Shown here piece after piece: positions 1-64,000 of a stretch of 64,000 bases of DNA (positions are counted from its first letter, which is position 1; every line of letters starts with the position of its first letter). Below the pieces are notes generated by a model. It saw nothing but the letters and a program-made list of their open reading frames with translations, had not been told where the DNA came from and did no database searches. The translations under genes and the position numbers were made by a program. Source of the stretch: a virus. Where the stretch lies: the IMG/VR virus record IMGVR_UViG_3300012363_000001, positions 62,001 through 126,000 of that record; one strand, written 5' to 3'.

Positions 1-2
1 CG

Positions 3-98
3 TGTGCACATTTTATTATGATGGCCACCAGTCAGCGACCGACCGAAGGCGTCTGCCCTACCTGCAAGAAGGATTATCTGGTACAATCGCCGTCATGA
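3..98 (+). CDS. C-terminal end of a small zinc-knuckle protein (partial)
   Basis: The frame is open from the window edge to a TGA at 96-98. Its last residues read EGVCPTCKKDYLVQSPS, with a CPTC knuckle as in zinc ribbons. The stop overlaps the next ATG as ATGA, the coupling seen throughout this genome. The start is outside the window, or at the ATG codons at 18/21, which would leave only about 25 residues. Function unknown. Confidence 0.4.
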   Translation, partial: CAHFIMMATSQRPTEGVCPTCKKDYLVQSPS

Positions 99-472
99 TG
101 CGTCTATTTAGGAGCTTCAACGCGGAATGCGACCGGCTCATCAGAGAAGGCGCCAAAGAAATCCAAGACGAACTGGACGAGGAAGAGCGCCGGCGCGGCT
201 ATTGGAAGGATGGGGTGCTCATCAAACCCGAGCCCAAAGTAGAAGTCCCCTGGCTTTGCCGGTTGGGATTTCATCTCTGGGTAATCTACACCATTGGCCC
301 GGACAATCCGGACTATAAGTTCAGGCGCCCTTACACCCGGCGTCGACACTGCGAACGTTGTCACCAGGTAGAGTATTCGGGACGCGGCGCTTATCTCCAG
401 GCCTGGGATGACAACAACTGGCGCCTGGAAGAGAACCACCCCGACCATCCCTGGCGCAAGACATCACGATGA
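95..472 (+). CDS. DUF1660-like small zinc protein
   Basis: 125 residues from the ATG at 95, chosen because it forms an ATGA overlap with the preceding stop; the frame is open further upstream but that part is not needed. An acidic/basic N-terminal helix is followed by a Cys-x5-His element (PWLCRLGFHLW) and then RHCERCHQ, giving a likely Cys/His zinc site. This Cys-x-x-x-G-H-W then C-x-x-C pattern is that of DUF1660-type prophage proteins, whose function is not known. The similarity is by pattern only. Confidence 0.65.
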   Translation: MMRLFRSFNAECDRLIREGAKEIQDELDEEERRRGYWKDGVLIKPEPKVEVPWLCRLGFHLWVIYTIGPDNPDYKFRRPYTRRRHCERCHQVEYSGRGAYLQAWDDNNWRLEENHPDHPWRKTSR

Positions 473-603
473 AAGCCAAGTACGGACCAATCTGCAGGGT
501 CTGGTGGCATCGGGTCGTGCTCTGGGTTGGGGGCCTCGGGACTTTGGCATATTTCATCCTCGATCGGGTCTTGCACTTTTTCGGCATCTGCATCGGGTTC
601 TGA
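469..603 (+). CDS. Small membrane protein (44 aa)
   Basis: ATG at 469 overlaps the previous TGA (ATGA). The product has a short basic head, then a hydrophobic stretch from about residue 16 to the end (VLWVGGLGTLAYFILDRVL) consistent with one membrane span. It ends at TGA 601-603. No family recognised; coupling and hydrophobic character support expression. Confidence 0.5.
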   Translation: MKAKYGPICRVWWHRVVLWVGGLGTLAYFILDRVLHFFGICIGF

Positions 604-605
604 CC

Positions 606-671
606 ATGCTCTTCTGGAAAGACGTCCAAGCAGGACACTACCACCAAGGCCGCGATGGGAAGCTGACATGA
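606..671 (+). CDS. Possible 21-residue ORF
   Basis: ATG at 606 lies two bases after the preceding stop, and the ORF's own TGA overlaps the next ATG (668) as ATGA. This fits the gene chain exactly, but 21 residues without a motif is weak evidence. It may be a coupling ORF for the next gene rather than a functional protein. Confidence 0.25.
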   Translation: MLFWKDVQAGHYHQGRDGKLT

Positions 672-955
672 AAGCCAGAGCCATCATCGAAATCGTCCGA
701 GACGAAGACGGTGACATCTACGACCTTAACCCGGTCAACCCTGAGATGCATTTAACCTTCCGTCGACTCCTCAATGGCCCGTACGCCTATGAACAGGTCA
801 TCACCGAGGGCATGGGCGCGCACTGGGACTTGAACACTGAGGCCCCCGATGCCGAGACCCTGGACAGCAACCCCGAACTCCACGGCAAAATTTGCCACAG
901 CATGAAGTTCAGGGAAAACCAACTGCTAGTCCTGGAGTTGATTTCAGACCCCTGA
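668..955 (+). CDS. Hypothetical acidic protein (95 aa)
   Basis: The ATG at 668 is preferred over an upstream in-frame start because it forms an ATGA overlap and avoids overlapping 469-603. The product is acidic, with no cysteine knuckle beyond a lone Cys and no membrane span. It is the last rightward gene before the convergent leftward block. Function unknown. Confidence 0.55.
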   Translation: MKARAIIEIVRDEDGDIYDLNPVNPEMHLTFRRLLNGPYAYEQVITEGMGAHWDLNTEAPDAETLDSNPELHGKICHSMKFRENQLLVLELISDP

Positions 956-992
956 GCATCTTCATCCGGCCGGCGAAATCCACGAGCACATG

Positions 993-1009
993 CCCATGAC
1001 ACGCATGGG
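993..1009. other. Short inverted repeat between convergent genes
   Basis: CCCATG-acacg-CATGGG, a 6-bp stem with a 5-base loop, sits in the 64-base gap between convergent stops. There is no T-tract on either side, so it is at best a weak bidirectional terminator. Confidence 0.25.
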
Positions 1010-1019
1010 GGTCGCACCA

Positions 1020-1241
1020 TCAACCCAGGACCTTGTCAATCAGTTCCCCGAGGTCGGCCACAAGATGAGACTGCTGGGGGAACCACTCACGATACCGGGC
1101 CACGGCTTCCTCACGGGTAGCGACCCGGAACTGAGCTAAGGTGCCGGACTTGTGGCTGAAGGGATTGCCCCATTTTGAGGGCCTGCCGATGTAGACGTCA
1201 AATTTATCCCGCTTGCAGTGGACAACTCTGGGGGAGGACAT
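1020..1241 (-). CDS. DUF4326-family protein
   Basis: 73 residues. The core VYIGRPSKWGNPF near residues 16-28 is the hallmark of DUF4326, followed by an EEAVARYREWF helix. The start is fixed because the conserved motif begins soon after the ATG. DUF4326 proteins are common in phages and plasmids; a nucleotide-related role has been suggested but the biochemistry is unknown. Its first 106 bases overlap the end of the upstream gene in another frame. It is the last gene of the long leftward block. Confidence 0.8.
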   Translation of the reverse strand: MSSPRVVHCKRDKFDVYIGRPSKWGNPFSHKSGTLAQFRVATREEAVARYREWFPQQSHLVADLGELIDKVLG

Positions 1242-1513
1242 AAGACACTCTCGTAGTTCTTCATTGCCTGGAGAAGACGACTGTTAACCTGCGGCGGACG
1301 CTTTATCAACTTGATGACAAACTCACTCTCCAGACGACTCAGAACCCCACGGGCCTGGCGTTCGTACTTGCGGGCACGTTCTGCGGCCCAGACAGCAACA
1401 TCGAAGGCACCTTCCTGGACGATTATACGATAGGACCGAAGACAGAGGCCGCATATGACGCCTGCCGGCGCCGGACGCGAATTACAGATTCGACACTGAC
1501 GTACGCGCTTCAC
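1136..1513 (-). CDS. Zinc-finger protein with long 3' overlap
   Basis: 125 residues. Near the N-terminus are CRIC and CGLC, a four-Cys zinc site, followed by a basic helical region. From about residue 90 on the reading frame overlaps the DUF4326 gene by 106 bases, and the tail becomes Ser/Thr/Pro-rich low complexity (STASG...SATSPAP), the composition expected when reading out of frame over another gene. The functional part probably ends near residue 90. No family recognised. Confidence 0.5.
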   Translation of the reverse strand: MKRVRQCRICNSRPAPAGVICGLCLRSYRIIVQEGAFDVAVWAAERARKYERQARGVLSRLESEFVIKLIKRPPQVNSRLLQAMKNYESVLCPPPELSTASGINLTSTSAGPQNGAIPSATSPAP

Positions 1514-1531
1514 GAGAAATCTTCCATCGAG

Positions 1532-1735
1532 TCATCGGGCGCGAACGCCAAACCGATACCAGAGGTACACAGCTCGTCCCCAAAGGTTCGACCGCTCCTG
1601 GCCAATGACCTGCCAGCAATCGCAACAAAAGTTCACCTGGTGGTTTACCGGCGTTGGATACTCAGGGTCAGGGTCAGCGCGTTGCTCGTCAAAGTTGATG
1701 AGCTTCCGCATCTGATGCTCATGCTTGCAGCCCAT
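1532..1735 (-). CDS. Small Cys/His protein (67 aa)
   Basis: ATG at 1735 overlaps the upstream TAA as TAATG. A Cys-x-His-x-His element at the N-terminus and FCCDCW about residue 37 could bind zinc. The C-terminus is basic and aromatic. Function unknown. Confidence 0.55.
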   Translation of the reverse strand: MGCKHEHQMRKLINFDEQRADPDPEYPTPVNHQVNFCCDCWQVIGQERSNLWGRAVYLWYRFGVRAR

Positions 1736-2277
1736 TACGCAGACTCGCCGGTCTTGAGAACGCCCTTAAAGGAATCGGCCAAGTCCTTCAGAGTCTGCCC
1801 GCTCGTGGACATTGGACAGAAATCATAACAGACTTCTCCAATCGAACCTTCACGTCTGACGGTGACGTCATTGGCATTGGCGATGGCAGTAGCCAGGTAT
1901 TCTTCCTCTGCCGGTACATGCACAAAGCACAGATACGCGTAGCCGTAAACCGGCTCCCCGGTCCATTTCAGGTCCTGGTAACCACCGAAGATGATGGCCT
2001 CAATTCGGCTGAAGGTGACCAAGTGCCCTTCAAGGAGATTGAACTCGGCGAGCTGATTCAAAATTCCGGCAAAGTGCTCCGCAACCCGTTCCTCGATACT
2101 GACCTTGGGTACAAGCTTCGAAAGAAAGATGCACTTGATTCGACCTGAGGCTTCACGGGTTTCATCCCGGTACCGTTCCAGAGACTTGAACGACTTCTCA
2201 GGCGCGAAAGCTGCTTTTGCCTTTTCACTGAGAAAAGGCTCCATAACCTGTTGACGATTTTCGACTATCATTGTCAT
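1735..2277 (-). CDS. Hypothetical protein (180 aa)
   Basis: The start at ATG 2277 (MTMIVENRQQV) is chosen because it forms an ATGA overlap with the upstream gene, although the frame is open to 2388. The protein looks like a soluble alpha/beta protein. Near the C-terminus there is EVCYDFCPMSTSG. No known domain was recognised. Confidence 0.55.
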   Translation of the reverse strand: MTMIVENRQQVMEPFLSEKAKAAFAPEKSFKSLERYRDETREASGRIKCIFLSKLVPKVSIEERVAEHFAGILNQLAEFNLLEGHLVTFSRIEAIIFGGYQDLKWTGEPVYGYAYLCFVHVPAEEEYLATAIANANDVTVRREGSIGEVCYDFCPMSTSGQTLKDLADSFKGVLKTGESA

Positions 2278-2678
2278 ATCCAGACCTCGTTTTTCCGCGG
2301 CAAGCGGACCGGGAGAATGCTCCGGTGCATGTTGGGCTTCAACTCCAGGAACTTCCCGGAGATGTAAAAAATAATTTTCTTTCCGCAACCGGGGCAGGTG
2401 TGCTCCCAGAGGCCTGGGCTCAGGCTAATCATTGACGGAGGCAGGTGCTCACGGTCGCGGCAGGGCTCCGGGGAGTCAGCGATTTTTCTCAGTATCATCG
2501 ATTCATATCTCTCTGGCCTGTCACCGGGAATCATCTGATAAGTACAGAACAGCTCCGGGGCGAAGTGTTCCTCCGGTCCGGAGCCACAATTCACGCAGTC
2601 GTTTAGACGATGATTATACCCTGCCTGGCGGAGAAAACAGGCATCATCGTGACTGTGCTTGCTGGCTCCGCCAATCAT
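2274..2678 (-). CDS. Zinc-ribbon protein (134 aa)
   Basis: The start at ATG 2678 (MIGGASKHS) is preferred because of the TGAGGA ribosome site just upstream and the ATGA overlap with the preceding small gene. It contains two Cys pairs, DCVNCG and TCPGCGKK, the second followed by a beta-strand-like KIIFYI. This is a zinc-ribbon architecture typical of small phage proteins. Function unknown. Confidence 0.6.
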   Translation of the reverse strand: MIGGASKHSHDDACFLRQAGYNHRLNDCVNCGSGPEEHFAPELFCTYQMIPGDRPERYESMILRKIADSPEPCRDREHLPPSMISLSPGLWEHTCPGCGKKIIFYISGKFLELKPNMHRSILPVRLPRKNEVWI

Positions 2679-2833
2679 GCTATCCTCAGGACGTGAATAT
2701 TGGCCGTGCGACGGCACGACGGACACACTATCTTAGCACGGTCGGCCCGAACATAGAACTTCTCCAGGCAGGCGCACTCGACTTCAACCATGTTGACCAC
2801 CGGGGTCCAGTAGGCCCGGTTGGTCAATTTCAT
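2675..2833 (-). CDS. Small zinc-ribbon protein (52 aa)
   Basis: ATG at 2833 reads MKLTNRAYWTPVV. Two Cys pairs, ECACL and VCPSCR, about 20 residues apart, make a minimal zinc ribbon. The stop overlaps the next ATG as ATGA. It fits exactly between its neighbours and follows the 2841 stop by seven bases. Confidence 0.55.
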   Translation of the reverse strand: MKLTNRAYWTPVVNMVEVECACLEKFYVRADRAKIVCPSCRRTANIHVLRIA

Positions 2834-2840
2834 ATTTTCG

Positions 2841-3143
2841 CTACGCAAGCTCATCTGACTCCCGGAGGATAACGGTTTCCTTCGTTCTCCACACCAACTG
2901 ATTGTAAGCCTTCAGGTCGTCAGCATTCATGTACACGATGGTAACCGGTAGCCCGATACCTTCGAATAGAACCCAGGCTTCCTCGATGTCACGTTGGGTG
3001 CTGAGTTTGGTCCAAGGCCAGAGTTTCCCACCGGCTTCGACCACGGCTATTCCCGCGGTCGTGGGGTCAATTCCGGGCGCGAATTCCATGTCCGGAGTCA
3101 GGGTTTTGATTTCTACGAAACCGTCAAGCTTTTTCATTTTCAT
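2841..3143 (-). CDS. Hypothetical protein sharing a segment with the 3406-4767 product
   Basis: 100 residues from ATG 3143, or 98 from ATG 3137, which is better spaced from the GAGGAG ribosome site. The centre reads IEEAWVLF...VYMNADDLKAYNQ and resembles IEDAWIHA...FVMDPVELKAYQD in the gene just upstream. The two genes may share a small domain. Function unknown. Confidence 0.5.
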   Translation of the reverse strand: MKMKKLDGFVEIKTLTPDMEFAPGIDPTTAGIAVVEAGGKLWPWTKLSTQRDIEEAWVLFEGIGLPVTIVYMNADDLKAYNQLVWRTKETVILRESDELA

Positions 3144-3402
3144 TTCTCCTCAAAAACAATTCGATGCCTTTTGGCGTAAACTTCCAGCGACTGCATTCAA
3201 AGAATTCATCGAAAATCTTTTTCACGATGTCCGGGGTCGTGCCTGCAATCTGAGCGTAGAGATTCAAATGCCCTTCATCTCGGGTGTCGGCCTCCAGACG
3301 CCGGAGGTCACCGGCAATGAGACGGTTAGGCCTCGTGCTCTCATAACCTTCCAGGAGGTTGTTGCGGTTGATAACCCGCCGATAGGTCATTGGATAGCCC
3401 AT
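3124..3402 (-). CDS. Hypothetical basic/acidic helical protein (92 aa)
   Basis: ATG at 3402 lies three bases after the previous stop, with AAGGGG upstream as a ribosome site. The protein is helical and charged and ends in a basic LRRNENEKA tail. The stop overlaps the start region of the next gene by about 20 bases. No domain recognised. Confidence 0.5.
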   Translation of the reverse strand: MGYPMTYRRVINRNNLLEGYESTRPNRLIAGDLRRLEADTRDEGHLNLYAQIAGTTPDIVKKIFDEFFECSRWKFTPKGIELFLRRNENEKA

Positions 3403-3405
3403 GGG

Positions 3406-4767
3406 TCACGTCCCCTTGTAGTCAGGTGATAGGCCGAGCTTGTCGACCTCTGGAAGCTTCCGGCACTTGGCGCAGTAGTCCTGGCGGACGTCATCCGGAT
3501 GCCCGTACCAATGGTCCAGGGCGTCGCAGAGTTCAATTCCACAGCGCATGCAGTCCGGGGCATCACCTTCATCAGGCTCGTCGTCGATGACCGGAGTCTC
3601 TTCGTTCTCTTCTTCCTCGTCGAGGTCAATCCAATTGCCGGCCGCGTTCACGGTGCCGGCAAAGACTTTGTCGGAGCCACGGTAGACATTCCAGTATTTC
3701 GAACCTTCGGGTAGCTCCGGGAGCTGGATACCGAGACCACTAAATTTCTTCTTCTCGGACTCTTCAATAATATCCTGATAAGCCTTCAACTCTACCGGGT
3801 CCATGACAAAATCGTGGTCGCGCCAACGGCCATGGTCATTGAGAGCGTGTATCCATGCATCTTCAATCATCTTCATGGTCAAGGGGCCTGGAGGCTTGAA
3901 ATCGCAGGTAATGGAGTCGATGTCCCCGAAAATGCTCTTGTCGGTCAGGAACAGGTCGCCTTCGGCGCTGAGGTCTCGGTCGGCTTCGCAGGCCTTTTGC
4001 GGGTCTTGGATAAGTTCCTCCGCGATTTCAATCTTTTCGACCGGAAAGGTAAACACCGGTCCTGTTACCCGCTTAACGCTGTCATAGTACTGCGGCACAT
4101 TCTTCACTGCCTCTTCAGCGGAAATAAACTCAACTCTTGCCGGCGGAGTCCCGGAGTCATTGATAAGCTCTCCAGATTCGCTATGCGATGACTCCCAGGT
4201 CACAGCCCTGTACACTGCTTCAGCATCCCCGGGGCTGTATTCAACGGGGTCGGTCTTGCCGAGAATAAAGACGGGCTTCGTGTCGTAATTCATACTCCAG
4301 GAAACATTGTTGAGAGGGATAATCTCGCGTTCCGTACCGTCATCATTCCTGATGATGAGCTTGGCCACCGCGCCGGTCAAGACCTTGGTCTTTGCAGGTT
4401 GAAACTTCTCGTCGGGCAGGTCGTAAACAACATCTTCCTCTACAGCCGGTAGCTCACTGAGGTCAGGGTTCAGTTCCTTGATGAAATCTTCATCCTCGCG
4501 ATAGCCGGGAACCAAGTACCCAAGAACTGCATCCAGATTGGGGAACTCATCAGAAATAGGGTCGTCATCAACACTCGACGTCACGACCGCTTTTGCCAGG
4601 GGGTCCCAAACATCGTAGTCGCAGTAAATCCTGTGCAGGTTAACCCATGAAGTCCCGGGTCCCTGAAGGTCAATCCAGCCCTCGTTGGGGTCAGCAGCCC
4701 TGACGTTCAGAATCTGCCGGCAGCTGAACGGACAGATGAAAACGAAAGATTTTCCACTATACGGCAT
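3406..4767 (-). CDS. Large multidomain hypothetical protein with C-terminal zinc site
   Basis: 453 residues from ATG 4767 (MPYSGKSF), chosen for the AAGGAG ribosome site eight bases upstream and the small overlap with the preceding gene. Three parts can be seen. There is a Cys-containing N-terminal domain with a DPNEGWIDLQG turn. A central segment contains NVSWSMNYDTKPVFILG and DPVEYSPGDAE, of a style seen in phage structural proteins. Near the C-terminus, after an acidic linker (EEEENEETP), come CMRCG...YCAKC zinc ligands. The segment IEDAW...LKAY resembles one in the next gene. It may be a virion or virion-associated protein, but this is not established. Confidence 0.5.
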   Translation of the reverse strand: MPYSGKSFVFICPFSCRQILNVRAADPNEGWIDLQGPGTSWVNLHRIYCDYDVWDPLAKAVVTSSVDDDPISDEFPNLDAVLGYLVPGYREDEDFIKELNPDLSELPAVEEDVVYDLPDEKFQPAKTKVLTGAVAKLIIRNDDGTEREIIPLNNVSWSMNYDTKPVFILGKTDPVEYSPGDAEAVYRAVTWESSHSESGELINDSGTPPARVEFISAEEAVKNVPQYYDSVKRVTGPVFTFPVEKIEIAEELIQDPQKACEADRDLSAEGDLFLTDKSIFGDIDSITCDFKPPGPLTMKMIEDAWIHALNDHGRWRDHDFVMDPVELKAYQDIIEESEKKKFSGLGIQLPELPEGSKYWNVYRGSDKVFAGTVNAAGNWIDLDEEEENEETPVIDDEPDEGDAPDCMRCGIELCDALDHWYGHPDDVRQDYCAKCRKLPEVDKLGLSPDYKGT

Positions 4768-5227
4768 CTGGATTCTCCTTCGGAGGAAATCCGCAGAGAG
4801 GAATCCAGGCCCAAACTTCAGTCCGGGGATAAGCGTTGTATCCAATCGTTACCTTTTCCCTCTTCCAAGAAGATTGTTGCGTCATAGGCTCCTCAGGTGT
4901 TAGGAATAGTCTCGGAATCCAATGGCCAGGGTAGTGGTTAAGGTAGAGCGTTCCACCAACCGAATAGCAGTCAGGATGCGGGCAGGGCAGGAACGGGGCT
5001 CTGATAGTCAAGTGATTGCATCTGCCCATATTCTGTTCCGCGTTGACGAGGTCGTTCGTCAGTTGGATAATCTGCTTTCGGAGCAGAGGAAGTTCTCGCC
5101 ATAGGTATGGCGTCAATAGCTGGCTCCAGAAGGTACGCCAACGGAGCCCGAAGACCCGCCAGTCAAGTTTGACCGTGGTCCAGAATCCGTACCGGAAGTA
5201 ATACTTGATTCCAGCCACGGGGTTCAT
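4757..5227 (-). CDS. Aromatic-rich hypothetical protein (156 aa)
   Basis: ATG at 5227 forms an ATGA overlap with the preceding gene. The first 50 residues are rich in Trp, Phe, Tyr and Arg, followed by a helical LRKQIIQLTNDLVNAEQ segment and a CNH...CPHPDC Cys/His cluster. No clear membrane span and no family recognised. Confidence 0.5.
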   Translation of the reverse strand: MNPVAGIKYYFRYGFWTTVKLDWRVFGLRWRTFWSQLLTPYLWRELPLLRKQIIQLTNDLVNAEQNMGRCNHLTIRAPFLPCPHPDCYSVGGTLYLNHYPGHWIPRLFLTPEEPMTQQSSWKREKVTIGYNAYPRTEVWAWIPLCGFPPKENPDAV

Positions 5228-5463
5228 TTTGGCTCAAAGCCTTCCCAAATGGTTCTCACCTTCACGTCGTAGATACTGATGTGACCCTTTTCGGTCCGAA
5301 AGCCCAGGACCGCGGAATCCCCGCTGAGATGAAAATAATAATCCTTCGTCTTGCCGCCGACGAGGGACTGGAAGACGCCCCGTGTCCACTCCAGGCGGTC
5401 GGCCTTGGTGACTCGCTTGGCATTGTCCCAACGAAACTTTTTGAGCCATTTAGGAGGGAACAT
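5224..5463 (-). CDS. Hypothetical protein (79 aa)
   Basis: Start at ATG 5463 (MFPPKWLKK), one base after the upstream stop and with a GAGG site; the frame is open to 5508 but would overlap the upstream gene. A basic N-terminus precedes beta-like segments. Function unknown. Confidence 0.5.
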   Translation of the reverse strand: MFPPKWLKKFRWDNAKRVTKADRLEWTRGVFQSLVGGKTKDYYFHLSGDSAVLGFRTEKGHISIYDVKVRTIWEGFEPK

Positions 5464-5464
5464 C

Positions 5465-5695
5465 TTAACCTCGACCCTGCAGGTTCCCGGGGGTGAAGTG
5501 CGGAACAAACTGGCTCTGAACCCTGACCGTGCCAGTCTCTACCAGCTTGTAGATAGCCACCGGCGAGCCGGCAGAAATATCATCAACTCCGTCACCGTTG
5601 TTCACTAACAGGTTAACGACACCCGAATGCAACTCTTCGTCGGCGAATACATAAATCACACGTGGAAACGGGCTCGGCTTAGCTTTCTTCTTCAT
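5465..5695 (-). CDS. Hypothetical protein (76 aa)
   Basis: Start at ATG 5695 (MKKKAKPSP), with GGAGG nine bases upstream inside the end of the previous gene (17-base overlap). The basic head is followed by a mainly beta-like sequence. No family recognised. Confidence 0.5.
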   Translation of the reverse strand: MKKKAKPSPFPRVIYVFADEELHSGVVNLLVNNGDGVDDISAGSPVAIYKLVETGTVRVQSQFVPHFTPGNLQGRG

Positions 5696-6176
5696 TTTCT
5701 TCTGCCTCCGGCATCCTGAAATCGAAATCAACCCAGAATTCTACCACAGCCGAGCCATCAAGTTGAGGCCGCGGGTGGCGGATGTCGATATCCGGTCCAT
5801 CGCCCTGGCAGCAGGTGCATCCGATTCTGTGTACGGCGTCGGGAACAATAAAATGCATGTCGTCTAGGCCCTGCTTCCGAAAAGGGTCTAGGATTTCGTA
5901 GTACGCACTGCTGGTCTTGGTGGCCAGCATCTTTGCCATGATGTCTTTATCGATGACCACGGCGTGAACCAGCTGGCGACCGTGACGAGGCCCGTTGTAG
6001 AGCCGGATTTTCATTTTGTCCAGAAGGTAATAAAGCGTCATCCTGCCAATCTCATCCAGAGCCCATTCGACTGCAGTCATCCCGCTGTGCGGACGGGCAG
6101 CAATCTGCCACGTGCAGCACCAGTTGACGAAGTCATTCTTGAGCTTCTCAATTTCCGGCTGATAGGATTCACTCAT
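5679..6176 (-). CDS. Hypothetical protein (165 aa)
   Basis: Contains a helical N-terminus with WCCTW, a middle segment YNGPRHGRQL, and RIGCTCCQGDGPDI near residue 117, so up to five cysteines could bind metal. The C-terminus is very acidic (EAEENEEES). It overlaps the neighbouring small genes by 8 and 17 bases. Function unknown. Confidence 0.55.
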   Translation of the reverse strand: MSESYQPEIEKLKNDFVNWCCTWQIAARPHSGMTAVEWALDEIGRMTLYYLLDKMKIRLYNGPRHGRQLVHAVVIDKDIMAKMLATKTSSAYYEILDPFRKQGLDDMHFIVPDAVHRIGCTCCQGDGPDIDIRHPRPQLDGSAVVEFWVDFDFRMPEAEENEEES

Positions 6177-6453
6177 CTGGGAAATCCTCTACGGACGGGT
6201 CCATAAAATTCAATTGGAACGCGGAGAGAATGACCTGGGCGTTCGTATCAGAAAGTTCCTCAAGATTCAGCTGGACGAACTTCACAGGGTTGGGCAGCTT
6301 CAGGACACAGGTGAACCGCAGCGGGAAGACGTCAAGTTGGTCAGAACGAACCGGCTCGACTTGAATCGAAGCCGGCTCAACTCCATAGAATCGAAGCGTT
6401 TCAATAATCTTGTTGGTCAGTAGCTGAACCCCGGCCATCTTAAGCGCGTCCAT
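6169..6453 (-). CDS. Small protein with a portal-derived C-terminal segment
   Basis: 94 residues. Residues about 66-80 (LSDTNAQVILSAFQL) match the portal protein of this phage (LSDTNARVILSAFQM, about residues 423-437). The DNA match is 37 of 41 bases (6215-6255 against 24002-24042), so this is true homology. The rest of the protein does not resemble the portal. It may be a recombination product or carry a portal-mimicking interaction segment. It is coupled to its neighbours by short overlaps. Confidence 0.6.
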   Translation of the reverse strand: MDALKMAGVQLLTNKIIETLRFYGVEPASIQVEPVRSDQLDVFPLRFTCVLKLPNPVKFVQLNLEELSDTNAQVILSAFQLNFMDPSVEDFPDE

Positions 6454-6739
6454 TCAAACGCTCCTTGATGCTGTAGAACTTGCCCCTATAGGCCCGGGCG
6501 CGGCGTTCCTGGTGGTAGACCCGCTTCCAGACTTCCTTCAACCGTTCCTCGGCGTTAAGAAGTTGCTTCTTCCGAGCTTCTACCTCATCCTTGAGTCTTT
6601 CGGCTTCAGACTTACCGACGAAGTGTTGGTCATGCCCATTCGGACAGTAAAAGGTATCGTGCCGGTCCCGACGGTTATCAACCCAATTGTCTGGACAACC
6701 GAAGACAATTCCACAAAGGTAGCAGGTAATGTTTTCCAT
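6440..6739 (-). CDS. Zinc-binding coiled-coil phage protein
   Basis: 99 residues. The N-terminus reads ITCYLCGIVFG, then FYCPNGH about residue 30, a zinc site seen in a widespread small phage protein family of unknown function. Residues about 45-85 form a charged helix typical of a coiled coil (EAERLKDEVEARKKQL). The ATG at 6739 has a GAGGG site. Recognition is by motif. Confidence 0.7.
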   Translation of the reverse strand: MENITCYLCGIVFGCPDNWVDNRRDRHDTFYCPNGHDQHFVGKSEAERLKDEVEARKKQLLNAEERLKEVWKRVYHQERRARAYRGKFYSIKERLNGRA

Positions 6740-6747
6740 CAGAACCC

Positions 6748-6906
6748 TCAGTCAGGAAGAACGACAGTAGTCAAACCCAGTACCGCGGTGGTCGCGGACA
6801 GGAACACAAAAGGGTTTGCTTCCCGCCACATGAGCACGGTCATGGTGCCAAATGACAGAAAAATAAAAAATCCAAGAACCTTAGATACAAAAGCGGCGTC
6901 CTTCAT
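6748..6906 (-). CDS. Small two-span membrane protein (52 aa)
   Basis: ATG at 6906 overlaps the upstream TGA as ATGA. The 52-residue product has two hydrophobic stretches, residues about 8-25 (KVLGFFIFLSFGTMTVLM) and 33-50, with a short charged turn between them. It lies directly after the PQ-loop membrane protein gene. Function unknown. Confidence 0.6.
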   Translation of the reverse strand: MKDAAFVSKVLGFFIFLSFGTMTVLMWREANPFVFLSATTAVLGLTTVVLPD

Positions 6907-7265
6907 GTTCTTGACCGACCGGCTTCGTCTATGGCCCGGATGAGATTCTTCGAGGACTCAGCGCTCTTCCGGAAGGCTTCAGAAATGACCTCAAGTACCG
7001 GCTGGCGCCTAAACAGTCGGTAGAAACCCAGGACTCCCCAGCTGGCAGCCTCGACACTGTAATTCACAGCCAGGACCCAATCGAAGCCTCGGGTCCAGGT
7101 CAGGTACGTGTACATGACCATGGTGCCGCCAAGGATGGCCGCTACGAGGTCCAGGGGCACGCCAAGGTGTCTGCCAGCCCTGATGGTCCTCAGAGCCTGT
7201 GGGACGGCAGCGTAGGCGAATAGGGAGCCACCGGCGAGGCCTAGGACGGTTTGCAGGAAGGACAT
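6903..7265 (-). CDS. SemiSWEET-like PQ-loop membrane protein
   Basis: 120 residues with three hydrophobic spans in the first 90 residues and a PQ-loop signature (YAAVPQALRTIRAG, about residues 18-31) at the end of the first. This is the single-repeat architecture of bacterial SemiSWEET and related MtN3/PQ-loop transporters, which work as dimers in the inner membrane and pass small sugars or other solutes. A cytoplasmic helical tail follows. The substrate cannot be predicted. Confidence 0.75.
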   Translation of the reverse strand: MSFLQTVLGLAGGSLFAYAAVPQALRTIRAGRHLGVPLDLVAAILGGTMVMYTYLTWTRGFDWVLAVNYSVEAASWGVLGFYRLFRRQPVLEVISEAFRKSAESSKNLIRAIDEAGRSRT

Positions 7266-7549
7266 GTTCTTGCCTCCAAGTCGGCTTTCAATTTCTTTAT
7301 TTCTGCCAACAACGTCCCGACGTCCTCACGGGAATGGGCAATGAACTCTGTGTCAGCAAGACTGTAGACTGTCGCAAAATATTGAGGTCGTGCAGAACAC
7401 CTAGCTTCCCGGCGACGTCGATATGCGTCTACTTCAACAACGCGATAAACTCCGCGGGGGTGCGTAGAGTCCTCTTCAGCGGTCCAGGGTCCAGACGTTG
7501 CTGCAGCCCAACGACGCCAGATTGCCATAAGGTCGACTTCCGGGGTCAT
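7241..7549 (-). CDS. Small phage protein with FIAHSREDV motif
   Basis: 102 residues from ATG 7549 (MTPEVDLMAIW), which overlaps the upstream stop as ATGA. The C-terminal part contains EFIAHSREDVGTLLAEIKKL, a signature frequent in small phage proteins (often annotated as Ead/Ea22-like) whose role is unknown. It ends with TCPSCKPS, a possible zinc knuckle. Confidence 0.65.
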   Translation of the reverse strand: MTPEVDLMAIWRRWAAATSGPWTAEEDSTHPRGVYRVVEVDAYRRRREARCSARPQYFATVYSLADTEFIAHSREDVGTLLAEIKKLKADLEARTCPSCKPS

Positions 7550-7746
7550 GATTTTCTCTGTAGCTTTAGGGCAAGGTATTTTTGAACATAGACCGCGAAG
7601 CGTTTCGGTAGCTCGATATAATTCCACTCCAGCTGCGTACCGCCACGGTCAACGCCGACCTGAATTACCACGCCGCCGCGAGATAGTCTGTCCATCCGCA
7701 ATTCATTGCCGCGCCAGCGGATTATGAGTTCAGCTGGCAGTTTCAT
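7546..7746 (-). CDS. Hypothetical protein (66 aa)
   Basis: Start at ATG 7746 (MKLPAELI), overlapping the previous stop as ATGA. Mostly beta-like N-terminal half and a helical, basic C-terminus. No family recognised. Confidence 0.5.
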   Translation of the reverse strand: MKLPAELIIRWRGNELRMDRLSRGGVVIQVGVDRGGTQLEWNYIELPKRFAVYVQKYLALKLQRKS

Positions 7747-7925
7747 ATCTTCCACCGGTGTGGTTGACCAAAACGTTTGGGGTCCAAGCCCCGGGGAGGG
7801 CAGTATTCAGGCGATTCCAGGGCCTGGAGGCCGGCAAGGTAGCCCATCCGGAATTCAAATAAAGAAAGTCCGATTATGGCCACCAGGACCAAGAAGGCAA
7901 ACCAGCCCGGGACAGAATATCTCAT
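7743..7925 (-). CDS. Single-span membrane protein (60 aa)
   Basis: Residues about 6-23 (PGWFAFLVLVAIIGLSLF) form a membrane span or signal anchor. The remaining 35 residues are hydrophilic with one Cys. ATG 7925 lies six bases after a TGATACAAT box, so it may be translated from a leaderless transcript as well as by ATGA coupling. Confidence 0.55.
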   Translation of the reverse strand: MRYSVPGWFAFLVLVAIIGLSLFEFRMGYLAGLQALESPEYCPPRGLDPKRFGQPHRWKI

Positions 7926-8167
7926 GACCTGATTGTATCACAGCCGCAGGCCCTGCAGAGTTCACAGCTGTCACAGAGCCAATGCTTCCCGGACGAACAA
8001 CGGCCAGTAGCCGGTTCCGCGCACTCATCACAGGGTAGCTTCATCTTCTCAGCGTCCCGGAGGTCGCGGCACAGGCCCTTGATGACCTTCTTGGCCCGGG
8101 CGCGCAAAGCTATTTCATGGGCCCACTTCGCGGCGTTATCCTCTTTCTTCTCTTTCTTAGTAGTCAT
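7922..8167 (-). CDS. Cysteine-rich zinc protein (81 aa)
   Basis: A highly basic N-terminal half (KKEKKEDN..., RARAKKVIKG) is followed by seven cysteines (PCDEC, GRCSSG, LCDSCELCRACGC), enough for two zinc sites. It could bind nucleic acid or protein; no family recognised. Confidence 0.55.
   Translation of the reverse strand: MTTKKEKKEDNAAKWAHEIALRARAKKVIKGLCRDLRDAEKMKLPCDECAEPATGRCSSGKHWLCDSCELCRACGCDTIRS
7932..7940 (-). promoter_or_regulatory. Extended -10 box next to a start codon
   Basis: Read leftward: TG-A-TACAAT, six bases before the ATG at 7925. The spacing puts the transcript start at or within one or two bases of the start codon. Confidence 0.4.
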
Positions 8168-8206
8168 ACCATTTACCCGGACATCCGAAACGGCTACTTG
8201 GGCCTC

Positions 8207-8335
8207 TTAACTTGCAAAGCACACAAAGCCAATAACCCAATAACCCAATACCTGCCAGCCATCGATTTCGGCGCCGGGCACAAGAAACCACCGATGGTCA
8301 CAATGTTTAGAGTCGGCAGTGAGTTCCTTGGTCAT
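8207..8335 (-). CDS. Small protein (42 aa) with CDHRW motif
   Basis: ATG at 8335 overlaps the preceding TAA (TAATG). The product begins MTKELTADSKHCDHRW. A run of near-identical TAACCCAA units (8231-8250) encodes the GYWVIG segment and may have altered an original second Cys pair. Weakly supported, but it fills the gap between its coupled neighbours. Confidence 0.45.
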   Translation of the reverse strand: MTKELTADSKHCDHRWFLVPGAEIDGWQVLGYWVIGFVCFAS

Positions 8336-8622
8336 TAGCTGCTCAGGGGCTCAGGGGTCTTGCCATCATTGCCGGCGGGTCTATTTCCAGGCCATTTCTG
8401 ATGGTCAGGGCCGCGGGCTTTGTCGGCTGGACAGGGAAGCTCATTGGCGTCAGGAGTCCAACCGGTAAAGGCAATACTCCAGGCCATCCTCAGTTCCTGC
8501 CATTCAGGATGACGGTCACAGAACTCGCATTCCTCCGGCGCATGGAGGATGCGCTGGTCGCAATGCGGAAACCGCTCAATGTACCGCCCCGTTCTCTTCT
8601 TCGGCCCTATCGTCTTGTGCAT
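8335..8622 (-). CDS. Conserved small phage protein, ECEFCDRHPEWQ type
   Basis: 95 residues. The motif CEFCDRHPEWQELR followed by FTGWTPDANELPCPAD and a final KWPGN element is a recognisable small protein found in several environmental and soil-type phages, of unknown function. The Cys residues could bind zinc. GGAG lies upstream of the ATG. Confidence 0.65.
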   Translation of the reverse strand: MHKTIGPKKRTGRYIERFPHCDQRILHAPEECEFCDRHPEWQELRMAWSIAFTGWTPDANELPCPADKARGPDHQKWPGNRPAGNDGKTPEPLSS

Positions 8623-8782
8623 TGTAGTACTCCAAGTAACATTCGTCGCAAATCTGTACCGGCCACGACTCTGTGTCCGCCATCATCGGCCGTTGACGAT
8701 TGCAGTAGGCACACCGCCAGGCACAGACGCAGAACGCCGGACAAAGTGTGTGACAGCCCACGGTGATTGAGTGGTTGTGCAT
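8576..8782 (-). CDS. Cysteine-rich zinc protein (68 aa)
   Basis: ATG 8782 shares its A with the upstream TGA (TGATG). Cysteines occur as GCHTLC, FCVCAW, CAYC and ICDEC, giving one or two zinc sites. The 3' end overlaps the next gene by 47 bases. Confidence 0.5.
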   Translation of the reverse strand: MHNHSITVGCHTLCPAFCVCAWRCAYCNRQRPMMADTESWPVQICDECYLEYYNAQDDRAEEENGAVH

Positions 8783-8997
8783 CAGTCTTCTTTCAAATCC
8801 GCCATCAACTTGGACACGGTATCGAACGAAGGCAGACCGCCTTGCTCCGCTTCTTCCATCGCGGCTCGTGTCTTGGCATTCGGAACCTCAATCGAGAGGG
8901 GAACTGGGTTCAAGGAAACAACCACGTCTTTGCAGGCTTCCAGTTCCGAACTCGTGATTTCTTTTTCTGAAAGTCCTTCCAGGACTTCATCAGACAC
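8782..8997 (-). CDS. Hypothetical acidic protein (71 aa)
   Basis: GTG start at 8997 (MSDEVLEGLSEKE). The protein is acidic with helical ends. No good ribosome site is seen, so expression may depend on coupling to a 15-residue ORF just upstream. Function unknown. Confidence 0.45.
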   Translation of the reverse strand: MSDEVLEGLSEKEITSSELEACKDVVVSLNPVPLSIEVPNAKTRAAMEEAEQGGLPSFDTVSKLMADLKED

Positions 8998-9000
8998 GCT

Positions 9001-9048
9001 TCAAGGTACGAGCCAGCTTCTGTTTTTCCTGTCAACGAAAATCCACAC
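9001..9048 (-). CDS. Possible 15-residue leader ORF
   Basis: GTG at 9048 has a strong AGGGAGG site six bases upstream and reads MWIFVDRKNRSWLVP before TGA at 9001-9003, three bases before the next GTG. It could be a coupling or leader peptide for 8782-8997. Too short to be certain. Confidence 0.25.
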   Translation of the reverse strand: MWIFVDRKNRSWLVP

Positions 9049-9063
9049 GATTGACCTCCCTAA

Positions 9064-9546
9064 TCAAAGAGCTTTGTTGAGAATCGTCAGGGCCTGGTCG
9101 TAGTGTTCCTGCGTAAAACCTGTGACCATGCTTGTCTGTACCTGCCTGCCCATGTCCAAGTACCGGGTCTTGATATCATCAACGACCACGAACGACTCCA
9201 GCCCGGGATTCGCCGCCAACCAGGCCTGGATTTCATCGCTACGGTCACCGCGCTTAGAGGGCAGGCCAAAGCCTACCTGCTCGTAAGACTTCGGGGTTTC
9301 ACCGACAACCTCACCGGTGAATCCACGCTCGTTGAGGGTCTTCTGAAGTTCTTGAGGTTTGAAGTTTTCTCGCCAGCTGGAACTGATGATGACCTTGGCG
9401 CCGGTTTCCTGGACGAGCTTGGAGAGCAGCTGGACCTTATCATTGTCCAGGCCCAAGAATGTCTGATTCCAGGGCGGGAACACAATCCGGTCCGTGGTGT
9501 CATAGCAATTCAGGACTCCGTCCATGTCGAGGAAAATAATTTTCAT
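9064..9546 (-). CDS. HAD-family phosphatase-like protein (HAD_SAK type)
   Basis: 160 residues. HAD motifs are visible: motif I FLDMDGVLN (nucleophile Asp7, Asp9), motif II IISSSW (residues 54-58), a candidate Lys near 98 and motif IV VVDD (residues 123-124). The short cap-free form with SSSW matches the HAD_SAK ('Swiss army knife' RNA repair-like) group, which is linked to nucleic-acid end processing in phages and mobile elements. It lies directly downstream of the tRNA genes, which fits an RNA-related role; the substrate is inferred. A TGGTATACT box is seven bases before the ATG. Confidence 0.8.
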   Translation of the reverse strand: MKIIFLDMDGVLNCYDTTDRIVFPPWNQTFLGLDNDKVQLLSKLVQETGAKVIISSSWRENFKPQELQKTLNERGFTGEVVGETPKSYEQVGFGLPSKRGDRSDEIQAWLAANPGLESFVVVDDIKTRYLDMGRQVQTSMVTGFTQEHYDQALTILNKAL

Positions 9547-9553
9547 GACCTTC

Positions 9554-9562
9554 AGTATACCA
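9554..9562 (-). promoter_or_regulatory. Extended -10 promoter for the HAD gene
   Basis: Read leftward TG-G-TATACT with exactly seven bases to the ATG at 9546. The transcript would begin at or next to the start codon (leaderless). No -35 consensus is needed with the TG extension. Confidence 0.5.
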
Positions 9563-9568
9563 CGAAAG

Positions 9569-9641
9569 CTCCACAGGTTGGATTTGAACCAACATCTTCC
9601 TAATTAACAGTTAGGCGCTCTCCCGATTGAGCTACCGTGGA
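9569..9641 (-). tRNA. tRNA-Asn (GTT)
   Basis: 73 bases, cloverleaf checked by hand. Acceptor TCCACGG pairs with CTGTGGA (one G-T), D stem GCTC/GAGC, anticodon stem CCTAA/TTAGG around loop CTGTTAA, giving anticodon GTT. T arm is GTTGG-TTCAAAT-CCAAC. The 3' CCA is not encoded. It is three bases from the next tRNA, so both are probably processed from one transcript. Confidence 0.93.
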
Positions 9642-9644
9642 ATA

Positions 9645-9717
9645 AGCTCGGAGAAGGATTCGAACCCTCGACAGCCGCATTACAGGTGCGGTGTTCTGAC
9701 CGCTGAACTACCCGAGC
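9645..9717 (-). tRNA. tRNA-Thr (TGT)
   Basis: 73 bases. Acceptor GCTCGGG/TCCGAGC, D stem GTTC/GAAC, anticodon stem CCGCA/TGCGG around loop CCTGTAA (anticodon TGT), T arm GAGGG-TTCGAAT-CCTTC with one G-T pair. CCA not encoded. Its 5' 38 bases also carry the last codons and stop of the upstream endonuclease gene. Confidence 0.93.
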
Positions 9718-10246
9718 AAATGAGGAAAGATTTGAGATAGTCGATGGCTTTTTGGAGGAGGTCTGTAGATTCTTTGAAGCCACCGAGAGAAGTATTGCAG
9801 GCATGACAAAGAAGACCTCTGGGCTTGCCGGTTTCATGGTCGTGGTCTACGTGAAAGTAACCATTGGTGGCTGCGCCTCCAGGTTCTTTTGTTCCGCAGA
9901 TGGCACAACCATTACCTTGCTTCGATAAAGTCTCATTGTACCAATCGAGGTCGATGCCATAGTGACTTTTTAGACGGTTGTTCTTTACGTTGTCGGGATG
10001 ATTTTTAATCCATTCTATATTCTTCTCAGGGTGCTCAGCATTGTATTGCTTTTGATACTCCAAAATATCCTCTCGATGCTTCTGGTAATACCTTCTATTG
10101 CTTTCAGCAACCCTCTCTGGATTCTCTAGTCGCCGCTTTGCAGCCCTCTCAGCAGCACGCTTCAAATCTTCTTCCGTTGGAGGATGTCGTTCCCTCCATC
10201 GCCTTTGTCTCTCTGCGTTTTTCTTTTTTCTTTCTTCATCTGCCAT
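9680..10246 (-). CDS. Endonuclease VII-like (zinc/HNH) endonuclease
   Basis: 188 residues. The first 100 residues are a very basic, helical DNA-binding region. Then come GCAICG, FHVDHDHETGKPRGLLC and CNTSLGGF, the zinc-bound endonuclease VII fold in which the DHDH element is catalytic. The ORF runs into the tRNA-Thr gene: the last residues (CSGSSAVRTPHL) are encoded by the tRNA 5' half. It is more AT-rich than its neighbours and sits between a terminator and tRNAs, as expected for a mobile (homing-type) insertion. A TGATATACT box lies ten bases before the ATG. Confidence 0.85.
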   Translation of the reverse strand: MADEERKKKNAERQRRWRERHPPTEEDLKRAAERAAKRRLENPERVAESNRRYYQKHREDILEYQKQYNAEHPEKNIEWIKNHPDNVKNNRLKSHYGIDLDWYNETLSKQGNGCAICGTKEPGGAATNGYFHVDHDHETGKPRGLLCHACNTSLGGFKESTDLLQKAIDYLKSFLICSGSSAVRTPHL

Positions 10247-10256
10247 GGTGACGAAG

Positions 10257-10265
10257 AGTATATCA
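10257..10265 (-). promoter_or_regulatory. Extended -10 promoter for the endonuclease/tRNA unit
   Basis: Read leftward TG-A-TATACT, ten bases before the ATG at 10246. It lies just downstream of the capsid operon terminator, so it can restart transcription for the endonuclease, tRNAs and small-gene block. Confidence 0.5.
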
Positions 10266-10273
10266 CAAACCTC

Positions 10274-10314
10274 AAAAACGAAGCCGGGCGAGCTTTTTAG
10301 GGCTCGCCCGGCTT
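10274..10314 (-). terminator. Strong intrinsic terminator after the major capsid gene
   Basis: A perfect 13-bp stem (AAGCCGGGCGAGC at 10281-10293, complement at 10302-10314) with an 8-base loop. Read leftward it is followed by CGTTTTTG. It lies 27 bases after the capsid stop codon. Confidence 0.9.
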
Positions 10315-10340
10315 GGAAGAATCTAAGTTTTTACGGTTTG

Positions 10341-11732
10341 TTAGAATGCGCCTCTGAGATTGTCTACCAGAACATTCTTTCTCGGATGCATAACGGCTAG
10401 CGTTACAAACCTGAAGTGCGCTTCAGGTATACTCAGGTCCGTAACTGCAAGCTTCAGCCTAGAATACGGGGCTAACTCCTTCAAAGCCATCGTATCGCCC
10501 TGAATCAAGAAGCCGGTGACGAAACCAGGATTCTTGTTGAACAGGTCGAGGAAGGTTGTCGTCGCAGCGCCGCTGTTGGACACACGGCCGATGAACCGCG
10601 AGGTCGCATCGTTGCCGCCGGCATTCGAACGGAACACGTTGAAGTACCGAACCACGCCGGAACCCGGAGGAGTGATGGTAACCGTCACGCTGTCGCCAGC
10701 GGCAATGGTCACAGTCACAGAGGTCGACTTGACAGACTCACCACGCTCGTTGACAGCTGAAGCGTAGTAGTTGTAAGTACCTGCCGGAGCACTGGTGCCT
10801 TGAGCAGCGTTGTCCGTCAGCGCGATGGAAGGCGCGCCAGGCGAAGAAGACCGTGCCGTTGCCGGACGGGTCTTGCCAGAGAGGAATCGAGAAGCCTCGA
10901 CGTTGACGGTTCCACCGGACACCCACTGACGCCGAAGGTCGGCGCTGGTGGCGTCCTGAGGAGCCCCGGCGAGGATGATTCGCTCTTTGCCGAACGAAAT
11001 CTTGTTGTAGGCGCTGAGAACCTTCGGGTCGACGACTAACTTGTCCGCCATACCGAAGTTCATCGAGGACCGGACACTGGCGTCTTCGATGTTGTCCTGC
11101 GTCAGGGTACCGCCACCTTGGATGACCACGGTGTCGTCAGACCCAAACTCGCCGAACATCAAGTCCGTTGCGTTCCGCTGACCGTCCGACATCCGGACCT
11201 GGGCATCCAGGCCGAGAATGTTCGGAAGACCGGGGATAGCAAGCATGGAGCCGTCGAAAAGACCCGCGTTCGAGAAGTCCGCCTTACCGCGGAAGCTGTC
11301 GAACTCGATATCGCCGGCAATTTTCTTCGCACCGTCGCTGGCTGCCCGCTCTTCGGCTTTGACGCCGTCGACCGTTGCCACGAGGTTTGCGACCACCGTC
11401 ACACGACGAACATGGCTATAATAGGCCATCGGGACCACGATACGAACGTATTCGCTCATTTCCTCTTGACCGACTGCGCCTTCGTTCTGGGCGGTAGCCC
11501 CGAAGATGCCGTAGCTGAGCTGACGGTCGAATTGGGCCAAGGTACTCTTGACCGGGTCGACTTTCAGCATCTTCTGCAGCTTAATGTGGCTGTCATCGTA
11601 GGTGACGTTGTTCATCACCGGCGAGAGGTCTTCAATCTGCAATGCGGAACCCTGGACCAAAGTCGAGGGAGCTGCATTGTAGTTGCCCGCCTCTAGGGCC
11701 TTCAGCAATGCTTGGGTGACTTCACTTGCCAT
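10341..11732 (-). CDS. Probable major capsid protein with inserted Ig/FN3-like domain
   Basis: 463 residues, preceded by a strong AGGAG site and followed by a strong terminator, as expected for the most abundant virion protein. It lies directly after the scaffold-like gene. The body (residues 1-290 and 405-463) has the composition of an HK97-fold capsid protein, but no named family was recognised. Residues about 295-400 look like an immunoglobulin/fibronectin III insertion (APAGTYNYYASAVNERGES, then YFNVFRSN, TTTFLD), likely exposed on the capsid surface. Residues 11-37 recur in the protease polyprotein (15206-19054) and residues 42-54 recur at the C-terminus of the 21694-22149 product. Confidence 0.8.
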   Translation of the reverse strand: MASEVTQALLKALEAGNYNAAPSTLVQGSALQIEDLSPVMNNVTYDDSHIKLQKMLKVDPVKSTLAQFDRQLSYGIFGATAQNEGAVGQEEMSEYVRIVVPMAYYSHVRRVTVVANLVATVDGVKAEERAASDGAKKIAGDIEFDSFRGKADFSNAGLFDGSMLAIPGLPNILGLDAQVRMSDGQRNATDLMFGEFGSDDTVVIQGGGTLTQDNIEDASVRSSMNFGMADKLVVDPKVLSAYNKISFGKERIILAGAPQDATSADLRRQWVSGGTVNVEASRFLSGKTRPATARSSSPGAPSIALTDNAAQGTSAPAGTYNYYASAVNERGESVKSTSVTVTIAAGDSVTVTITPPGSGVVRYFNVFRSNAGGNDATSRFIGRVSNSGAATTTFLDLFNKNPGFVTGFLIQGDTMALKELAPYSRLKLAVTDLSIPEAHFRFVTLAVMHPRKNVLVDNLRGAF

Positions 11733-11769
11733 GACGTTTCTCCTGTTTTAAGAAAAGTTTCCTTCAGTG

Positions 11770-13065
11770 TTACTCGAAAAATTTTGCCAACTGTTCCAGA
11801 CTTGCTCGCCGCTCGTACCAAGCCGTGATGAGTTCACGGTCGGACTTGGCCAACTTGGGGTCTTGGGTCAGTTGATTCAGCCGAGCCCGGACATCGCTCA
11901 GATTCTGTGGAGCTTTCTTTTCCTCAGCTGCAGGCGCGGGGGCCGCGTCGGCGCGGGGGATGAAAGAAATGCTGGTCACAGCCTTGCGGACCGGAGTCTC
12001 AAGGACGTGTTTCACGGCCTTGGTAAGAATTTCCACATCCTCTTGAAGAGTCTTGATAAGGGAGTCTTTCTCCGCTTCGGACTTCTTGAGGTTGTCTTGT
12101 TCTTGTTCGGACTTGCCCATGGCCTTGTTTCCTTTGGTTGCTGGGTCCGTGCTTTCCATGTGTTCCTTGCTCGGAGCCACATCAGCGAGTCTGCTCGGGC
12201 CTGCGGATTTGGCGTCCGTGGGCTTCACATCCAGAAGGCGGTTCTGTCCGCCATTGGCCTTACTCGGGGACACTGCGTCCAGTCGGTTCTCATTCTGAGC
12301 CAAGGGGCTGGGAGAAGGAGCCGGTGCCGGTGCTGCCGGGGAAGGGCTAGCCGGGGGTTGAGCCATAGCATCAGGAGCCGGTTGCTGCTGCGCACCGGCT
12401 TGCTGTTCTTTGGCCGCCATAGCAGCTTGAAGATGGATATCCAGTTCCTCGGGAGGAAGTTTCAGGTACTCAGACATCAGTTCCTCAGGGCTATATGACT
12501 GCATCGCACCTGGGTCCTGGGGTTGGTCACCGTTCTCGGGCGGAGCCTGGTCGGGTTGAGCCTCAGCACTCAATTCGCTGTGAAGGTCTTCAGGGGACTT
12601 ATCACCGCCGCTGGCACTACCTTCGCTGGCAGCGCTCGGAGACCCATCAGAAGGCGACTTGTCGCCAAAATCCGGTGAATCCTTGCTCAGTGAACCACTG
12701 GTCGTAGAAGATTCGCTCGCAGACCTCTCAGCCTTTTGAGCCGTAGAAGAATGAGAGCCTTCTCTAACCTTCGACCATTCCGGGCCGCCGTGAGCAGAAT
12801 CTTCAGCCTTTCGGGCAGACCTACTGGCAGAAGTACTGGATTCACTTGCAGACGGAGAGGCCTTGTGAACTTCAGGCAGAACTTCTTTGTCGTGATGTTC
12901 GGGGCTGTCGTGATAGCCATCGTGTTCCTTGGCTTTACGACCTTCCTCTACGAACTCACGCTCTTCAGCTTTGGCAAAGTTCCCTTTAGACGAATCGAAG
13001 GCCTTCGCTAGGTCGGCTTCGACGTCTTCGAGAATTGCCATAAGCTCTGAGTTTTTGATTTTCAT
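11770..13065 (-). CDS. Scaffold-like / prohead core protein
   Basis: 431 residues of mostly low-complexity Ser/Glu/Ala/Pro sequence with Lys, no cysteine, a Pro/Ala/Gln-rich middle (about residues 225-265) and a predicted coiled coil at about 335-375 (KSEQEQDNLKKSEAEKDSL). It is immediately upstream of the capsid gene, the usual place for a scaffold. The fold and protease sites are not visible by eye. A virion internal protein is the alternative. Confidence 0.6.
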   Translation of the reverse strand: MKIKNSELMAILEDVEADLAKAFDSSKGNFAKAEEREFVEEGRKAKEHDGYHDSPEHHDKEVLPEVHKASPSASESSTSASRSARKAEDSAHGGPEWSKVREGSHSSTAQKAERSASESSTTSGSLSKDSPDFGDKSPSDGSPSAASEGSASGGDKSPEDLHSELSAEAQPDQAPPENGDQPQDPGAMQSYSPEELMSEYLKLPPEELDIHLQAAMAAKEQQAGAQQQPAPDAMAQPPASPSPAAPAPAPSPSPLAQNENRLDAVSPSKANGGQNRLLDVKPTDAKSAGPSRLADVAPSKEHMESTDPATKGNKAMGKSEQEQDNLKKSEAEKDSLIKTLQEDVEILTKAVKHVLETPVRKAVTSISFIPRADAAPAPAAEEKKAPQNLSDVRARLNQLTQDPKLAKSDRELITAWYERRASLEQLAKFFE

Positions 13066-13097
13066 TGACGTTTCCCGTCTTGAAAAAATCTTTTGGA

Positions 13098-13553
13098 TTA
13101 CAAGCTCGCCAATTGCCGGTACTGGAGCGAAGCGCCGTCGTACACTGCAACGGGGTTGCCCGTGATACCTGCTGCCGAAGGACCCGTGAGATTTGCGGTC
13201 ATGAACAATTCAACTCGGGTCCCGAATTTCGCGATTTCATCGCTAAGCGGAATCAGGGTCGCAGATTGCAGAAGCGCAACGTTGGCGATGGTGCTGGTTT
13301 CCAGGACCATCTGAATCAGCGTCGGGCTGTAAGACTGTTGCTGCAGACCAAGGACATCTGCTCCAATGTTCGGGAACGCGCTGACCTTGATGAGCGCCGA
13401 CTGGCTGCCGGCCGTACCGGGACCGTACTTAATGAGACGGTTTCCGTCCGTGTCCAAGCCACCGTCAGTAGCGGTCGCCTTACCAAAACGCTTTTGAAGC
13501 GCGTCAAGTAGTTCGCCTGCGATGCTGTTTGCTTTCGAGGAAGTGAGCCCCAT
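13098..13553 (-). CDS. Small structural protein candidate (151 aa)
   Basis: Strong GAAGGAG site before ATG 13553. The protein has an N-terminal helix and then a long beta-rich, Gly/Ala/Ser/Thr-rich sequence without cysteine, typical of virion proteins. It lies between the GGDEF gene and the scaffold in the head module. It could be a head-tail connector or decoration protein. Confidence 0.55.
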   Translation of the reverse strand: MGLTSSKANSIAGELLDALQKRFGKATATDGGLDTDGNRLIKYGPGTAGSQSALIKVSAFPNIGADVLGLQQQSYSPTLIQMVLETSTIANVALLQSATLIPLSDEIAKFGTRVELFMTANLTGPSAAGITGNPVAVYDGASLQYRQLASL

Positions 13554-13578
13554 GGTCTTTCTCCTTCAGAGAAGTTGG

Positions 13579-13607
13579 TTGAAAAGTCTTGTGCAAAGGA
13601 TTAGATT
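13579..13607 (+). promoter_or_regulatory. Rightward -35/-10 promoter of the first inserted cassette
   Basis: TTGAAA (13579-13584), a 17-base spacer and TAGATT (13602-13607). It reads against the surrounding late operon and towards the rightward gene that follows, suggesting independent expression. Confidence 0.5.
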
Positions 13608-13655
13608 GCCTCTCAGCTGGAACAAAAATTGTGTGAAGCGACAATCTTTTGTTTC

Positions 13656-13970
13656 GTGAACTACGTCTGCTCAAAGTGTGGCCTCCCCAAGCCCAAGAAT
13701 CAGTTCCACGAGAGTCCCCACCGGGACAGGAAGAGAGAGGTTACGTCCTGGTGCCGGAAGTGCCGAAGCCAAGAATATTATCGGCGCCAGTACCCGGATA
13801 CGGTCTGTGAAGTCTGCGGGAACAACCGGCCCCTGGACGTGAACAGAGCCTGCCGGCGGTGCAACGCCAGGCGAAACCTGCGGCAATGCCAAACCTGCTT
13901 GGAAGTCCTGTCAGTGGACTTGCAGTTCTACGGCCGGAAGAAAATCTGTAAGGATTGCGCTAAGAAATAG
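13656..13970 (+). CDS. Zinc-finger protein on the opposite strand (inserted cassette)
   Basis: 104 residues from GTG 13656 (reading NYVCSKCGLPKPKNQF after the start); a TTG at 13629 would add nine residues. Five Cys pairs (CSKCG, CRKC, CEVCG, CRRC, CQTC) plus CKDC are spaced as repeated zinc knuckles. The CSKCGLPKPKNQFH element resembles the N-terminal module of phage HNH/endonuclease VII proteins, but no DH or HNH catalytic core is present. It may therefore be a degenerate homing endonuclease or a DNA-binding regulator. It is the only gene of its strand for several kilobases. Confidence 0.6.
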   Translation: MNYVCSKCGLPKPKNQFHESPHRDRKREVTSWCRKCRSQEYYRRQYPDTVCEVCGNNRPLDVNRACRRCNARRNLRQCQTCLEVLSVDLQFYGRKKICKDCAKK

Positions 13971-14032
13971 CGTGTTGGCGAACCCAGGTCCTTTAGCCGA
14001 TGGCAGTTCGAATACACATACCTTTGGCATAG

Positions 14033-14062
14033 TGCGGAAGTTCCAAACACCCGCAAGTTTTG
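14033..14062 (+). terminator. Weak hairpin-plus-T-tract downstream of the cassette gene
   Basis: TGCGG (14033-14037) and CCGCA (14051-14055) form a 5-bp stem followed by AGTTTTGTTT. It would end rightward transcription before it enters the GGDEF gene antisense. The stem is short. Nothing else was found in the roughly 100 bases between the genes. Confidence 0.3.
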
Positions 14063-14069
14063 TTTATCC

Positions 14070-15206
14070 TCACAAGGCTCCCTCAGAACCCGGAACTAAA
14101 CTATGGACGTGATGCTGAGCCTTGCCCGGCTGATAATTGGCCTGGTGGCTGGCTTCCTTGGCCTGTTGCAGTGCTGCTTCGGCATGCTCCGGAACCATTC
14201 CGAATCCCATTGACACGCTGAGGCCATGAGTACCGCCGACAGGCGGCAGGGCTTCGAGCTTGGACCTCAGGACTCTAGAGAAATGAGCCGCTTCCTGGTG
14301 AGTTGGCACATGGACCACGAATTCATCACCGCCGGTACGAAAGGACTTTGCTTTGGCGCGTCCGATCGCTTCATCGAGAGCTGAACGAATTGCCATCCCG
14401 ATACCCCTGATGGCCTGATTACCGACTTCGTGACCGTGGGTGTCGTTGATGGACTTAAATTGGTTCCCGTCGATGTGGACGTGGATGCCCCGCCGCGGGC
14501 GACTGAGAAAATCTCGGTACGCTTTCAGATTCCCCATGACCGGAACCAAGGTGTCCTTGAATAGATGCCGGGCAATTTCCTCAGCGACGTAAGATTCGAT
14601 GCGGCCATCCTTCTGGGCCTTGCGGAGTTCTTGCATGGCCCTGCCGAGGCCAGACTCGCCAACGCCGTCAAGACTCATTAGCAATGCCTCCATCTTCTGC
14701 ATGGCCTGGTCTTCGTGGTCCTGGGGATAACGGATTGTGGCAACGCCCTGCGCTGCGTTCTGGAGAAGTCTCTGGACTTCCTCGGGGATAAGCTCGTGGC
14801 CATCAAGGAGGACGGTGCCATCTTCATTGACGGTGACGGTCTGAGGCGCTTCCATGCCCTGTCGATGGTACTCGAAAACATTCTCTCCCTTTGGCTGTTC
14901 GACATCTTCGAGTTTACCATGAACCATTGTCAAGTACGGCTGTAGGTCAGGATGTTCGCCCTGCTTCAGCTCTTCGAGACTGATGAGCTGCAGGTATGGT
15001 GAATGCTCCATAGACCAGATTTTCCGCGTCGCCACGGCCGGAGGTTGCCGCTCCAAGTCCCTGAGAAAACCTACATGGTCTTCCAGGACGTCCAGTCTGC
15101 CATCATGTAGGCTGAATTTCCCGACAAGGCTTCGCTCTATCGTGTCACTTCCATCTTTGGGATGCACGGCAAAGACCAGCCAGATGTTCTCATGTTGAAT
15201 GTCCAT
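14070..15206 (-). CDS. GGDEF-domain nucleotidyl cyclase in the head gene cluster
   Basis: 378 residues. Residues 1-200 are an unrecognised N-terminal region; residues about 215-360 are a complete GGDEF domain. It opens DTLVPVMGNLKAYRDF. An ungapped stretch then aligns Asp246, Asn254, Lys251 and Asn263 with PleD Asp327, Asn335, Lys332 and Asp344, and GGDEF falls at 292-296. The guanine-contacting Asp344 is therefore Asn here, and the RxxD inhibitory site is incomplete (RAKA). Diguanylate cyclases make c-di-GMP from two GTP; change at this base-contact position is known to relax specificity. The start overlaps the upstream stop as TAATG, so it is translated with the capsid protease polyprotein. 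Confidence 0.85.
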   Translation of the reverse strand: MDIQHENIWLVFAVHPKDGSDTIERSLVGKFSLHDGRLDVLEDHVGFLRDLERQPPAVATRKIWSMEHSPYLQLISLEELKQGEHPDLQPYLTMVHGKLEDVEQPKGENVFEYHRQGMEAPQTVTVNEDGTVLLDGHELIPEEVQRLLQNAAQGVATIRYPQDHEDQAMQKMEALLMSLDGVGESGLGRAMQELRKAQKDGRIESYVAEEIARHLFKDTLVPVMGNLKAYRDFLSRPRRGIHVHIDGNQFKSINDTHGHEVGNQAIRGIGMAIRSALDEAIGRAKAKSFRTGGDEFVVHVPTHQEAAHFSRVLRSKLEALPPVGGTHGLSVSMGFGMVPEHAEAALQQAKEASHQANYQPGKAQHHVHSLVPGSEGAL

Positions 15207-18200
15207 TAGTAATCCTCGGGACCACGGTAAGCGTGTGAATTCCAGAGTTTCATCCTCGGAAGTCCGTGCTTGAATTTCTCGTCATCGTTTATTTCCTTTG
15301 CCTTCCGGAGTCTTTCCATCGTCTGTTCGATGATATGCTGCGGGGCCTGATGCCTGACCATCTCATGACGGAGAGCATCCTCGTCAATGTCTCTGATGAA
15401 TTGACGGGCGCTATCGTGCACCGGAGCGCCGGTCCAATTCCGGGCAAGTTCGGTAAGCTCGTGAGGCTTCATGCTTTTGAAGTCTCTGCCCAGAAATGAA
15501 TACCGCTCGATATAGTCGGGAATGTTGCCCGGGTCCTCAAAAGCATATCCATGGTCAAGGACCTTCATTCCTTTGGGCGTTACCATCCAGTTGTGGTCAT
15601 GTCGGTCTGGCACTCCCAGGATAAGGTCTTGAGCCATCAACTTGTCGAGTTCACCGCTATCACCCAATTGCTGAAGCATTGCCCGGTGTTGAGGAGAATC
15701 ATGGTAATGCTCGCCGCCTTTGATTTTCTCGATGACTGCAAGTTCGTCGCCGGAATCTGGATGGTGTACCACCGAGACCGTGGGCAGGTAATTGCCGAGC
15801 TTGAAAACGTTGTGGGCTAGGTTATGAAACAATCCCTCGCGCCGTGCTTCGTTGAAAGCTTCGTGAGGCTCAGTCAGGGCCTTGCCACCCCCCGCAGGCG
15901 TATAGGCGCTCCGGTGTATGATAGAACTCCCTTTTACAAACGCCCAAGACCCAGTTGGAGCTTTCCGCCAATGAGACATTTCGCTTTGAGCCGTAGGGGC
16001 TTCCGGTCGTCTGCCTTCCTTGTTGAAATCAAGGCCGTGGACAAGCTTATGTTGTTCCGGGCGCTGATTGTACTCACCGACACTATGACGCTGAGAATCA
16101 ACAATATTTCGCAGCCGGTTCTGCTCATTCTTTTGAGCAAATTCCTGAGCGTAAGCTTTCGCCCGTTCCGGAGTACCCAATACCGCCTTAGCCGGCGACT
16201 TAAGACCCTGTCGGTCAAAAATATTCGGGTCGCCGAAAGCCTTCCGGAGTTCAATGGTCATGGCCTCGAACTTCATCACCGGATTCGGTTTCTTATTTAA
16301 CCGGCGCTTGGCAGCCTCTAACAGCTGCGGTGCCAGGTATCGATAGTAGAGCATCATTGCCGGAACTTCGCCATATTCCTTGACCCAAGAATGCATGGTT
16401 ATGGCAGTCTTCTCGGGCAAAGACGTATCCAGGGATTCGCCTTCGTTCTTGGTCAGATGCGGAGCAATTGCTTCCCAGAAAGGTCGATGGTCGGTGGCCT
16501 CATTATGAGCCAGAGTCGACAGGCCGCGGAATTTTTCGTGAGGAGCGATGGCAACCCAATTCTTCCAAAACGCTGGGAAGATAGCGTCTTCGTCTGATTC
16601 AAATTCCGAGCCCCAACGCGGATGCTCGCGCATGTGCTTGACGGCGTCATGGTGCTTGGCGTAATAGCGGTCGATGGCGTTCAGGACTTCACTGTTGTTC
16701 GGATTCCAGAGCAGGTCCTTGACGTAAGAAATCGTCGGATTGTCTTTGCCCTTCTCCAACCCGAACAGATACCGGCTCATGTGCGTATCCGGGACTATGA
16801 CGTTTCCACCACCCATCATCCCGTACGTATACCTGGCCGTCTTGGGAGCAAGACCAGGAACCACTGGGCCTTGGTATTCGCCAGGGTCTGGAAGACCTTT
16901 ATCGATGTCCCGATTTCGCTTCGAATTCCAGAGCATGGCGCGGTGTTTGTGGTCCATCAGCTCCTGGACGGCGGAGCGGGCATCATGGCGATGGCGATTT
17001 ACCAATTCCACAAGACCTTGGTGGAGAGTATGGTACTTCTCCATGTTCTTGAACTTATTGTTCGCCAACATGAAGCTGCTGATATCCCCGGCCTTGCGGT
17101 TAGTGAGCTTCGAGTCTCTCTTATTCCGGAGTTCTTCTTGGAGCCGTTCGAAATGGCTGCGGCCATGCTCTGGGAACACTGACGGATTGTCTCGACCTAG
17201 CCAATCCTGACGGATGTTCGAAAATTCGGAATGTCGAGGGTCCAGGCCCGTGTGCTTCATCGAATCCACAAGATGACCGTACATCAATTCCTGCACCGGC
17301 ACCGGAGTATTAGGGCTGAGCTGGGAGAAGAGAACTCCGTGCATAATGACTTCCTCGGGGAGTTTCCCTTCTTTCAGAAGCTTATGAACCTGGGCCCAGT
17401 TCTCAGTAGCATAATCGTGAAACTTGCTGAGTTTGGGGTCATTGAGGATATTGTGGAAAGCTTCACCAGCGCCCTTGTTCTCTTTATCCCGAGAGGGGAT
17501 ATACATCGGGAAGCTGCCCTTTGGGGTATGCAGAATTCCGGCTTTCTCGTCGAAATGAGGTTGCTTGATTTGAGGATTCGGCTGCACGGGTTTGCCGCGG
17601 ATGGTGGCTTGCTCAGTCTCGGCCTTGCCACTTTCTACCCATTTCTTAAATGACGGGGCTTGACTGCCACGGCTACCAGGCTTTCGAGGTTCACCTTCCT
17701 TCTTGTAAAGTTTCCATTCCCCAGAATTATGATGCTGAGAAGCAAGTTCTTTGGCATTCTCAAGAGTGGAGGCTTTAGCAGATGACCTTAGAGAGTCGTG
17801 CCCTTTTTTGTAATACTGGACGTCAAAACCTCCCGATTGGTGTGGCAATACGTGGTATTCTCCATGACGGGCTCCGGCAGAATGTACTTTTGTTTCCCCA
17901 GCCCATGATTGCTTTCCGGCAGTCCAGTTCAATGATTCTTTTTCGGCTTTCTGAAGAGTTTCCCCAGGAGCCTCACCATACTTACTTCCGACCCGGGCGT
18001 CAGTCAGCTTCCGGACAAAGTCGATGTCGTCTTGGTGCTTTTCTTCCCACTGAGGCCAATGGTCTTCGCAGAACCAGACCCTGGCCATGCCTTCAGCCCA
18101 CCGGGCCTCGTATCTGGGCGGCTTTGAGCATTCCATGCACTTGGAAAAAGATTCCTGAGCCTTCCTGAGCTTCATCGTGTAATTATCGACGAGGTTCGAG

Positions 18201-19054
18201 AATCGGTCGATGAAATCGTCACTGGCCTCTGGGAGCTTGTGCTTCAGGACCTCACGAAACGGCGTCTTCCGGTCCCAGTCCCTAAGTGCTGCCCGGGCCT
18301 GATTGCGGAGATGAGCCAGGTGCAGACTTCGGTCTTCGACTTGAAGGGCAGCGCCGCCGGTCATAGCCGAAGGAGCCACGTTATAGTTCCCGGCTTCAAG
18401 AGCCTTCCGGACGGATTCAACTTTGGCCAATGCCCGCTGGAGGACATCACCATCCAGAACCGGATTGAACTGTAACTCAGAGCCGCCGAGTCGAGTGTAA
18501 TTAGGGTGCTCGTTAAGCTTCAGGCTGTCATCTGGTTTCTGTTTGAAGCCCTTCGGGGCGTTGGGGTCTTCCACGACGCCGACAACGCAGGATTTGTTAC
18601 AGGGCTTGACCGTCAGAGCCGCCTTCCGACACACGGTCCTGAGCAGTCTCTTGTCTTTGGATTCGAGCGTTGAACCCTCGATGGAAAAGCCGACGATGAT
18701 GGGCTCGTCATTGGCCAGGTAGTCGCGAATCTGAGCGGCCAGAGCTACTGCATTCGGATGACCGGAACCGTCAAAGAGGCGCCCGATGCCGTAAATCAAC
18801 GGCAACCTGACCTTATGATAGAACTCAAGCTCCCGGTCGTTGTCGCAGTCTTTCTCGGAAAATATTTTCTTGGCGTAGATTATTTTCCCAACAATGTCCT
18901 GACTGCCCTGGTCTCCGTTGTGTTCCCAGTTGAGAATACCTTTGCCCTCAACAAGGTCGGAAATGTCTGCGCCTTTGATGTCGAGGATTTCACCGGAGCT
19001 GTCAATGGCCTCGGACGCGAGGACGCCGTCAAGTACCATTCCTGTAGACGCCAT
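15206..19054 (-). CDS. Prohead protease polyprotein with HhH-GPD-like and kinase-like regions
   Basis: 1282 residues after an AGGAG site. (1) Residues 1-165: capsid maturation protease, with His45 in NWEH and Ser124 in GFSIEG. (2) Residues 217-243: copy of the major capsid N-terminal segment (KALEAGNYN, then ALQVED). (3) About 305-335: Cys/His cluster CMEC...CEDHW. (4) About 525-860: helical region with HhH-GPD features, VPGLAPKTARY then VIVPDTH; Lys738 and Asp756 are 18 apart, as are Lys120 and Asp138 of endonuclease III. No iron-sulphur cysteines. (5) About 1030-1235: atypical kinase core, GVPDRHDHNW (Asp1150, Asn1155) then VLDHG (Asp1167), as in HipA/PI3-kinase-like enzymes. Probably self-processed, with downstream parts as capsid cargo; this is inference. 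Confidence 0.75.
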   Translation of the reverse strand: MASTGMVLDGVLASEAIDSSGEILDIKGADISDLVEGKGILNWEHNGDQGSQDIVGKIIYAKKIFSEKDCDNDRELEFYHKVRLPLIYGIGRLFDGSGHPNAVALAAQIRDYLANDEPIIVGFSIEGSTLESKDKRLLRTVCRKAALTVKPCNKSCVVGVVEDPNAPKGFKQKPDDSLKLNEHPNYTRLGGSELQFNPVLDGDVLQRALAKVESVRKALEAGNYNVAPSAMTGGAALQVEDRSLHLAHLRNQARAALRDWDRKTPFREVLKHKLPEASDDFIDRFSNLVDNYTMKLRKAQESFSKCMECSKPPRYEARWAEGMARVWFCEDHWPQWEEKHQDDIDFVRKLTDARVGSKYGEAPGETLQKAEKESLNWTAGKQSWAGETKVHSAGARHGEYHVLPHQSGGFDVQYYKKGHDSLRSSAKASTLENAKELASQHHNSGEWKLYKKEGEPRKPGSRGSQAPSFKKWVESGKAETEQATIRGKPVQPNPQIKQPHFDEKAGILHTPKGSFPMYIPSRDKENKGAGEAFHNILNDPKLSKFHDYATENWAQVHKLLKEGKLPEEVIMHGVLFSQLSPNTPVPVQELMYGHLVDSMKHTGLDPRHSEFSNIRQDWLGRDNPSVFPEHGRSHFERLQEELRNKRDSKLTNRKAGDISSFMLANNKFKNMEKYHTLHQGLVELVNRHRHDARSAVQELMDHKHRAMLWNSKRNRDIDKGLPDPGEYQGPVVPGLAPKTARYTYGMMGGGNVIVPDTHMSRYLFGLEKGKDNPTISYVKDLLWNPNNSEVLNAIDRYYAKHHDAVKHMREHPRWGSEFESDEDAIFPAFWKNWVAIAPHEKFRGLSTLAHNEATDHRPFWEAIAPHLTKNEGESLDTSLPEKTAITMHSWVKEYGEVPAMMLYYRYLAPQLLEAAKRRLNKKPNPVMKFEAMTIELRKAFGDPNIFDRQGLKSPAKAVLGTPERAKAYAQEFAQKNEQNRLRNIVDSQRHSVGEYNQRPEQHKLVHGLDFNKEGRRPEAPTAQSEMSHWRKAPTGSWAFVKGSSIIHRSAYTPAGGGKALTEPHEAFNEARREGLFHNLAHNVFKLGNYLPTVSVVHHPDSGDELAVIEKIKGGEHYHDSPQHRAMLQQLGDSGELDKLMAQDLILGVPDRHDHNWMVTPKGMKVLDHGYAFEDPGNIPDYIERYSFLGRDFKSMKPHELTELARNWTGAPVHDSARQFIRDIDEDALRHEMVRHQAPQHIIEQTMERLRKAKEINDDEKFKHGLPRMKLWNSHAYRGPEDY

Positions 19055-19103
19055 ACTGGATAGCTCCTGGGTTCCTTAAGGAAAGATTGCTGCCAGATAG
19101 ACA

Positions 19104-19138
19104 AAGAGCCCGACTGACGGAAAGCAAGTCGGGCTCTT
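19104..19138 (-). terminator. Hairpin between virion gene and protease polyprotein
   Basis: A perfect 12-bp stem AAGAGCCCGACT (19104-19115) with its complement at 19127-19138 and an 11-base loop. Read leftward it is followed by TTTGTCT, a short T-rich tract. It likely ends or attenuates transcription after the 19166-20995 gene and so sets protease below virion-protein level. Confidence 0.65.
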
Positions 19139-19165
19139 AGGTCCTAGTCTAGCGAAGCAGGATTA

Positions 19166-20995
19166 TTAGATGGAGTCGTATCCGCCGATGGTCACAGACT
19201 CAAGGGTAGTCAAGCCACCAGCTGCCGCAAACTGAAGGGTCATGCTCGTTGCCGCAGAACCGACGATATTCAAACCAGTGATGTCGATGGCTCGAACATC
19301 GCCCACTGGAGCTGTCAAGTATTGACTCCACACAATCGCAGCACCGTCCAAGAGGTTCACCAAGATTGCGGCGCCAGCCGTCGCGCCAGCGGCGAAGCTT
19401 GCTGAAATCGAGTTGCAAACGTGCCGGACACCGGCAGCACCAGCAGCCTTAATCGCAGACGCCTGAGTATTAGCCGCAGGGGTACTGACAACAGTCCAGT
19501 TACCTGGAGTCGTAGTCAGTTCAGAACCGGTAGCGCTTTGAGCCGCAAGAGTAGCAGCAGAACCGCTACGGCCACGGTCAAACGTTGCACCGTTCCAAAG
19601 AGCCGGGTTCTCCATGACAACGTTCTGGCCGCTGACCGCATCCTGGGTCGCAGAACGCTCCAGGTAGAAGAGGTTGGACACGGGGTCCCAGAGTGCCTCT
19701 TCTGCGATGGCGATACCAGTTGCCAGGAATCCGGCGATGCCCGGGCCTTTATTGACATAAATATCCCAAGCTGCAGCGACGCCGTTAGCGTGGGTGGCGA
19801 CAGTCGGAGAAGCAAGAGGAACTGCCGTCGCAGTCAGTGGCAGAGTTGCCGTAGTAGCAACGTAGACAACTTCTTCGTTTGCCAGGCCCTGTTCGATGAT
19901 AATCGGAGAACCAGGCATCAAGCCAACAACCGCAGCCAGGTTCAAGGACGTAGAACCAACGGCCAGAGTACCGGCCTGGGCCAGAGTAGAGGTTCCTCGA
20001 CCTTTGCCCTGAAGATTGCGGGCTCGGTCATACCCTAACTGACTGGGTGTAACAGCGCCAGTCAACAGAGGACCGCCACTATTGAACAAGTATTCTGTGG
20101 CAACCGCTGTACCGACGCCGGTTGCACCATCTTGTTCACCGGCGGCGCTTCGTTCGCTTTCCCATCCACCGGCACCGGTATTCAAGGTACCATTGAAAAG
20201 GAATGTTGCGCCGGCCGCAAAGCCTTGACCGGTAGAACCATCCGGGGCCGTGGCATCACGAGCTTGATTATACGCAGCTGTGGTCACAGCACCGTTATTC
20301 AAGTGACTGTTCAAGAAGATACCGGTCACTCGGGCAGGGCCGGTTGCGACCGCGGTAACAACCACGGCCTCAGCTGCAGCCAGGCCCGGCTCCACTAAGA
20401 GCACAGTCCCGGGTTGGATATTCCAGGCAGCGCCACGGTTCGTACCGCTGATAGCTGAGACGTTGACAGTCTGAGAAGCCACGTTGCCGGTTACCACCTG
20501 AGCCAAAGTGATGGAAATCGGCGAAGCCAGTTGCTGAGACCCAGAGGCGATGCCAGCCGCCGGGGCATTATCAGTCCCGGTTTCACGCTGACGGTCAACA
20601 CGACCACCGGCGTTCAGGAGCTGAGCCACGCCACCGGTGTTCAAACCGAAAGACGAAGCGCCGAGGGCCTGATTGTCAGCGTTGTGGAATTGGAAGACGT
20701 TGGCAATGTTGCCGGTAGCGTCCGTCAACTTTGTCGGCCAGCCGTTAGCCGCCACCGCGTTCGGAGCGCCTTGCTGCACGAGCTGAGCCAAAGTTGTACT
20801 AGGAATGAGTCGGACCGCGAGACCCATTTCGGTTCCCGTCAATGCGGCTGTCGAGGAAGCAATAGCACTACCGCTTCCGGAATCGACAAGGGCAATACCT
20901 TGAGCTTCAACAGGGGTGCCGCCGACAGTGTTAAGAAAGGTCTGGACCGCTTTACCGGTACTATCGGGTGCGACCTTGACGAAATCGTTTGCCAT
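19166..20995 (-). CDS. Virion fibre/decoration protein candidate (609 aa)
   Basis: Strong GAGGAG site. The protein is Ala/Gly/Thr/Val-rich and nearly free of Cys and Lys over long stretches, with repeated beta segments: two copies of a GT.L.VE.GLA..E.V.V motif (about residues 205 and 365), each typical of small beta-sandwich repeats. The C-terminal 90 residues (VRHVCNSISASFAAGA to the end) resemble a beta domain common at the C-termini of phage head-decoration and fibre proteins. Role inferred from composition and position. Confidence 0.6.
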   Translation of the reverse strand: MANDFVKVAPDSTGKAVQTFLNTVGGTPVEAQGIALVDSGSGSAIASSTAALTGTEMGLAVRLIPSTTLAQLVQQGAPNAVAANGWPTKLTDATGNIANVFQFHNADNQALGASSFGLNTGGVAQLLNAGGRVDRQRETGTDNAPAAGIASGSQQLASPISITLAQVVTGNVASQTVNVSAISGTNRGAAWNIQPGTVLLVEPGLAAAEAVVVTAVATGPARVTGIFLNSHLNNGAVTTAAYNQARDATAPDGSTGQGFAAGATFLFNGTLNTGAGGWESERSAAGEQDGATGVGTAVATEYLFNSGGPLLTGAVTPSQLGYDRARNLQGKGRGTSTLAQAGTLAVGSTSLNLAAVVGLMPGSPIIIEQGLANEEVVYVATTATLPLTATAVPLASPTVATHANGVAAAWDIYVNKGPGIAGFLATGIAIAEEALWDPVSNLFYLERSATQDAVSGQNVVMENPALWNGATFDRGRSGSAATLAAQSATGSELTTTPGNWTVVSTPAANTQASAIKAAGAAGVRHVCNSISASFAAGATAGAAILVNLLDGAAIVWSQYLTAPVGDVRAIDITGLNIVGSAATSMTLQFAAAGGLTTLESVTIGGYDSI

Positions 20996-21030
20996 TTGTT
21001 TCTCTCCTCTAAGGAATTAAGATTGTGTCT

Positions 21031-21555
21031 TTAGTAGCTCGGGTACCAGGAGGTACCGTCGAAAGTGACCGTTAGGGCTCGACTGACTACCGCGGTCGAA
21101 GCCAAGGCAATGTTCCCGCCGGTGGCCAGAGTCCAAAGGCCATCTGGAATCAAGCGAATGGAACCGGTAAAACCGGCATAGGGCGGGGTGATGGTGTTGA
21201 TAGCAGCTGTCCCGGTGACGTGATGAACGCCGGCAAAGGGAGCAATGGTCGCAGCCGATGCAATCGCAGAACCGGCTTGCACTCCCCAACCGTGTGAATG
21301 GTCAGAGCGCGAGCTGGAGAAGGCAGTACCAGCGGCTGGAGCCCCGAGAATGGAAGGAAGGTTGTTCGAGGGCGGGACCGCGTTGTCCAAAAGGGCAGAA
21401 ATGCTGTCGGAGATAGCGTCTCTGCGGAATTGCGCCAAAGGCAGCAGGTTGGTGAAAAACTGGTCAAGGGCCTGCTTCTCTGATAGAGTAAGCATGCCGG
21501 ATTGAGCCGGTGGTCCCGGGTCAAATTTGCTGTTGAGCAGTGTGAGTAGCGACAT
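21031..21555 (-). CDS. Head fibre-like virion protein (174 aa)
   Basis: Helical N-terminal half (residues 1-60) then a beta-rich C-terminal domain with VHHVTGTAAINTI, FTGSIRLIPDGLW and VTFDGTSWYPSY. This domain is widespread in phage fibres and decoration proteins. AAGGGG precedes the ATG, and a GATAAT box lies about 30 bases upstream. Confidence 0.65.
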   Translation of the reverse strand: MSLLTLLNSKFDPGPPAQSGMLTLSEKQALDQFFTNLLPLAQFRRDAISDSISALLDNAVPPSNNLPSILGAPAAGTAFSSSRSDHSHGWGVQAGSAIASAATIAPFAGVHHVTGTAAINTITPPYAGFTGSIRLIPDGLWTLATGGNIALASTAVVSRALTVTFDGTSWYPSY

Positions 21556-21622
21556 GCGCCGGTCCCCTTCTTCCCGCAGAGGTAAGATTATCGCTATAAT
21601 GAAACAAAAAGTTGGACAGAGC

Positions 21623-21651
21623 TTGACTTTTCCAGGAGTCGGGTGTAGAAG
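21623..21651 (+). promoter_or_regulatory. Rightward -35/-10 promoter of the second inserted cassette
   Basis: TTGACT (21623-21628), 17-base spacer, TAGAAG (21646-21651). A TATAAT (21595-21600) and, on the other strand, GATAAT (21587-21592) lie upstream, so the 138-base gap looks like a divergent promoter region. Confidence 0.5.
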
Positions 21652-21693
21652 ACTTATTGATGATTTTTATTTTTCGACTTAAAGGAGTCGTAC

Positions 21694-22149
21694 ATGGGCA
21701 CCAGCTACTCTAGCGCCGCAGCGGAAACCCTCCGGAAATGGACCGCGGCTTGTCTGATTTCCACCAAGAGCCAAAATACCTACACGGTCAAAGGTAAGGC
21801 CTATTTCTGGGAATCCAGTAACCGTGAGCACGACGACGGAGCCATAACCGGCAGCGTCTACCGGGTGACTGAGACCCGAAGCGATGGCCGGGAAATGGTT
21901 CGACCAGCCGGAGCCTTTCGAATCAATGGCGATGGCGCCGTGGCGCTGGCGCCGAAATTCCTCCGCGATGCAGCCGAAAGCCGAGTCGTGGTCAACGGCG
22001 ACTTCCTTGACGGGACTATTTCTGTAGAGGAAGGGGTTTCTACCTGGTCGAGGAAGCTTCCGGATATCAACGTCGATGGGGCCGGCGAGAACGTTCTCGA
22101 CGTCACCTACGACGAAAGTCACGTCAAAATGCAGAAAGCTACCATCTAA
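21694..22149 (+). CDS. Hypothetical protein ending in a capsid-like segment
   Basis: 151 residues with a strong AAAGGAG site. The first 120 residues look like a compact beta-rich domain with no recognised family. The last 15 (VTYDESHVKMQKATI) match residues 43-54 of the major capsid protein (VTYDDSHIKLQK), also at DNA level over about 40 bases. It lies on the strand opposite to the late genes with its own promoter. It may be a virion accessory protein using a capsid-derived tail for interaction, or a recombination relic. Confidence 0.6.
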   Translation: MGTSYSSAAAETLRKWTAACLISTKSQNTYTVKGKAYFWESSNREHDDGAITGSVYRVTETRSDGREMVRPAGAFRINGDGAVALAPKFLRDAAESRVVVNGDFLDGTISVEEGVSTWSRKLPDINVDGAGENVLDVTYDESHVKMQKATI

Positions 22150-22196
22150 ACCGCTGGCTCGCGGCAATGGTCCAATTTTTTCTGAAAGAATTTGCC

Positions 22197-22346
22197 ATGG
22201 CAAATGTGAAAAGCGTAGTTGTCGAAAACGGCACGGTGGTTATTTACACGACGTCGGGAGTTGTTACCGTGGACCCCCAGAAACGAAACGGGTATCTAGT
22301 GGCATACAACTCTAACAAGGGAACTCAGACTAAGATAATCAGCTAG
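22197..22346 (+). CDS. Small beta-rich protein (49 aa)
   Basis: ATG at 22197 reads MANVKSVVVENGTVVIYT; beta strands alternate with charged turns and there is no cysteine. GAAAGAA lies upstream. Its TAG stop at 22344-22346 overlaps the TAG of the convergent MuF gene in the palindrome AGCTAGCT. Part of the second rightward cassette. Function unknown. Confidence 0.55.
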   Translation: MANVKSVVVENGTVVIYTTSGVVTVDPQKRNGYLVAYNSNKGTQTKIIS

Positions 22347-23098
22347 CTGTTCTGTTTGGCGTACTCATCATGGCCTGGGCCTTTGTATTCGACCATGCCA
22401 TCCTTGTTGAACCCGTAGCCAGGCATAAGAGTCGTAAGCACGCAGCGACAAAGTGGATGCAATCCCCCGACCTTCGGGTCATCTTCCCCTGGCTTGTGGT
22501 ACCCGTGGCCGACTTCGGAAAGTTTATAGACTCGGGGAGTACCGCCAGCATTTAAGTGAAGACGCCGACACTCAGGGCAGAGAGAAATGTCCCGGACCAC
22601 GACAAAAAATACGTTTGGGTCTTCGACTCCCGCGGCAGCATTTACCCGCACGATACCATCCATGATGCTCAGGTTTCGAGCCTGGGTGGTCTCAGTCTGA
22701 ATGATTCGGCTGACATCGTTCGTGACTTCGCCCCAGAGCTTTGATAGCTGGCCCCCGAGCACCGTCTCAACGTTCGCCGGTACACCCTGATGCGCGGCCC
22801 CGGTAATGAACGACTGGACCCCGTGGACTATCTTGGCCTTGGCCCGGAGCTTGCTCGCATCCAGGTAGTTGCCGGCAATTTTCAGGACTGTATTCAGGAC
22901 ATCTTCGCTTGGCTTCACGCCTTCTTCGGCCGCAGCCGCTTCGAAGACCCCAGGCAAGGTAAGTTCATGAAGGAAGCCAACAGCCAAGGTTTTGCCTCCG
23001 GCATAACGACCCAGAAGCCGGGTCTTGGCCCGGTTGAAGATTTCATCGACAGCATCTTCTATGATTTTGACCGCACCGGGAGAAAGCCTAGCCTTCAT
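22343..23098 (-). CDS. MuF-like minor head protein
   Basis: 251 residues. The C-terminal half has the phage Mu gpF head-morphogenesis signature: VRDISLCPECRRLH (Cys174, Cys177) and GLHPLCRCVLTTL (His214, Cys217, Cys219), a zinc-like knot. The N-terminal half is helical and probably contacts the portal. It lies directly after the portal gene, with GAGGA overlapping the portal stop. These proteins enter the procapsid in few copies and can be ejected with DNA. Confidence 0.88.
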   Translation of the reverse strand: MKARLSPGAVKIIEDAVDEIFNRAKTRLLGRYAGGKTLAVGFLHELTLPGVFEAAAAEEGVKPSEDVLNTVLKIAGNYLDASKLRAKAKIVHGVQSFITGAAHQGVPANVETVLGGQLSKLWGEVTNDVSRIIQTETTQARNLSIMDGIVRVNAAAGVEDPNVFFVVVRDISLCPECRRLHLNAGGTPRVYKLSEVGHGYHKPGEDDPKVGGLHPLCRCVLTTLMPGYGFNKDGMVEYKGPGHDEYAKQNS

Positions 23099-23100
23099 GG

Positions 23101-25311
23101 CTATTTCCTCGGCAGATGTTTCAGCGCGATATCGGTGATTTCCTTCAGCGTGTCCTGGCTATCTTTTTCCCAGGCTTCAAGGGCGCTGGTCACCAGCTTC
23201 CGTTGTTGAGCTATCAGGCGTCGTTTGGAAGGAGGCAATTGGTTTTCGCTCTTGCTAAGGAGTCCAATCATTTGGTCGATGGACCGAGTCAGGTCCTGAC
23301 CTTGGTCACCAGCAGATTGGTCAGAGCCGCCTTGTTCGCCCTGTTCCTTGACCTGCTCGCGGTCTGCTCCATGCTGCTCACGACTCTTCGCCGGTCCACC
23401 ATCACCACCACTATCCGAAGGGGGGCCTTCTTGTCCAGGCAGTGGCTGACCTTGAGCTGCGGCTTGCTTAGCCTGCTCGGCTTGCTGTTGCAGCTGCTGT
23501 TGCTGCATGAGATTCTGAACCTGCGTGAAATAGAACGGGTCCCGGAGATACGCATAGAGAGGGTCTTTGCTGGCGCCTGGGACTTCAAAAAATTCCTCCA
23601 TGATGACGCCCACGGGCACATACTTGTCAAGGACAGCCTGCCATTGAGGATTGAGGATAAACTTGCCGCCAAATTTCTTCCCAAGCGGCTTCTTCTCGAC
23701 GCGCTCCAGAACATCGTCCATGGTCATGTGAATGCCCATGTCCTGCTGGAGTCTAATGGCTTCCTTTTCGGCAGTATCTACGTCGAGGCCAATGAACTTG
23801 ATGGTACAAATCTTCGCCAGTTCCTCGTCAATCAGCGGGAAGATTCGGCTGTTAATAAAGTTCTGGAACTGGCCCACTAGGGGTCTGATGCCAACGTCAC
23901 GGTGGGCTTCGAGCTTGTATTCGTTATTACTTTCTGAGAGAGCCTGATTGTTGGTACCACGACTCAGGTGTGCGTAGCCCGGGAGTTCCTCAGGACTCAT
24001 CTGGAACGCAGAGAGAATAACCCGGGCATTCGTATCAGAAAGATACTGGAATTCCATGTCGCGGCTACTGTTGTCGATTGGATACCAGCCAATCTCATCA
24101 TCGCTGCCGACGCCAAAGATGGGCATACGCCATGCGTTGGCAACACTGTTGATGCTGGCGTTGAACTGCTGCCGAATCTTGGAGATAACTCCCTCGTCGA
24201 CGTCATCCGACTTGATGACAATCATGCCACGGGCTGCGCGACCGGATTGGAAATAGAGCTTATTATGGTTCGTGATATTGATATGGGTCGTGACCGCAGC
24301 AATCATCGTGTCGATTGGCGTCAACGGATACCCGTCAAGTTCAACGTCAGAGACCGGATAGAAGTTGTGGACTAAGCATTCATCAGGAGTGAAAGCCTGC
24401 ACCGGACGACCGTGAACAACTTGGACCCAGGCGTATTCGTCATTCGCGAACTTCTCCGGCTCCAGTTTTCGGTTCTTGAGTTGCTCCAACAGCTTTCGAG
24501 CTTCTTGGCGGACGCTTTCCACTGCTTCCCTTTGGGGCGAAGCTTGGTAGATAGTACCGGCGTCGATGGGCCTGAAAGAATGGAATTCCCTATTACCATC
24601 CATGGTCTTCTTGAAAATGATTTCCGTTGCCGTCCGACCGAAGATGACCGCATTGCGGGCAGAGATGAACAGAAACTGATTGAAGGTCAGGGCCTCTTTG
24701 TCAGACCAGCCGGTGGTGCTACCGCAATTCAGGAGCCTCAATTCGGCCTTACGAATCTTCTCCTGGAGTTTTTTCTTCTCTTCCTTGTCCAACTTCTCCA
24801 TATACCCGGGCTCAGCTTCAATCTTGAATCCGGTTCCGAAGCGGTCTGGCTGTGGACGTCCGAAGACAGCTACCTGGTTGCAGCGGGCGTTGGCAATAGA
24901 CGCCACAAGGTCGTCTTGGATACTGATTCGCTTCAGGATGTCATCGGGCAGGAGCCGAAGCTTTACCCGGTAGACACTCTGGTAAATGTTGTGTTGGCTG
25001 GGGTCTGTCTCAAAGGCCAACCGCTCAATGCTGACCTTGCCTGGTCCGTTGAGGACGTTAAGAACCGACTTCACAAGAGGACTGGAACTTGCTACTTTCT
25101 TATTCAGTTCCTCTTCGAGCTTCTTAAATTCCGCTGCCTCCAGGACGTTGAGGGTATCGTCAAAGGAAGGGTAATTCATCATCATCTGGATGTTGCCGCT
25201 GCCCTTTTTTACAGACTTAGCCACCTTGGTCGGCCGATTGCTGACAACAGTCTCGATGAGGCTTTTAGCGAACGGTGAGAGGTCCGCTTCTATGGAAGTC
25301 TTTTTGGCCAT
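23101..25311 (-). CDS. Portal protein
   Basis: 736 residues, a large portal of the type in big myo- and siphoviruses. Portal-like features: ISARNAVIFGRTATEII, PLTPIDTMIAAVTTHI in the stem/wing region, LSDTNARVILSAFQM (about 423-437), then GYAHLSRGTNNQA and the crown helices. About residues 595-680 are a Gln/Gly/Ser-rich linker, followed by a helical tail (EITDIALKHLPRK). It lies between a virion gene and MuF in the standard terminase-portal-MuF order. A fragment is duplicated in 6169-6453. Confidence 0.85.
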   Translation of the reverse strand: MAKKTSIEADLSPFAKSLIETVVSNRPTKVAKSVKKGSGNIQMMMNYPSFDDTLNVLEAAEFKKLEEELNKKVASSSPLVKSVLNVLNGPGKVSIERLAFETDPSQHNIYQSVYRVKLRLLPDDILKRISIQDDLVASIANARCNQVAVFGRPQPDRFGTGFKIEAEPGYMEKLDKEEKKKLQEKIRKAELRLLNCGSTTGWSDKEALTFNQFLFISARNAVIFGRTATEIIFKKTMDGNREFHSFRPIDAGTIYQASPQREAVESVRQEARKLLEQLKNRKLEPEKFANDEYAWVQVVHGRPVQAFTPDECLVHNFYPVSDVELDGYPLTPIDTMIAAVTTHINITNHNKLYFQSGRAARGMIVIKSDDVDEGVISKIRQQFNASINSVANAWRMPIFGVGSDDEIGWYPIDNSSRDMEFQYLSDTNARVILSAFQMSPEELPGYAHLSRGTNNQALSESNNEYKLEAHRDVGIRPLVGQFQNFINSRIFPLIDEELAKICTIKFIGLDVDTAEKEAIRLQQDMGIHMTMDDVLERVEKKPLGKKFGGKFILNPQWQAVLDKYVPVGVIMEEFFEVPGASKDPLYAYLRDPFYFTQVQNLMQQQQLQQQAEQAKQAAAQGQPLPGQEGPPSDSGGDGGPAKSREQHGADREQVKEQGEQGGSDQSAGDQGQDLTRSIDQMIGLLSKSENQLPPSKRRLIAQQRKLVTSALEAWEKDSQDTLKEITDIALKHLPRK

Positions 25312-25314
25312 GAT

Positions 25315-26304
25315 TTACAGAGCCGAGATGACGAGGGCGTGTAGCGGGAAAACAGTTCGATTCACAATCGAAAGGGCGTACGCCGGGCCTTTCTTCATGT
25401 AGATGCCGACATTCAACGGGTCTGCGGGAATGATTGGTGCTACCCGCTGCGTTTGACCCACATCGTTGTTCACCTGGACGGCAGCTTCCTGGTCAACTTC
25501 GATGTACAAGAACGTCCGGCCAAGAGTGTAGAAAATCAGACCCGTGGCACCGGGAAGAACGCTGGTATCCAAAGCAATTGGGGTCGAAGCCACAATTTCA
25601 AAGAACGTAGCTGTCACGGTCTTGACCACAAACGTGGTTCGGGTCCCGATCGAGAATCCAGCGGTGATATCCACGATGTCACCAACCTGGACTCCAGCAG
25701 CCGAGAAAGCTTGGACCTGAGAAGACGCCGTCAGGGTCTGGGTTTCGGAGGTCCCACTAAAAGACTGGCCAGGGGGCCTCGTCAAGACAAGGTTCTTACT
25801 GGTGACAACGGACAGGACCTGCCAGAAGCCCTGATTCAGGGCACTGAAAGGAGTTGCCGCGTCGCCGGTGATAGGTCCGGGGATGAAGACAATGTCACCG
25901 ACAATGGTTCCGGTAAAGTCTGCTGCCGAAACAACGCTGATGTTGACGGTTTGGTTGGCGTTGACGGCAATGGTAACGGCGCTACCATTGAGGGCTAGGT
26001 TTCTGTTGGTTCGAAGGCCTGGGGGAGTGCCGCTGACGGCAGTGAAACGATAAGTACTCGGGTCCAGGGACGAAAGAGTAACCGTGAAAGCTGTGGTACC
26101 GTCGATGGCCGTAGTCCGCTGGCCATTGAAGACCAGAAACGTAGCCTGAGGGTCGATGGTGTACGGAGTCGCACGTGGGTCCGTGACCGGAATCCCAAGT
26201 TGCTCTCTGTCCCAATCGACGTTTTTGAGCAACGGATTGCTGTTGGAAATCGCGTCACTGAACGCCAGGACCTTGGCAATTAAGTTCATGAAGGCATTGG
26301 GCAT
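25315..26304 (-). CDS. Virion protein candidate (329 aa)
   Basis: Between terminase and portal. The N-terminal 40 residues are helical, and the rest is beta-rich with many Thr/Val/Ser and paired motifs (VGDIVFIPGPITGD and VGDIVDITAGFS), suggesting repeated small beta domains. No cysteines. It might be a portal-vertex or head-fibre component. No family recognised. Confidence 0.5.
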   Translation of the reverse strand: MPNAFMNLIAKVLAFSDAISNSNPLLKNVDWDREQLGIPVTDPRATPYTIDPQATFLVFNGQRTTAIDGTTAFTVTLSSLDPSTYRFTAVSGTPPGLRTNRNLALNGSAVTIAVNANQTVNISVVSAADFTGTIVGDIVFIPGPITGDAATPFSALNQGFWQVLSVVTSKNLVLTRPPGQSFSGTSETQTLTASSQVQAFSAAGVQVGDIVDITAGFSIGTRTTFVVKTVTATFFEIVASTPIALDTSVLPGATGLIFYTLGRTFLYIEVDQEAAVQVNNDVGQTQRVAPIIPADPLNVGIYMKKGPAYALSIVNRTVFPLHALVISAL

Positions 26305-26352
26305 AGTTTGGTCTCGGGCTTCCTCGCGCCTACGGAGAAGATTGTCGCCGGG

Positions 26353-28296
26353 CTAACTGATATCCCAGACGAAACTTCCCTTCTTCCCCTTAGTCGTCGG
26401 TTGTTCAGATTCAGGAATTTCCTCGCCGGTGTTTTCGGCAATGATTTTGGACATCCAGTTCTCTTCGGTATACTGTTCCCGCTTTGCCGCCAGAACCTCC
26501 GGATATTCAGAGTCCACGTATGTCTGCACCATGCCTTCGGATTCAATACTGGATTTTATTTTTCCCTTCGGCGCGAAAACGTTCATGATGTAGTACCGAA
26601 TGGCGTCACATTCGTCATCGTTTTCCTCGGCTGGTATTTCGCTGACAGTCCCGTCGGCATTGAGCTTGAAGTGATACTTGCTCATCATCTTCAACAAGAA
26701 CTCGACACCAGCATCGCCCTTCAGGAAGAAAAGGGTCGGATTGCCCATGGCCGGCATGAGCTTCATCCGCACAACTTCAATGCCAGCCTTCACGCTTCCT
26801 GGATATTTGACCCACTCCTTCATTTTGAAGCCCTTGCGTTTGAAGGTCTTCGTATCCGCTGGAGCTTCGGGGTCGCCAAAGCAGGTCGGATTCCAGGGTC
26901 TGATTCTCTGGGTATGTTCTATCTTCTGGTCCAGTTCCAGACCAGCTATGGCTATAACGTCGAGAACGTAAGCATTTGCTCCGTCGACGGCACCGGTAAC
27001 AACAGCATAGTTGTGACTGAAACCATAGTCGATGCCGGCAAAGAATCTCATTCCCCGTTCGAGCATAAGTTGAATGAGTTGTAGCTTCGTCAGATTTGGG
27101 TCGCACTCTTCGGCGGTTATTTTCTGCCACATCTGAGCAGCAGTAAGGGCATGGATTTCACGATTGAGGTTCGGATAAATCAAACCCGTGTCCGAGGGCT
27201 TCCAGCAAAGGAGTTGGGCTTTGGCGCCAGAAACAGAAACTTCCTTGAACTTGTCCTGAACGTAGTCAATGCCCTTCAAGAGTGGGGACTTGGACTTTTG
27301 CATGGTGGCGAGCCGCCCACGACAAACAGCAAAGAGCTTGCAATTCTTCAGACAGCCGGCGTATCCTTCATCCCGGGCATAAAGGGTCTTGTGCTCATCG
27401 TTTAGGTTCTCGTACTCAACTTCGCTGATGGCTCGGAGGTTCTCCCGGCTGTAGTAGATGGGAATCTTGGGCTCGGCTGGAAGATGTCTTCCCGGCGGGC
27501 AAGATTCTGTGACGTCGATAATGTTCCAATGCCGAACCTCAAGACCAGTGTTCGCAGCATTGTCGATTTCCCTTTGAACAATAGCCCACGAGAATTCCCG
27601 AGTGGAAGTCAGAACGGTAATAGGTTGCTTTCCTTTCCAAGGAGCAGGGATGTACTTCGCGTCTTCATAGGCTTTCTTGTTTTCAGTCGGGATGACGTCA
27701 ATTTCGTCCACGGACATGTAAGGGACGTGCTCGCTTCGGGAACCGGCGGTATTACAGATGACAATTTGAATGTAGTTGTAGATTCTTTCGTACGTTTCCC
27801 GAACAGCTTCGGGAAGACCTTCCCATTGAGCCTGCGTCAGGTTCTCGCCAAGCTCTGGATTGAAAAAACGAAGATATTCCAACCGGCGGTCGTTGCGGAC
27901 CGTAACGAAAGGGGTTAGGAAAGATTTGTTGAAAAAGTCCTTGACGTAGCTCTGAGCTTTCTTAGACTGAATTTCAGTAGCTGCCATGTGAGCGCCACTG
28001 CGGCCCATGTGCAAAATCATTAACGCTTCAAGAATCGATGCGCCTAATGTTTTGAAACCGTCTCGGCAGCTGTAGGCCAGAATTCGACTGAAAGCTGGCT
28101 TATTCTTGCGGCTCTCGTTGTAAACTTCCCAGACAAAGTCCATCGGGGAAGAAGTTGATTCAGGGTCAACGATACAATCCGGAAGGTCAAGACCTATGTA
28201 ACACCGTATCCAATCCTGAAGGTCTTCCTTCGTCTCACAGGAAAAGAATACAGCATTGGCTAGCCGGGCCTTATCTGATTCTGTCAGGTCGCTCAC
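26353..28296 (-). CDS. terL: Terminase large subunit
   Basis: 647 residues from a GTG start that overlaps the upstream stop as GTGA. The ATPase domain has a terminase-type Walker A, SCRDGFKT (Lys82), and Walker B YMSVDEID near residue 200. The RNase H-like nuclease starts at FAGIDYGFSHNY (about 430), with GDPEAP in the middle and NDDECDAIRYYI supplying the last acidic residues. It packages DNA into the procapsid through the portal. Four Cys near 320-335 (GCLKNCKLFAVC) may bind metal. Confidence 0.92.
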   Translation of the reverse strand: MSDLTESDKARLANAVFFSCETKEDLQDWIRCYIGLDLPDCIVDPESTSSPMDFVWEVYNESRKNKPAFSRILAYSCRDGFKTLGASILEALMILHMGRSGAHMAATEIQSKKAQSYVKDFFNKSFLTPFVTVRNDRRLEYLRFFNPELGENLTQAQWEGLPEAVRETYERIYNYIQIVICNTAGSRSEHVPYMSVDEIDVIPTENKKAYEDAKYIPAPWKGKQPITVLTSTREFSWAIVQREIDNAANTGLEVRHWNIIDVTESCPPGRHLPAEPKIPIYYSRENLRAISEVEYENLNDEHKTLYARDEGYAGCLKNCKLFAVCRGRLATMQKSKSPLLKGIDYVQDKFKEVSVSGAKAQLLCWKPSDTGLIYPNLNREIHALTAAQMWQKITAEECDPNLTKLQLIQLMLERGMRFFAGIDYGFSHNYAVVTGAVDGANAYVLDVIAIAGLELDQKIEHTQRIRPWNPTCFGDPEAPADTKTFKRKGFKMKEWVKYPGSVKAGIEVVRMKLMPAMGNPTLFFLKGDAGVEFLLKMMSKYHFKLNADGTVSEIPAEENDDECDAIRYYIMNVFAPKGKIKSSIESEGMVQTYVDSEYPEVLAAKREQYTEENWMSKIIAENTGEEIPESEQPTTKGKKGSFVWDIS

Positions 28297-28904
28297 TTGA
28301 CTCTCTTCACGTAGCCCCTGATGGTCATCCGGGCTTCATCTGCCGTCATGGCCTTTGGGGGGCCTGGTTGCTCGACCGCCTGGGGATTGTGGTAAGGGTC
28401 AATCGGTGGAGCTTTCTTGGCCCCATCTTGTCCCGTGAGCTTGAGCAGCATGTCGACAAAATCCTTGTACGTCCTGAAGCTAGCGTTTTTGAACTCTCCC
28501 AACTCAGCCGGGTCGCCGGTCTGCAAGAACTTCTTGAACTTGTCACCCATAAGCTTGTGGTAAACAGCCATGGCGTCGGCGGCAAAGACCACAGCCTCAA
28601 GGTGTGATTGTTGCACACGACTGCGGATGCCCTTCATCAACTCCAGCATGTGTTCGTTACGGAGGTCATCCCAGTGGTGGTCAAGACGAGCCTTGACGAC
28701 GATGCCGAGACCAAAGCCTGGGTTGAGCTTGGCAATCTCCTCACAGCTATGGCCCTGAAGAAATAGTTCAAAGAACTTCCCAGCCGTCGAGGGCGCCAAC
28801 GGAGCACCGCCGCCACGGAGGTACTTCTCGTGGGCTTCCTGCTCTCGTATGTTTAGAAGCTGCTCAATTGGCTGCGATTGAACTGTCAGAGATTGCTCTG
28901 TCAT
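28293..28904 (-). CDS. Small terminase candidate
   Basis: 203 residues from ATG 28904 (MTEQSLTV), chosen for the GAGGAG site; the frame is open nine codons further. Residues about 40-75 look like a helix-turn-helix (KFFELFLQGHSCEEIAKLN), followed by long helices, consistent with a TerS DNA-recognition and oligomerisation layout. It is directly upstream of and coupled to terL. No family was recognised by name. Confidence 0.6.
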   Translation of the reverse strand: MTEQSLTVQSQPIEQLLNIREQEAHEKYLRGGGAPLAPSTAGKFFELFLQGHSCEEIAKLNPGFGLGIVVKARLDHHWDDLRNEHMLELMKGIRSRVQQSHLEAVVFAADAMAVYHKLMGDKFKKFLQTGDPAELGEFKNASFRTYKDFVDMLLKLTGQDGAKKAPPIDPYHNPQAVEQPGPPKAMTADEARMTIRGYVKRVK

Positions 28905-29274
28905 ACTTTTCTCCTCGGTGGACTTGCACATTGCCGATTCTCACCTTGATGAGCCAATCACGACCGAGAAGTTTTCGAACTGAGTAATCCAGAATCGCCA
29001 AGTTGTTCTTCAGGTCTGAAGGCTTCCTTGCCTTAGGCTTGGGCTGAAGAATGAACGTGATTTCCTTGCTGTCAGTGTCAACCCGAACCTCGTTCGTGGC
29101 TATGTGCTTGAACAAAACTAGAGGCCATAGCTTCAGGTTAGCGAGCTGGAATTCAAATACTTGCCCAGTCCACTCCGTCATTTTTCGCAGGCTCTGTACT
29201 TGCTGGAGAGCATTCTTGTCGACTAGCGACGAAAGAGCGCGCTCCATGTCAATATTAAGTGGATTAAGCGACAT
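28864..29274 (-). CDS. Hypothetical protein (136 aa)
   Basis: Start at ATG 29274 (MSLNPLNIDMERAL) preferred over the TTG two codons upstream. Helical N-terminus, then a beta-rich KEITFILQPKPKARK and a C-terminal segment WLIKVRIGNVQVH. It overlaps both neighbours by short stretches and may work with the terminase genes. Function unknown. Confidence 0.5.
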   Translation of the reverse strand: MSLNPLNIDMERALSSLVDKNALQQVQSLRKMTEWTGQVFEFQLANLKLWPLVLFKHIATNEVRVDTDSKEITFILQPKPKARKPSDLKNNLAILDYSVRKLLGRDWLIKVRIGNVQVHRGEKYDRAISDSSIAAN

Positions 29275-30301
29275 GGCCAAACAGCCTTTCTTCTGCCATT
29301 GCTTTCAAGATTGCCAGCTCCGTCCCGAACTTTGGCTGGTAAGCGGCCGCGAACTTTTGAAAGGCTACCGAAATGCCTTCGCTCTCTTTCACCCGGGCAA
29401 CTTGCACGTCGGTATTGACCATTCGAGGACGAGCACGACCGGTCCACAGGGGTTTGCGAGATTCCAACCAAGCTGATGGTCCCCGAACGTTGATGACGTA
29501 TTCATGATTTGGGTTGAGAGAGGCTTCATTGAAGGGACTTTCGGGAGTGTCATCAACTTCGACTATCTTCCGGCAGTACCCCTCCGTAGAGTGAGCGGTG
29601 GCGCTGGCAACGGTCCCATTTGGACCATGAGTTATGACCCACAAGGCCTTATTTTGATTGGCATCGCTGGCCGTCAGCCACCGCGGAGAACCCACGTAGA
29701 AAATCTTTCCAAAATTTTGGGCTTTGTGAATGTGGCCGCTGATGACTTGACTCTGGGGGATGTCCTCAGGGTTGACACCATTCTTCGAGAACAGGCCGTT
29801 CTCATATTCAGAGCCGTTAAATTCCTGGTGGCAGTACACGGTCAGGCAATCCTTGTACTGATTGCAGACTTTCACGAATTCCCGAGGGTCAGGATAGTAG
29901 GGAAGCATGAGCATCTTGTCTATGACCATGGGTCTGCTGACGATGGTGACCCCAGGGGTACCTTCAAACATCATCAAGGCATTCAATTTGTCCGCGGTCG
30001 TGCCGTCGCCGGTCATATCATGGTTCCCGGGCGTGATGATGACTTCAAACTCCGGCGGGCAGACAATCCCGAGAGTACCTTCGATAGCTTTTGGCTGAGT
30101 CCACTTCTTGAAAGTATCCTTCCAATAGCGAATGACTTCCTGACGCAGGAGCGCAAAACTATGAAAACAATCGCCGGTCACTAGAATCTTGTCAACCTTC
30201 TTTGCCCGAGCCAGGGCAAGAACTTCATCCGCCAGGCGCCCGCATTCTTCCAATTCCGTGACCTTGACGTGCGGGTCGCCGACGTCAAGATATGTCACCA
30301 T
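29264..30301 (-). CDS. SbcD/Mre11-like nuclease (metallophosphoesterase)
   Basis: 345 residues from ATG 30301 (MVTYLDVGDPHVK), chosen because it follows the upstream stop cleanly. Calcineurin-like motifs in order: DVGDPHVK, VTGDCFHS, TPGNHDMTGDG, YCHQEF and SGHIHKAQ. This is the SbcD/T4 gp47 nuclease pattern. Its partner SbcC is encoded on the opposite arm at 37367. Together they would process DNA ends, hairpins and stalled forks during recombination-dependent replication. Confidence 0.85.
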   Translation of the reverse strand: MVTYLDVGDPHVKVTELEECGRLADEVLALARAKKVDKILVTGDCFHSFALLRQEVIRYWKDTFKKWTQPKAIEGTLGIVCPPEFEVIITPGNHDMTGDGTTADKLNALMMFEGTPGVTIVSRPMVIDKMLMLPYYPDPREFVKVCNQYKDCLTVYCHQEFNGSEYENGLFSKNGVNPEDIPQSQVISGHIHKAQNFGKIFYVGSPRWLTASDANQNKALWVITHGPNGTVASATAHSTEGYCRKIVEVDDTPESPFNEASLNPNHEYVINVRGPSAWLESRKPLWTGRARPRMVNTDVQVARVKESEGISVAFQKFAAAYQPKFGTELAILKAMAEERLFGHVA

Positions 30302-30305
30302 GAAC

Positions 30306-30653
30306 TTAGGTTCCACGGCGCACCAATTGGATGAGAGCCTCGGGACAGAGAATGAACTTCTTTCCTTCCTGCTCATAGACGTTCTTGGCGAATGGCTGGG
30401 CGTAGTTGTCTGCCATCACGAAAACCGTATCGCCGGCAAGAAATCGATTATCTTCCGAGGGAAAGACAACCCTGAGACCCGTCAGAGTAGCCTTCTGGCG
30501 AATGGTCGTAAAACCACTGCGAGTGTCTTTCTCAATAGACATCGTCGGAAATGGCTCCAGGGCAAGAACTTTACCCACAGTCCAGGCCCCAAATGGCAGG
30601 ACCTGCATGTAGCCGGTTACTTTCGCATTCGCGTTCAGCAAAGGCTCATTCAT
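30306..30653 (-). CDS. Possible GroES-like co-chaperonin
   Basis: 115 residues with a GAGGAG site. The C-terminal 55 residues (RFLAGDTVFVMADNYAQP then KKFILCPEALIQLV) follow the GroES pattern of 'vkvGDiVif-dgy...n...ILCPE.dIlavv'. The N-terminal half is less clear, and the mobile-loop IVL motif is not visible. A GroEL-like gene at 35338 makes the idea attractive. Other small phage proteins share this beta-barrel-like end, so this is tentative. Confidence 0.45.
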   Translation of the reverse strand: MNEPLLNANAKVTGYMQVLPFGAWTVGKVLALEPFPTMSIEKDTRSGFTTIRQKATLTGLRVVFPSEDNRFLAGDTVFVMADNYAQPFAKNVYEQEGKKFILCPEALIQLVRRGT

Positions 30654-31701
30654 ACGAAACTCCTCGCATCCGCAACAATTTCTTTTCCATCATAGGAAGG
30701 TCCTGGATGGCAGCCTGCATGGCAATCATCGCGTCTGCTTTTTCTATTTTTTCCCCACCCTCTGTTGCCGGGTCCACGTACCTGCTGATTATACCATCTG
30801 GCTCGGATTCAGTTTCAGCATCAAGGCTCAGAACCGAGGCAGAAGCCAGTAAGTCAGCAATTTCCGCGGCGTTGGTTCGGTGAGCGGGATTGTCGACTTC
30901 AGCGTTGACAAGTTGCGACAGGGCCTCGTGGTCAATCTGGTCCGGAAATTGCCGAAGCCGTTTATTGGCACGATATATTTTCCGTTTGTCGACAGGGTAG
31001 AAGTGAATCAGAGTCTCAGAGTACTGCTCTATACGGTCTCCAATCATTCTTCCGATTGCCACGGCTCGGAACTTGCGATATTCCTCCAGGGCCTGTGTCT
31101 TAGTCATCCCGCGGGTGCTCCCGGGCACGAACTTGTCGATGGCTGCCAGGAGGCCGGCACAATGAATCTGAATCAGGTCCATATACGAGAGGTGAGACCT
31201 TGGGGTGCTGGACCAGAAAATTCGCGTCTGGCTGATAGCCAAGGGCATGTTCATTTCCATCAGTTCCCGACGGATGGATTCAATTTGCTTCGCCAAGGCG
31301 ACGACTTCGCTACCGGCCCGCCATCGGTAGCAACGGAGGGCAAAGAGCACGAACATGTAATTGAACCGGAATCGATACAGAGACCGGTCGCGTTTCTTTT
31401 TCAGGGCGTTGCTGATGTACTTCGTGAAAACCGTCTGTCGTTCCCGGAAGTAGGGCCTGGCGGCGAGAATGTTTCGGCGTTCCTCGCAAATGAAGTGAAC
31501 GAACCGGCGGTAGATTCCCGGACCCCAACGATGCTCCAGGAGAACCTTCCGGAACTTGGTCTCAAGGCTGATGAGGAGCTTTATCTGTCGGCGTTGGCGC
31601 TCCAGGAGGGATTCGTCTTCGCCGGGGCCGTACTTCTCAATGCACTTCTCCAGATTGGAGGCAAATACCTGAAAATGCTCTGCTGATTCATCGACACTCA
31701 T
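30646..31701 (-). CDS. Sigma-70-like factor
   Basis: 351 residues. Residues about 150-235 follow sigma-70 region 2: MPLAISQTRIFW (region 2.1-like), LSYMDLIQIHCAGLLAAID (region 2.2, core contact, with DLIQ conserved) and a helix ending in IGRMIGDRIEQYSETL. A region 3-like YRANKRLRQFPD follows. The C-terminus (AAIQDLPMMEKKLLRMRG) looks like the first helix of a region 4 that then stops, so region 4 is truncated. It probably directs host polymerase to phage promoters; its own gene has a TGCTATAAT box. Lies just upstream of the DNA-processing and packaging genes. Confidence 0.7.
   Translation of the reverse strand: MSVDESAEHFQVFASNLEKCIEKYGPGEDESLLERQRRQIKLLISLETKFRKVLLEHRWGPGIYRRFVHFICEERRNILAARPYFRERQTVFTKYISNALKKKRDRSLYRFRFNYMFVLFALRCYRWRAGSEVVALAKQIESIRRELMEMNMPLAISQTRIFWSSTPRSHLSYMDLIQIHCAGLLAAIDKFVPGSTRGMTKTQALEEYRKFRAVAIGRMIGDRIEQYSETLIHFYPVDKRKIYRANKRLRQFPDQIDHEALSQLVNAEVDNPAHRTNAAEIADLLASASVLSLDAETESEPDGIISRYVDPATEGGEKIEKADAMIAMQAAIQDLPMMEKKLLRMRGVSYE
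30788..30796 (-). promoter_or_regulatory. Possible extended -10 box inside the sigma-like gene
   Basis: Read leftward TG-G-TATAAT, about 135 bases before the ATG at 30653. It could drive the GroES-like and SbcD genes, but it lies within coding sequence, so a chance match is possible. Confidence 0.3.
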
Positions 31702-32203
31702 TAGAAACCTGATTCCCCTGACGTACTGTGATTATAGCACGTACAGCGGCACAGGTTTCTTCAAATGTAAGATGGTCGCTTTTTATTTTATTGCATGTGG
31801 GACAACAACTAACCACATTTTCCCTAGTATAACCAACGCTGTTGTCAACTCGGTCAAGGCCGTATCCGGTTTTGCTGCCGCCGAAAAAACCATTACAATA
31901 AGTACATTTTTGGGCTGCGAGCTTTAGAAAATCTTCAAAAGCAAGCGTACATTCCAGCCGACGTTTTTTAGATACTTGGAGTAGATTGCCAAAACGATGC
32001 TGTAAGGTACCCTTCGCTCTCGCCGCCCCCGGATTCCTTTTTCTCCAACCCCGCGAATACTCCCGAAATTGTTCTGAATTTTCGATGTATCTTTGCTGGT
32101 AGTAACCCTTTAGCTTTCGATTGTACCGCTCCCGGCGCCAACACGACTCACACAAGCCTTTGGCATAATGTCGTCGTTCGGGATGACAAAGTGCGTTTTT
32201 CAC
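31688..32203 (-). CDS. HNH endonuclease
   Basis: 171 residues from GTG 32203. A Cys-rich N-terminus (LCHPERRHYAKGLCESCW) and basic linker precede a zinc-HNH core: CTYC (about 107), GLDRVDNSVGYTRENVV, CCPTCNKIKSD. The NDxxGY-like DNSVGY and ENVV are typical of HNH homing enzymes. It is more AT-rich than its neighbours and splits the helicase from the sigma-like gene, suggesting a mobile insertion. Its 3' end overlaps the sigma-like start by 14 bases. Confidence 0.88.
   Translation of the reverse strand: MKNALCHPERRHYAKGLCESCWRRERYNRKLKGYYQQRYIENSEQFREYSRGWRKRNPGAARAKGTLQHRFGNLLQVSKKRRLECTLAFEDFLKLAAQKCTYCNGFFGGSKTGYGLDRVDNSVGYTRENVVSCCPTCNKIKSDHLTFEETCAAVRAIITVRQGNQVSNECR
31731..31739 (-). 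promoter_or_regulatory. Extended -10 promoter for the sigma-like gene
   Basis: Read leftward TG-C-TATAAT, 29 bases before the ATG at 31701, within the 3' end of the HNH gene. A perfect -10 hexamer with TG extension. Confidence 0.5.
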
Positions 32204-32206
32204 ATC

Positions 32207-33718
32207 TCATTTTCCCAGACTCATTCGCCAGTCTACGTCCTCCACGGGACCATAAATCTCCTCATACACCTTCTTCCGGAACTTCGCATGCCGGCTCACC
32301 GGTTCAACGTTCGCGACGTCGAAGTCAAAGATATTGCAGGCTATTTTCTCTCCGGGCTTATGAAGTCTCGTACATCTACCTACAGATTGGCGGACCTCGA
32401 TTTCTGATTTTCCGCCGCGGAGGTTTATCATCGTCTTCACTGCCTGTACGTCAGTACCCGTACTGATGCAGCTGGTACCGACGAGGATAGGCAAACGCAG
32501 ATTATTAAATTCTCGAACCAGAAAGTTCGGCTCACTGACATGATAGGCGTCAGGGACCTTGCCTTTGTTCTCAGCGTCCAAAGGCCCATGAGCAAATCCG
32601 ACCCGATGCCGGAGCTGAGGCAGAAGTTGGACGAACTGCTCAATCTCATCCACGAGAATCAATACCGGGTGACCGTAGGCCGCCACGGAATTGTTGGCAA
32701 TCAAAGCCGCTTGGCTGACAACCACAGGGTTGTAGTACAGATGCGTCCGGGTCATGTCATTCACGTCCTGACCCCGGAACGGAGACTGAGAAAAAGTCTT
32801 GACCATCCTGAACACGGGCTTGGCAAGGTACGGAGGATTGTGGTCAACTCCTTCACGGACAGTCATGCGAAGAACGACTGGCCCGGTTATAGCGCCAAGG
32901 AGCGTATCCAGGCCGTCGTTTCGCATCTGGGTACCCGAGAAGAAGAATCGGTAGGGAGCGGCCTTCATAAGCCCAAAGCAGACGTTTGCCAGGGTCTGTG
33001 CTGGGCAGAGATGGGATTCATCGGCAATAAAGACCTGGACCTGGCTTAAGGCCTGCTGCTCCGGGGAATCTTCTTCGATTCTAATCAGGGACTGCGGAAT
33101 GCCCACGGTTATGAGCTTGTGGACTTCTTTCCGGCCGTCAAAAAACTGTCCAACCCGACGCCGGCCGAAGTGTTCAATGAACAGGTCCCGAATCTGCTCA
33201 GCGATACTGAGACTCGGGGCCATGACCAAAGTCTTCAAACCGAGTTCCTTCACCAGATGAAGAATAATAAAAGTCTTCCCGAGGCCGGTCGCGAGTTCCA
33301 CGGCACAGTGACGGTGGTGGAGCATTTTCTCGGTGGCCGTGAACTGATACGGATACCTCTCATTCACGGGCTTGGCGTCCCAGGCCATGAGTTTTGGCTC
33401 TGGATATTCGATTTGGGAACGGATTTCGTCGGATCGGACAATGGACTCGACAAAGGACTTGAGACCGGAGTAAGTCCACATTCCTTCTTCGTCGATGAAG
33501 AGCAAACACTTCTTCCGCTCAGCCTTGAGGGTTTTCATCTTTTCCTGGTAGGCTTCTTCTCCATACTTTCGCCGGAACCAGTGAGCGTGCCTGTGCCTCT
33601 GAATCAGGTAGTCGACTTTCTTGTCTACGTACGTGAGACCGGTCTGAAGTTCTCCCAGACGGTCTTCGTATCCGCGGATGTACATCCGTACCGGGTCAAC
33701 AACGTCAAGAATGCTCAT
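32207..33718 (-). CDS. UvsW-like SF2 DNA helicase
   Basis: 503 residues. Motif I ATGLGKTF, motif Ia VMAPSLSIAEQ, motif II ADESH, motif III FFSGT, motif V GTSCISTGTDV and motif VI RQSVGRCTR are all present, so the helicase core is intact. The N-terminal 120 residues precede a Q-motif-like YPYQFTATEKM. T4 UvsW-type helicases unwind R-loops and recombination intermediates and help switch from origin to recombination-dependent replication. ATG overlaps the upstream stop as ATGA. Confidence 0.85.
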   Translation of the reverse strand: MSILDVVDPVRMYIRGYEDRLGELQTGLTYVDKKVDYLIQRHRHAHWFRRKYGEEAYQEKMKTLKAERKKCLLFIDEEGMWTYSGLKSFVESIVRSDEIRSQIEYPEPKLMAWDAKPVNERYPYQFTATEKMLHHRHCAVELATGLGKTFIILHLVKELGLKTLVMAPSLSIAEQIRDLFIEHFGRRRVGQFFDGRKEVHKLITVGIPQSLIRIEEDSPEQQALSQVQVFIADESHLCPAQTLANVCFGLMKAAPYRFFFSGTQMRNDGLDTLLGAITGPVVLRMTVREGVDHNPPYLAKPVFRMVKTFSQSPFRGQDVNDMTRTHLYYNPVVVSQAALIANNSVAAYGHPVLILVDEIEQFVQLLPQLRHRVGFAHGPLDAENKGKVPDAYHVSEPNFLVREFNNLRLPILVGTSCISTGTDVQAVKTMINLRGGKSEIEVRQSVGRCTRLHKPGEKIACNIFDFDVANVEPVSRHAKFRKKVYEEIYGPVEDVDWRMSLGK

Positions 33719-33870
33719 TCATCCCACCAGGAACCATTTCGATAAACCAGGCGACGCGGCTCTGTCAGGTACTTCCACTTTGGGCAGTTAGGGAAGTGTC
33801 GGGCCACCCAGATTCCTGGTTGCCGATGCTTGAACACTCTCTGACAAATAAAGCAACGAACTTTTTTCAT
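33715..33870 (-). CDS. Small Cys/His protein (51 aa)
   Basis: ATG 33870 overlaps the upstream stop, and its TGA overlaps the helicase ATG, both as ATGA. The sequence MKKVRCFICQRVFKHR followed by HFPNCPKW looks like a C2HC zinc finger. Basic and aromatic; may bind nucleic acid. Confidence 0.6.
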   Translation of the reverse strand: MKKVRCFICQRVFKHRQPGIWVARHFPNCPKWKYLTEPRRLVYRNGSWWDE

Positions 33871-34523
33871 TCACATAACCTTCGGTAAACCCATTCCAAG
33901 GCATCGGTAAGTCTTCGCTGAGTGTCACCGGTCAACCAAATCCAGCGGGCTTCCTTCCATTCCCCAAGTGCCTCCAGAAAGACTCCGGGTTCTGTCAGCA
34001 GTCCCAATCCGGTTTGATTCATGACGTCAATGAGTTGACTATCGATTTTCTTAATCTGCTCTAAGTCATGGGCTCTGTTAGGGTCGGGGATGTTGCGGTC
34101 ACGGTCTACCGGGGCACAGATAAACGTCAGGGACTTTGGTAGACCACATGGACCTTCCATTAGCCGTTTGGTTCTTTCCACGAGGTCTTGAATCAAGGGG
34201 TTCTGGCGAAATTCCGGAGTCATGTAGAGAAGAGAGTTCAATGGACTTCCATCGCTGATAATCAGAGAATCTCTTCCTCCGTTGATGACCATCGTGTACT
34301 CTGTCCTGTATTGACGGTCCATGATTTTGCATTGGTCTAGGTCGTAGAGAACCGGCATTTCCAAATTCTCCAGAGCCAGAAAAAACTTTCTTTCAGCGAT
34401 GTAGTAACGAGCTACTTCGGTGATGAACTCAGCTGCCAATCCTCTTTCCTTCAGGGTAGCAAAGAGCATAGCCGCGGTAGTGGTCTTCCCACTTGCTGGA
34501 CTACCGACGAAGTTCACGAGCAT
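33867..34523 (-). CDS. P-loop kinase-like protein (NadR/AAA type)
   Basis: 218 residues from ATG 34523 (MLVNFVGSPASG), chosen for the GAGGTGG site seven bases upstream. The Walker A is VGSPASGKTTTA near the start. An SDGSPLNSLLYM element around residue 92 and a DRDRNIPD stretch resemble the lid and acceptor region of NadR-like nucleotide kinases and related phage AAA proteins. The substrate is unknown. It is the first gene of the leftward transcription unit after the divergent control region. Confidence 0.65.
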   Translation of the reverse strand: MLVNFVGSPASGKTTTAAMLFATLKERGLAAEFITEVARYYIAERKFFLALENLEMPVLYDLDQCKIMDRQYRTEYTMVINGGRDSLIISDGSPLNSLLYMTPEFRQNPLIQDLVERTKRLMEGPCGLPKSLTFICAPVDRDRNIPDPNRAHDLEQIKKIDSQLIDVMNQTGLGLLTEPGVFLEALGEWKEARWIWLTGDTQRRLTDALEWVYRRLCE

Positions 34524-34545
34524 TGTCATCCACCTCAAGACTTTG

Positions 34546-34551
34546 AGTATA
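34546..34551 (-). promoter_or_regulatory. Leftward -10 box of the late arm
   Basis: Read leftward TG directly followed by TATACT, 22 bases before the ATG at 34523, leaving room for the ribosome site. No good -35 at 17 bases. First promoter candidate of the leftward block. Confidence 0.45.
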
Positions 34552-34687
34552 CACCAAACCGGGGCTCTGACGCGAAAAAGAAAATTTTTCCCATTAAGGC
34601 GCAGCCAATTTGTTAAGCTGTCAGAATTCTACGAACTCAAAAAATCACCTTCTTATATGTGTCATGATAATAGGATTTAGATAGTGA

Positions 34688-34830
34688 CACTGAAGCCTCA
34701 TCAAAAATAAACTGAGGCTTCAGATCCGGGGAGAGGAAAAATAAACTGACGCTTCAGAGATGTAGGTACTGTGAAGCACCGTTTTATTTTTTCTTTCGGA
34801 TGAGGCTTCAGTGTTGGTGAAGCCTCATCG
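34688..34830. repeat. Six-copy inverted motif cluster in the divergent control region
   Basis: The motif TGAAGCCTCA(T) occurs at 34690-34702 (+), 34712-34723 (-), 34746-34757 (-, one change), 34770-34779 (+, partial), 34799-34812 (-) and 34816-34829 (+). Copies 1/2 and 5/6 form perfect inverted repeats (11-bp stem with 12-base loop; 12-bp stem with 7-base loop). The rest of the 34524-34850 interval is AT-rich without a gene. Likely operators for a phage regulator, perhaps the HTH protein that follows; an origin with iterons is the alternative. Confidence 0.7.
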
Positions 34831-34834
34831 TTCG

Positions 34835-34843
34835 TGCTACCAT
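34835..34843 (+). promoter_or_regulatory. Extended -10 box of the rightward arm
   Basis: TG-C-TACCAT with exactly seven bases to the GTG at 34851, and no ribosome site in between. It abuts motif copy 6, so a bound regulator would block it. Confidence 0.45.
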
Positions 34844-34850
34844 ACCGGCC

Positions 34851-35558
34851 GTGACAGAAGCTTGGAAAGGCAGAATTTTTACCTTCGCGGACCCCAGAAA
34901 CGGGAAAGTTTTTTACGTTGGGTCTGTAGACTCCGGAGAACCATCCCCGGAAGAACAATGGCTCAGGATGAAGGCCTTGACCCCGCCAGGAATTCTTCCG
35001 GACAGGGTCGTTTACCAGGAGCTAGTTGAGTTCGCTTCTCACGAGGAAAGACAAAAGAGCCTCTGGTCATTCATGAAGATGTACCCTGACCTTCTCAACG
35101 ACCGAATCGGGAAAGAGGTCAATAGAAAAGAAGTCCTGCTCATGATTCTCGGGAGGAGAAATCCCTGCACCATGAGTGATAAACAACTTGCTGCAGCCTC
35201 GGGGTTGAGCCGAAGTCAAACTCAGAGATACCTGAAAAAGTTCCAAGAAGGTGGTATAATCTCCGTTCGACGCAAAAGATATTTTTTGGGACAAGGATGG
35301 GCCAACGACCGGACCATCATCGTCAACGAGGACCAAGATGCAATATCAGAAGCCAAAGTCAGTAAGCAAAGACATGTTCGTAAAAGGTCCGCAGCTGCAG
35401 AAGAAAGTTCTCAGCACCCTGAAGACCTGCGCGGACATGGTGGGGGCGACTCTGGGACCGGGCGGGATGCCGGTGCTCATCGAGAGACAGGAAGTGGGAC
35501 TGCCGCCAATGGTCACGAAGGACGGGGTAACGGTATTCAGGCACCTTGGGTTCAATGA
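34851..35558 (+). CDS. Helix-turn-helix regulator with long overlap into groEL
   Basis: 235 residues from a leaderless-looking GTG. Residues about 100-150 contain CTMSDKQLAAASGLSRSQTQR then YLKKFQEGGIISVRRKRYF, a winged-helix pattern. The first 70 residues have a beta-rich FTFADPRNGKVFYVG start. From about residue 163 the frame overlaps the chaperonin gene by 221 bases, and the sequence turns into Gly/Arg/His-rich low complexity. The functional protein probably ends around residue 160. It sits next to the operator-like repeats, so autoregulation is likely. Confidence 0.65.
   Translation: MTEAWKGRIFTFADPRNGKVFYVGSVDSGEPSPEEQWLRMKALTPPGILPDRVVYQELVEFASHEERQKSLWSFMKMYPDLLNDRIGKEVNRKEVLLMILGRRNPCTMSDKQLAAASGLSRSQTQRYLKKFQEGGIISVRRKRYFLGQGWANDRTIIVNEDQDAISEAKVSKQRHVRKRSAAAEESSQHPEDLRGHGGGDSGTGRDAGAHRETGSGTAANGHEGRGNGIQAPWVQ
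35252..35260 (+). promoter_or_regulatory. Extended -10 promoter for the chaperonin gene
   Basis: TG-G-TATAAT, a perfect extended -10, 77 bases before the groEL ATG and inside the HTH gene. It allows chaperonin expression when the upstream operator region is shut. Confidence 0.5.
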
Positions 35559-37110
35559 CAGCACCTCGCAACTCATCATGGAATCGGTTCGTGATGCTGC
35601 GGTCCGGACGGCCAACGAGGCCGGCGACGGGACCACGACCGCAACCGTGCTCGCAGAGGCCATTACCCGGAAGATAAGCGAATATTGCCAAGCAAACCCA
35701 AAGATTTCTCCACAGCGAGTTGTCAGAACCCTGGAAGACGCCTTCCGGTGGTACGTTGAACCGACCATCAAGCAGAATTCCATCCCCGCGGATAGTACGA
35801 CCCCAGAGGGCTTGAATATCCTCAAGTCCGTGGCCAAGGTCAGTGCCAACGGTGACACAGCCCTCGCAGAAGCCGTGATGGAATGCTTTCGGCTTGTCGG
35901 TGATGACGGCAACGTGACCATCATGGAGTTACCGGGCGAAAGCCACTACGAGGCCGAGAAGATTGACGGTTACCCGATTCCTATCGGCTATGAGGATTGC
36001 TGCGGACCGTTCTACCAAAAGTTCATCAACGACCCTGCGGCACAGGTTTGTTACCTGGAGCGTCCGGTCTTCATTCTCTACCATGGGCCAATCAATCAGA
36101 CCCAGACCGCGGTCCTGCTTCTGGAGCGCATCGGCGATGCCTGGCAGAATCAAGGGTATGCGCACAATGTCGTCCTCGTGGCCACGAAATTCAGTGAGGC
36201 TGCTCTGGCCGACTTTGCCGTGAACTTCCTGGATGCACACAGCATCAACGTCTATCCGTTGCTGGCGCCACTGAGTGCTATGCGAACTGGTCAGTATGAA
36301 TTCCTGAAGGACCTTTCAGCTCTGACCGGGGCGAAGATTTTTGACGGCCTGGATTTTCCGCTGGAGCGCGCAGAACTGAACGAGCTTGGTGGCGGGGTTA
36401 CGGCATTCGAAGCCGGTCGCTTCCGGTCTGCAATCATCGGCAGGAACGATGAAATCCTGGTCCTGGAGCGGGTCGACAATCTTCAGAAGCAGATTCAAGC
36501 CGAGTCCGGGGAATTGGAGAAGGCTCTCGTCCAGGAACGCATCGGCAAGCTCACCGGCGGCATCGCCAAACTGAAGGTTTTCGGTTCGAGCTTCGGTGAG
36601 ACCCGGGAAAAAAGAGACAGGGCTGAAGATGCAGTCTGCGGAGTCCGAGGTACTATCAACCACGGAGCCCTTCCGGGTGGAGGTTGGACTCTCTTGAAAA
36701 TTGCCCGGGAAATTAACCTGGTCGAACATTCACTACAGACCGAAATCCTCAAGCAAGTCCTGGCTCCGGCTCTCAAAGAGACTGCGGCACTCATTTTCTC
36801 AAATTCTGGTCACACGACCGAAGAGGTTGACACCATCATCGGCAAAATCACTGAGTCCATGAGGAATTCCAAGACCGTCTACGACGCCCTTGAAGGTAAG
36901 TATGTCGATGCTCTTGAGGGAGGAATTTTGGATAGCGTACCCGCGGTTAGGGTAGCTATCCAGACCAGCCTCAGCATCGCTTCGCAGCTCGGGACCTGTG
37001 GCGGAACCGTGGCTTTCAAGAGAGACCTAGAAGTGGAAAGGACCGAAGCCCGGGATACAGCTGAATGGATTCGCAGTGCCAACGTCAACGAAGCCGACGA
37101 AAGAGCCTAG
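35338..37110 (+). CDS. groEL: GroEL-like chaperonin
   Basis: 590 residues (host GroEL about 548), with GAGGA before the ATG. The nucleotide site is conserved: ATLGPGG, VTKDGVTVFR (Asp as GroEL Asp52), EAGDGTTTATVLAEA, and RDRAEDAVCGVRG, which aligns with the catalytic Asp398 region, then GALPGGG. The apical domain differs strongly from bacterial GroEL (TVLLLERIGDAW, GPFYQKFINDPA), and the GGM-repeat tail is absent. Phage chaperonins fold capsid or other phage proteins; some work without GroES. A possible GroES-like gene is on the other arm at 30306. Confidence 0.9.
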   Translation: MQYQKPKSVSKDMFVKGPQLQKKVLSTLKTCADMVGATLGPGGMPVLIERQEVGLPPMVTKDGVTVFRHLGFNDSTSQLIMESVRDAAVRTANEAGDGTTTATVLAEAITRKISEYCQANPKISPQRVVRTLEDAFRWYVEPTIKQNSIPADSTTPEGLNILKSVAKVSANGDTALAEAVMECFRLVGDDGNVTIMELPGESHYEAEKIDGYPIPIGYEDCCGPFYQKFINDPAAQVCYLERPVFILYHGPINQTQTAVLLLERIGDAWQNQGYAHNVVLVATKFSEAALADFAVNFLDAHSINVYPLLAPLSAMRTGQYEFLKDLSALTGAKIFDGLDFPLERAELNELGGGVTAFEAGRFRSAIIGRNDEILVLERVDNLQKQIQAESGELEKALVQERIGKLTGGIAKLKVFGSSFGETREKRDRAEDAVCGVRGTINHGALPGGGWTLLKIAREINLVEHSLQTEILKQVLAPALKETAALIFSNSGHTTEEVDTIIGKITESMRNSKTVYDALEGKYVDALEGGILDSVPAVRVAIQTSLSIASQLGTCGGTVAFKRDLEVERTEARDTAEWIRSANVNEADERA

Positions 37111-37112
37111 AC

Positions 37113-37370
37113 GTGCCTTTGTATTATTTCCAATGTCCCGGCTGCGGCCGCAAGGAACGTAGACTTCTCAGCACAGAAGAAGTCGAAGTTCAGCGGTATT
37201 GCATCTGCGGCAAGGTCCTGGTGCGGACTCCGAAAGGCTCTCAGGCCCAGGTTGTCGAGACCCTTGACAACGGGGTTATGATTCGCAAATTGACAAGGCC
37301 CGCCGATGCTGAGAGAATTCACCGCGAACGCTCTCTGAAGTTTGACCGAGAAATGGAAGAAAACAAGTGA
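37113..37370 (+). CDS. FmdB-like zinc-ribbon protein (85 aa)
   Basis: GTG at 37113 two bases after the groEL stop; the product begins PLYYFQCPGCGRKE after the initiator, then RYCICGK, a four-Cys zinc ribbon of the FmdB type. The tail is charged. The stop overlaps the next GTG (GTGA). Function unknown. Confidence 0.65.
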   Translation: MPLYYFQCPGCGRKERRLLSTEEVEVQRYCICGKVLVRTPKGSQAQVVETLDNGVMIRKLTRPADAERIHRERSLKFDREMEENK

Positions 37371-39502
37371 TAAGACTCAAGTGGCTGAAAATGAAAGCCT
37401 TTCGAAGTTTCGCGGAAGAGGCTTTCATCAAATTCCCTGAGACTGGTCTCGTTCTCATCCGAGGCAACGACAACAAGAGCGGTGAATCGAGCGGAACCGG
37501 GAAGAGCAATGTCAATTTGGCCATTGCTTACGCCCTGGATTTTCCTGGTCAATTGCCGGCGACTGAATTACAGTCTTGGCTTACTGACGAGCCCCTGCAG
37601 GTCTACTTGTGCCTGGGCACACCACAAGGTGACGTAGTCATTGGCCGCGGAAAGAAAAACGTTCTCAAGATTGGCGACCAAACCATCACCGGCGCCCGGG
37701 CCATCAGCGAGAATTTTCAGAAGGTCTTTGGTCAGATTCCAGAAGTTCTAGCTGCGCTGACGTATAGAGCACAGGCCCGCGGAGGTCTGTTCCTCAGCAA
37801 GACTGACTCAGAGAAAAAAGAATTCCTATCTCAACTGGTGGGCCTGGACCGGTTCGAGGCCTCGGTGGACGCAGCCGAAGAAGAAATCAAAAACCTGACC
37901 AGGCAGTTACCTCAGCTGGAAGCTGCTCTACAAAGCGAGAAGCAAGCCCTAGAAAGAAAGAAGAACAACACCGGACAGCTTATTTTCGAAGACGATTCTG
38001 GGGTTGTGACTGTCCTGGAGGATGCGCAGCGCAGGCTTGAAGAAGCGAAGAACCAACACGAAGAAGCCAAGCAGGCGGTTAAGGTTCTGTCATCACAGAA
38101 TATTAGCGAGGGCGGGTTTAACAAGAAGATGGACGACCTATCCGCGGTCATCCTCGGTCTTGAAAAAGATGCCCGGGAGGTACGTGCTCAGGTAATGCCC
38201 AAGAGTGAATTGGTAGCTCTTCGGGAGAGTATCATCAAAAGAATCAAAGACCTTCAGGCTGATGACACCGCCCGGAAAAAGAAAGAAGACGCAGCCATTC
38301 AGGACATGAGGCAGAAACTGACCGGAGCCCTCAGTATTGCTGCCAGTCTCCCGCACCTGGAAAAAGAACTTCATTCCATTGAAGCCAAAATCAAGGCCGT
38401 CAAGGAAGACCTTTGCCCGACGTGCGGTCAGGAATGGCCTCAGGATGTTGCCATGGATATCTCCAAGTACATGGAGGAAATGGCTCAGCTCAAGACAAAG
38501 ATTCACAACATCCAAAACGTAGTTATCCCGTTCACCATCACGGTCCAACGTGCCATCGCCGTTGCGCAAAATGCATTCCAGCCTCACGAAGACATCAAGA
38601 AGCTTGAAGACCTGAAGATACGATTCGATGATGATATTAGCGCCGAGGCCGCCCGATTTGAAAGAGAAAAGCTCCAAGCCCTTGACGCGCTGAACACAAA
38701 GACGACTGCGCTGAGAGCTGACTTTGAGAACGTCCGCCGGGAGAAATACAAAAAAGAAATGGAAGCCGAGGCTTTGGTCTCTAGCCGGCTTGCAAAGGTG
38801 CTTGAGTTGGGGAACTTCATCGCCCATGCCCGAAACAAGATTGAAGCCATCAAGGGTGGGAACGAATGGAAGCAAAGAGAATACGACCGCAATACCCAAG
38901 AAGTCCTGACTCAGGAAGAATTGGTAATTGTGGCTCAGGGAAAGCTGACGACCTTGCAGAAGAGTTTGGCCCAGGAAAAAGACTACGTGGAAATGGTGGG
39001 CCGCAACGGATTCCTGGGGCTGGTTTTCGACGAAATCCTGCAGGAAATCAGTGAAGAGGCCAATACCCGACTTGGACGGTTACCGAACGTATCTCATGTG
39101 ACTATTAGGTTCAGGACCGAATCACTCCTGCAGAAAGGTACGCTCAAGAAGTCCATCGTGCCGTTGGTGAATGTCGGCGGCCACGAAGGTAGACTCGAAG
39201 CGGCGCTCAGTGGCGGCATGAAAGCCAGCGTGCATCAAATCGTCGACCTGGCTCTCATGGACGTGATTCAACGCCGGACTGGTTGCATGCCTGGTTGGTT
39301 CTCAATGGACGAAAGCGGGGAAGGCCAGGGACTGGTGACTAAGGAATCCGCATTGGAAGTTCTTCGCAGCTATGCTCAGGAGAAGCTCATCCTGGTGATT
39401 GACCACATGACCGAAGTTAAAGAATCTTTTTCGCAGTTTATCGACATTGAATTCGACAAATCGACTGGGCATTCTCGGGTGGTCTCGTGTCCAAAAGACT
39501 AA
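37367..39502 (+). CDS. SbcC/Rad50-like ATPase
   Basis: 711 residues from a GTG overlapping the upstream stop. Walker A SSGTGKSN (Lys46), then two long coiled-coil arms around a zinc hook CPTCGQEW near residue 348. The ABC signature ALSGGMKAS is near 608 and Walker B FSMDESGEGQG near 645. Length fits the phage gp46-type subunit. It pairs with the SbcD-like nuclease at 29264, which is on the opposite strand, an unusual split for an SbcCD pair. Role: DNA end resection and fork processing. Confidence 0.9.
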   Translation: MIRLKWLKMKAFRSFAEEAFIKFPETGLVLIRGNDNKSGESSGTGKSNVNLAIAYALDFPGQLPATELQSWLTDEPLQVYLCLGTPQGDVVIGRGKKNVLKIGDQTITGARAISENFQKVFGQIPEVLAALTYRAQARGGLFLSKTDSEKKEFLSQLVGLDRFEASVDAAEEEIKNLTRQLPQLEAALQSEKQALERKKNNTGQLIFEDDSGVVTVLEDAQRRLEEAKNQHEEAKQAVKVLSSQNISEGGFNKKMDDLSAVILGLEKDAREVRAQVMPKSELVALRESIIKRIKDLQADDTARKKKEDAAIQDMRQKLTGALSIAASLPHLEKELHSIEAKIKAVKEDLCPTCGQEWPQDVAMDISKYMEEMAQLKTKIHNIQNVVIPFTITVQRAIAVAQNAFQPHEDIKKLEDLKIRFDDDISAEAARFEREKLQALDALNTKTTALRADFENVRREKYKKEMEAEALVSSRLAKVLELGNFIAHARNKIEAIKGGNEWKQREYDRNTQEVLTQEELVIVAQGKLTTLQKSLAQEKDYVEMVGRNGFLGLVFDEILQEISEEANTRLGRLPNVSHVTIRFRTESLLQKGTLKKSIVPLVNVGGHEGRLEAALSGGMKASVHQIVDLALMDVIQRRTGCMPGWFSMDESGEGQGLVTKESALEVLRSYAQEKLILVIDHMTEVKESFSQFIDIEFDKSTGHSRVVSCPKD

Positions 39503-39792
39503 CGGTGCAAGAGGTTCTACTTCTGAAGTCAGCTGCTCGGACAGCACTCCTTGAAGCGCCCAGACCCTGCATTCTCCCAGACTCGGGGCAATACGACCTC
39601 GGCGAAGGTGAGCTGGTGGCGATTTCTTATCTTCAGGGGTCCTTGGCGCTTTTGAACCGAAGAGGGCTGTTAGTTCCCGACTGGCAAGAGAAATTTGAAA
39701 TCCTTCTCTGGAACCAGTACTCAGAACCGGACGTCGATTACCACGACTACGATGACGGGGACCCGAAGCCAAAAGCTCCGAAGAAGAACTGA
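39487..39792 (+). CDS. Hypothetical protein (101 aa)
   Basis: GTG at 39487 overlaps the SbcC end by 16 bases. Helical sequence with an acidic DVDYHDYDDGD tail and terminal KPKAPKKN. One Cys. No family recognised. Confidence 0.5.
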   Translation: MSKRLTVQEVLLLKSAARTALLEAPRPCILPDSGQYDLGEGELVAISYLQGSLALLNRRGLLVPDWQEKFEILLWNQYSEPDVDYHDYDDGDPKPKAPKKN

Positions 39793-39799
39793 GGATTCG

Positions 39800-39808
39800 T
39801 GATATACT
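39800..39808 (+). promoter_or_regulatory. Extended -10 promoter
   Basis: TG-A-TATACT, 63 bases before the ATG at 39872. A short inverted repeat (TCAGAC...GTCTGA, about 39816-39835) follows and could lie in the 5' leader. Confidence 0.5.
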
Positions 39809-39871
39809 TCTGTCCTCAGACTATATTCGGTCTGAAACGAAAATGCATTACACAGAATATTGGAGACTCTA

Positions 39872-40150
39872 ATGCGTCGCATGAAAAAAGACAAAAGCCC
39901 TTGGGCTGACTTGGATGTGGAGTTCAAAGAGAACGTCGCCGGCATGACTGACGAAGAAATCAGCCAGCGGATTGCCGAAGTCGCGATGAATGAAGTTGAG
40001 AATCTGGCGGCAAAGAAAGCTGACCAAGACCTCAAAGAAAAGCGCGACGCAGCTAAGTTTGCCGGGGAGCAGTATTCGGAAGCGACGAAGATGAACAGGC
40101 TTCGCATCAGCTTCGCGCATTCCATTCTGGAAGCTCGCGGCAAGCGATAA
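39872..40150 (+). CDS. Hypothetical charged helical protein (92 aa)
   Basis: Start at ATG 39872 (MRRMKKDKSPW), with GGAG upstream. Almost entirely charged helix (MTDEEISQRIAEVAMNEVEN, then KKADQDLKEKRDAAK), no cysteine. It has its own promoter and precedes the endonuclease and RNR. Function unknown. Confidence 0.55.
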   Translation: MRRMKKDKSPWADLDVEFKENVAGMTDEEISQRIAEVAMNEVENLAAKKADQDLKEKRDAAKFAGEQYSEATKMNRLRISFAHSILEARGKR

Positions 40151-40153
40151 ACT
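40148..40153 (+). promoter_or_regulatory. -10-like TAAACT seven bases before a start codon
   Basis: TAAACT with exactly seven bases to the ATG at 40161 and no ribosome site. It lacks the TG extension, so it is a weaker member of the leaderless class. Confidence 0.3.
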
Positions 40154-40160
40154 TCTAGTC

Positions 40161-40481
40161 ATGGTTAAGGTACCGTCGAAGACCACACTGAACAAGTATG
40201 GTCTTACAGCCGAGGAATGGCTGGCTATCCTCGAACGACAGGATGGGGTTTGCCCGGTGTGCAAACAGGTCCCGACCACAGGACGTATGGTCACTGACCA
40301 CGAACATGTAAAAAAATGGCGCCAGATGCCTCCCGAGCAGCGGAAACTATATGTTCGTGGAGTGACTGATTGGTTTTGCAATCACGCTTATCTTGGTCGG
40401 GGCATCACCGTCGAAAGGTCTCGCAACGCAACCGCCTATCTTGAAGCCTATGAACTTCGACGTCCACCAAGGGTTCGGTGA
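40161..40481 (+). CDS. Recombination endonuclease VII-like protein
   Basis: 106 residues. KYGLTAEEWLAILERQDG then VCPVCKQVP, MVTDHEHVKKW and WFCNHAYLGR form the endonuclease VII zinc/nuclease core (DHEH catalytic element; Cys pair, with Cys/His at the second zinc half-site). It is a compact version next to RNR, with no long basic N-terminus, so a phage resolvase (branch cleavage before packaging) is more likely than a homing enzyme. Confidence 0.82.
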   Translation: MVKVPSKTTLNKYGLTAEEWLAILERQDGVCPVCKQVPTTGRMVTDHEHVKKWRQMPPEQRKLYVRGVTDWFCNHAYLGRGITVERSRNATAYLEAYELRRPPRVR

Positions 40482-42385
40482 CAAGAATGAAATCACTTTC
40501 TCCATCACAGCTCTTCGTATTCTACCGAACCTACTCCCGGTGGCAGGACGGCCTGCAGCGACGTGAGACCTGGGAAGAGGCTGTCGAAAGGTATTTTGCT
40601 TTCTTCAAGAAGAAGTTCGAATCCAAGGTCCCGAAGAAAGTCTGGCAAAAGACCCAGGAAGCAGTCTTGAGCATGGACGTGATGCCGTCGATGCGCGCTC
40701 TCTGGAGCGCTGGGCCAGCACTGGAGAAAAACAATATCATCGGCTACAACTGCGGCGCCCTGGCTTTCCAGGACCTCGTGAGTACATCCGAACTTTTCTA
40801 CATCCTCATGTGCAGCACCGGCTGTAGTTTTGCCATTGAGAAGCAGTTCATTGACCAGATACCGGCGGTAAAACCCTTCACAGAATTTTCTGTCGGGACA
40901 CATGTTGTTGGCGACAGTAGGGAAGGATGGGCCACCAGTCTCAGGGTCGGTGTGGAAACTTGGTTCGACGGCAAAGACGTAGAGTTCAACTACAGCAACG
41001 TCAGGCGCCGCGGGGCAAGGCTCAAGACCATGGGCGGCCGTGCCAGCGGCCCAGAGCCTTTGATGCGCCTGCATCAATTTACCAGAGACATCATCCTCAA
41101 AGCTCAGGGCAGACGACTGTATTCCGACGAGTGGTTGGACATCGGGAATATGTGCGGCTTGGTCACTGAAGTTGGAGGCATCCGCCGGGCTGCAGAATCC
41201 ACATTCTCGGACCTTGACGACGAACGAATGCGGCATGCTAAGGATTTCCCCATCCCGGAGCAGCGTCGGCAGAGTAACAACAGTGCCGTATACGTTGGCA
41301 AGCCGGACATGATTACCTTCATGCGCGAGTGGACGGCTTTGGCAGCTTCCGGTTCTGGGGAACGGGGTATCTTCAACCTGGCTGCGGCAAAGAAGTCTAG
41401 TCCCCGTCGCGAAGAGAGCGAATATTTTCGAGCTAATCCATGCTTTGAAATAATTCTCAGAGTAGATACCGGGGAGTTCTGTAATCTGACGGAAAACGTC
41501 ATCAGAGCCCACGATACCTTTGCTACCCTTCAAGAAAAGGTAAAAAGCTCGGTGTGGCTGGGCGTCATGCAAGCCTGCCTTACCGACTTCCCATTCATCA
41601 GACCTTCTTTCAAGGAAATGTGCGAAAAAGAAAGGCTTCTGGGCGTGAGTCTAACCGGGCTCATGGACAACCCCAAGTTGATAACCGAAGAGCGCCTAGA
41701 AGACCTACGGGACGTGGCAATTCGCGAGTGTCGGAAGGCTTGCAAGGCCTTGGGTATAAACATGTCCGCGGCCATTACCACCGGTAAGCCCAGCGGCTCT
41801 GTCAGTCAACTGGTCAACTGTGCCTCAGGTGGCCATACTCGATACGCGAAGTTTTACATCCGCCGGTACCGGATAAGTGCCACCGACCCTCTGTACCGGA
41901 TGATGAAGGACCAGGGTGTCAAGTTCGTGCCGGAACTCAATCAAGGCCCCGGCAGCAGACCCGACTGGAAACCAGAAGATGTGATGACCTGGGTTGTTGA
42001 ATTCCCTGAAGCAGCTCCAGCCAAAGCTTTGACCCGCCATGACGTCACAGCCATCGAACAGCTGGAATGGTACCTGAAATTAAAAAAGCATTGGTGTGAA
42101 CATAACCAGAGCATGACCGTCTATGTGAAAGAGACCGAATGGCTTCAGGTTGCCTCCTGGGTCTACGACCATTTTGACGACATCTCCGGTGTCTCGTTCC
42201 TCCCCTTCGACGGCGGGAAATATGAATTGGCTCCCTATCAGGAAATCACCAAAGCTGAATATGAAGAAATGGTTAAAAGATTTCCAGTCATCGACTATTC
42301 AAAGCTGTCGAATTACGAAAACGATGACAACACCACCGGCTCTTCAGCTCTTGCCTGCACCGGGGATGCATGCGAGTTGAAATGA
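40478..42385 (+). CDS. nrdJ: Class II (B12-dependent) ribonucleotide reductase
   Basis: 635 residues; GTG 40478 overlaps the upstream TGA, and ATG 40487 is an alternative start. It matches the monomeric ribonucleoside-triphosphate reductase (Lactobacillus leichmannii enzyme 739 residues). Thiyl Cys322 and Glu324 lie in NPCFEI; Cys92 and Cys335 form the active-site disulphide pair; the C-terminal swinging pair Cys627/Cys632 keeps the CX4C spacing. SGSGERG and the GKPSGSVSQL barrel loop are also present. It makes deoxynucleotides using adenosylcobalamin, works with or without oxygen and needs no second subunit, so the host must have or import B12. Confidence 0.93.
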   Translation: MTRMKSLSPSQLFVFYRTYSRWQDGLQRRETWEEAVERYFAFFKKKFESKVPKKVWQKTQEAVLSMDVMPSMRALWSAGPALEKNNIIGYNCGALAFQDLVSTSELFYILMCSTGCSFAIEKQFIDQIPAVKPFTEFSVGTHVVGDSREGWATSLRVGVETWFDGKDVEFNYSNVRRRGARLKTMGGRASGPEPLMRLHQFTRDIILKAQGRRLYSDEWLDIGNMCGLVTEVGGIRRAAESTFSDLDDERMRHAKDFPIPEQRRQSNNSAVYVGKPDMITFMREWTALAASGSGERGIFNLAAAKKSSPRREESEYFRANPCFEIILRVDTGEFCNLTENVIRAHDTFATLQEKVKSSVWLGVMQACLTDFPFIRPSFKEMCEKERLLGVSLTGLMDNPKLITEERLEDLRDVAIRECRKACKALGINMSAAITTGKPSGSVSQLVNCASGGHTRYAKFYIRRYRISATDPLYRMMKDQGVKFVPELNQGPGSRPDWKPEDVMTWVVEFPEAAPAKALTRHDVTAIEQLEWYLKLKKHWCEHNQSMTVYVKETEWLQVASWVYDHFDDISGVSFLPFDGGKYELAPYQEITKAEYEEMVKRFPVIDYSKLSNYENDDNTTGSSALACTGDACELK

Positions 42386-42389
42386 ATTG

Positions 42390-42398
42390 TGTTATACT
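42390..42398 (+). promoter_or_regulatory. Extended -10 promoter
   Basis: TG-T-TATACT, 26 bases before the ATG at 42425, between the RNR stop and the next gene. It restarts transcription for the following genes. Confidence 0.55.
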
Positions 42399-42424
42399 GC
42401 ACGCGTTGATGAACTGAGGATTTG

Positions 42425-43345
42425 ATGCCGTTTGACTTCAATCAAGAAAATCCTGAGCCCTTAGACCCCATGGAAGGGTTAGATGCGGCTGACCCTGCTC
42501 AAGAAGCAAATCCACAGACGTCCGCTCAAGCACAAGAGCAAGAAGCCGAGGCTGTTGTCGCTGAGTACGCTGACGAAGTCGAAAACCAGATGTCCGAGGT
42601 TGAGAAAAGGCTTGACATTGCCCAGTACTACAATCTGATTCTTAAGGACAACTTGTTCGAAGAGGAAACGGAATCTTCTCAAACCGTACAGAACGAACTC
42701 CGAGAATTTATTCGAGGCCGGCTCGCGGTTCTCCTGGGTATGAAGCCCGAGGAAAAGAAAGCCGAACCCCCGCCCCCACCGCTTTTCGACCAGGAAGAAG
42801 TAGCGGCTCTTAAGGCCCTAGCTGCCCGAGTCCTGAAAAGACCGGACCTGGTAGCACCACTGGCACCGGCTCCGGCAAAACCTTCTTCTGCACCCCCTGC
42901 CCTGAAAAAGGTTGAGACCGCTACCATCACTCGTCCTGCTCCCAGAGCAGTCGCTCCGGCTCCGGCACTGAGAAAGTCTGCAATCCAGACACAATCTAAG
43001 GTGATACCAAAACCTGTCGCCACGAGGAAACAGGCCAAGAGTACCGCTGGGAGATACAAGAGCAAAGCAGAACTTCCCCCAGCCCTCAGGGATGACCCGG
43101 CGGTGGAAGTTGAAGACGGAAAGGTTTTCAAAACAGTCGTGACTGAAGACGGCAAAGAAGTCAGGATGAACATCACCCCGCCAGCACGCCCGAAGCCGGG
43201 AGTTGGTATAGTGCCATTTCCACCGATTTCTCCGGAGCAACAGAACATGATTAACGTCCAGCACGCGGACATGGCACTGCGAGCACAGGGCGGAACAATT
43301 GCCAAGGCAATCACCATCGCATCTAGCGGTGTACAAGGGGAGTAA
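42425..43345 (+). CDS. Hypothetical Pro/Ala-rich protein (306 aa)
   Basis: Start at ATG 42425 (MPFDFNQEN), with GAGG. Acidic N-terminus, a helical segment around residues 55-100, then a long Pro/Ala/Lys-rich linker (about 105-215), and a C-terminal part with VFKTVVTEDGKEVRMNI. No cysteine. It might be a scaffold or tether. No family recognised. Confidence 0.5.
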   Translation: MPFDFNQENPEPLDPMEGLDAADPAQEANPQTSAQAQEQEAEAVVAEYADEVENQMSEVEKRLDIAQYYNLILKDNLFEEETESSQTVQNELREFIRGRLAVLLGMKPEEKKAEPPPPPLFDQEEVAALKALAARVLKRPDLVAPLAPAPAKPSSAPPALKKVETATITRPAPRAVAPAPALRKSAIQTQSKVIPKPVATRKQAKSTAGRYKSKAELPPALRDDPAVEVEDGKVFKTVVTEDGKEVRMNITPPARPKPGVGIVPFPPISPEQQNMINVQHADMALRAQGGTIAKAITIASSGVQGE

Positions 43346-43350
43346 TAAAA

Positions 43351-44106
43351 ATGGGAAACGAAAATCCGAGTCTGAGAGCACGAACCAAGAACGCAATCGA
43401 GCGCCTGGATGCACTTGAAGCAGGCCAATTGCAAATCATCACCGCAGTCAACCAGAGCCTGGGCAACATCAACAGCCAGGTCATGAATGCTACTGAGGTG
43501 CTGGACGCTGTGGTCGTCCTCGTTGGCATGGAGCAAGTTCAGCAACAGGTCATCGAGACTCGCCGCAATCGCCTGAAGGAACAATCTGATGCCCAGGTAG
43601 CCCAGATTGAAACGCTTAAGGGCAAAGGCATTCTTGTGGTCTCGGAGAAAATCACCGACAAATCTCTCCTCATTGGTAAAGAAACCACCAAGGAAGGTGA
43701 GATTATCTTCCCAGGCCGTTCGCAGCTCCGCTTTAGCCAAATCGACAAAGCCATTGGCGAGAAGATGCTCGGTCAGGGCATAGGCTTCACGGTCGAAACT
43801 CCTCCTGGTGGTAAGTGGGAGGTTGTCGAAATCTACGAAGTCGATGAGAAACGTTCTGAGGAAGTTGCCAAGGAAGAGGCTGCGGCTGCGGCAAAAGCCC
43901 AAGAGGAAGTTCTTGCCAAGGCAAAGGCCGAGGCCGAGGCAAAAGCCCAAGCTACTGCGACACCGGCGTCTGAAGCTCCAGCAACCGCTGAGACAACTCC
44001 AGCTCCAGCAGCTGAAGCCGCCAAGCCAAGCTTGACTCTTGTTCCTCCGCCGGCTCCCGAAGCGACGCCTGAGGCCACGCAACCTTCTCCTGCTCAGCCT
44101 CAGTAA
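43351..44106 (+). CDS. Hypothetical coiled-coil protein with Ala/Glu-rich tail (251 aa)
   Basis: Residues 1-85 are coiled coil (AIERLDALEAGQLQIITAV, then VIETRRNRLKEQSD), residues about 90-160 are a small beta-rich domain, and the last 90 residues are Lys/Ala/Glu then Pro/Ala-rich low complexity. The low-complexity tail style matches the previous gene. Function unknown. Confidence 0.5.
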   Translation: MGNENPSLRARTKNAIERLDALEAGQLQIITAVNQSLGNINSQVMNATEVLDAVVVLVGMEQVQQQVIETRRNRLKEQSDAQVAQIETLKGKGILVVSEKITDKSLLIGKETTKEGEIIFPGRSQLRFSQIDKAIGEKMLGQGIGFTVETPPGGKWEVVEIYEVDEKRSEEVAKEEAAAAAKAQEEVLAKAKAEAEAKAQATATPASEAPATAETTPAPAAEAAKPSLTLVPPPAPEATPEATQPSPAQPQ

Positions 44107-44109
44107 CCC

Positions 44110-45231
44110 ATGACAAAAAAGGCTGACGAAACGCGCTTCCAAGAAGCGCAGGTCTTAGCCTATCTTAAAGACAAAGCGCAAGACATCCTCGGTGTCAATC
44201 AGCGTTTTGTCAATAAGAAGGTTACCCTTCAGGCTGCACAAAACAATCTTTTCCAGTCTCAGATTGAAGACAAACTGGAGAAGATTTTCAAGGACAAAAT
44301 TGCCGTCCCTCAGTACAAGGCGAAGGACCGGCGTACTCCCACGGAACGAATCCTTAACGGCATCTGGTCTGACCTACACTTTGGCTCAGACCTGGACCCG
44401 CGGGAAGTTCCGACCAAATACGGCATCGTCGAAGAGTCACGGCGAATGGCTTTCATCGTCCAGACCCTGGCTGAATGGAAACTCCAGTATCGGGATGAGA
44501 CACAACTATTCATTCATCTCATCGGGGACATCATCCAGAATCATCTCTACGACCCCCGGGATGGGGCTCCTCTGGCAGAACAGTTTTCCCGTGCAGTCCA
44601 CATCCTGACGCAGGCCGTCGTTTACCTCTGTGGACGGTTCAAGAAAGTCACCGTGTTTTGCACCCCTGGCAATCACGGTCGAAATACGGCCCGACACAAG
44701 GACAGAGCCGTCAATCAGAAGTGGGATTCGCTGGAGAATATGATTTACTTCTCCATCAAGACCGCGCTGATGACAGCGAAGATTCCCAACGTCGAAGTCA
44801 TCATCCCGTTAATGCCTTTCTATACCTGGGACGCTTTCGGAATGAGCGGTTTCGGAACCCATGGCGACACGGTGGTGACGCCCGGATATCCGAATAAGTC
44901 CATCGACACAGAGAAGGTTCGCCGGCAGGTCAATGAAATTAACGGCAAGCTTGCTCCGGACAAACGGCATCGGCTTTTTATCTGCGGCCACGTGCACGTA
45001 GACTCCGAGACAAAACTCCCGAACGGCGTTATCTTCATGACCAACAGCTGCTTGCTGCCGCCTGATGCCTATGCCGTGAGCATCGGTATCACCCACAACG
45101 CCTGCTCTCAGAAAATCTGGGAGTCGGTCCCGGGTCATATCGTCGGCCATAAACTCACCGTTGACGTGGACGAGCACACCGACAAAGACAAGTCCCTGGA
45201 CAAAATCATCAAACCCTTTTTTGGATTCTAA
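44110..45231 (+). CDS. Calcineurin-like phosphoesterase, second in the genome
   Basis: 373 residues. After a helical N-terminal 85 residues come the metallophosphoesterase motifs in order: SDLHFGS (about 89), IGDIIQNH (about 138), TPGNHGRN (about 187), GTHGDT (about 250) and CGHVHVD (about 293). The metal ligands of a binuclear phosphoesterase are therefore complete. It differs from the SbcD-like protein, and the C-terminus is not of SbcD type. The substrate could be nucleic acid or a nucleotide. Confidence 0.8.
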   Translation: MTKKADETRFQEAQVLAYLKDKAQDILGVNQRFVNKKVTLQAAQNNLFQSQIEDKLEKIFKDKIAVPQYKAKDRRTPTERILNGIWSDLHFGSDLDPREVPTKYGIVEESRRMAFIVQTLAEWKLQYRDETQLFIHLIGDIIQNHLYDPRDGAPLAEQFSRAVHILTQAVVYLCGRFKKVTVFCTPGNHGRNTARHKDRAVNQKWDSLENMIYFSIKTALMTAKIPNVEVIIPLMPFYTWDAFGMSGFGTHGDTVVTPGYPNKSIDTEKVRRQVNEINGKLAPDKRHRLFICGHVHVDSETKLPNGVIFMTNSCLLPPDAYAVSIGITHNACSQKIWESVPGHIVGHKLTVDVDEHTDKDKSLDKIIKPFFGF

Positions 45232-45462
45232 ATGACGATGGAAGAAGCTCGCATCAGAATCGAAACAGACCCAGACTTCATCTTCGTCAAGCGCTTCGAC
45301 TACAGCCTGAACAAGCTCTTGGAACGCTACCCCGACGGTGCCCCGTCTCGGGTCATCGCTCAGGCACTGTTGATTACTGAAGAAGACGTTGAGGCTCAGT
45401 ACGAAAAAGTCATCCGAAAAATGCGTCGGAAGATGAAAGTCCGGGAAGAGGATTTGCCATGA
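45232..45462 (+). CDS. Small conserved protein with HTH-like C-terminus (76 aa)
   Basis: Starts directly at the previous stop. FIFVKRFDYSLNKLLERYPDG then VIAQALLITEEDVEAQYEK is a compact helical pattern seen in small phage proteins and recalls a sigma region 4-type HTH. The C-terminus is basic (RKMRRKMKVR). Function unknown. Confidence 0.55.
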   Translation: MTMEEARIRIETDPDFIFVKRFDYSLNKLLERYPDGAPSRVIAQALLITEEDVEAQYEKVIRKMRRKMKVREEDLP

Positions 45463-45716
45463 AATCAAAAAGTAAAATCAACGACCTCCTAAAGGCTCTT
45501 CTTCCGAAGAAAGCACCAGAGCCCTGTCATCACGATTTTCTGAATTTCTCTGACGGCGGCTTGTTTCTGAAGTGCAGCAACTGTGGACAGAAATGGATGG
45601 CGGTGACTGAGAACAATATTCCCATGTACGGTTGGATGCCGGACCAGTACGTGAATGTTTTCCCTCGTCGTCAAGAACCTCTCGCGTTCAAATTGAAGCA
45701 ATCCGTGTTAGACTAA
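45459..45716 (+). CDS. Zinc-ribbon protein (85 aa)
   Basis: ATG overlaps the upstream TGA (ATGA). CHHDFLNFSDGGLFLKCSNC gives a CxH/CxxC zinc site, followed by GQKWMAVTENNIP. Just upstream of the polymerase; may be a replisome or transcription accessory protein, unknown. Confidence 0.55.
   Translation: MKSKSKINDLLKALLPKKAPEPCHHDFLNFSDGGLFLKCSNCGQKWMAVTENNIPMYGWMPDQYVNVFPRRQEPLAFKLKQSVLD
45706..45714 (+). promoter_or_regulatory. Extended -10 box of the polymerase gene
   Basis: TG-T-TAGACT, exactly seven bases before ATG 45722, with no ribosome site between. Leaderless type. Confidence 0.45.
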
Positions 45717-45721
45717 TCGGA

Positions 45722-48700
45722 ATGAGTTTCCCCGGCTATCCAAGCCCCCACGTCCATATTGATTCCTTCGACTCTGCTTCGAATGCAGAGGCTTTCGCCA
45801 AGAAGGAAGTTGAATTGGGCACCGGCGCCATCACCGTCACTGACCACGGCTCCCTCTCTGTTGTCCGAAAGGTCTATGACCTGGCCCACAGCAAGGAGTA
45901 CCGCGGCAAGTTGACTCCCATCCTGGGTCTGGAGGGATACTTCCGAGACGATGACTGTCCTATTTTGCTTGAGAAGGGCTTGCAGAAAGACAAGGATGGC
46001 AAATTCCTGGACGAAGATTTCAAGTACGGCCATATTACCATGCACCTCCTTGACGAGGAAGCCTATAGCACCTGCTCTCGGATTCTGAGCGCTGCTGATT
46101 TCAGGGCTGAACGTCACGGCAAAGAAAAGAAGCCGCTGTTCAACTGGCGCGACATCGAAGAGCTGGGAAGCAAAAACATCACCATGACCAGTAGCTGTCT
46201 CATCGGTATGGTCAACCGACACATGATGGCCCGGAACGATTTCCAGACAGCCATCAAGTACTACGAACGCCTTCGAGCATCGGTGAAGCCCGGCAATTTC
46301 TACGTCGAAGTATTCCCTCATGTCTGCGATACCTTTTACGACAGTGCTGTATTCGTCACTTTCGAGGATGACACGACGCAAAGATTCCCGGATTGGAAGA
46401 ATTTTCGGACGGACAAGCATAAAGGCGATGCGAAGCATGGCATCAAAGCCGGCAAGCTAGCTCGACTCTTCGTGGATAACCCGGCGCGGTTCAGGTTGGA
46501 ACACAATCGGCTGGTTGCCATCATGGAAGACCGCAAATGGCAGGAACTGAATCCTCCAAAAGAAATTAAATTGATAGAGATTCGCCAAGGCTTTTTGAAA
46601 AATGAATGTCGAGCCTGGGCTCCGGACGGCGACCTTCAGTTAGGGCACAACAGATTCGTGCTTGAATTGGCTCAGCGTTACGGTGACCCGGTTCTCATCA
46701 GCGACGATGCGCATTTTGCGAATCCCGAAGAGAAGATTGTCCAAGATATTCGCCTTCAACAAGGCGGTGGCGCTTGGCGTTTCTCGAACGTGCATCATCG
46801 AGTCTCCAGCGACCAGGCCTGGAATTATTTCCGGGACGTGATGAAGGTCGACCAGAGTACCTTTGAATACTGGATAGAGAATAACTGGGCCTGGTCCGGT
46901 CGCTTCAAGGATTTTAAGTTCTCTCCGAGAATCACTCTCCCGACTAAGTTCTACCCCTCGAATACCCTTGAACATACCATCGAACTGGTTCGAAAACACG
47001 GCCGCATGGATTGGCACAAGCCCGAGTACTTCGACCGCCTGAAGTCCGAGATTGACCTCCTACACTACAACGGCACTATTGACTTACTCACGTACTTTTT
47101 CATCCTCGAAGAAATTGACTGGGAATATGAAAAGCGCGGGGAACTCGCTGGACCGGGTCGAGGTAGCGCCGCCGGCATGCTTCTGGCTTATGTCCTAGAC
47201 ATCACCCACGTCGACCCCCTGGAGCGTGGGCTCAGCCGAGACCGGTTCCTGACCCTTGACCGTATTCAGAGTGGTAAGTTCCCGGACATTGACCAGGACC
47301 TGCCGTCCCGTGACATCCTCGTGGACCCAGAAGACCCGACCAAAGGCTGGCTCCGAGACCGTTTTGGGGATTGCTACGCGCAAATCAGCACCGACACGAC
47401 GATGAAGCTCAAGTCCAGCATCAAGGACGTCTTCCGGGCCCTATACGGTCGCGTGGACCCGACCATCGAAGCCATCTGCGGTGACCTCCCGGACCCGCCA
47501 CAGGGCATCACGGACCATGATTTTGTCTTCGGGTACAAAAGCGGTGACGGGACCTGGACACCGGGAGTCATTGAGAAGGATGGCATGCTACAATATTTTG
47601 TCCAGAACTATCCGAAGGAATGGGAAATCATCAAGCGTTGTCTTGGTCTGGTAAGGCAGAAGGGTCGCCACGCCTGCGGATTCATTATCAGCAACGAACC
47701 CATCGCCAACTTCATCCCACTGACCACCATCGACAAGACCCGGGTGACTCAGTTCACGGCCACCAGCGTTGAGGCTATGGGCGCCCTGAAAGTTGACTTC
47801 TTGAATCTGAATAGCTTGAAGGACATTGCCGTCTGTATCAAGCTCGTCCAGGCCCGGAGCGGAGTAGAAATCAAACTCAACCCCAAGTACGAGCTTCCCA
47901 GTATCGAAATCAAGAACCGCCGAGTGCCTATCATCCGCGTGATACCGCACCGCGGTGAATTCTACGATATCTGGAAGCTTCCTGAGGACCAAGCCGTCTT
48001 CAACGACATGTGCGAGAGTAAGACAGAATCAGTTTTTCAGTTCAACACCCCAGGCGCCCGGCAGCTGTTGAGTAACTTCAACGAGGTCAGCTTCGTGGAG
48101 AACGGAGAAGTACATAAGGGTCTGGACAGCATTGAAGACTTGAGCGCCTTCACGGCTCTCGACCGTCCGGGACCTCTGGACTATCCAGTCGAAGACCCAG
48201 TGACAGGCAAGAAACACAACATGCTCGTGGAATTTGCCAACCGAGCCAAGAATAAAGCCAAAATTGGCTCCTTCCCGATTTTGGACCGGTTATTTCCTGA
48301 GACCTACGGTGTCATCGTCTACCAGGAGCAGCTGCAGCAAGTCTTCCAGGAAGTTGGCAAGGCCACGGCAATCGAGGCCAATAACTTCCGAATCCACATC
48401 AGCAAAAAGCAGATGTCTAACGTCATCAAGGACCGGGCAATATTCATGCGCGGGGCTGTAGAAACCATCGGCAAAGAAGCCGCTGAACAGCTCTGGAACA
48501 GTATGGAAACCTTTGGCCAGTACGGATTCAATAAAAGCCACAGCATGTGCTACGTCACCATCGGCTATGCCTGTGCCTGGCTGAAGCACTATTATCCTCT
48601 GGAGTGGTGGACTGCTGTGCTCCGGCACGCAGATAAAGATGAAATCGACACCAAGTTCTGGCGGTACTGCGGCCACCTGATAACCATCCCGGACATCAAT

Positions 48701-49588
48701 GTCAGTAGCGAGGTCTTCGAGATTCGCGGTGACAAAATCAATGCTCCGCTGTCATTCTTGAACGGCATCGGGGAAAACGCTCACAAGCAGCTGATGGCCG
48801 GGAAGCCGTACGCAAACATCGAAGACCTCTGCCAAAAAATAAAGAAGCACAAGGAAGACAACAAGACCGTCGACGCGGAAACCGGAAAGGAAAAGAAAGG
48901 CCACAGTAGCTTGCACCGCGGGAATCTTTACCCGCTCGTCGCCAGTGGCTCCCTAGATAGCCTTTTCGCTCCCGATATCCTCTTTGAGGAGAAGTTCATG
49001 CTCCTCGAAGCTGCTCTGGCCCGAGCCGAAAGTAAGAAGAACGCCAAGCCCGTCAATCCTTTGTATCAGAATACTACCCCGCTCATCCGATACCAACTCT
49101 GCAAGAAAGTTTCGCCATCCTTCTCTTCTGAACTCTTTGGTTCTATTCTTTCCCTCAAGTCCAAAGGTTTCACGGAAGAAATCAAGGGTATCTGGACCTA
49201 CGAGTACCGGGACCAAAAATATAGAATCGTCGGCAATAACGGCCTGAACCGACTTTCTGAAATTGTGCCCGTCCCAGAAGGTGGTATCGCCGTCGGGGTC
49301 TGCGCGTACATTCTCAATGATGAGCGCAAAGATTATTTTAGGAAGACAGACAACAAGAAATGCACCCGGGCCGAAATCACTCTGGACATTGACGGCCACC
49401 GACTCACAACCGTGATGTGGCCGAGCAGAAAAACTGGCGAAATAGAAAATCTTCCCGCGACATCAATAGCAGGAAGTATTGCGATTGTGGTATTATACCG
49501 CTCACGGGATGAAGGACCGTTCTACATAGACGGAGTCGAAGTGATTCAACCACCACTGCCGAAGAAGCTCGATGAGGAGAGCAAGTAA
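45722..49588 (+). CDS. dnaE: DNA polymerase III alpha subunit (DnaE-type, family C)
   Basis: 1288 residues from ATG 45722 (MSFPGYPSPHVHIDSFD); the frame is open 30 codons upstream but the PHP domain begins here. PHP motifs HVHIDSFD, TVTDHGS and ISDDAHF are present. Polymerase core: GPGRGSAAG, catalytic Asp522/Asp524 in PDIDQD, KVDFLNLNSLKD (about Asp690), RPGPLDY, YQEQLQQVFQ, and GYNKSHS-like GFNKSHSMCY. An extra segment of about 90 residues (about 205-300) interrupts the PHP domain. The C-terminal beta-binding and OB parts are shorter than in bacteria. Replicative polymerase, unusual among phages, which mostly use family A or B. Confidence 0.93.
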   Translation: MSFPGYPSPHVHIDSFDSASNAEAFAKKEVELGTGAITVTDHGSLSVVRKVYDLAHSKEYRGKLTPILGLEGYFRDDDCPILLEKGLQKDKDGKFLDEDFKYGHITMHLLDEEAYSTCSRILSAADFRAERHGKEKKPLFNWRDIEELGSKNITMTSSCLIGMVNRHMMARNDFQTAIKYYERLRASVKPGNFYVEVFPHVCDTFYDSAVFVTFEDDTTQRFPDWKNFRTDKHKGDAKHGIKAGKLARLFVDNPARFRLEHNRLVAIMEDRKWQELNPPKEIKLIEIRQGFLKNECRAWAPDGDLQLGHNRFVLELAQRYGDPVLISDDAHFANPEEKIVQDIRLQQGGGAWRFSNVHHRVSSDQAWNYFRDVMKVDQSTFEYWIENNWAWSGRFKDFKFSPRITLPTKFYPSNTLEHTIELVRKHGRMDWHKPEYFDRLKSEIDLLHYNGTIDLLTYFFILEEIDWEYEKRGELAGPGRGSAAGMLLAYVLDITHVDPLERGLSRDRFLTLDRIQSGKFPDIDQDLPSRDILVDPEDPTKGWLRDRFGDCYAQISTDTTMKLKSSIKDVFRALYGRVDPTIEAICGDLPDPPQGITDHDFVFGYKSGDGTWTPGVIEKDGMLQYFVQNYPKEWEIIKRCLGLVRQKGRHACGFIISNEPIANFIPLTTIDKTRVTQFTATSVEAMGALKVDFLNLNSLKDIAVCIKLVQARSGVEIKLNPKYELPSIEIKNRRVPIIRVIPHRGEFYDIWKLPEDQAVFNDMCESKTESVFQFNTPGARQLLSNFNEVSFVENGEVHKGLDSIEDLSAFTALDRPGPLDYPVEDPVTGKKHNMLVEFANRAKNKAKIGSFPILDRLFPETYGVIVYQEQLQQVFQEVGKATAIEANNFRIHISKKQMSNVIKDRAIFMRGAVETIGKEAAEQLWNSMETFGQYGFNKSHSMCYVTIGYACAWLKHYYPLEWWTAVLRHADKDEIDTKFWRYCGHLITIPDINVSSEVFEIRGDKINAPLSFLNGIGENAHKQLMAGKPYANIEDLCQKIKKHKEDNKTVDAETGKEKKGHSSLHRGNLYPLVASGSLDSLFAPDILFEEKFMLLEAALARAESKKNAKPVNPLYQNTTPLIRYQLCKKVSPSFSSELFGSILSLKSKGFTEEIKGIWTYEYRDQKYRIVGNNGLNRLSEIVPVPEGGIAVGVCAYILNDERKDYFRKTDNKKCTRAEITLDIDGHRLTTVMWPSRKTGEIENLPATSIAGSIAIVVLYRSRDEGPFYIDGVEVIQPPLPKKLDEESK

Positions 49589-50332
49589 ATGGAAACACTA
49601 AGCACGCTGATGAAAGAGTATCAAGAAACAAAGAGAATCGCCACCGAAGACATCTCCGTGGTAAGCTTCAAGGTTCGTCCGGGCCGTGAAGCAGCCAAGA
49701 GAACCGCTGAACAACGACTGGAAAGTCTTGCATCCCGGTACACTGAACTCCTCCGGAAAGCGGCTTTTGGTATTTTCGTGACCGGTCCCGGCAGTATTGA
49801 ATTTGCTAAAATTGCCAACGGCGAAGGCGAATCCCTGACCGTAGATGCCGAGGCTCTCTATCAGCGCTTCGCGGCAGCGATTGAGCCAACTATCGGTTTC
49901 ACTCACCAATTTGGAACTCAACAACTTCTGGTCCTCCTGCAGCAGCTCCGGGAAATTGGCACCGAGCTAAACCTCCGGGATGTCGACGTTCCGAGAGGAG
50001 TTGAATCTCAAATCGTCCCCACCAGCCGAGCACTGGTGACCTTCCTAAAAAAGTTCGTGGAAACCACCAATCCGACCCTCAACGTCCTCTACATGGAGAA
50101 GCAAGCTTTCGACTCAGCAGTTTTCAATGAGTCCACCGGCGTCGTTGTTCCGGTCGTGGTCTTGAACGCTCAACCAGAGGAAGTAGAACGTCTTGGAAGA
50201 CAGTTCCTGAGCGGTCGCTTTGTCAGAGTGGACACTACAATTGACCAACCCAGCAAAGAACTCGTCATCGCCACCTTCACCACCATCCAAAAAACACTCA
50301 AAGAAAACCGCGCCAACCACACCGTCAACTAA
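49589..50332 (+). CDS. Hypothetical protein after the polymerase (247 aa)
   Basis: Starts at the base after the polymerase stop (TAAATG). Helical, no cysteine; contains GIFVTGPGSIEFAKIA and VVVPVVVLNAQPEEV. A replisome accessory role is possible from position only. No family recognised. Confidence 0.5.
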   Translation: METLSTLMKEYQETKRIATEDISVVSFKVRPGREAAKRTAEQRLESLASRYTELLRKAAFGIFVTGPGSIEFAKIANGEGESLTVDAEALYQRFAAAIEPTIGFTHQFGTQQLLVLLQQLREIGTELNLRDVDVPRGVESQIVPTSRALVTFLKKFVETTNPTLNVLYMEKQAFDSAVFNESTGVVVPVVVLNAQPEEVERLGRQFLSGRFVRVDTTIDQPSKELVIATFTTIQKTLKENRANHTVN

Positions 50333-50371
50333 CAACCCAAACCAAACGCCAAGTCACAAAGGAATACTCGA

Positions 50372-51544
50372 ATGTCAACTGAAACTGTACCCTTCTTCGG
50401 AAAGCCCAAATATGGCAATCGGTCCGGCTGGAAAAACTTCTACGTAGAGGAAGACAAGCCGAATATCTACCGCCCTTCACCACCGGTCAAGTCTCTGGCC
50501 GCTAAAGGCGAATGGGCTCGCTTCTATCGGAATCACTGGGGCTATTACATTCAACCCAAAGACAACGCCGACGGCAAGCCTCAGCCCAGAACCTTTGAGT
50601 GTATCTACAAGGAAAACTACCGCACCAAGATGGTCACCCAAGACTGCCCCGAGTGCGACCTCATCGAAGTCAAACGCGATGAGTATGAGCAGCTAAAAAA
50701 GAGGGCTATAGCAGGTGGCGCTTCGGAAGAAGCAGCTGATGCCGGCCTGGGTCCCCTTCTTACCTGGATTAAGCAGCACAACAACGACGGCAAGTGGCAT
50801 ATCATTGCCAAGAACGAGAAGAACGAGTGGGGCATTCTCCACCTTCCTCACAAGTTGAAGCAAGCCCTCGACGACAAGATTTCCAAGCTCCAGGCTGAAG
50901 GAATCGACCCGCTTGACCCGGCCAGGGGAGTGTGGTTCAACTTCGGCCGTACCGGGAAGAGAATCCAGACCCGGTACTCGGTTGAAGTGGTCATGGTCAG
51001 CGAGATTATCAACGGCAAGTCCTACTCGACCATCAAAGAAGCCCCGCTCACTGCCGAGGATGCGGCTGCCATTGACCGCGATGTCCCGGACCTGGCAACG
51101 CTGAACGACAACAAGCGCGTCACCTATGAGCAAATCAAACAGCTCGTGGAGTCTGGTGGCGCCCAGGAAGTTGTCGAAGCCATCTTCAACTCAACGATGC
51201 CCGAAGGTGAGAGCAAGGCTGAGTCCAGGTCCGAGGAAAGAACCGAGACCAAGTCCACGCCCCCGGCTGAGACCGCAACTGCAACGAAGGTCGAGACTAA
51301 GACCCCTGAGGTTCCGGTCGCTGACCCCGAGGATGATGTCATCATTAAGCTTCAGGAGAGTCTAAACCAAGCACTCGCTCAGAAAGCGGCTAAAACAAAG
51401 ACAACGCAGCAACCCGCCAAGACTGAAGCTAAGGTTGAAACACCGACCGTGGCTTCAGGCGCGGTACCGGCGATGGCAGACGCCCTGAGAATGAGCACTT
51501 CAGAATTCCTCAAGTTGTTCCCGGACCCGAACAAGAAACCGTAG
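50372..51544 (+). CDS. Single-stranded DNA-binding protein (gp32-like)
   Basis: 390 residues with an AAGGAAT site. The first 240 residues look like a gp32-style OB core: ARFYRNHWGYYIQP, then a TFECIY...DCPECDLIE segment with a Cys pair as zinc knuckle, and WHIIAKNEKNEWGILHLP. Residues about 270-360 are a Glu/Thr/Ala/Lys-rich linker, and the end (MSTSEFLKLFPDPNKKP) is a short conserved tip, probably for protein contacts. Between the polymerase and RecA-like genes and followed by a terminator, which suits a highly expressed SSB. Confidence 0.75.
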   Translation: MSTETVPFFGKPKYGNRSGWKNFYVEEDKPNIYRPSPPVKSLAAKGEWARFYRNHWGYYIQPKDNADGKPQPRTFECIYKENYRTKMVTQDCPECDLIEVKRDEYEQLKKRAIAGGASEEAADAGLGPLLTWIKQHNNDGKWHIIAKNEKNEWGILHLPHKLKQALDDKISKLQAEGIDPLDPARGVWFNFGRTGKRIQTRYSVEVVMVSEIINGKSYSTIKEAPLTAEDAAAIDRDVPDLATLNDNKRVTYEQIKQLVESGGAQEVVEAIFNSTMPEGESKAESRSEERTETKSTPPAETATATKVETKTPEVPVADPEDDVIIKLQESLNQALAQKAAKTKTTQQPAKTEAKVETPTVASGAVPAMADALRMSTSEFLKLFPDPNKKP

Positions 51545-51555
51545 GGAGAGGGGTG

Positions 51556-51592
51556 AGGGCCAGGTGTATATATCTGGCCCTTTCTTCATTTC
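51556..51592 (+). terminator. Intrinsic terminator after the SSB gene
   Basis: AGGGCCAG (51556-51563) pairs with CTGGCCCT (51574-51581) around a 10-base AT loop, followed by TTTCTTCATTT. 8-bp stem with T-rich tract. Confidence 0.8.
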
Positions 51593-51601
51593 TCGACCAG
51601 G

Positions 51602-51610
51602 TATTATACT
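51602..51610 (+). promoter_or_regulatory. -10 region just upstream of a leaderless-type start
   Basis: TATTATACT holds two overlapping -10 hexamers (TATTAT, TATACT), five and two bases before the ATG at 51613. It restarts transcription after the terminator. Confidence 0.4.
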
Positions 51611-51612
51611 TA

Positions 51613-52152
51613 ATGGCCACTGAAATCTGCGTCATCAGAGTACCTCGCGCTCTCCACGGGCTCGAACCCTTGGTCTTTGAGATGTTTGAAATCTACAGGG
51701 CGGAGCAGAGAATCGACGAAGTAGCAATCGTCAACGCAGTTCGAGCCCCGGAACTTCTGAAGACTTTTAATAAGGCGTACTTGGACCTGCGAAAGTATAT
51801 CTCCCTGCTAGAATACGAGCACGCGATAGCCGAGGAGCAGCAGAGTGAGGTCAAAGGTCTCATTGTTCTCAATGATGCTCCGCGCATTCTCCGAGAGAAG
51901 AACCTCGTCAGTGAAAAGAACCCCAGCGGCAGCGTAGACCAACGTGAAGCCGTCGTGGCCCTCGACCCTAGGTACAAACAGATAACTGAGCTTGTCATCA
52001 ACCTGAAATGCTATCTGAGTCTCTTCAACGGGAAGAAGGATGCAATCGAAAAGGCGTATACTGCCGTGAAGAGAATCCTCCCAGATAATTTCATCCGGCG
52101 TGCGAACCCAAACTTGGTAGTGCCAACTGGAGAATCACATGGCCAAAGTTGA
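51613..52152 (+). CDS. Hypothetical helical protein (179 aa)
   Basis: Start at ATG 51613 (MATEICVIRVPRAL), because the upstream frame would read through the terminator hairpin. Helical and charged (YISLLEYEHAIAEEQQSEV). It overlaps the RecA-like start by 14 bases, so it may be a recombination or loading accessory. No family recognised. Confidence 0.55.
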   Translation: MATEICVIRVPRALHGLEPLVFEMFEIYRAEQRIDEVAIVNAVRAPELLKTFNKAYLDLRKYISLLEYEHAIAEEQQSEVKGLIVLNDAPRILREKNLVSEKNPSGSVDQREAVVALDPRYKQITELVINLKCYLSLFNGKKDAIEKAYTAVKRILPDNFIRRANPNLVVPTGESHGQS

Positions 52153-53257
52153 CTTCATGCAGAAATTGCTCTCGTTCAAGGGGGCGATAAAGGAAAAAAG
52201 AAACGTCCACGCCAATGTGCTTGAGACCCCGAGTCCAAGCTTGAATTACATTTTCGGCAAAGGATGGGGGCTGCCTATAGGCTTCACGATGATGCTCATG
52301 GGTCCACCCCGAGGCGGTAAAACCGTTATCTGCAACGCCATGATTGGCCAGCTGCTCAAGAACGACCCGACAGCCTTTGCCGCCAAGTTCGACACAGAAC
52401 GCCGCGAGGAAGGTCAGATGACTCCGCTTCAGGAAAAGGCCTGGGGTATTGACAACGACCGATACGTGGTCTACCAGACCCGAGACCCGGCCCAAATTTT
52501 TGACCGTGTTGAGAATGAGTTCCCGCCGTTGATTGAGCAGGGAATGAATTTGAAACTTCTCGTCATTGACAGTCTCAATAACGTTCGTGGTCGACGGAGT
52601 TTGAACACCGATACGATTGAAACGCAGAACCGCGGCGATTCTGCCCTAACTATTCAGGAAGGTCTGAGCCGGATTCTGGACGTGCAACGCGATTACGGCT
52701 TCGGGCTCATTTTCACCTGCCAGATTCGTGCCCAGCAGCAAGTCGGAGGATATCAGAAATTTGAAGACTCAAGTTGGGACTACCAAGATTCTGTTCGTCC
52801 GGCATTGAGCTTCGCCCCACAACATTACGCCGAGTACTACGTCTACGTTGGTGCCAACAACACTGAAAAAGGTCGTACGACAGCCCTGGAGGAAAAGCTC
52901 GAAGACACAGAACATAAGGACATGATGGGCAAGTCCGAGAAGTTTGCTCACAAGTGCCGAGTCAAGATGCTCGACAGCAGTTTTGGTCCGAAAGGCCGGG
53001 TCGGGGAATTCATGTTCCACGATAACCTAGGCATCATCAACACTCATGAGGAAGTCTTTGCCTTGGCTGTGAATCACGGAATCCTCGAACGTCCGAATCA
53101 GCTAACATATAAGTTCGGAGATGAAACGTACCGGAGCAAGGCAGCTATTCTCTCAGCCATTGAAGAAAAGAAAGAACTCCGGGAAGCTCTTCTCCGGGAA
53201 CTGAAGCGCCGTGACCTCGAAGGTACCCTGTCTTCGAAGCCCAATCCTGTAGAATAG
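52139..53257 (+). CDS. RecA/UvsX-like recombinase
   Basis: 372 residues with GGAG upstream. Walker A GPPRGGKT (Lys61), a catalytic-Glu region DTERREEGQ (about 87), Walker B LLVIDSLNNV (about 140), and a NRGDSALTIQEGLSR motif resembling the RecA L2/mobile region. GLIFTCQIRAQQQ corresponds to strand 5 with the conserved Gln. The C-terminal part is UvsX-like rather than bacterial RecA. It promotes strand exchange with the SSB encoded just upstream. Confidence 0.85.
   Translation: MAKVDFMQKLLSFKGAIKEKRNVHANVLETPSPSLNYIFGKGWGLPIGFTMMLMGPPRGGKTVICNAMIGQLLKNDPTAFAAKFDTERREEGQMTPLQEKAWGIDNDRYVVYQTRDPAQIFDRVENEFPPLIEQGMNLKLLVIDSLNNVRGRRSLNTDTIETQNRGDSALTIQEGLSRILDVQRDYGFGLIFTCQIRAQQQVGGYQKFEDSSWDYQDSVRPALSFAPQHYAEYYVYVGANNTEKGRTTALEEKLEDTEHKDMMGKSEKFAHKCRVKMLDSSFGPKGRVGEFMFHDNLGIINTHEEVFALAVNHGILERPNQLTYKFGDETYRSKAAILSAIEEKKELREALLRELKRRDLEGTLSSKPNPVE
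53250..53255 (+). promoter_or_regulatory. -10 box before the primase gene
   Basis: TAGAAT preceded directly by TG, with exactly seven bases to the ATG at 53263. Overlaps the recombinase stop. Leaderless type. Confidence 0.35.
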
Positions 53258-53262
53258 GGCTC

Positions 53263-54276
53263 ATGTACAACCCGGAAGCATTGAAGGCACTCCTGGACGA
53301 GGATGGAGTTCCTTATAAGCAGAATGCTAAGTCCTTCATCCTGAATTGTCCGCGGTGCCGGAAGCGGGAGAAATTATTCTTCCGAAAGTCTGACGGCAGG
53401 TTCGTCTGCTGGTACTGTCGGGAGATTGACAACTTTCAGGGTCGCCCCGAATTTGGGCTCGTTGAAGTCCTACGGCTGCCCTTCATTGAAATCAAGGTCC
53501 GGCTCTATGGACCCGGTGTTGTCAACGCCGGAGAGTTCCTTGACGTCAAAGTCCGGGACTTCTTCAGCGACGAAGACGAAGTCCCGGAAGATACTTTCGA
53601 CCCGCCGACAATGGTCTACCCTCCGGACTTCCTTCCCATCGACAACAAGTTCAGCGCCCCCGGAGCCGATTATCTTCGGGGCCGTGGCATCGACTTGGAA
53701 ACAGCCAAGTTCTACGACCTGCATTTTTGGCCGCCGCGGCGAAGAATCATCTTCCCGGTGAAATTGCAGGGCCGAGTCATTGGCTGGCAGGACCGGTACA
53801 TCGGCAAAACCGAATGGATTGATGACGAACATGGTAAGATAGTCACCATTCCGAAGGCGCTGACGGTAAAGGACCTCAGGAGGGACCGGTGTTTGATGTT
53901 CGGGGACAGACTCAACAACAGCCCGCATTGCATCCTCACTGAAGGTCCTATCGATGCCCTGAAAGCTCATCTCTGCGGTGGGAACGTGGCTACCATGGGC
54001 AAGGCTGTCTCTGCGCCGCAAATTAACCTGATTCGAAACAGCGGCATTCAGAAACTGTATCTAGCCTTGGACCCTGATGCTTATCGCGAGACCAAGAGGC
54101 TGACTTCTGAATTCGGGGACCTGGAGCTTTACGACATGCGTCCACCGGCTCCGTACAAGGACCTCGGGGAAATGACTCTTGAGGCCGTGCACGAGCTTTT
54201 CCTGACAGCACCAAAGACCTCGAACTCTCAGGTTTTCGTCCATGTTAACAATCCCTTCGAGCGATACGGCAGGTAG
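53263..54276 (+). CDS. dnaG: DNA primase (CHC2 zinc finger plus TOPRIM)
   Basis: 337 residues. Four-Cys zinc ribbon (Cys29, Cys32, Cys49, Cys52: NCPRC...CWYC), an RNA-polymerase-like middle domain (GADYLRGRGIDLETAKFY, WQDRYIG) and TOPRIM motifs CILTEGPIDALKAH (Glu) and LALDPDAY (DxD). A short primase of the type that pairs with a separate DnaB-like helicase, encoded immediately downstream. It makes RNA primers for the lagging strand. Confidence 0.92.
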   Translation: MYNPEALKALLDEDGVPYKQNAKSFILNCPRCRKREKLFFRKSDGRFVCWYCREIDNFQGRPEFGLVEVLRLPFIEIKVRLYGPGVVNAGEFLDVKVRDFFSDEDEVPEDTFDPPTMVYPPDFLPIDNKFSAPGADYLRGRGIDLETAKFYDLHFWPPRRRIIFPVKLQGRVIGWQDRYIGKTEWIDDEHGKIVTIPKALTVKDLRRDRCLMFGDRLNNSPHCILTEGPIDALKAHLCGGNVATMGKAVSAPQINLIRNSGIQKLYLALDPDAYRETKRLTSEFGDLELYDMRPPAPYKDLGEMTLEAVHELFLTAPKTSNSQVFVHVNNPFERYGR

Positions 54277-54277
54277 A

Positions 54278-55783
54278 ATGGTACAGATAGACGAACAGAA
54301 GGTCTCGGCACTCCCGTTTTCGGACCGGAAACAGAACGCCATCCTCGGTCACCTCATCAAGAACGAGAAATTCTTTCAGCATGCCAAGGACAAGATAATG
54401 CCGTCCTGGTTTCGGGACACTTTCAACGCCAAGATTCTCACGGCGATGCTCAACTTTACAAAGTTAGTCGGCAGGCCTCCCAACGAGCATGAGCTGCAGG
54501 ACTGTCAGGAGTTCATGCTCGAATCAGTAGCCGTCCGGCAGAAGATGCTCACGAAAGTGGCCGTCGCAGACCAGGAGCACAAGAACTTTGCCTTGGACGC
54601 CCTGCAGCCGGAGATAACCGATTGGCTGAAGTGCCGAGTCTACCATGAGGCCATCGACGAGAGCGTGAAGAGATTCAATGCCGAACGCTACGACCAGGCC
54701 GTGGAGATTCTTAACAAGGCTGTCAAAGAATACATGGAAGTTTCCTTCGACAGCCAGAGCGAGGTTGACTTCAAAGACTTCCAGCACCTGGAAGACAGCA
54801 TCACCGACCGGGCCAATGCCCTGACTACCGGGCTGACGATTATGGACGACCTCCTGCTTCCGGGGGATGACAAGAAGGGCTCCCTGTTGCCTGGCGACAC
54901 GACCCTGCTTTTGGCTCCGACGAACGTCGGCAAGACCACGGCCATGATTACTGTCGCCAGACACAACATCGACCGCGGGAAGTCGGCGCTCTTCATCAGT
55001 CTCGAAGGACGCAAGGATGACCTCAAAGACAAGTTCTGGTGCTCGTTGATGAACATCAACAGGCAGGAGCTACTGAGCCTCTATAAGGACGCCAAGAACA
55101 ACGGCGGACCTTCATGGATGAGAATTGGGGCCAACCTTGTCAAGATGTCGAAGTATCTCAGCTACGTGCCTATGCATCAGGCCGGGCTGACTGTCGAAGA
55201 AGTGGCTCGGGTTATTCGGAAGAAGCAGCAGGAACGACAAGCCTTCAACGACGGAAAAGGCTATGATTTGGTCGTCATCGACTATCCTGCCAAGCTGACT
55301 ACTGAGCAGGCTAAGGGTGGCCAGATGCAGCATCGCCACATCATGGAATACGTGTACAGCTACTTTGTCCAATTAGCCCTGGAGAACAACTATCATAGTC
55401 TCGTGGCCATCCAGACCAACCGAGAAGGCTCAAAAATAAATCGTGGGCTCAAAGGCTACGAAGACCGACTCCTGGTCATGGAAGACGCGCTGGAAGCCTG
55501 GGGACCGATGACCTCGGCGACCAACGTCATCAGCATCAACCGGGGCCCAGTTGCTGAATTAAGAAAATTGGTCACTTTCTTCATCTGTAAGAGTAGAAGT
55601 TCCGAAACCGGATATGCTATAGTGGCCAAGAGCAATTACCCGAATTGCATCACCCATAGCAACGAACTGGGAGCCACATGGTACCGCGGAACCGCAGCGA
55701 TGCACGAAAGAGTCGGCGACCTTCTGCTACAGTACAAAGGTCAGGAAATTCCGATGGACAAACTCATGGAGAAAGCCGCATGA
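54278..55783 (+). CDS. dnaB: Replicative DNA helicase, DnaB-like
   Basis: 501 residues from ATG 54278 (MVQIDEQKVSAL). N-terminal helical domain (1-160), then a RecA-type core: Walker A APTNVGKTT (Lys219), LFISLEG (H1a Glu), Walker B LVVIDYPAK (about 331), AIQTNREGS (motif with Gln/Asn) and a C-terminal arginine-finger region. Hexameric 5'-3' helicase that acts with the primase just upstream. The stop overlaps the ClpP start (ATGA). Confidence 0.9.
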   Translation: MVQIDEQKVSALPFSDRKQNAILGHLIKNEKFFQHAKDKIMPSWFRDTFNAKILTAMLNFTKLVGRPPNEHELQDCQEFMLESVAVRQKMLTKVAVADQEHKNFALDALQPEITDWLKCRVYHEAIDESVKRFNAERYDQAVEILNKAVKEYMEVSFDSQSEVDFKDFQHLEDSITDRANALTTGLTIMDDLLLPGDDKKGSLLPGDTTLLLAPTNVGKTTAMITVARHNIDRGKSALFISLEGRKDDLKDKFWCSLMNINRQELLSLYKDAKNNGGPSWMRIGANLVKMSKYLSYVPMHQAGLTVEEVARVIRKKQQERQAFNDGKGYDLVVIDYPAKLTTEQAKGGQMQHRHIMEYVYSYFVQLALENNYHSLVAIQTNREGSKINRGLKGYEDRLLVMEDALEAWGPMTSATNVISINRGPVAELRKLVTFFICKSRSSETGYAIVAKSNYPNCITHSNELGATWYRGTAAMHERVGDLLLQYKGQEIPMDKLMEKAA

Positions 55784-56361
55784 GCGGACACAGCCCTGAT
55801 GAAATCTACCAACGGATTCGGGACTGCTTTGAGACCGGCCTCGACTGGGAAACCCGGACCCTATACATCATCGGCGAGCTTGAAGACGAGAAAGTTCACA
55901 GGTACGCTGCCTTGTTCCAGATACTCGACAGCACCCCAGGCCCTATCACCGTGACCATCATCAGCAACGGTGGCTTTGAGCAGGTCGGGTTTGCTCTCTA
56001 CGATATTATCAAAGCAGCTAAGAACACAGTCACAACCATTGGCTACGGTATCGTCTACAGCATCGCCGCCATCATCCTCCAGGCTGGCAAGTACCGATTC
56101 CTGTCGCCGGAGTGCTCGTTCATGATTCACAACGGCAGGATTCACCTGGAAGGCGACCATAAGACCAGCGACGTCATCATCCTCGCGGATGAAGCCAGGA
56201 CCAACAACGGCCGGTACCATGATATACTCTCGCGACACAGTGGTCAGTCGCTGGAAGCGATTCGCCACTACTGTGAGACGGAAAAATATTTCACGGCGAA
56301 GGAAGCTGTCCAAGCCGGGTTTGCGGATGTAGTCATGACCATCGAGGAAAAAAGAAAATGA
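55780..56361 (+). CDS. clpP: ClpP-like serine protease
   Basis: 193 residues from ATG 55780. ISNGG, then catalytic Ser94 in GIVYSIAA and His117 in FMIHNG are in the expected order. The third residue, Asp in ERD of host ClpP, aligns with Glu168 (ETEKYFTAKEA). ClpP forms a tetradecameric chamber that degrades proteins fed by Clp ATPases. No Clp ATPase is visible in this window, so it may use host partners or act on small substrates. Lies in the replication operon, not the head module. Confidence 0.85.
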   Translation: MSGHSPDEIYQRIRDCFETGLDWETRTLYIIGELEDEKVHRYAALFQILDSTPGPITVTIISNGGFEQVGFALYDIIKAAKNTVTTIGYGIVYSIAAIILQAGKYRFLSPECSFMIHNGRIHLEGDHKTSDVIILADEARTNNGRYHDILSRHSGQSLEAIRHYCETEKYFTAKEAVQAGFADVVMTIEEKRK

Positions 56362-57167
56362 ATCTGAACCCAACCAAGTATCTCATCATCTGCCTGTTCC
56401 TGGCATTGCTGGCGAATATCGGCTACACCGCCTTCAAGAAGAACCAGCTTGAACGCCAAATCATCGCCCTACAGAACGCTGCCGCGGAGAAGGACAAGAC
56501 CATTGAAGTCCAGAAGGGGGTCTTTGAAAAGCTCACCATTCAGGTCAAGAACGCCGGCGACCTGCTCAATGGCAAGGACCAGCAGCTAACTGAGTTAGCC
56601 GCGGAACTGAAGAAGATGAAGGAGCAGCTGCTGACCGTCAACACGATTGCCGTGACCTGGAAGAAAGCCTTTGAGACCACGGTCGCCGGCAAGGAAACAA
56701 AGGTGCCTGGCACCAAGCCCGGAGAGAAGGAACGGACCAAGGTCGAATTCGATAAGGACTTCGGATACATTGGCGTAAACGGCTGGACTCTTACCGACCC
56801 TCCTGAGGCCTTTGTCCACATTCAGAACAATCGACCCCTCCGCCTTACCTTGGCTGTGGCCCAGGACAAAGATAAGACCTGGCACACCTACGCGACTTCC
56901 TCTGAAGACAACGTCAACGTCAACATCAAACTCACGGGCGTGAATCCGTACTTCCTCAAGCCGAAATGGTACGAGAAAATCGGCATCTTCACCAATCTTG
57001 GTATCAGCGACAGTACTCTTTTGACTAGCGTTGGAGCATCCTTGCCCATTTTCCAATTCGGCAAATTCGACGTCGGCCCCATCATATGGCTGAGCCTCAT
57101 CGACACCAAGATTTCGAAGTTCTATGGTGTCAGTCTCTTCTGGCATCCGTTTCGGCAAGACGACTAA
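56358..57167 (+). CDS. Membrane-anchored coiled-coil protein (269 aa)
   Basis: Residues about 7-25 form a membrane anchor (YLIICLFLALLANIGYTAF), about 28-105 a coiled coil (QLERQIIALQNAAAEKDKTI), then a beta-rich domain with KVEFDKDFGYIGVNGWTLTD and a final amphipathic stretch (FTNLGISDSTLL, GPIIWLSLID) that ends in an aromatic residue pattern. Type II orientation likely, with the bulk outside the cytoplasm. Linked to ClpP by ATGA. No family recognised. Confidence 0.6.
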   Translation: MNLNPTKYLIICLFLALLANIGYTAFKKNQLERQIIALQNAAAEKDKTIEVQKGVFEKLTIQVKNAGDLLNGKDQQLTELAAELKKMKEQLLTVNTIAVTWKKAFETTVAGKETKVPGTKPGEKERTKVEFDKDFGYIGVNGWTLTDPPEAFVHIQNNRPLRLTLAVAQDKDKTWHTYATSSEDNVNVNIKLTGVNPYFLKPKWYEKIGIFTNLGISDSTLLTSVGASLPIFQFGKFDVGPIIWLSLIDTKISKFYGVSLFWHPFRQDD

Positions 57168-57170
57168 GTC

Positions 57171-58193
57171 ATGGACGTCGACGCGCAAATGGTCCGCGGC
57201 AACGGGGACGTAAAATACGACCTTGCTGCCGGGGAGCCGGTTGCGGTGAAGTTTTCATTCACCGACCAGGCCCCTAGCTGGACAGACCTTGCTACCAGAT
57301 ATCCGCCGTATCGCGGGCACAAAGAACTTCTGGAACAGTTGCAGTACATTGTGCCGGATAAGCACGTCGTCGTCACTAATGGCTGTAAACAGGCTATCTT
57401 TGCAGCCGTCTACGCCTTAAAAGAAACAAAAAAGAGCAAGTACCTTCATCATCATCAAGAATATTTTTGGCCTTCGTACCAGACCATTGCGGACTTCAAT
57501 GGTCTTCAGTTTAGTGCTGGGCCCCGAATTCGGCCACTTAGTGGAATCGAAGTAGTTACCTGGCCAAACAATCCAGATGGTCTCAGACAGTACCCCGACG
57601 CCAACCGGCACTATGACATCTGGGACGCGGCTTATGCGAGTCCAATTTACGGCTTCCGAGGCAAGAAACCCGACCACAGCATATCAACCTGGTCAGCGGC
57701 AAAGCTCTTCGGCATTCCCGGACTGAGGATTGGCTGGGCTTCCACCAATAGGCAGGACCTTGCGGACCTGATGGCACAATACGTCGAGAAAACCACCAGC
57801 GGAGTCAATCTCGGTTCTCAGCTATATCTCCGGGACCTAATTAAGGTCTTCAGGGCTTCGAAGTCCGCTGACGTCCTGGAAGAGATGCGGACAATCCACC
57901 AGCGAATTCAGAGGAACGGGGACCTCTTCAGGCAATATCTTGGTGGATGCATCACCGACCTGTCAGGGGTGCCGGCGTTGAACGACGGCGGGATGTTTTC
58001 CTTCTTCCGAGTCAGCAATCAATACCTTTACACTTTCCCTGATGCCTTGAAGAAAGCCGGTGTCAAACTCGTGGCCGGCAATGCCTGTGGGGCTTCTATT
58101 TACTCCTGGCGGATGTCGATGGGACAGACGAATGAATTCACCGAAGAGGCTCTCCAGGCCCTTCAAAAAGCGTTGAAGGAGCCAAATGGATAA
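57171..58193 (+). CDS. PLP-dependent aminotransferase-fold enzyme
   Basis: 340 residues, the size of HisC/CobD-type fold-I enzymes. DLAAGEP starts the fold. WPNNPDG (Asn134) and WDAAY (Asp152) hold the cofactor ring; STWSAAKLFGIPGLRIG contains the Schiff-base Lys178 and Arg186; YSWRMSMG near 310 carries the carboxylate-binding Arg. All catalytic residues appear intact, so it should be active. The substrate is unknown; amino-acid metabolism or modified-base synthesis are possibilities. It overlaps the CYTH gene by 8 bases, so the two are co-translated. Confidence 0.85.
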   Translation: MDVDAQMVRGNGDVKYDLAAGEPVAVKFSFTDQAPSWTDLATRYPPYRGHKELLEQLQYIVPDKHVVVTNGCKQAIFAAVYALKETKKSKYLHHHQEYFWPSYQTIADFNGLQFSAGPRIRPLSGIEVVTWPNNPDGLRQYPDANRHYDIWDAAYASPIYGFRGKKPDHSISTWSAAKLFGIPGLRIGWASTNRQDLADLMAQYVEKTTSGVNLGSQLYLRDLIKVFRASKSADVLEEMRTIHQRIQRNGDLFRQYLGGCITDLSGVPALNDGGMFSFFRVSNQYLYTFPDALKKAGVKLVAGNACGASIYSWRMSMGQTNEFTEEALQALQKALKEPNG

Positions 58194-58815
58194 GCATGGG
58201 GAAATGGAATTCAAATGGGCCGCGGATAACATTGACGTCAGGAAGTTCAATCAATGGGCCATAAACGAAGACCCTACACTCTACCGAAACATTGTTTCCC
58301 CAGACCATTATTGGACGCAGGGAGATAGCGTCGTCAGGTACCGACCGCAACAGGGCAATGCCGGGGCACTGACAGTCAAATGCCGAAAATCCAAGGACAG
58401 CATCACCGATAGACTTGAAGTCGACCTAAACCTTGCCGGCAGTGTCACGGCCCGTGACGTAGAAGTTTTCTTGAAAGCTACCGGCTGGAAACACTGTTTT
58501 ACCCTACACAAGGATGCGCACATCTACTGGTACAAATTTCCAGGGCACTCAACGACCCTGGCTCTGTACGATGTTCAGGCCGAAGGTCCTTGCCTGGTGC
58601 GGCGTTTCCTTGAAATTGAGGTCGAAAAGACCAGCGCGGTTTCTGCAGACACCGCTTATGCTATCCTAGACGGCTGGAGATTCAAGTTGAAGGGCCGGTT
58701 CAAGCTAAGGGAGCCGCTCAACGATTCGCTCTACGAGATTTACTCAGGTAAGAAGTACAAAATTTTTGACATCCTGGCCGATAGCCATTCCATTTTGGAG
58801 GAGAACCGCAAATGA
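58186..58815 (+). CDS. CYTH-domain protein (triphosphate-tunnel enzyme)
   Basis: 209 residues. The CYTH signature ExExK is at the N-terminus (Glu6-Met-Glu8-Phe-Lys10). Along the sequence follow basic and acidic tunnel residues: VVRYRP, ALTVKCRKSKDS, RLEVDLN, RRFLEIEVEK and DGWRFKLKGRFK. CYTH enzymes (class IV adenylate cyclase, thiamine triphosphatase, inorganic triphosphatase) act on triphosphate groups with divalent metal. The exact reaction is not predictable from sequence. It overlaps the aminotransferase gene. Confidence 0.8.
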   Translation: MDKHGEMEFKWAADNIDVRKFNQWAINEDPTLYRNIVSPDHYWTQGDSVVRYRPQQGNAGALTVKCRKSKDSITDRLEVDLNLAGSVTARDVEVFLKATGWKHCFTLHKDAHIYWYKFPGHSTTLALYDVQAEGPCLVRRFLEIEVEKTSAVSADTAYAILDGWRFKLKGRFKLREPLNDSLYEIYSGKKYKIFDILADSHSILEENRK

Positions 58816-59006
58816 CAAAAGCTGAATTCAGGACCTTGGTCACGGACGTCATGATTGAAACGCTCCCGAAGGTAAACAAGAGGGACCGGGAAAATTTCCT
58901 GGATACGCTCGTTAACGAAGCTGATGGCCAGGTGGATTTCGATGAGGATGTGCCCGAGTACGACGGCACCAATCCTGACGTTCTCTTTGAACGATACGAA
59001 AACTAA
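58812..59006 (+). CDS. Small acidic protein (64 aa)
   Basis: ATGA overlap with the CYTH gene. Helical N-terminus (TKAEFRTLVTDVMIETLPKVN) and acidic C-terminus (QVDFDEDVPEYDG). No cysteine. Function unknown. Confidence 0.55.
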   Translation: MTKAEFRTLVTDVMIETLPKVNKRDRENFLDTLVNEADGQVDFDEDVPEYDGTNPDVLFERYEN

Positions 59007-59027
59007 AGTTGCTGGGGAGGGGAACAA

Positions 59028-59768
59028 TTGGAATCCGAGGTCCTCAAGAACGAGGCCATGTGTTGGCTCAGGTACGGGAAAAGAATGCCGATAGTCTGTA
59101 CCGAAGCTGGCCGCTGGAACGCTGACGTCCTGGGCGTTAGCCCAAGTGAATGCATTGAAGTTGAAGTCAAAGTCAGCAAGGCCGACCTCCGCAACGAGTT
59201 TATCAACAAGAGCGGCAAGCATTTCCTCTACGCCAATGCGACCAGCAACCTGACCTTTGTCCCGAATCGTTTCTACTTCATGCTTCCTTCGTCCCTGCAG
59301 GACACGGCGTTGGCAATCATCAACGAGAAAGCGCCAAAGGCCGGACTCATCGTATATTTGCCCGAAGGCAATCTTCTTGATGGACGGAATTGTGCTGTCG
59401 TCAAACCCGCAGAGAAGCTTCGAGACGGTAAACCCAGTCGGCGTGTCATCAGGGTGGCTATGATGCGGATGAGCAGTGAACTCTGCGGCACCAAGAAACT
59501 GGCCTACAACGCGCTCCGCGACCTGGCAACCAATTTCAGGTTTGAATTGTCCCGCATCACCACTGCCGCGGTCCGTTCCGCCGGCACCCTAGATTTTGAG
59601 AATCGACCCGAGGCCCTGGAGAACAGAGCCGCCGAATTGGCTCTCTGTGTTGACGGTTTCGACTGGAAACAATTGACCGATGAACAGAAGACCCGGTGGC
59701 GCGAAGCCGCCAAGAGACTCCTGGAAGCTCAATACTTGGACCTTGATGCGTGGGAGTTAGAGCTGTGA
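59028..59768 (+). CDS. PD-(D/E)XK nuclease-like protein (246 aa)
   Basis: TTG start at 59028 with a very strong GGGGAGGGG site six bases upstream. RWNADVLGV then CIEVEVKVSKADLRNEF matches the D...ExK core of a restriction-endonuclease-like fold in a conserved phage protein family; KHFLYANAT and VPNRFYFM follow. The C-terminus is helical. It may be a nuclease of recombination or host DNA; catalysis is not proven. Confidence 0.65.
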   Translation: MESEVLKNEAMCWLRYGKRMPIVCTEAGRWNADVLGVSPSECIEVEVKVSKADLRNEFINKSGKHFLYANATSNLTFVPNRFYFMLPSSLQDTALAIINEKAPKAGLIVYLPEGNLLDGRNCAVVKPAEKLRDGKPSRRVIRVAMMRMSSELCGTKKLAYNALRDLATNFRFELSRITTAAVRSAGTLDFENRPEALENRAAELALCVDGFDWKQLTDEQKTRWREAAKRLLEAQYLDLDAWELEL

Positions 59769-60043
59769 TTGACCGCAAAACAAAAAGAATTGAAATCAGC
59801 GAGGAACAGAGCAGATTTATTGTCACCCTCTTGAATGATACCTGTGCTCAAGGCAGCATGGAAGCTGGCATTCGCCAATTTGAACTGCTCAGAGCCCTGG
59901 TCGACAACCCCATGCTGGGTTATTGCGGCAACGTACTCTTTCAAACCCTCAAGATGAAACATACCGGCGACCGCTGGGAACTTGAACTGGAAGCCATCAC
60001 CACCGTGCCCACGGGACTGTACAACAAATTGAATAAATTCTAG
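59765..60043 (+). CDS. Hypothetical protein (92 aa)
   Basis: GTG 59765 overlaps the upstream stop (GTGA). Mixed alpha/beta; contains ISEEQSRFIVTLLNDTCAQG. No family recognised. Confidence 0.5.
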   Translation: MIDRKTKRIEISEEQSRFIVTLLNDTCAQGSMEAGIRQFELLRALVDNPMLGYCGNVLFQTLKMKHTGDRWELELEAITTVPTGLYNKLNKF

Positions 60044-60065
60044 CCACTTGATGAGGCAGCTGTTG

Positions 60066-60074
60066 TGGTATGAT
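60066..60074 (+). promoter_or_regulatory. Extended -10 promoter
   Basis: TG-G-TATGAT in the 109-base gap before the next gene; the start of transcription would be near 60081. The gap holds no gene. Confidence 0.4.
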
Positions 60075-60152
60075 GGACATCAAAGAGATAAGGGTTCCCG
60101 CCAGAACCTTAGTTGTTTGTCGAAGATGTCTCAAAAGGAAGGTCGTGAAGCC

Positions 60153-60617
60153 GTGAGTACCTATAATTTGATTTTTTGTGACCGTTGCAATTTCGAGTCA
60201 GCTTCGTTTCCGAATGTGAAAGCCGTCGACAAGAAAATTTTGGATTTCATCTTTGCTCAGGGCGGGGTGCCGCTTCGAATCTTCAAAGATGGTACGATTT
60301 CAGAACAACAGCAGCGTGGCGTGGCCATTCTGGATGAAGGTGTCGGTCTGCCTCCAGGCTGGCGAGAACAAGACTACGGGCACGAGTGCCCAATTTGCGT
60401 TGCCGAGGAAGAAATCGCCGAGCGGGAGTCCGCGGAAATGGGCGAGGACGAGACCTTCATCGGAGAGATTCCTGAAATGGTTGGCGCTGCTCTTGAAGCT
60501 GCAAAGAATCGACCCGACCCGCCTCCAGCTGCAAATAGCATGAGAATAACGGAGCAAGAACTCACGCAAGAACTCACGGAAATCTTTCGTGACGTCGAAC
60601 AGTTGTCGAAAGCGTAG
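60153..60617 (+). CDS. Zinc-binding hypothetical protein (154 aa)
   Basis: GTG 60153 (reading STYNLIFCDRC after the initiator) with AAGGAAGG upstream; ATG 60126 is an alternative. Cys pairs FCDRC and ECPIC about 75 residues apart could form a zinc ribbon. The middle resembles a short beta domain, and the C-terminus is an acidic helix. Function unknown. Confidence 0.5.
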   Translation: MSTYNLIFCDRCNFESASFPNVKAVDKKILDFIFAQGGVPLRIFKDGTISEQQQRGVAILDEGVGLPPGWREQDYGHECPICVAEEEIAERESAEMGEDETFIGEIPEMVGAALEAAKNRPDPPPAANSMRITEQELTQELTEIFRDVEQLSKA

Positions 60618-60625
60618 GAATTCCG

Positions 60626-61618
60626 ATGGCAACCTTCAGGAAGGGTCGAGGTCTGACCTTCGATGATGTTCTCCTCGTTCCTCATTATTCCACGGTACGC
60701 AGCCGGGACGAAGTCTCAACCCATACCCGGGTCGGGAACATCATTCTGAGCCTGCCCATAATCTCTGCGCCGATGGATACCGTCACCGGCCTGGAGATGG
60801 CCACGGCCATGGCCAAAGCCGGTGGTGCCGGGGTGCTTTACCGCAATATTCGTGAAATTGACCAGGAGATTCTTGGCGGAGTCATTCCGTCGGTGGGCCT
60901 CGGGGAGTACCAATTAGGAGTCGCTTCTTGGTGGCGAAGAGAACATGGCCAATTGGCTATTTGTCTGGACGTGGCCCATGGTTATAACGGAGAAGTTATT
61001 TCAACTATCCGCAAGCTTCAAGCCTTGGGCTTCGAGACCATCATCGCAGGCAACGTTGCGACCCCAGAGGCGTTCATGAGTCTTTGGTACGCTGGAGCCA
61101 ACGTCATCAAGGTTGGTATCGGTCCCGGGAGTGTTTGCACAACCAGAATCCAGACCGGGCACGGTGTCCCTCAGCTCACAGCAATCTTTGAATGTGCCAA
61201 GGTCATGCGAGAATTTCGAGAGAATAACCGGGAAGTCTACATGATTGCCGACGGCGGCTGCCGAAACAGCGGCGACATTGTGAAGGCCCTGGCCGCGGGT
61301 GCTGACGCAGTTATGCTAGGACAGCTATTAGCCGGTTGTCTCGAAGCCCCCAATCTTAGTGTGAGGGAAGGCGTAAAGCTGTACCGAGGCTGCGCGGCAG
61401 CAAGCGACGAGAATCCAATGTACGTAGAAGGTGAAGAAGTATTTGTTCCATTCAAAGGCCCTGTGGCTGAAGAGCTGGCCAAGTTGATGGCCGGCGTCCG
61501 CTCGGGGATGAGCTACAGTGGTGCAAGAGACCTGCACGAACTTCAAGAAGTCGCTGAATTCATCGAAGTCTCACCCAGCGCGGTCATCGAGAATGGCGCC
61601 CATGTCAAAAAGTTCTAA
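60626..61618 (+). CDS. IMP dehydrogenase / GMP reductase family enzyme
   Basis: 330 residues forming one TIM barrel without CBS domains. Start [20 protein letters not shown] (substrate site), catalytic Cys171 in [22 protein letters not shown] (phosphate site), VMLGQLLAG, then a GMPR-like [17 protein letters not shown] and [13 protein letters not shown]. The mix of IMPDH-like and GMPR-like traits leaves the reaction open: IMP to XMP, or GMP to IMP. Either changes guanine nucleotide pools in infected cells. Preceded by AGGAAT. Confidence 0.85.
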
Positions 61619-61829
61619 GCCCTGGCACGAAGGTCTAACCTCAACAGAGCGAAGGTTAAGAGAAATACACGGCCTCATCGACATGGGTTGCACGATGATT
61701 AACGCCAGAGACGTCAAGTGGCTTCTTCGGAAGTACTTCAATTCAGAGAAGAATTTGCATTCTGCGAATCTGAGAATTGCAGAACTTGACCGACACGTGT
61801 ACACTCGGCTTGCAGCTGATGGCAGGTAA
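61602..61829 (+). CDS. Hypothetical helical protein (75 aa)
   Basis: Start at ATG 61602 ([12 protein letters not shown]), overlapping the previous gene by 17 bases; earlier in-frame starts lie deep in that gene. Helical and basic (STERRLREIHGLIDMGC). No family recognised. Confidence 0.5.
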   Translation: MSKSSKPWHEGLTSTERRLREIHGLIDMGCTMINARDVKWLLRKYFNSEKNLHSANLRIAELDRHVYTRLAADGR

Positions 61830-61832
61830 CAA

Positions 61833-62258
61833 GTGAACAAACTCTGGCTAGATGACGTTCGCATAGCACCAGCTGGCTGGATTTGGGCTCATAGTGTTGA
61901 TGAGGCCAAGAAACTTATGTCCTCGGGTGTGAGGTTCGATGAAATGAGCCTCGACCACGACATGGGCCTCGGGCCACCTTGTTCTGAGTGTGCGAACCGT
62001 GGTTGCTATCAGGACTGCAAATGCCATTGTCACGACAATCTTCCGACCGGTTATGACTTCGTGAAGTGGATGGGCGAGAACAATCTCTGGCCACCCAAGC
62101 GTCCCAACGTTCACAGTATGAACCCTGCCGGCAAACAGAACATGGATGAATATATCAACCGATACGGCCCGTATGGTGGAGTTTCGACGAACCCGACGCC
62201 CAAGACCCAGGCCGATATCGCAGACCGCCAGGAATTGATTGACGAGGGAAAGTCGTGA
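61833..62258 (+). CDS. Cyclic-phosphate-processing receiver (cpREC) domain protein
   Basis: 141 residues. LWLDDVRIAPAGWIWA at the start, then MSLDHDMG and GYDFVKWM, and HSMNPAG, are the signature of the cyclic-phosphate-processing receiver-like family, predicted to act on cyclic phosphate ends of RNA. Between the second and third motifs is a zinc-like insert (CSEC...CYQDCKCHCHD, about residues 49-68). GTG start. With the HAD_SAK-like gene at 9064 it adds an RNA end-processing theme. Confidence 0.75.
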   Translation: MNKLWLDDVRIAPAGWIWAHSVDEAKKLMSSGVRFDEMSLDHDMGLGPPCSECANRGCYQDCKCHCHDNLPTGYDFVKWMGENNLWPPKRPNVHSMNPAGKQNMDEYINRYGPYGGVSTNPTPKTQADIADRQELIDEGKS

Positions 62259-62578
62259 AACGGCTTTCGATGACTTGGAAGATTTTCATCCTCGCAACTC
62301 TAAACTTCGTCGACTTGGTGACTTCACTCTGGGTTCTGATTTCCGGAGTGGCTCATGAACTGAATCCACTGATGCGCTGGGCCTACAATATTTCCCCGTT
62401 TGCTTTCGTGGGCCTGAAGGCTACTCTCGTCCTGGTCAGTTCTGCGTTCGCTTGGGCTAACCAAGACCGGTGCTATGCCCACCGAGCAGTTTGGGTTGCC
62501 ATCGGCATCTTCGCCCTGCTGACCGCCTACCAGCTAGCGTCTATCTATTATCTGTTCGCAACCGGACTACTGCCATAA
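62255..62578 (+). CDS. DUF5658-like membrane protein
   Basis: 107 residues from GTG 62255 (GTGA overlap). Three hydrophobic spans (about 8-30, 45-66, 78-103). LNFVDLVTSLWVL and HELNPLMRWAY match the DUF5658 pattern. Inner-membrane protein of unknown function. Confidence 0.65.
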   Translation: MKRLSMTWKIFILATLNFVDLVTSLWVLISGVAHELNPLMRWAYNISPFAFVGLKATLVLVSSAFAWANQDRCYAHRAVWVAIGIFALLTAYQLASIYYLFATGLLP

Positions 62579-62660
62579 TTGGACAAAATCTTCGGCCCAT
62601 GGTAAGGAGTACTTGACTGAGAATTGGTCTTAGGAAGCTTTCCTTTACCAAGGAGTCGTT

Positions 62661-63107
62661 GTGTTAGCCACTGAAATCAAAGGCCCCAAGGGCAAGAACG
62701 CCCGGAACGGGCACTGTAAGTTCCCGGACAAAGTTGCACGGCGTGAGAGAGCGAAGGAACGCCAAGCCGCGTACGACATCCTGACCAACGAACAAAAGTT
62801 GGCCAGACTTCAGAAGCAGCTGGACGAAGGTTCCATCCCAGGCCAGGCCAAGAAACAGCTGGCTCGGCTGATGTTGGAAGTCACAGGAGATAAGAATCTC
62901 GCTGCCCAGCAAACCCCCGAGGCCAAGGCCGCTGTCAAGAAATTATTTACCGCAACTCCGAAGCAACTCGGGGAAGCCGCGGTCAAAGCGGCTCGGCCGA
63001 CACCTTCTGCTATACTCTTGGAGTCTAATCCGGCTGAAGTCGAACGTCGTCGTCAGCGGGCGGAGCGCTGGGCACAGAAGAAAGGTAGCAAGAAGGTGCA
63101 AAAATGA
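62661..63107 (+). CDS. Basic hypothetical protein (148 aa)
   Basis: GTG 62661 with AAGGAGT. The protein is strongly basic and Ala-rich, mostly helix (KVARRERAKERQAAY, VERRRQRAERWAQKK), suggesting nucleic-acid binding. The 82 bases before it hold no gene; a TTGACT at 62614 lacks a clear -10. Confidence 0.55.
   Translation: MLATEIKGPKGKNARNGHCKFPDKVARRERAKERQAAYDILTNEQKLARLQKQLDEGSIPGQAKKQLARLMLEVTGDKNLAAQQTPEAKAAVKKLFTATPKQLGEAAVKAARPTPSAILLESNPAEVERRRQRAERWAQKKGSKKVQK
63008..63016 (+). promoter_or_regulatory. Possible extended -10 box inside a gene
   Basis: TG-C-TATACT, 87 bases before the ATG at 63104. In coding sequence, so a chance match is possible. Confidence 0.3.
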
Positions 63108-63397
63108 ACGGCACATTTTCATTCAAACCGGAAGTCATTTGGAAAAATCGTCGGGTTCGAATCGTTCAGATTTCACAGCCGCTCCCATCATCCGAGCCTC
63201 AAAACTTCTTGGCCGTAGAAGTCAAAGACGGGTTTGATTCTCTGGGTGCAGAACGCTGGGTGGATTCTAAGTTTTCCATCACGGTTGTCCCAAAAGAAGA
63301 ATTGCTTCTTGAATTGGCAGCGGGTCTCTTCCACGCTCAACGCAAGTTTACGCAAATTGCGAACGACACCTTTGCCGAAGTGAAATCAGAATTCTGA
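63104..63397 (+). CDS. Hypothetical protein (97 aa)
   Basis: ATGA overlap with the previous gene. Beta-rich start (FSFKPEVIWKNRRVRIV) and helical end. No cysteine, no family recognised. Its stop shares the A with the helicase ATG (TGATG). Confidence 0.5.
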   Translation: MNGTFSFKPEVIWKNRRVRIVQISQPLPSSEPQNFLAVEVKDGFDSLGAERWVDSKFSITVVPKEELLLELAAGLFHAQRKFTQIANDTFAEVKSEF

Positions 63398-64000
63398 TGG
63401 ACCTGAAACTCACAGCCGGGCAAGAAGAAGCCCTTCAGGCTATTCGACTCATCAGGAAGTCGGAATTCGGTGGCGACGTAGCTGTCATCAACGGCTATGC
63501 CGGCACCGGTAAAACAACTCTACTCAAGGTCTTAGCCGAGGAATTCGGCGAACATCTATTGGTCGTGACCCCGACCGGCAAAGCCAGTCAGCGAGTCAAA
63601 GAAGTGGCGCCGGTTAACGCCATGACCATCCACCGATGGCTCTACTGGCCAAGCGAAGATGACAAGGGCAATGTCCGCTTTTCGGTCCGGGACGACATCC
63701 AGACCCCGCCTGGGAATCTACTCATCATCGACGAAGCCTCAATGGTCAGTCAAGATATCTGGAAAGACATTCTCCGGGCCTGCCAGGAAAAGCATTTGAA
63801 CATCGTGGCCATCGGGGACGGATTCCAGTTGCCACCGGTGGTCAAGGATAAAAAAGACCCATTCAGCATCTTGGCACCCGAATTCCCGGCCAATATCAAA
63901 GTTCACATGACCGAGGTTGTCCGTCAGGCCCTGGATAATCCCATCATCCGAATCAGCATGGCGGTCCGGGAAAACACAGACTTTACCAATGCCCTGATGG
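63397..64000 (+). CDS. RecD/Dda-like SF1 helicase (partial, runs off the window)
   Basis: ATG 63397 (MDLKLTAGQEEALQAI) and open to the window end: 201 residues seen. Q-motif-like TAGQEEAL, Walker A GYAGTGKTTLL (about 38), motif Ia TPTGKASQRV, motif II LLIIDEASMVS and motif III AIGDGFQLPPV are all in order. SF1B helicases of this type move 5'-3' and act in replication and recombination. The C-terminal motifs IV-VI are outside the window. Confidence 0.88.
   Translation, partial: MDLKLTAGQEEALQAIRLIRKSEFGGDVAVINGYAGTGKTTLLKVLAEEFGEHLLVVTPTGKASQRVKEVAPVNAMTIHRWLYWPSEDDKGNVRFSVRDDIQTPPGNLLIIDEASMVSQDIWKDILRACQEKHLNIVAIGDGFQLPPVVKDKKDPFSILAPEFPANIKVHMTEVVRQALDNPIIRISMAVRENTDFTNALM

Follow-up and report, generated by a model that had tools for sequence, protein, structure and literature searches.

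Capsid and protease genes of the locus

The window analysed here is a 64,000-nucleotide stretch of a viral record of 164,871 bases. Within it, the gene at 10341..11732 (minus strand) encodes an SPO1-type major capsid protein (MCP) of 463 amino acids, assigned to phrog_752. It matched the phrog_752 (major head protein) profile over its full length (residues 4-460, E=9e-49) and is 60% identical to the MCP of Myxococcus phage Mx1. The gene at 15206..19054 (minus strand) encodes a prohead protease polyprotein of 1282 amino acids, composed of a protease (residues ~1-165), a linker, an MCP-like segment (residues 217-243), a helical mini-domain and a C-terminal part of ~950 amino acids, near whose C-terminus there is a kinase-like region (PI3/4-kinase or HipA-like). 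The polyprotein shares 43% identity with the “putative prohead protease” of phage Mx1; it matched the head maturation protease profile phrog_1028 only at E=0.0013, and searches of Pfam and NCBIfam added little for the protease. The presumed catalytic residues, H45 (18920..18922, minus strand) and S124 (18683..18685, minus strand), were invariant in 28 proteases, matching the conserved His and Ser of a prohead (HK97/herpes-type) serine protease. The helical mini-domain following the segment, LRDWDRKTPFREVLKHKLPEASDDFIDRFSNLVDNY (18179..18286, minus strand), was modelled with a pLDDT of about 70-80. Predicted structures of protease residues 1-315 and of the MCP had pLDDT values of 45 and 40.5, respectively, a confidence too low for interpretation.

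The first-pass annotation had reported that capsid residues 11-37 recur at residues 217-243 of the polyprotein (18326..18406, minus strand), and both the coordinates and the sequences proved to be as claimed. The gapless alignment of the two stretches had a BLOSUM62 score of 100, compared with a maximum of 64 after shuffling (0 of 500 shuffles scored as high). The protease segment was found with E=8e-7 when all frames were searched by phmmer with capsid residues 1-70, and with E=2e-8 when the full record was searched with capsid residues 1-64. The shared module covers capsid residues 11-45 (11598..11702, minus strand), that is, the cleavage Lys K11 and the mature N-arm.

Pairing, boundary and co-variation of the segment

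In SPO1 and in eight phages related to this one, the segment likewise occurs twice, at the N-terminus of the capsid protein and downstream of the protease domain; for a ninth relative, only the protease was within reach. In most of the annotated phages tested, which represent several Herelleviridae genera together with Pseudomonas, Bordetella, Aeromonas and Thermus phages, the MCP N-terminus compared with the protease of the same phage scored above all shuffles. When 25 whole genomes were searched with a profile built from 11 MCP N-termini, both the MCP and the protease were matched in 24 of them, including SPO1, A511 and 812, and in 23 the profile hit exactly these two places. Within the genome of the present phage (G000), the profile matched the MCP, the protease and a possible ORF of 161 amino acids, and in Thermus phage Lalka27b it matched the MCP only and missed the protease. 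The proteases of LE1 and DAC19 gave no convincing match. An independent route gave the same pairing, as the SPO1 protease used as a PDB query returned the SPO1 MCP (9vel, E=2.4e-6) and the 812 protease returned the 812 MCP (5lii, E=1e-6). The capsid/protease half of the earlier observation is real and general, and we regard it as proven.

The earlier suggestion that cargo proteins in general carry the segment is not supported, as just the MCP and the protease carry it in 23 of the 25 genomes. The scaffold gene (11770-13065 in the window, and its equivalents in other phages) had no convincing similarity to the segment and was rejected as a further carrier, and the accessory cassettes of the relatives contained no further carriers. 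Universality beyond the SPO1-type group was also rejected, as the comparisons of HK97 gp4/gp5, T4 gp21/gp23 and T4 Inh/gp23 were not significant. No description of the shared module was found in the open-access literature, the only part that could be searched, and its novelty is provisional.

The boundary of the shared block was analysed in 13 ungapped MCP/protease pairs. Identity per position was 0-0.3 at most upstream positions, 0.54 at -4 and 1.0 at a Lys, remained mostly at 0.5-1.0 from +1 to +24, and was gone by +35; the similarity starts abruptly at this Lys, which is present in both proteins of all 13 pairs. In Lbab1, SAC12B, Iacchus, 3-521 and Mecenats, Lys-Ser is separated from the core by inserted residues. 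The Lys is the known MCP cut: the mat_peptide of the A511 record begins at residue 24, placing the cut at K23|S24, and the 812 MCP chain in PDB 9row begins at S25, after K24. Therefore, the shared block corresponds to the cleavage Lys plus the mature N-arm and not to the removed propeptide. As aligned, it runs from the maturation cut of the MCP, K|(S/A), 25-34 residues into the mature N-arm. By homology with A511 and 812, the cuts in this phage are predicted at K11|A12 of the MCP (11697..11702, minus strand), where the Lys is invariant in MCP alignments and aligned with A511 K23|S24, and at K217|A218 of the polyprotein, where K217 is likewise invariant.

The two copies also co-vary. When a stretch of 34 residues was scored, own pairs of MCP and protease reached 97.2 and cross pairs 48.3, and none of 100,000 permutations gave a value as high; with one phage per genus, the values were 96.3 and 50.8, again with no permutation as high. 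The similarity matrices of the MCP segments and the protease segments were correlated with r=0.92. Phage MA9V-3 was left out of the statistics, the gene picked as its protease being a NUDIX-like protein. At 219 identical residues, 99 identical codons were observed, while 100.0 were expected from codon usage. Given this agreement at chance level, recent gene conversion between the MCP and protease genes was rejected.

Plain common descent, meaning that the capsid N-terminus was duplicated into the protease gene long ago and has no function there today, would account for the clear relationship of the two proteins across the block. We consider it highly improbable, since the match would have decayed after an old duplication free of constraint and a recent one would share codons, yet the own pairs score far above the cross pairs and codon identity is no higher than chance; barring a small-sample artefact, the codon result contradicts it. 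Own pairs being closer than cross pairs with codons at chance, the match is maintained by selection on the peptides and not by copying, which points to a shared partner that reads the two peptides. Co-evolution without shared codons makes this a clean case of selection keeping peptides from separate genes matched to each other.

A predicted cleavage and docking signal

Judged from these sequence comparisons, the protease probably cuts and docks itself by means of the signal that it reads in the capsid. We think it likely that the segment serves the head as its maturation-cleavage module, that the protease cleaves itself there, and that one cognate surface reads both copies. Prohead proteases are packaged as zymogens in T4 and HK97. 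Here, the zymogen would enter the procapsid fused to its C-terminal domains, carrying a module composed of the P1 Lys and about 25-34 residues of the mature capsid N-arm just behind the catalytic domain. The active protease would cut the MCP after K11 and itself at the equivalent site after K217. From the copied cleavage site, we infer that autoproteolysis of the polyprotein would free a protease of roughly 24 kDa from a C-terminal part of roughly 118 kDa, so that the latter would begin like a mature capsid subunit. The module in the MCP and in the protease would be read by the same cognate surface, which we infer to be either the protease itself or the scaffold/capsid lattice; with both proteins read by the same surface, the copies would stay matched within each phage. 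In the literature searched, no report of self-cleavage of SPO1-type proteases was found. As P1 is Lys, trypsin-based virion proteomics would be blind to the difference between the cut and a tryptic cleavage, and this ambiguity may explain why a self-cut went unreported.

A prime-side recognition site of 25-34 residues is far longer than usual protease sites, and docking may be its main role. This leads to a rival reading, in which imitation of the capsid N-arm gives the protease its place in the shell lattice or on the scaffold, with cleavage specificity secondary; after a self-cut, the C-terminal part, bearing the N-terminus of the mature MCP, would likewise be seated in the procapsid. The length of the module fits an N-arm and not a protease subsite. 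In Prohead 1 of phage D3, the first ~24 N-arm residues past the cut are unresolved (PMC12749128), and the C-terminus of the SPN3US protease is required for packaging (PMC7411985), both of which are in line with such mimicry. The extra copy in G000 points the same way, as it retains GSALQIEDL.P.M..VT with Asp replacing the cleavage Lys. Against this stand the scaffold gene, which is without a related segment, and the start of the similarity exactly at a Lys kept in both proteins, as docking alone needs neither the exact start nor the Lys. The exact start at the Lys favours recognition, while the module length and the Asp of the 161-aa ORF speak for docking, and we hold assembly mimicry to be plausible, though somewhat short of an even chance.

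The reading of the segment as a cleavage module common to MCP and protease can be compared with several known systems. The HK97 capsid protein gp5 is cut at K103|S104. The proposed system resembles HK97 gp4/gp5 in its P1 Lys, P1' Ser, His/Ser protease and C-terminal helical stretch, the mini-domain described above resembling the C-terminal helices of HK97 gp4 by eye. It differs in that HK97 gp4 has no significant copy of the gp5 cleavage region (score 47, shuffle maximum 51), the best local match lying off the cut. The protease gp245 of phage SPN3US cleaves off its C-terminal propeptide at the same motif at which it cuts its substrates, and its C-terminus is required for entry into the prohead (PMC7411985, PMC10052503). 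Like gp245 and T4 gp21, the polyprotein would combine a self-cut of substrate specificity with a C-terminal targeting part. The signal of SPN3US gp245 is the short P-side motif AXE, whereas the signal here would be the P1 Lys plus about 25-34 prime-side residues; T4 gp21, unlike the protease and MCP here, has no such similarity to gp23. By analogy, the protease would work as do the self-processing, self-packaging proteases of SPN3US and T4, with a much longer signal that is common to the mature shell protein.

The first-pass annotation had compared the segment to the T4 capsid-targeting sequence (CTS) and had proposed targeting or docking tags on cargo proteins. The likeness to the CTS, which is carried by IPI-III and Alt, is that a short segment links a protein to head assembly and the prohead protease. 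The comparison fails on anatomy. The T4 CTS is an N-terminal propeptide that is removed, whereas the segment here occupies an internal position in the protease (residues 217-243 of 1282) and stands close to the C-terminal end of a 151-aa product encoded in the window; it lies on the retained side of the MCP cut, with the similarity running from the P1 Lys downstream. Only the MCP and the protease carry it in 23 of 25 genomes, with one uncertain ORF added in G000, so a cargo set like that of T4 is lacking. What stands of the proposal is a docking or recognition role in the protease, which is well supported by the pairing, the boundary and the co-variation; tags on cargo proteins in general are not.

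Only for a few phages is it known how prohead proteases are recruited to the procapsid and how they select the sites that they cut. The module offers a precise, testable signal for the Herelleviridae (SPO1, A511 and 812/K-type therapy phages) and several other myophage groups: the cut sites are known in A511 and 812, and a self-cleavage site is predicted in every such protease, for SPO1 gp3.2 at the homologous K169|S170. A wider reading, which we rate as fairly unlikely as a whole, is that in large SPO1-type myophages one long co-evolving peptide code, consisting of the cleavage Lys and the mature capsid N-arm, both matures the shell and builds the protease into it, leaving in the head the C-terminal part of the protease (in this clade a multidomain enzyme of ~118 kDa) with a capsid-like N-terminus, and that accessory proteins carrying the code would act as decoys or inhibitors of maturation.

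Further capsid-like sequences in the genome

The search of the whole record with capsid residues 1-64 also found a further copy at G000:C1:10718-10837 (plus strand, E=3.3e-6), which lies outside the window and had been missed earlier. It falls within the 161-aa possible ORF (G000:C1 ~10.5-11.0 kb; LQPLLDALKTSGYLLKSSAECEGSALQIEDLCPIMECVTF), which scored 88 against the capsid and has Asp at the position of the cleavage Lys. The ORF has weak codon usage (0.12, lower than in most coding windows) and is possibly not a gene; no relatives of it were found except through the capsid-like segment. Because the prime side is kept and the cleavage Lys is replaced by Asp, its product could be a pseudo-substrate inhibitor of the prohead protease. 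The similarity to the MCP is significant, and T4 encodes, by annotation, a protease inhibitor (Inh) that would serve as precedent; T4 Inh itself, however, has no similarity to gp23, cleavage could still occur at a Lys-Thr located three residues downstream, and the weak codon usage and lack of relatives speak against a functional protein. We therefore regard an inhibitor as quite unlikely.

The gene at 21694..22149 (plus strand) encodes the orphan product of 151 amino acids, for which no relatives were found anywhere searched. The first-pass annotation had noted that capsid residues 42-54 recur at the end of this product, and the match is present as written: the capsid stretch NVTYDDSHIKLQK and the product tail DVTYDESHVKMQK (22099..22137, plus strand; product residues 136-148) share 9 of 13 residues, the rest being conservative, and 30 of 39 nucleotides. 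Its significance is borderline. The protein score of 57 compares with up to 53 for unrelated ORFs of the window and up to 56 for a reversed-capsid null, the E value was 0.04-0.11 (0.04 in the whole-record search with capsid residues 1-64), and the tail was absent from the results of the MCP-family profile at E<=1. The DNA score was 39, against 36 for reversed DNA; since the shared amino acids account for most of the nucleotide similarity, the latter adds no independent evidence. With a score within reach of the nulls, a silent profile search and no homologues, we find it rather unlikely that the product really makes use of the capsid N-arm as a further binder or cargo. In favour of such a role, the match adjoins the block common to capsid and protease, the 161-aa ORF provides a second accessory frame in the same genome with an overlapping and significant piece, and the gene itself has coding-like codon usage and a ribosome-binding site, AAAGGAG, upstream of its start.

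A further copy of the capsid segment

A significant copy of capsid residues 7-45 was found in a 161-aa orphan ORF, which lies outside the window at about 10500-11000 of the whole phage record (G000:C1, equivalent to L040:1300-1785). In this copy, the cleavage lysine of the capsid segment is replaced by aspartate. Provided that the ORF is a real gene, its product may serve as a decoy for the prohead protease or inhibit it.

C-terminal part of the polyprotein and the GGDEF gene

About 950 aa of the prohead protease polyprotein (15206-19054) extend past the protease part. Near its C-terminus, within residues ~500-1282, Pfam places a PI3/4-kinase or HipA-like region, which scores slightly under the cut-off in the window phage and over it in the relative L011. 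A glycosylase-like helix-hairpin-helix stretch, VPGLAPKTARYTYGMMGGGNVIVPDTHMSRYLFGL, was also recognized by eye within residues ~500-1282. The next gene after the polyprotein (14070-15206) codes for a protein with a GGDEF domain, of the diguanylate cyclase type. The relative L007 (3784-7401) instead has a GGDEF domain fused onto the end of its protease polyprotein. The Myxococcus phage Mx1 carries a “nucleotide cyclase” as its own gene at the same position as in the window phage.

ORFs and genes among the head genes

Two plus-strand ORFs of 151 aa and ~49 aa (21694-22347) lie inside the minus-strand head-gene block. In Mx1, four genes on the opposite strand occupy the corresponding position, so the interval between the minor head protein and the protease is a variable accessory slot. 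Adjoining the capsid gene is an Endonuclease VII-type gene (9680-10246) with atypical codon usage.

C-terminus of HK97 gp4

The HK97 gp4 protease (L063) terminates in a helical-looking stretch, DVENWLRDSVGLTKSQAVGLIARF. On visual comparison, this stretch is similar to the mini-domain that follows the capsid-like segment in proteases of the SPO1-like group. This C-terminus is perhaps a variant of the same arrangement without the capsid arm. The residues MKS precede the HK97 stretch.

Follow-up and report, generated by a model that had tools for sequence, protein, structure and literature searches.

In the genome of a 165-kb phage (164,871 bases in the source record, IMGVR_UViG_3300012363_000001), a single gene joins unrelated enzymatic domains in one polypeptide: a prohead protease, a predicted HhH-GPD glycosylase domain and a PI3K/PI4K/HipA-type kinase domain, with a copy of the N-terminal segment of the phage's own major capsid protein (MCP) placed behind the protease. 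The domains can be identified, their active sites are intact and they bear the signature of purifying selection; homologous proteins combine a constant N-terminus with interchangeable C-termini, and the copied segment matches the putative cleavage site of the MCP. We favour, with modest confidence, a reading in which the fusion is a modular, virion-loaded 'polyvalent' protein, whose protease and capsid-like tag would bring the enzymes into the prohead.

The window analysed here, which is a 64,000-nucleotide part of that record (positions 62,001 to 126,000), holds the gene on its minus strand, and the plus-strand reading of the same region is full of stops. The gene lies within the head cluster, between the MuF-like and portal genes and the MCP gene, and its stop codon shares one base with the start of the GGDEF gene (TAATG). 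A gene annotation artefact was ruled out by the 23 other fusions found elsewhere, and an assembly artefact is very unlikely, since the same architecture occurs in independent contigs. The first-pass annotation had described one 1282-residue frame holding a maturation protease, a capsid N-terminal copy, a Cys/His cluster, a HhH-GPD-like element and a HipA/PI3K-like kinase core. Frame and elements were all recovered, and the residues it had named (H45, S124, K738, D756, DRHDHN at 1150-1155 and LDHG at 1166-1169) lie exactly where it had placed them. The features are collected in Table 1.

Table 1. Features of the fusion gene and its surroundings, in window coordinates
Feature	Position	Strand	Residues	Evidence or remark
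Portal	23101-25311
MuF-like protein	22343-23098
Protease fusion gene, 1282 aa, ATG start	15206-19054	(-)	1-1282	Homologous fusions in 23 further genomes or contigs
Prohead (head maturation) protease domain	18545-19054	(-)	1-170	phrog_1028, SPO1 gp3.2, alignment
Copy of the MCP N-terminal segment	18323-18421	(-)	212-244	Putative cleavage site KALE↓AG, residues 217-222
Conserved segment behind the capsid copy (DWDRKTPFREVLKHKLPEASDDFIDRF...)	18155-18322	(-)	245-300	Alignment
Cys/His cluster, possible zinc knuckle	18053-18142	(-)		C306-x2-C309 ... C329-x2-H332
DUF2188-like stretch	17690-17857	(-)	400-455	Weak match: E 0.008, under the Pfam cut-off
HhH-GPD (OGG2-like) domain	16265-17605	(-)	484-930	Lys738, Asp756; structure prediction and HHalign
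PI3K/PI4K/HipA-type kinase domain	15245-16057	(-)	1000-1270	Lys1041, Glu1073, Asp1150, Asn1155, Asp1167
GGDEF protein	14070-15206	(-)		PF00990, E 1.5e-15; joined to protease and HhH in five relatives
Major capsid protein (MCP), origin of the copied segment (MASEVTQALLKALE↓AGNYNAAPSTLVQGSALQIED)	10341-11732	(-)		phrog_752, E 9e-49

The N-terminal domain is a head maturation protease. Specifically, the phrog_1028 family of that name matches 17 of 23 relatives (best E 2.4e-8), and the SPO1 prohead protease aligns with residues 7-204 of the fusion protein. His45, His99 and Ser124 are invariant in an alignment of 23 sequences, and comparison with assemblin makes His99 a possible third member of the catalytic set. 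The Cys/His cluster and the DUF2188-like stretch that follow further downstream were not found in the four relatives of the full-length alignment.

A search of the phage's own genome with the protein revealed the copied capsid segment, which shows 58% identity to the N-terminus of the phage's MCP (E 2.6e-6; capsid KALEAGNYNAAPSTLVQGSALQIED, fusion KALEAGNYNVAPSAMTGGAALQVED). The segment can be read in 22 of the 24 fusion proteins, the exceptions being L039, which lacks it, and L040, where it is truncated; in L015 it is degenerate. In T4, prohead proteases cleave after L/I-X-E (PMC9026906), and the SPN3US protease cleaves after A-X-E and also cleaves itself (PMC10052503). Glu precedes AG in every one of the nine MCPs examined (ALE or AME), giving the consensus A-[LM]-E↓AG. 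Among the 22 segment-bearing fusions, by contrast, the P1 Glu is present in 10 (the protein described here, Mx1, L002, L004, L009, L010, L011, L016, L023 and L045), and the other 12 carry Ser (3), Thr (8) or Ala (1), so that release at this position cannot be general. The idea that the copied segment is simply an autocleavage site is weakened by this loss. Since the segment is conserved even where the Glu has gone, tethering or targeting is a likelier common role than cleavage alone. The T4 system offers a precedent for this reading, because an altered P1 residue can stop processing there while targeting is still possible (PMC9026906). As far as these sequences allow us to judge, the copied segment would be an address or tether, and also a release site where the Glu is kept.

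The HhH-GPD domain is too divergent for plain profiles, and we therefore assign it to the HhH-GPD superfamily only. Sequence-only searches of PDB, Pfam and NCBIfam with it gave nothing useful; the curated Pfam families PF00730 and PF22175 were unmatched by hmmscan, and PF22175 was unmatched in the genome. Residues 470-935, modelled with 16 relatives, gave a pLDDT of 80.4 and a pTM of 0.80. Foldseek by itself placed OGG2 at rank 32, which is not significant, whereas the top eight matches in a second structural alignment were HhH-GPD glycosylases throughout (Z 13.9 to 6.0). Specifically, M. jannaschii OGG2 (3knt) aligned with Z 13.9 and an rmsd of 3.2 over 204 of 206 residues, followed by T. maritima OGG2 (3n0u, Z 13.6) and, further down, human OGG1 (9.1), Deinococcus endonuclease III (7.1) and AGOG (6.0); the matches next below AGOG were unrelated helical proteins with Z of 5.3 or less.

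Because helical models may reach Z 13-14 through a chance arrangement, and because the Foldseek result was not significant, HHalign was run as an independent test, in one comparison that set the alignment of the relatives against 17 HhH-GPD proteins from bacterial genomes. This gave E 4.2e-7 and a probability of 92.7%, placed PGLAPKTA on PGVGYKTA and brought the two catalytic residues into register; the reversed, column-shuffled, kinase and protease alignments used as controls gave E of 0.09 or more. For the predicted fold, the decision came only from the second structural alignment together with the profile comparison. The motif pattern PG-x-x-x-K...V-P-D-[TR]-H is present, and Lys738 and Asp756, spaced by 18 residues, are invariant in 16 of 16 sequences. 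The first-pass annotation had compared this pair with endonuclease III: the spacing stands, but the closest enzyme is OGG2 (Z 13.9 versus 7.1). The phage domain shares with the M. jannaschii and T. maritima OGG2 the fold over almost the whole enzyme, the HhH-GPD motif and the Lys/Asp pair; unlike them it has no detectable plain sequence similarity to OGG2, contains big insertions, lies outside the Pfam HhH families (hmmscan) and is fused to a protease, and the predicted likeness is one of fold only. The domain is probably a DNA glycosylase and, since the catalytic Lys is kept, probably has AP-lyase ability.

The kinase assignment is carried by both structure and sequence profiles. Residues 1000-1282, modelled with 15 relatives (pLDDT 81.9, pTM 0.84), matched PI4KII in a Foldseek search (8a5x, E 5.6e-5), and structural comparison gave Z 17.1 for PI4KII, 14.1 for CtkA, 12.5 for Fam20C and about 11 for HipT/HipA. 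In addition, the Pfam family PI3_PI4_kinase (PF00454) matches 14 of 15 relatives (best E 6.3e-13); the fusion protein itself scores 25.3 bits against a cut-off of 27.1, and its relative L045, with 42.7 bits, lies over it. The catalytic residues K1041, D1150 and N1155 and the metal-binding D1167 are all kept. The catalytic loop of Mx1 reads DRNDGN instead of DRHxxN, and there are further differences around this loop in L016 and L030. The phage domain has in common with PI4KII, CtkA, HipA/HipT and Fam20C the kinase fold and the catalytic residues (K, D, N, D), but its best identity to solved structures is about 15%. The PI3K/PI4K/HipA fold family comprises both lipid and protein kinases. Helices of a C-terminal lobe are seen in the model, unlike the polyvalent-type kinase, which has no C-terminal subdomain; judged from the model, the kinase belongs to a family other than the polyvalent-type kinases. 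The first-pass annotation had proposed structure prediction of the HhH and kinase regions as its own check, and both folds were found in the predictions; the refuting outcome that it had named, models lacking these folds, did not arise.

In total, 24 protease fusions were collected, including that of the cultured Myxococcus phage Mx1. The protease is N-terminal in all 24, and the N-terminal part is constant and the rest variable. HhH and kinase domains occur together in the protein described here and in Mx1, L002, L003, L004, L009, L010, L012 (whose contig ends inside the kinase), L016, L030, L032 and L049. HhH is joined to GGDEF in a single frame in L013, L023, L025, L028 and L031, and stands without kinase or GGDEF in L011, L014 (where the next gene is GGDEF) and L015; the kinase is found without HhH in L039, L040, L045 and L046. 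L015 encodes its kinase in a gene of its own, after a degenerate second HhH-like copy that lacks the Lys. The closest named relative, the Mx1 protein WNM70322.1, annotated just as 'putative prohead protease', is a direct homologue from a cultured phage, with 43% identity and the same architecture, but without the zinc-like and DUF2188-like inserts.

Comparison of L009 with L010 gave dN/dS values of 0.042 for the protease, 0.054 for HhH and 0.016 for the kinase, and of 0.18-0.27 for the linkers; by this measure the HhH and kinase domains are under strong purifying selection. Between L004 and L009, dS is 0.32 for the protease and climbs to 0.92 for HhH and to 1.37 for the kinase, which indicates that the C-terminal part is exchanged by recombination among near relatives.

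The same genome encodes a second multidomain protein, of 1622 residues, which contains NUDIX and two GNAT domains and ends in a PI3K-like kinase (E 1.6e-8) whose relationship to the kinase of the fusion protein is detectable. Likewise, Mx1 carries a 1479-residue ART-PolyVal/NUDIX/GNAT protein beside a separate kinase, ART-PolyVal being a family named after polyvalent proteins. Polyvalent proteins, encoded by phages and conjugative elements, combine several domains and are thought to be delivered with DNA (Iyer, Burroughs, Anand, de Souza and Aravind 2017, PMC5512222). The fusion resembles them in its combination of unrelated enzymes, its location among head genes and its expected packaging, and the class has GGDEF, GNAT, NUDIX, ART and kinase partners (PMC5512222). 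Assemblin-like peptidases within polyvalent proteins are rare, always C-terminal and assumed to act as processors during assembly (PMC5512222). The peptidase of the fusion is N-terminal instead, C-terminal placement being a reported tendency and not a definition; moreover, its kinase is of the PI3K/HipA type with a C-terminal lobe, and the protein includes the copied MCP N-terminus. A term search of the text of that survey found no HhH-GPD glycosylase (PMC5512222).

Head-loaded proteins of other phages offer a further comparison. T4 proteins lose their capsid targeting sequence through cleavage by the prohead protease, targeting and processing can be uncoupled, and Alt undergoes packaging, cleavage and ejection (PMC9026906). 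Alt and the gp21-processed internal proteins (PMC9026906) are alike in being loaded into the head and in carrying a short sequence with a prohead-protease site at its end; the fusion differs in that its cargo is attached to the protease itself and in having a tag similar to the N-terminus of the MCP. The prohead proteases SPN3US gp245 and phiKZ gp175 (PMC10052503) share A-X-E cleavage, self-cleavage and removal of an MCP propeptide, but are not described with downstream fused enzyme domains. In the literature searched we found no description of a protease-kinase fusion, and one may exist elsewhere. The domains are known, and their combination and order are new relative to that literature.

In the mechanism that we infer, from prohead loading through self-cleavage, retention and ejection to the substrates, the N-terminal protease would assemble in the prohead, where it is needed anyway, and the MCP-like segment would probably bind the same prohead partners (shell or core) as the MCP N-terminus, acting as a capsid address tag. 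The HhH-GPD glycosylase and the PI3K/HipA-type kinase would be carried along downstream of the tag. Since the tag has the cleavage consensus KALE↓AG, the protease could free residues 221-1282 at maturation, and the freed enzymes would remain inside the head until they pass with the DNA into the next host. In that cell, damaged or modified bases may be the target of the glycosylase, and a host protein or lipid that of the kinase, by phosphorylation. This sequence of loading, cutting and ejection agrees with the context, namely the head cluster, the MCP-like site, the swappable C-termini, the second polyvalent protein and the GGDEF fusions. A broader statement, to which we would give slightly less than even confidence, is that the protease itself serves a broad group of large phages as an effector vehicle: a constant protease and MCP mimic would load an exchangeable glycosylase, kinase or diguanylate cyclase, freed where the P1 Glu is kept and delivered with the DNA.

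Against this explanation, the enzymes may have their role at the assembly stage or may not survive maturation. In the former case the C-terminal domains would work in the producing cell, before or during assembly, in repair or quality control of the DNA to be packaged or in the phosphorylation of head or host proteins that regulates maturation, and fusion would only co-localise them with the prohead, without any ejection. Such a co-assembled protein requires no ejection step, HhH-GPD enzymes work on DNA, which goes into the same compartment, and the loss of the consensus P1 Glu in many relatives means that release is not general. A conserved assembly role fits poorly, however, with a kinase and a GGDEF domain that are swappable or missing in relatives, and related kinases sit in a typical polyvalent protein of the same genome; we regard action at the assembly stage as unlikely, though worth keeping in view. 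Destruction at maturation would make the downstream part mainly an internal core or scaffold, shredded like T4 gp22, with folds that are relics. Protease-scaffold fusions are indeed known from herpesviruses and some phages, but a separate candidate scaffold gene lies downstream, which weakens the need for such a role. Moreover, the catalytic Lys/Asp pair and the kinase residues show no or almost no variation even among sequences whose identity falls to about 24-37%, and dN/dS in these domains is as low as in the protease while the interdomain linkers change much faster, and we give the scaffold reading a slim chance.

A different proposal concerns the HhH-GPD domain alone, which could use the same fold to hypermodify DNA and not to remove bases, as the 5-PmdU glycinyltransferase of phage PaMx11 does. 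Base modification is a use that phages make of this fold, and 8z2n is among the structural matches, but with Z 4.2 against the 13.9 and 13.6 of the OGG2 enzymes, which are almost fully covered. The domain also retains the K-x17-D pattern of lyase-type glycosylases and has its link with a head protease and not with a cluster of modification genes, which leaves this proposal a slimmer chance still.

If delivery of the enzymes as virion cargo is true, the choice of proteins that the phage brings into its host also falls to the enzyme that triggers shell maturation, and exchanging the tail of a single gene alters the cargo. A base-excision-type glycosylase and a PI3K-like kinase would join the known head-borne enzymes, and a natural capsid-loading tag would be available for study in the cultured phage Mx1. 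In addition, many 'hypothetical' and 'prohead protease' annotations become testable.

Some minor observations concern single relatives and the wider distribution of the domains. An ART-like domain guessed by eye in an insert of L032 is without Pfam support and is not claimed. Inteins (PF14890) split the motif FSQLSPNTPVPMQELMYGHLVDSM in L015 and L016; inteins typically occupy the most conserved part of important proteins. A search of cellular genomes found no HhH module, and the corresponding search with the kinase found one phage-like contig, in a Saccharibacteria MAG.

In the window, the gene immediately after the protease fusion encodes a GGDEF protein with an intact GGDEF motif, which is a candidate head-borne diguanylate cyclase. 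Further along, the capsid gene is directly followed by an endonuclease VII gene, which adjoins two tRNA genes. Elsewhere in the same phage genome, a second polyvalent protein carries a NUDIX domain, two GNATs and a C-terminal PI3K-like kinase that is kin to the kinase of the protease fusion; its HESQH sequence is possibly a HEXXH-type peptidase motif.

Additional features of this genome and of relatives with homologous protease fusions
Feature	Location	Strand	Remark
GGDEF protein	window 14070-15206	-	
Endonuclease VII gene	window 9680-10246	-	
tRNA genes	window 9568-9717		two (Asn, Thr)
Second polyvalent protein	L047:1651-6519 (~G000:C1:41150-46018)	-	1622 aa; outside window
Protease fusion	L015:7932-12272		two inteins
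Protease fusion	L016:7932-12593		one intein
Separate gene	L015:12254-14287		HhH-like copy, then kinase
Extra insert	L032:9261-9800		~120 residues; between HhH and kinase
MuF-like protein	L049:98-1141		extended at C-terminus

Among the relatives, the inteins of L015 and L016 are inserted inside the motif that is most strongly conserved in the HhH-GPD domain, and in L003 the terminase and MuF-like genes likewise bear inteins. In the separate L015 gene, the second HhH-like domain copy, which precedes the kinase, is degenerate and has lost the catalytic Lys. The L032 insert (YHITHHNRLTGIASRGLVP) looks, by eye, ADP-ribosyltransferase-like, an assignment for which no Pfam support was found. L049 is a phage contig that binning placed in a Saccharibacteria MAG; its MuF-like protein has the C-terminal extension VVADPNHPYFAHYVKSGHA...

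Follow-up and report, generated by a model that had tools for sequence, protein, structure and literature searches.

A GGDEF-domain protein encoded with the head maturation protease in a family of large phages: a predicted cyclic-dinucleotide synthase

The locus examined here raises the question of why a phage should encode a GGDEF domain, typical of enzymes that make cyclic dinucleotides, among the genes that build its head. Second-messenger enzymes of phages are usually viewed as accessory genes expressed in the infected cell. The window, a 64,000-nucleotide stretch of an IMG/VR virus record of 164,871 bases, contains the only GGDEF gene of that record, and this gene lies in the head module, next to the gene for the prohead protease (Table 1).

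A GGDEF gene overlapping the prohead protease gene

The open reading frame (ORF) encodes 378 amino acids, the C-terminal part of which is a GGDEF domain. It matches the Pfam profile PF00990 over residues 240–357 with 57.8 bits (E 1.5e-15; curated cut-off 23.8 bits). An AlphaFold model based on 47 aligned sequences has a mean pLDDT of 86, with the GGDEF blocks mostly above 95, and its top Foldseek matches are the solved diguanylate cyclases 4wxo, 6d9m, and 4zmu; a model built earlier on four sequences was of low quality (mean pLDDT 61). Profile and fold thus uphold the GGDEF domain named in a first-pass annotation of this DNA and show it to be full-length. When PleD chains are aligned across the domain, D246 corresponds to PleD Asp327, and the stretch D246-GNQFKSI-N254-DTHGHEVG-N263 aligns without gaps, N254 falling at Asn335 and N263 at Asp344; the gap-free alignment and the placing of N263 agree with that annotation.

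The protein shares with the PF00990 cyclases PleD, WspR, and SadC the fold, the metal-binding Asp (Asp327), Asn335, Lys442, and the GG[DE]EF motif, and it has a Lys at position 332. It differs from them in having Asn263 in place of the guanine-contacting Asp344, in its phage head-module context, in a private N-terminal domain that accompanies the GGDEF domain family-wide, and in the absence of a receiver or sensor domain. The RxxD product-inhibition site (I-site) is incomplete, as noted at the outset, with R283 present and Ala286 replacing Asp362. An Asp344 guanine contact characterizes enzymes that make strictly c-di-GMP, and GGDEF domains at large do not all have it.

The upstream gene encodes a polyprotein whose conserved part shares 47% identity with the "putative prohead protease" of Myxococcus phage Mx1. 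The profile phrog_1028 (head maturation protease) is matched by 23 of 29 homologous protease domains (best 4.1e-10), and His45 and Ser124 of the window protease fall in invariant alignment columns (His52 and Ser131 in A9 numbering); searches of the protease domain set against Pfam and PDB found no match. Based on the Mx1 annotation, phrog_1028, and the invariant His and Ser, we assign this ORF as the predicted head maturation protease. The junction of the two genes reads GAGGATTACTAATGGAC, in which TAATG shares one base, so that the overlap first reported is real, and a ribosome-binding-like GAGG precedes the ATG of the GGDEF gene. The protease polyprotein also contains a large, well-conserved domain (residues ~485–940) and a PI3/4-kinase-like stretch (1141–1181), the latter a weak match below Pfam's cut-off, to which a separate kinase gene in Mx1 is related.

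Table 1. Features of the head module, with positions in the window
Feature	Position	Strand	Basis
Major capsid protein, 463 aa	10341..11732	−	phrog_752, E 9e-49
Scaffold-like low-complexity protein, 431 aa, C-terminus conserved	11770..13065	−	conservation
Conserved head-module protein, 151 aa	13098..13553	−	conservation
GGDEF protein: N-terminal domain ~1–160, linker and helices 160–235, GGDEF ~218–357	14070..15206	−	profile and structure model
GGDEF motif, residues 292–296	14319..14333	−	alignment
Asn263 codon AAT, at PleD Asp344	14418..14420	−	alignment to PleD
N-terminal domain, residues 1–160; Mx1 counterpart a separate gene (150 aa)	14727..15206	−	homology
Predicted prohead protease polyprotein, 1282 aa	15206..19054	−	Mx1 annotation and phrog_1028
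Protease polyprotein parts: protease domain ~1–165, capsid-like motif 217–240	15206..19054	−	
Protease polyprotein parts: conserved domain ~485–940, PI3/4-kinase-like stretch 1141–1181	15206..19054	−	
Motif KALEAGNYNVAPSAMTGGAALQVE in protease polyprotein, match to major capsid protein N-terminus	18335..18406	−	
Conserved protein between portal and protease, 251 aa, MuF-like by eye, without Pfam match	22343..23098	−	
Portal protein	23101..25311	−	
Large terminase	26353..28296	−	45% identity to Mx1 gene so annotated

Gene order, fusions, and active site in related phages

Pattern scans starting from a single sequence, P0001 or the Mx1 protein, gave almost no homologues, and the family was revealed by a search with the major capsid protein, which fetched 80 loci; a profile scan of these loci raised it to 29 distinct members from phages of ~165–182 kb, Mx1 included. 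Most other "phage" tblastn matches lay on unannotated scaffolds and were GGDEF proteins of bacterial type that carry sensor domains; these were set aside. In the family, the GGDEF gene lies between the prohead protease and major capsid protein genes. The Mx1 genome (OR576727.2) has the same gene order as the window, with the protease (WNM70322.1) followed by a 150-residue gene homologous to the N-terminal half of the window protein, the "nucleotide cyclase" (WNM70324.1), and later the major capsid protein. The protease, scaffold, and capsid genes are homologous and the GGDEF domains are about 47% identical, but in Mx1 the N-terminal domain is a gene of its own, position 344 is Asp, and position 332 is Gly. 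Iterated searches yielded more homologues with this order. The position beside the protease, and with it the placement of the GGDEF protein in the head module, is thus conserved in the window, Mx1, and further contigs.

In nine contigs (L106, L109, L111, L112, L135, L158, L162, L163, and L177), the protease, N-terminal domain, and GGDEF domain form one reading frame, while the window and 15 of the scored contigs have a separate GGDEF gene; in most non-fused members the two genes overlap or adjoin. In tailed phages the prohead protease works inside the prohead. The fusions and the overlapping or adjacent genes therefore imply a shared place of action for the GGDEF protein and the protease, and the fusion in particular makes association with the prohead much more likely, such that we consider this location probable.

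In a capsid-protein tree, a quick reconstruction that has several long branches and for which SH-aLRT is the only support measure, contigs with a GGDEF domain fall into a single large clade and the Mx1 group. A sister clade has homologous capsid protein and protease, the protease gene being on the opposite strand in most contigs, and no GGDEF domain was found there near the protease or anywhere in 17 records of 144–177 kb; in seven positive-control records, the same search found exactly one GGDEF each. Because the sister clade builds its heads without it, the GGDEF domain is an accessory function rather than a core structural need.

Loss of the catalytic residues in all close homologues had been named beforehand as grounds for abandoning the proposal. 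Instead, 27 of 29 members retain Asp327, Asn335, the GGDE core (SGDE in one of them), and Lys442. Eleven members, that of L163 among them, also have Lys332 and Asp344 and so are fully canonical. Lys332 is replaced by Gly in 13, among them most of the window's subclade, and Arg446 and the I-site show little conservation, so the active site of the subclade is not canonical. In a comparison of five lineages, none of the seven core positions varies; relative to the general conservation level, this gives p about 5e-4 in a simple hypergeometric test, which takes no account of the tree. For close pairs, dN/dS is 0.04–0.07 in the GGDEF domain and 0.11–0.15 in the capsid protein, these being rough ratios given the high dS of several pairs, which indicates strong purifying selection on the GGDEF domain. 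Catalysis is likely across the family, with slightly less certainty in the window's subclade, most members of which have Gly in place of Lys332; for the predicted activity in general, we consider the odds favorable. Two members, L135 and L154, are degenerate and have lost catalytic residues; together with L179, their GGDEF domains, with catalytic residues lost or the domain split, suggest decay or an altered role.

Position 344 is Asn in nine members, Asp in 18, and Glu in two. Asn occurs chiefly in the window's subclade, inside which two nested members have Asp, and five changes of state in total are needed on the tree; L104 and L130 (Asp) sit beside L023 and L105 (Asn) in the capsid-protein tree. 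From this distribution, we read Asn as the derived state of the subclade. Since Asn is kept in the window's nearest relatives and the gene arrangement recurs in many phages, neither is a chance occurrence. Asn is also found at four of 126 GGDEF sites (about 3%) in six bacterial genomes, a rough guide only, as the genomes were picked via homology matches. The substituted base contact had led to a comparison with the Hypr enzymes, such as GacA and Bd0367, in which the Asp344 position is also changed and the motif is GGDEF rather than GGEEF. This comparison fails at the residue itself: Hypr proteins have Ser or Thr there, and their product depends on this residue together with the shorter Asp of GGDEF (PMC6456294, PMC9140294). 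The window protein agrees with the Hypr GGDE[F/Y] motif but has Asn, as do some ordinary bacterial GGDEF domains, while most of the family has Asp, and we reject its assignment to Hypr. Asn is the same length as Asp, so the geometry of the site could persist while the pattern of hydrogen bonds changes. Asn263 may thus allow a relaxed choice of base without demonstrating one. Because Asn is derived within the subclade and occurs at a low rate in bacterial GGDEF domains, and Hypr enzymes use Ser or Thr, a non-standard product is possible but not indicated, and we think it rather unlikely.

Proposed role and alternative explanations

Based on these observations, the protein is best read as a predicted head-associated cyclic-dinucleotide synthase that is packaged and delivered, a reading to which we assign a probability of roughly 0.48. 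The GGDEF protein would be made late alongside the prohead protease, from overlapping genes or, in the nine relatives, as a single polypeptide, and would enter the prohead with it. It would then remain in the capsid and be delivered along with the DNA, and in the newly infected cell its GGDEF domain would make a cyclic dinucleotide, most likely c-di-GMP for the family overall, that alters host signaling or confuses nucleotide-based defense. Prohead location, catalysis, delivery, and purpose are what we infer here; injection is tentative and falls somewhat short of an even chance. The gradings given for location, activity, injection, and product are judgements rather than measurements.

The accessory status of the domain and its partnership with the protease fit a cargo enzyme delivered with the genome, as for the polyvalent proteins of phages. 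As described by Iyer et al. 2017 (PMC5512222), these are multidomain proteins encoded among virion genes and argued to be injected effectors; they include peptidase and kinase-like domains, with GGDEF domains noted as rare members. The window GGDEF gene is likewise encoded among virion genes. Unrelated catalytic domains, protease and GGDEF, share one polypeptide in nine relatives, and in the window the GGDEF protein is separate. The present system differs in that the peptidase is the head maturation protease itself and the arrangement is conserved through a phage clade, and the passages of PMC5512222 consulted describe no protease–GGDEF fusion. We therefore regard the window system, by analogy, as a variant of the polyvalent protein idea. 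The first-pass annotation had held that such an enzyme is not a known part of head modules. This needs qualifying: the Mx1 record already labels a homologue "nucleotide cyclase" beside the protease, and GGDEF domains of virion-delivered polyvalent proteins were predicted in 2017 (PMC5512222). The Mx1 genome announcement (PMC10720576) annotates the cyclase without discussion or functional study of the gene, and a search of open-access papers for GGDEF and prohead protease, with subscription papers and preprints largely outside its coverage, returned only the polyvalent-protein paper and a review.

The enzyme might instead be active but not packaged, serving through late expression from the head operon to raise cyclic dinucleotide in the infected cell, for example altering surface polysaccharide or pili and so excluding superinfecting phages. 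The late-operon position and the unfused genes agree with this, as does the reported use of c-di-GMP and 3',3'-cGAMP by Myxobacteria (PMC8844925), but a covalent fusion to the protease in nine contigs is hard to reconcile with a domain acting outside the head, and we consider this explanation unlikely. The GGDEF domain might also be a nucleotide-binding, non-catalytic head part, such as a GTP-gated regulator of the protease or a core or scaffold element. The constant partnership with the protease, the partial loss of Lys332, and the loss of catalytic residues in two members point this way; however, the sister clade has the homologous capsid protein and protease without GGDEF, and 27 of 29 members retain the metal-binding and catalytic acids, so the chance of a non-catalytic role is likewise low.

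Two further alternatives draw on the altered residues of the subclade. Relaxed or switched base specificity, giving cGAMP, c-di-AMP, or another product, in line with the non-standard product suggested in the first-pass annotation, would account for the nine members with Asn at the base contact, since Asn could by chemical inference pair with the Watson–Crick face of adenine, and single substitutions at this position alter the product in Hypr enzymes (PMC6456294, PMC9140294). Against a strict change of product, close relatives alternate between Asp and Asn; moreover, Hypr residues are only Ser or Thr, Asn also occurs in bacterial GGDEF domains of unknown product, and Lys332 is lost in most of the subclade, making this quite unlikely. 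The altered base- and phosphate-contact residues would also suit a sponge that sequesters nucleotides or cyclic dinucleotides without synthesis, a reported anti-defense strategy (PMC11722364), but the cyclic-dinucleotide-binding I-site is incomplete and the catalytic acids are kept, which renders a sponge very improbable.

Several points count against the packaged and delivered synthase: the active site of the window's subclade is not canonical, two members have lost catalytic residues, and no EAL or PilZ proteins were found in nine of these phage genomes, so that these phages show neither a reader nor an eraser for c-di-GMP. The prohead protease has been reported both to trigger CBASS, a cyclic-nucleotide defense, and to determine its evasion (Richmond-Buccola 2024, as cited in PMC12072042). 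An elaborated version, in which a capsid-borne synthase is co-assembled and released by the protease and injected, and an early product in the cell, with non-standard bases in the Asn subclade, misleads or jams the host's cyclic-nucleotide immunity or signaling as a decoy, is improbable as a whole. The long-kept GGDEF partner or fusion of a capsid maturation protease suggests that the virus particle may carry a signal-making enzyme, and as Mx1 is cultivable and its host genetically tractable, packaging, activity, and purpose are all testable.

Other features of the head module

A motif at the N-terminus of the major capsid protein (KALEAGNYNxAPSxLxxGxALQxE; window 11631–11702, minus strand) recurs in the protease polyprotein, following the protease domain. 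It is present in the capsid protein in all nine records tested and in the protease in most of them. Pieces of it also occur in small unrelated ORFs (L023 14655–15011, L184 503–1393, and L183 218–703) that resemble capsid-gene fragments, and the motif was dropped as an argument for a packaging tag. It may serve in head targeting or cleavage, or may represent copied gene fragments. An opposite-strand ORF at 21694–22149 (plus strand) ends in NVLDVTYDESHVKMQKATI, like NVTYDDSHIKLQKML of the capsid protein, and is apparently another capsid-gene fragment.

A small cysteine-rich ORF with CxxC repeats (13629–13970, plus strand) lies directly downstream of the GGDEF gene but runs on the opposite strand; Mx1, L014, and L016 have homologues in the corresponding position. 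Downstream of the capsid gene are a recombination endonuclease VII-like gene (9680–10246, minus strand; PF02945, E 1.5e-22), a relative of which sits between the protease and GGDEF genes in L022 (7121–7477), and a HAD-family protein of the "Swiss Army Knife RNA repair" type (9064–9546, minus strand; PF18143, E 4e-28). The head module is also carried by a 45-kb contig binned as a Saccharibacteria genome (L023, CALMSM010000181.1), which is probably a mis-binned phage.
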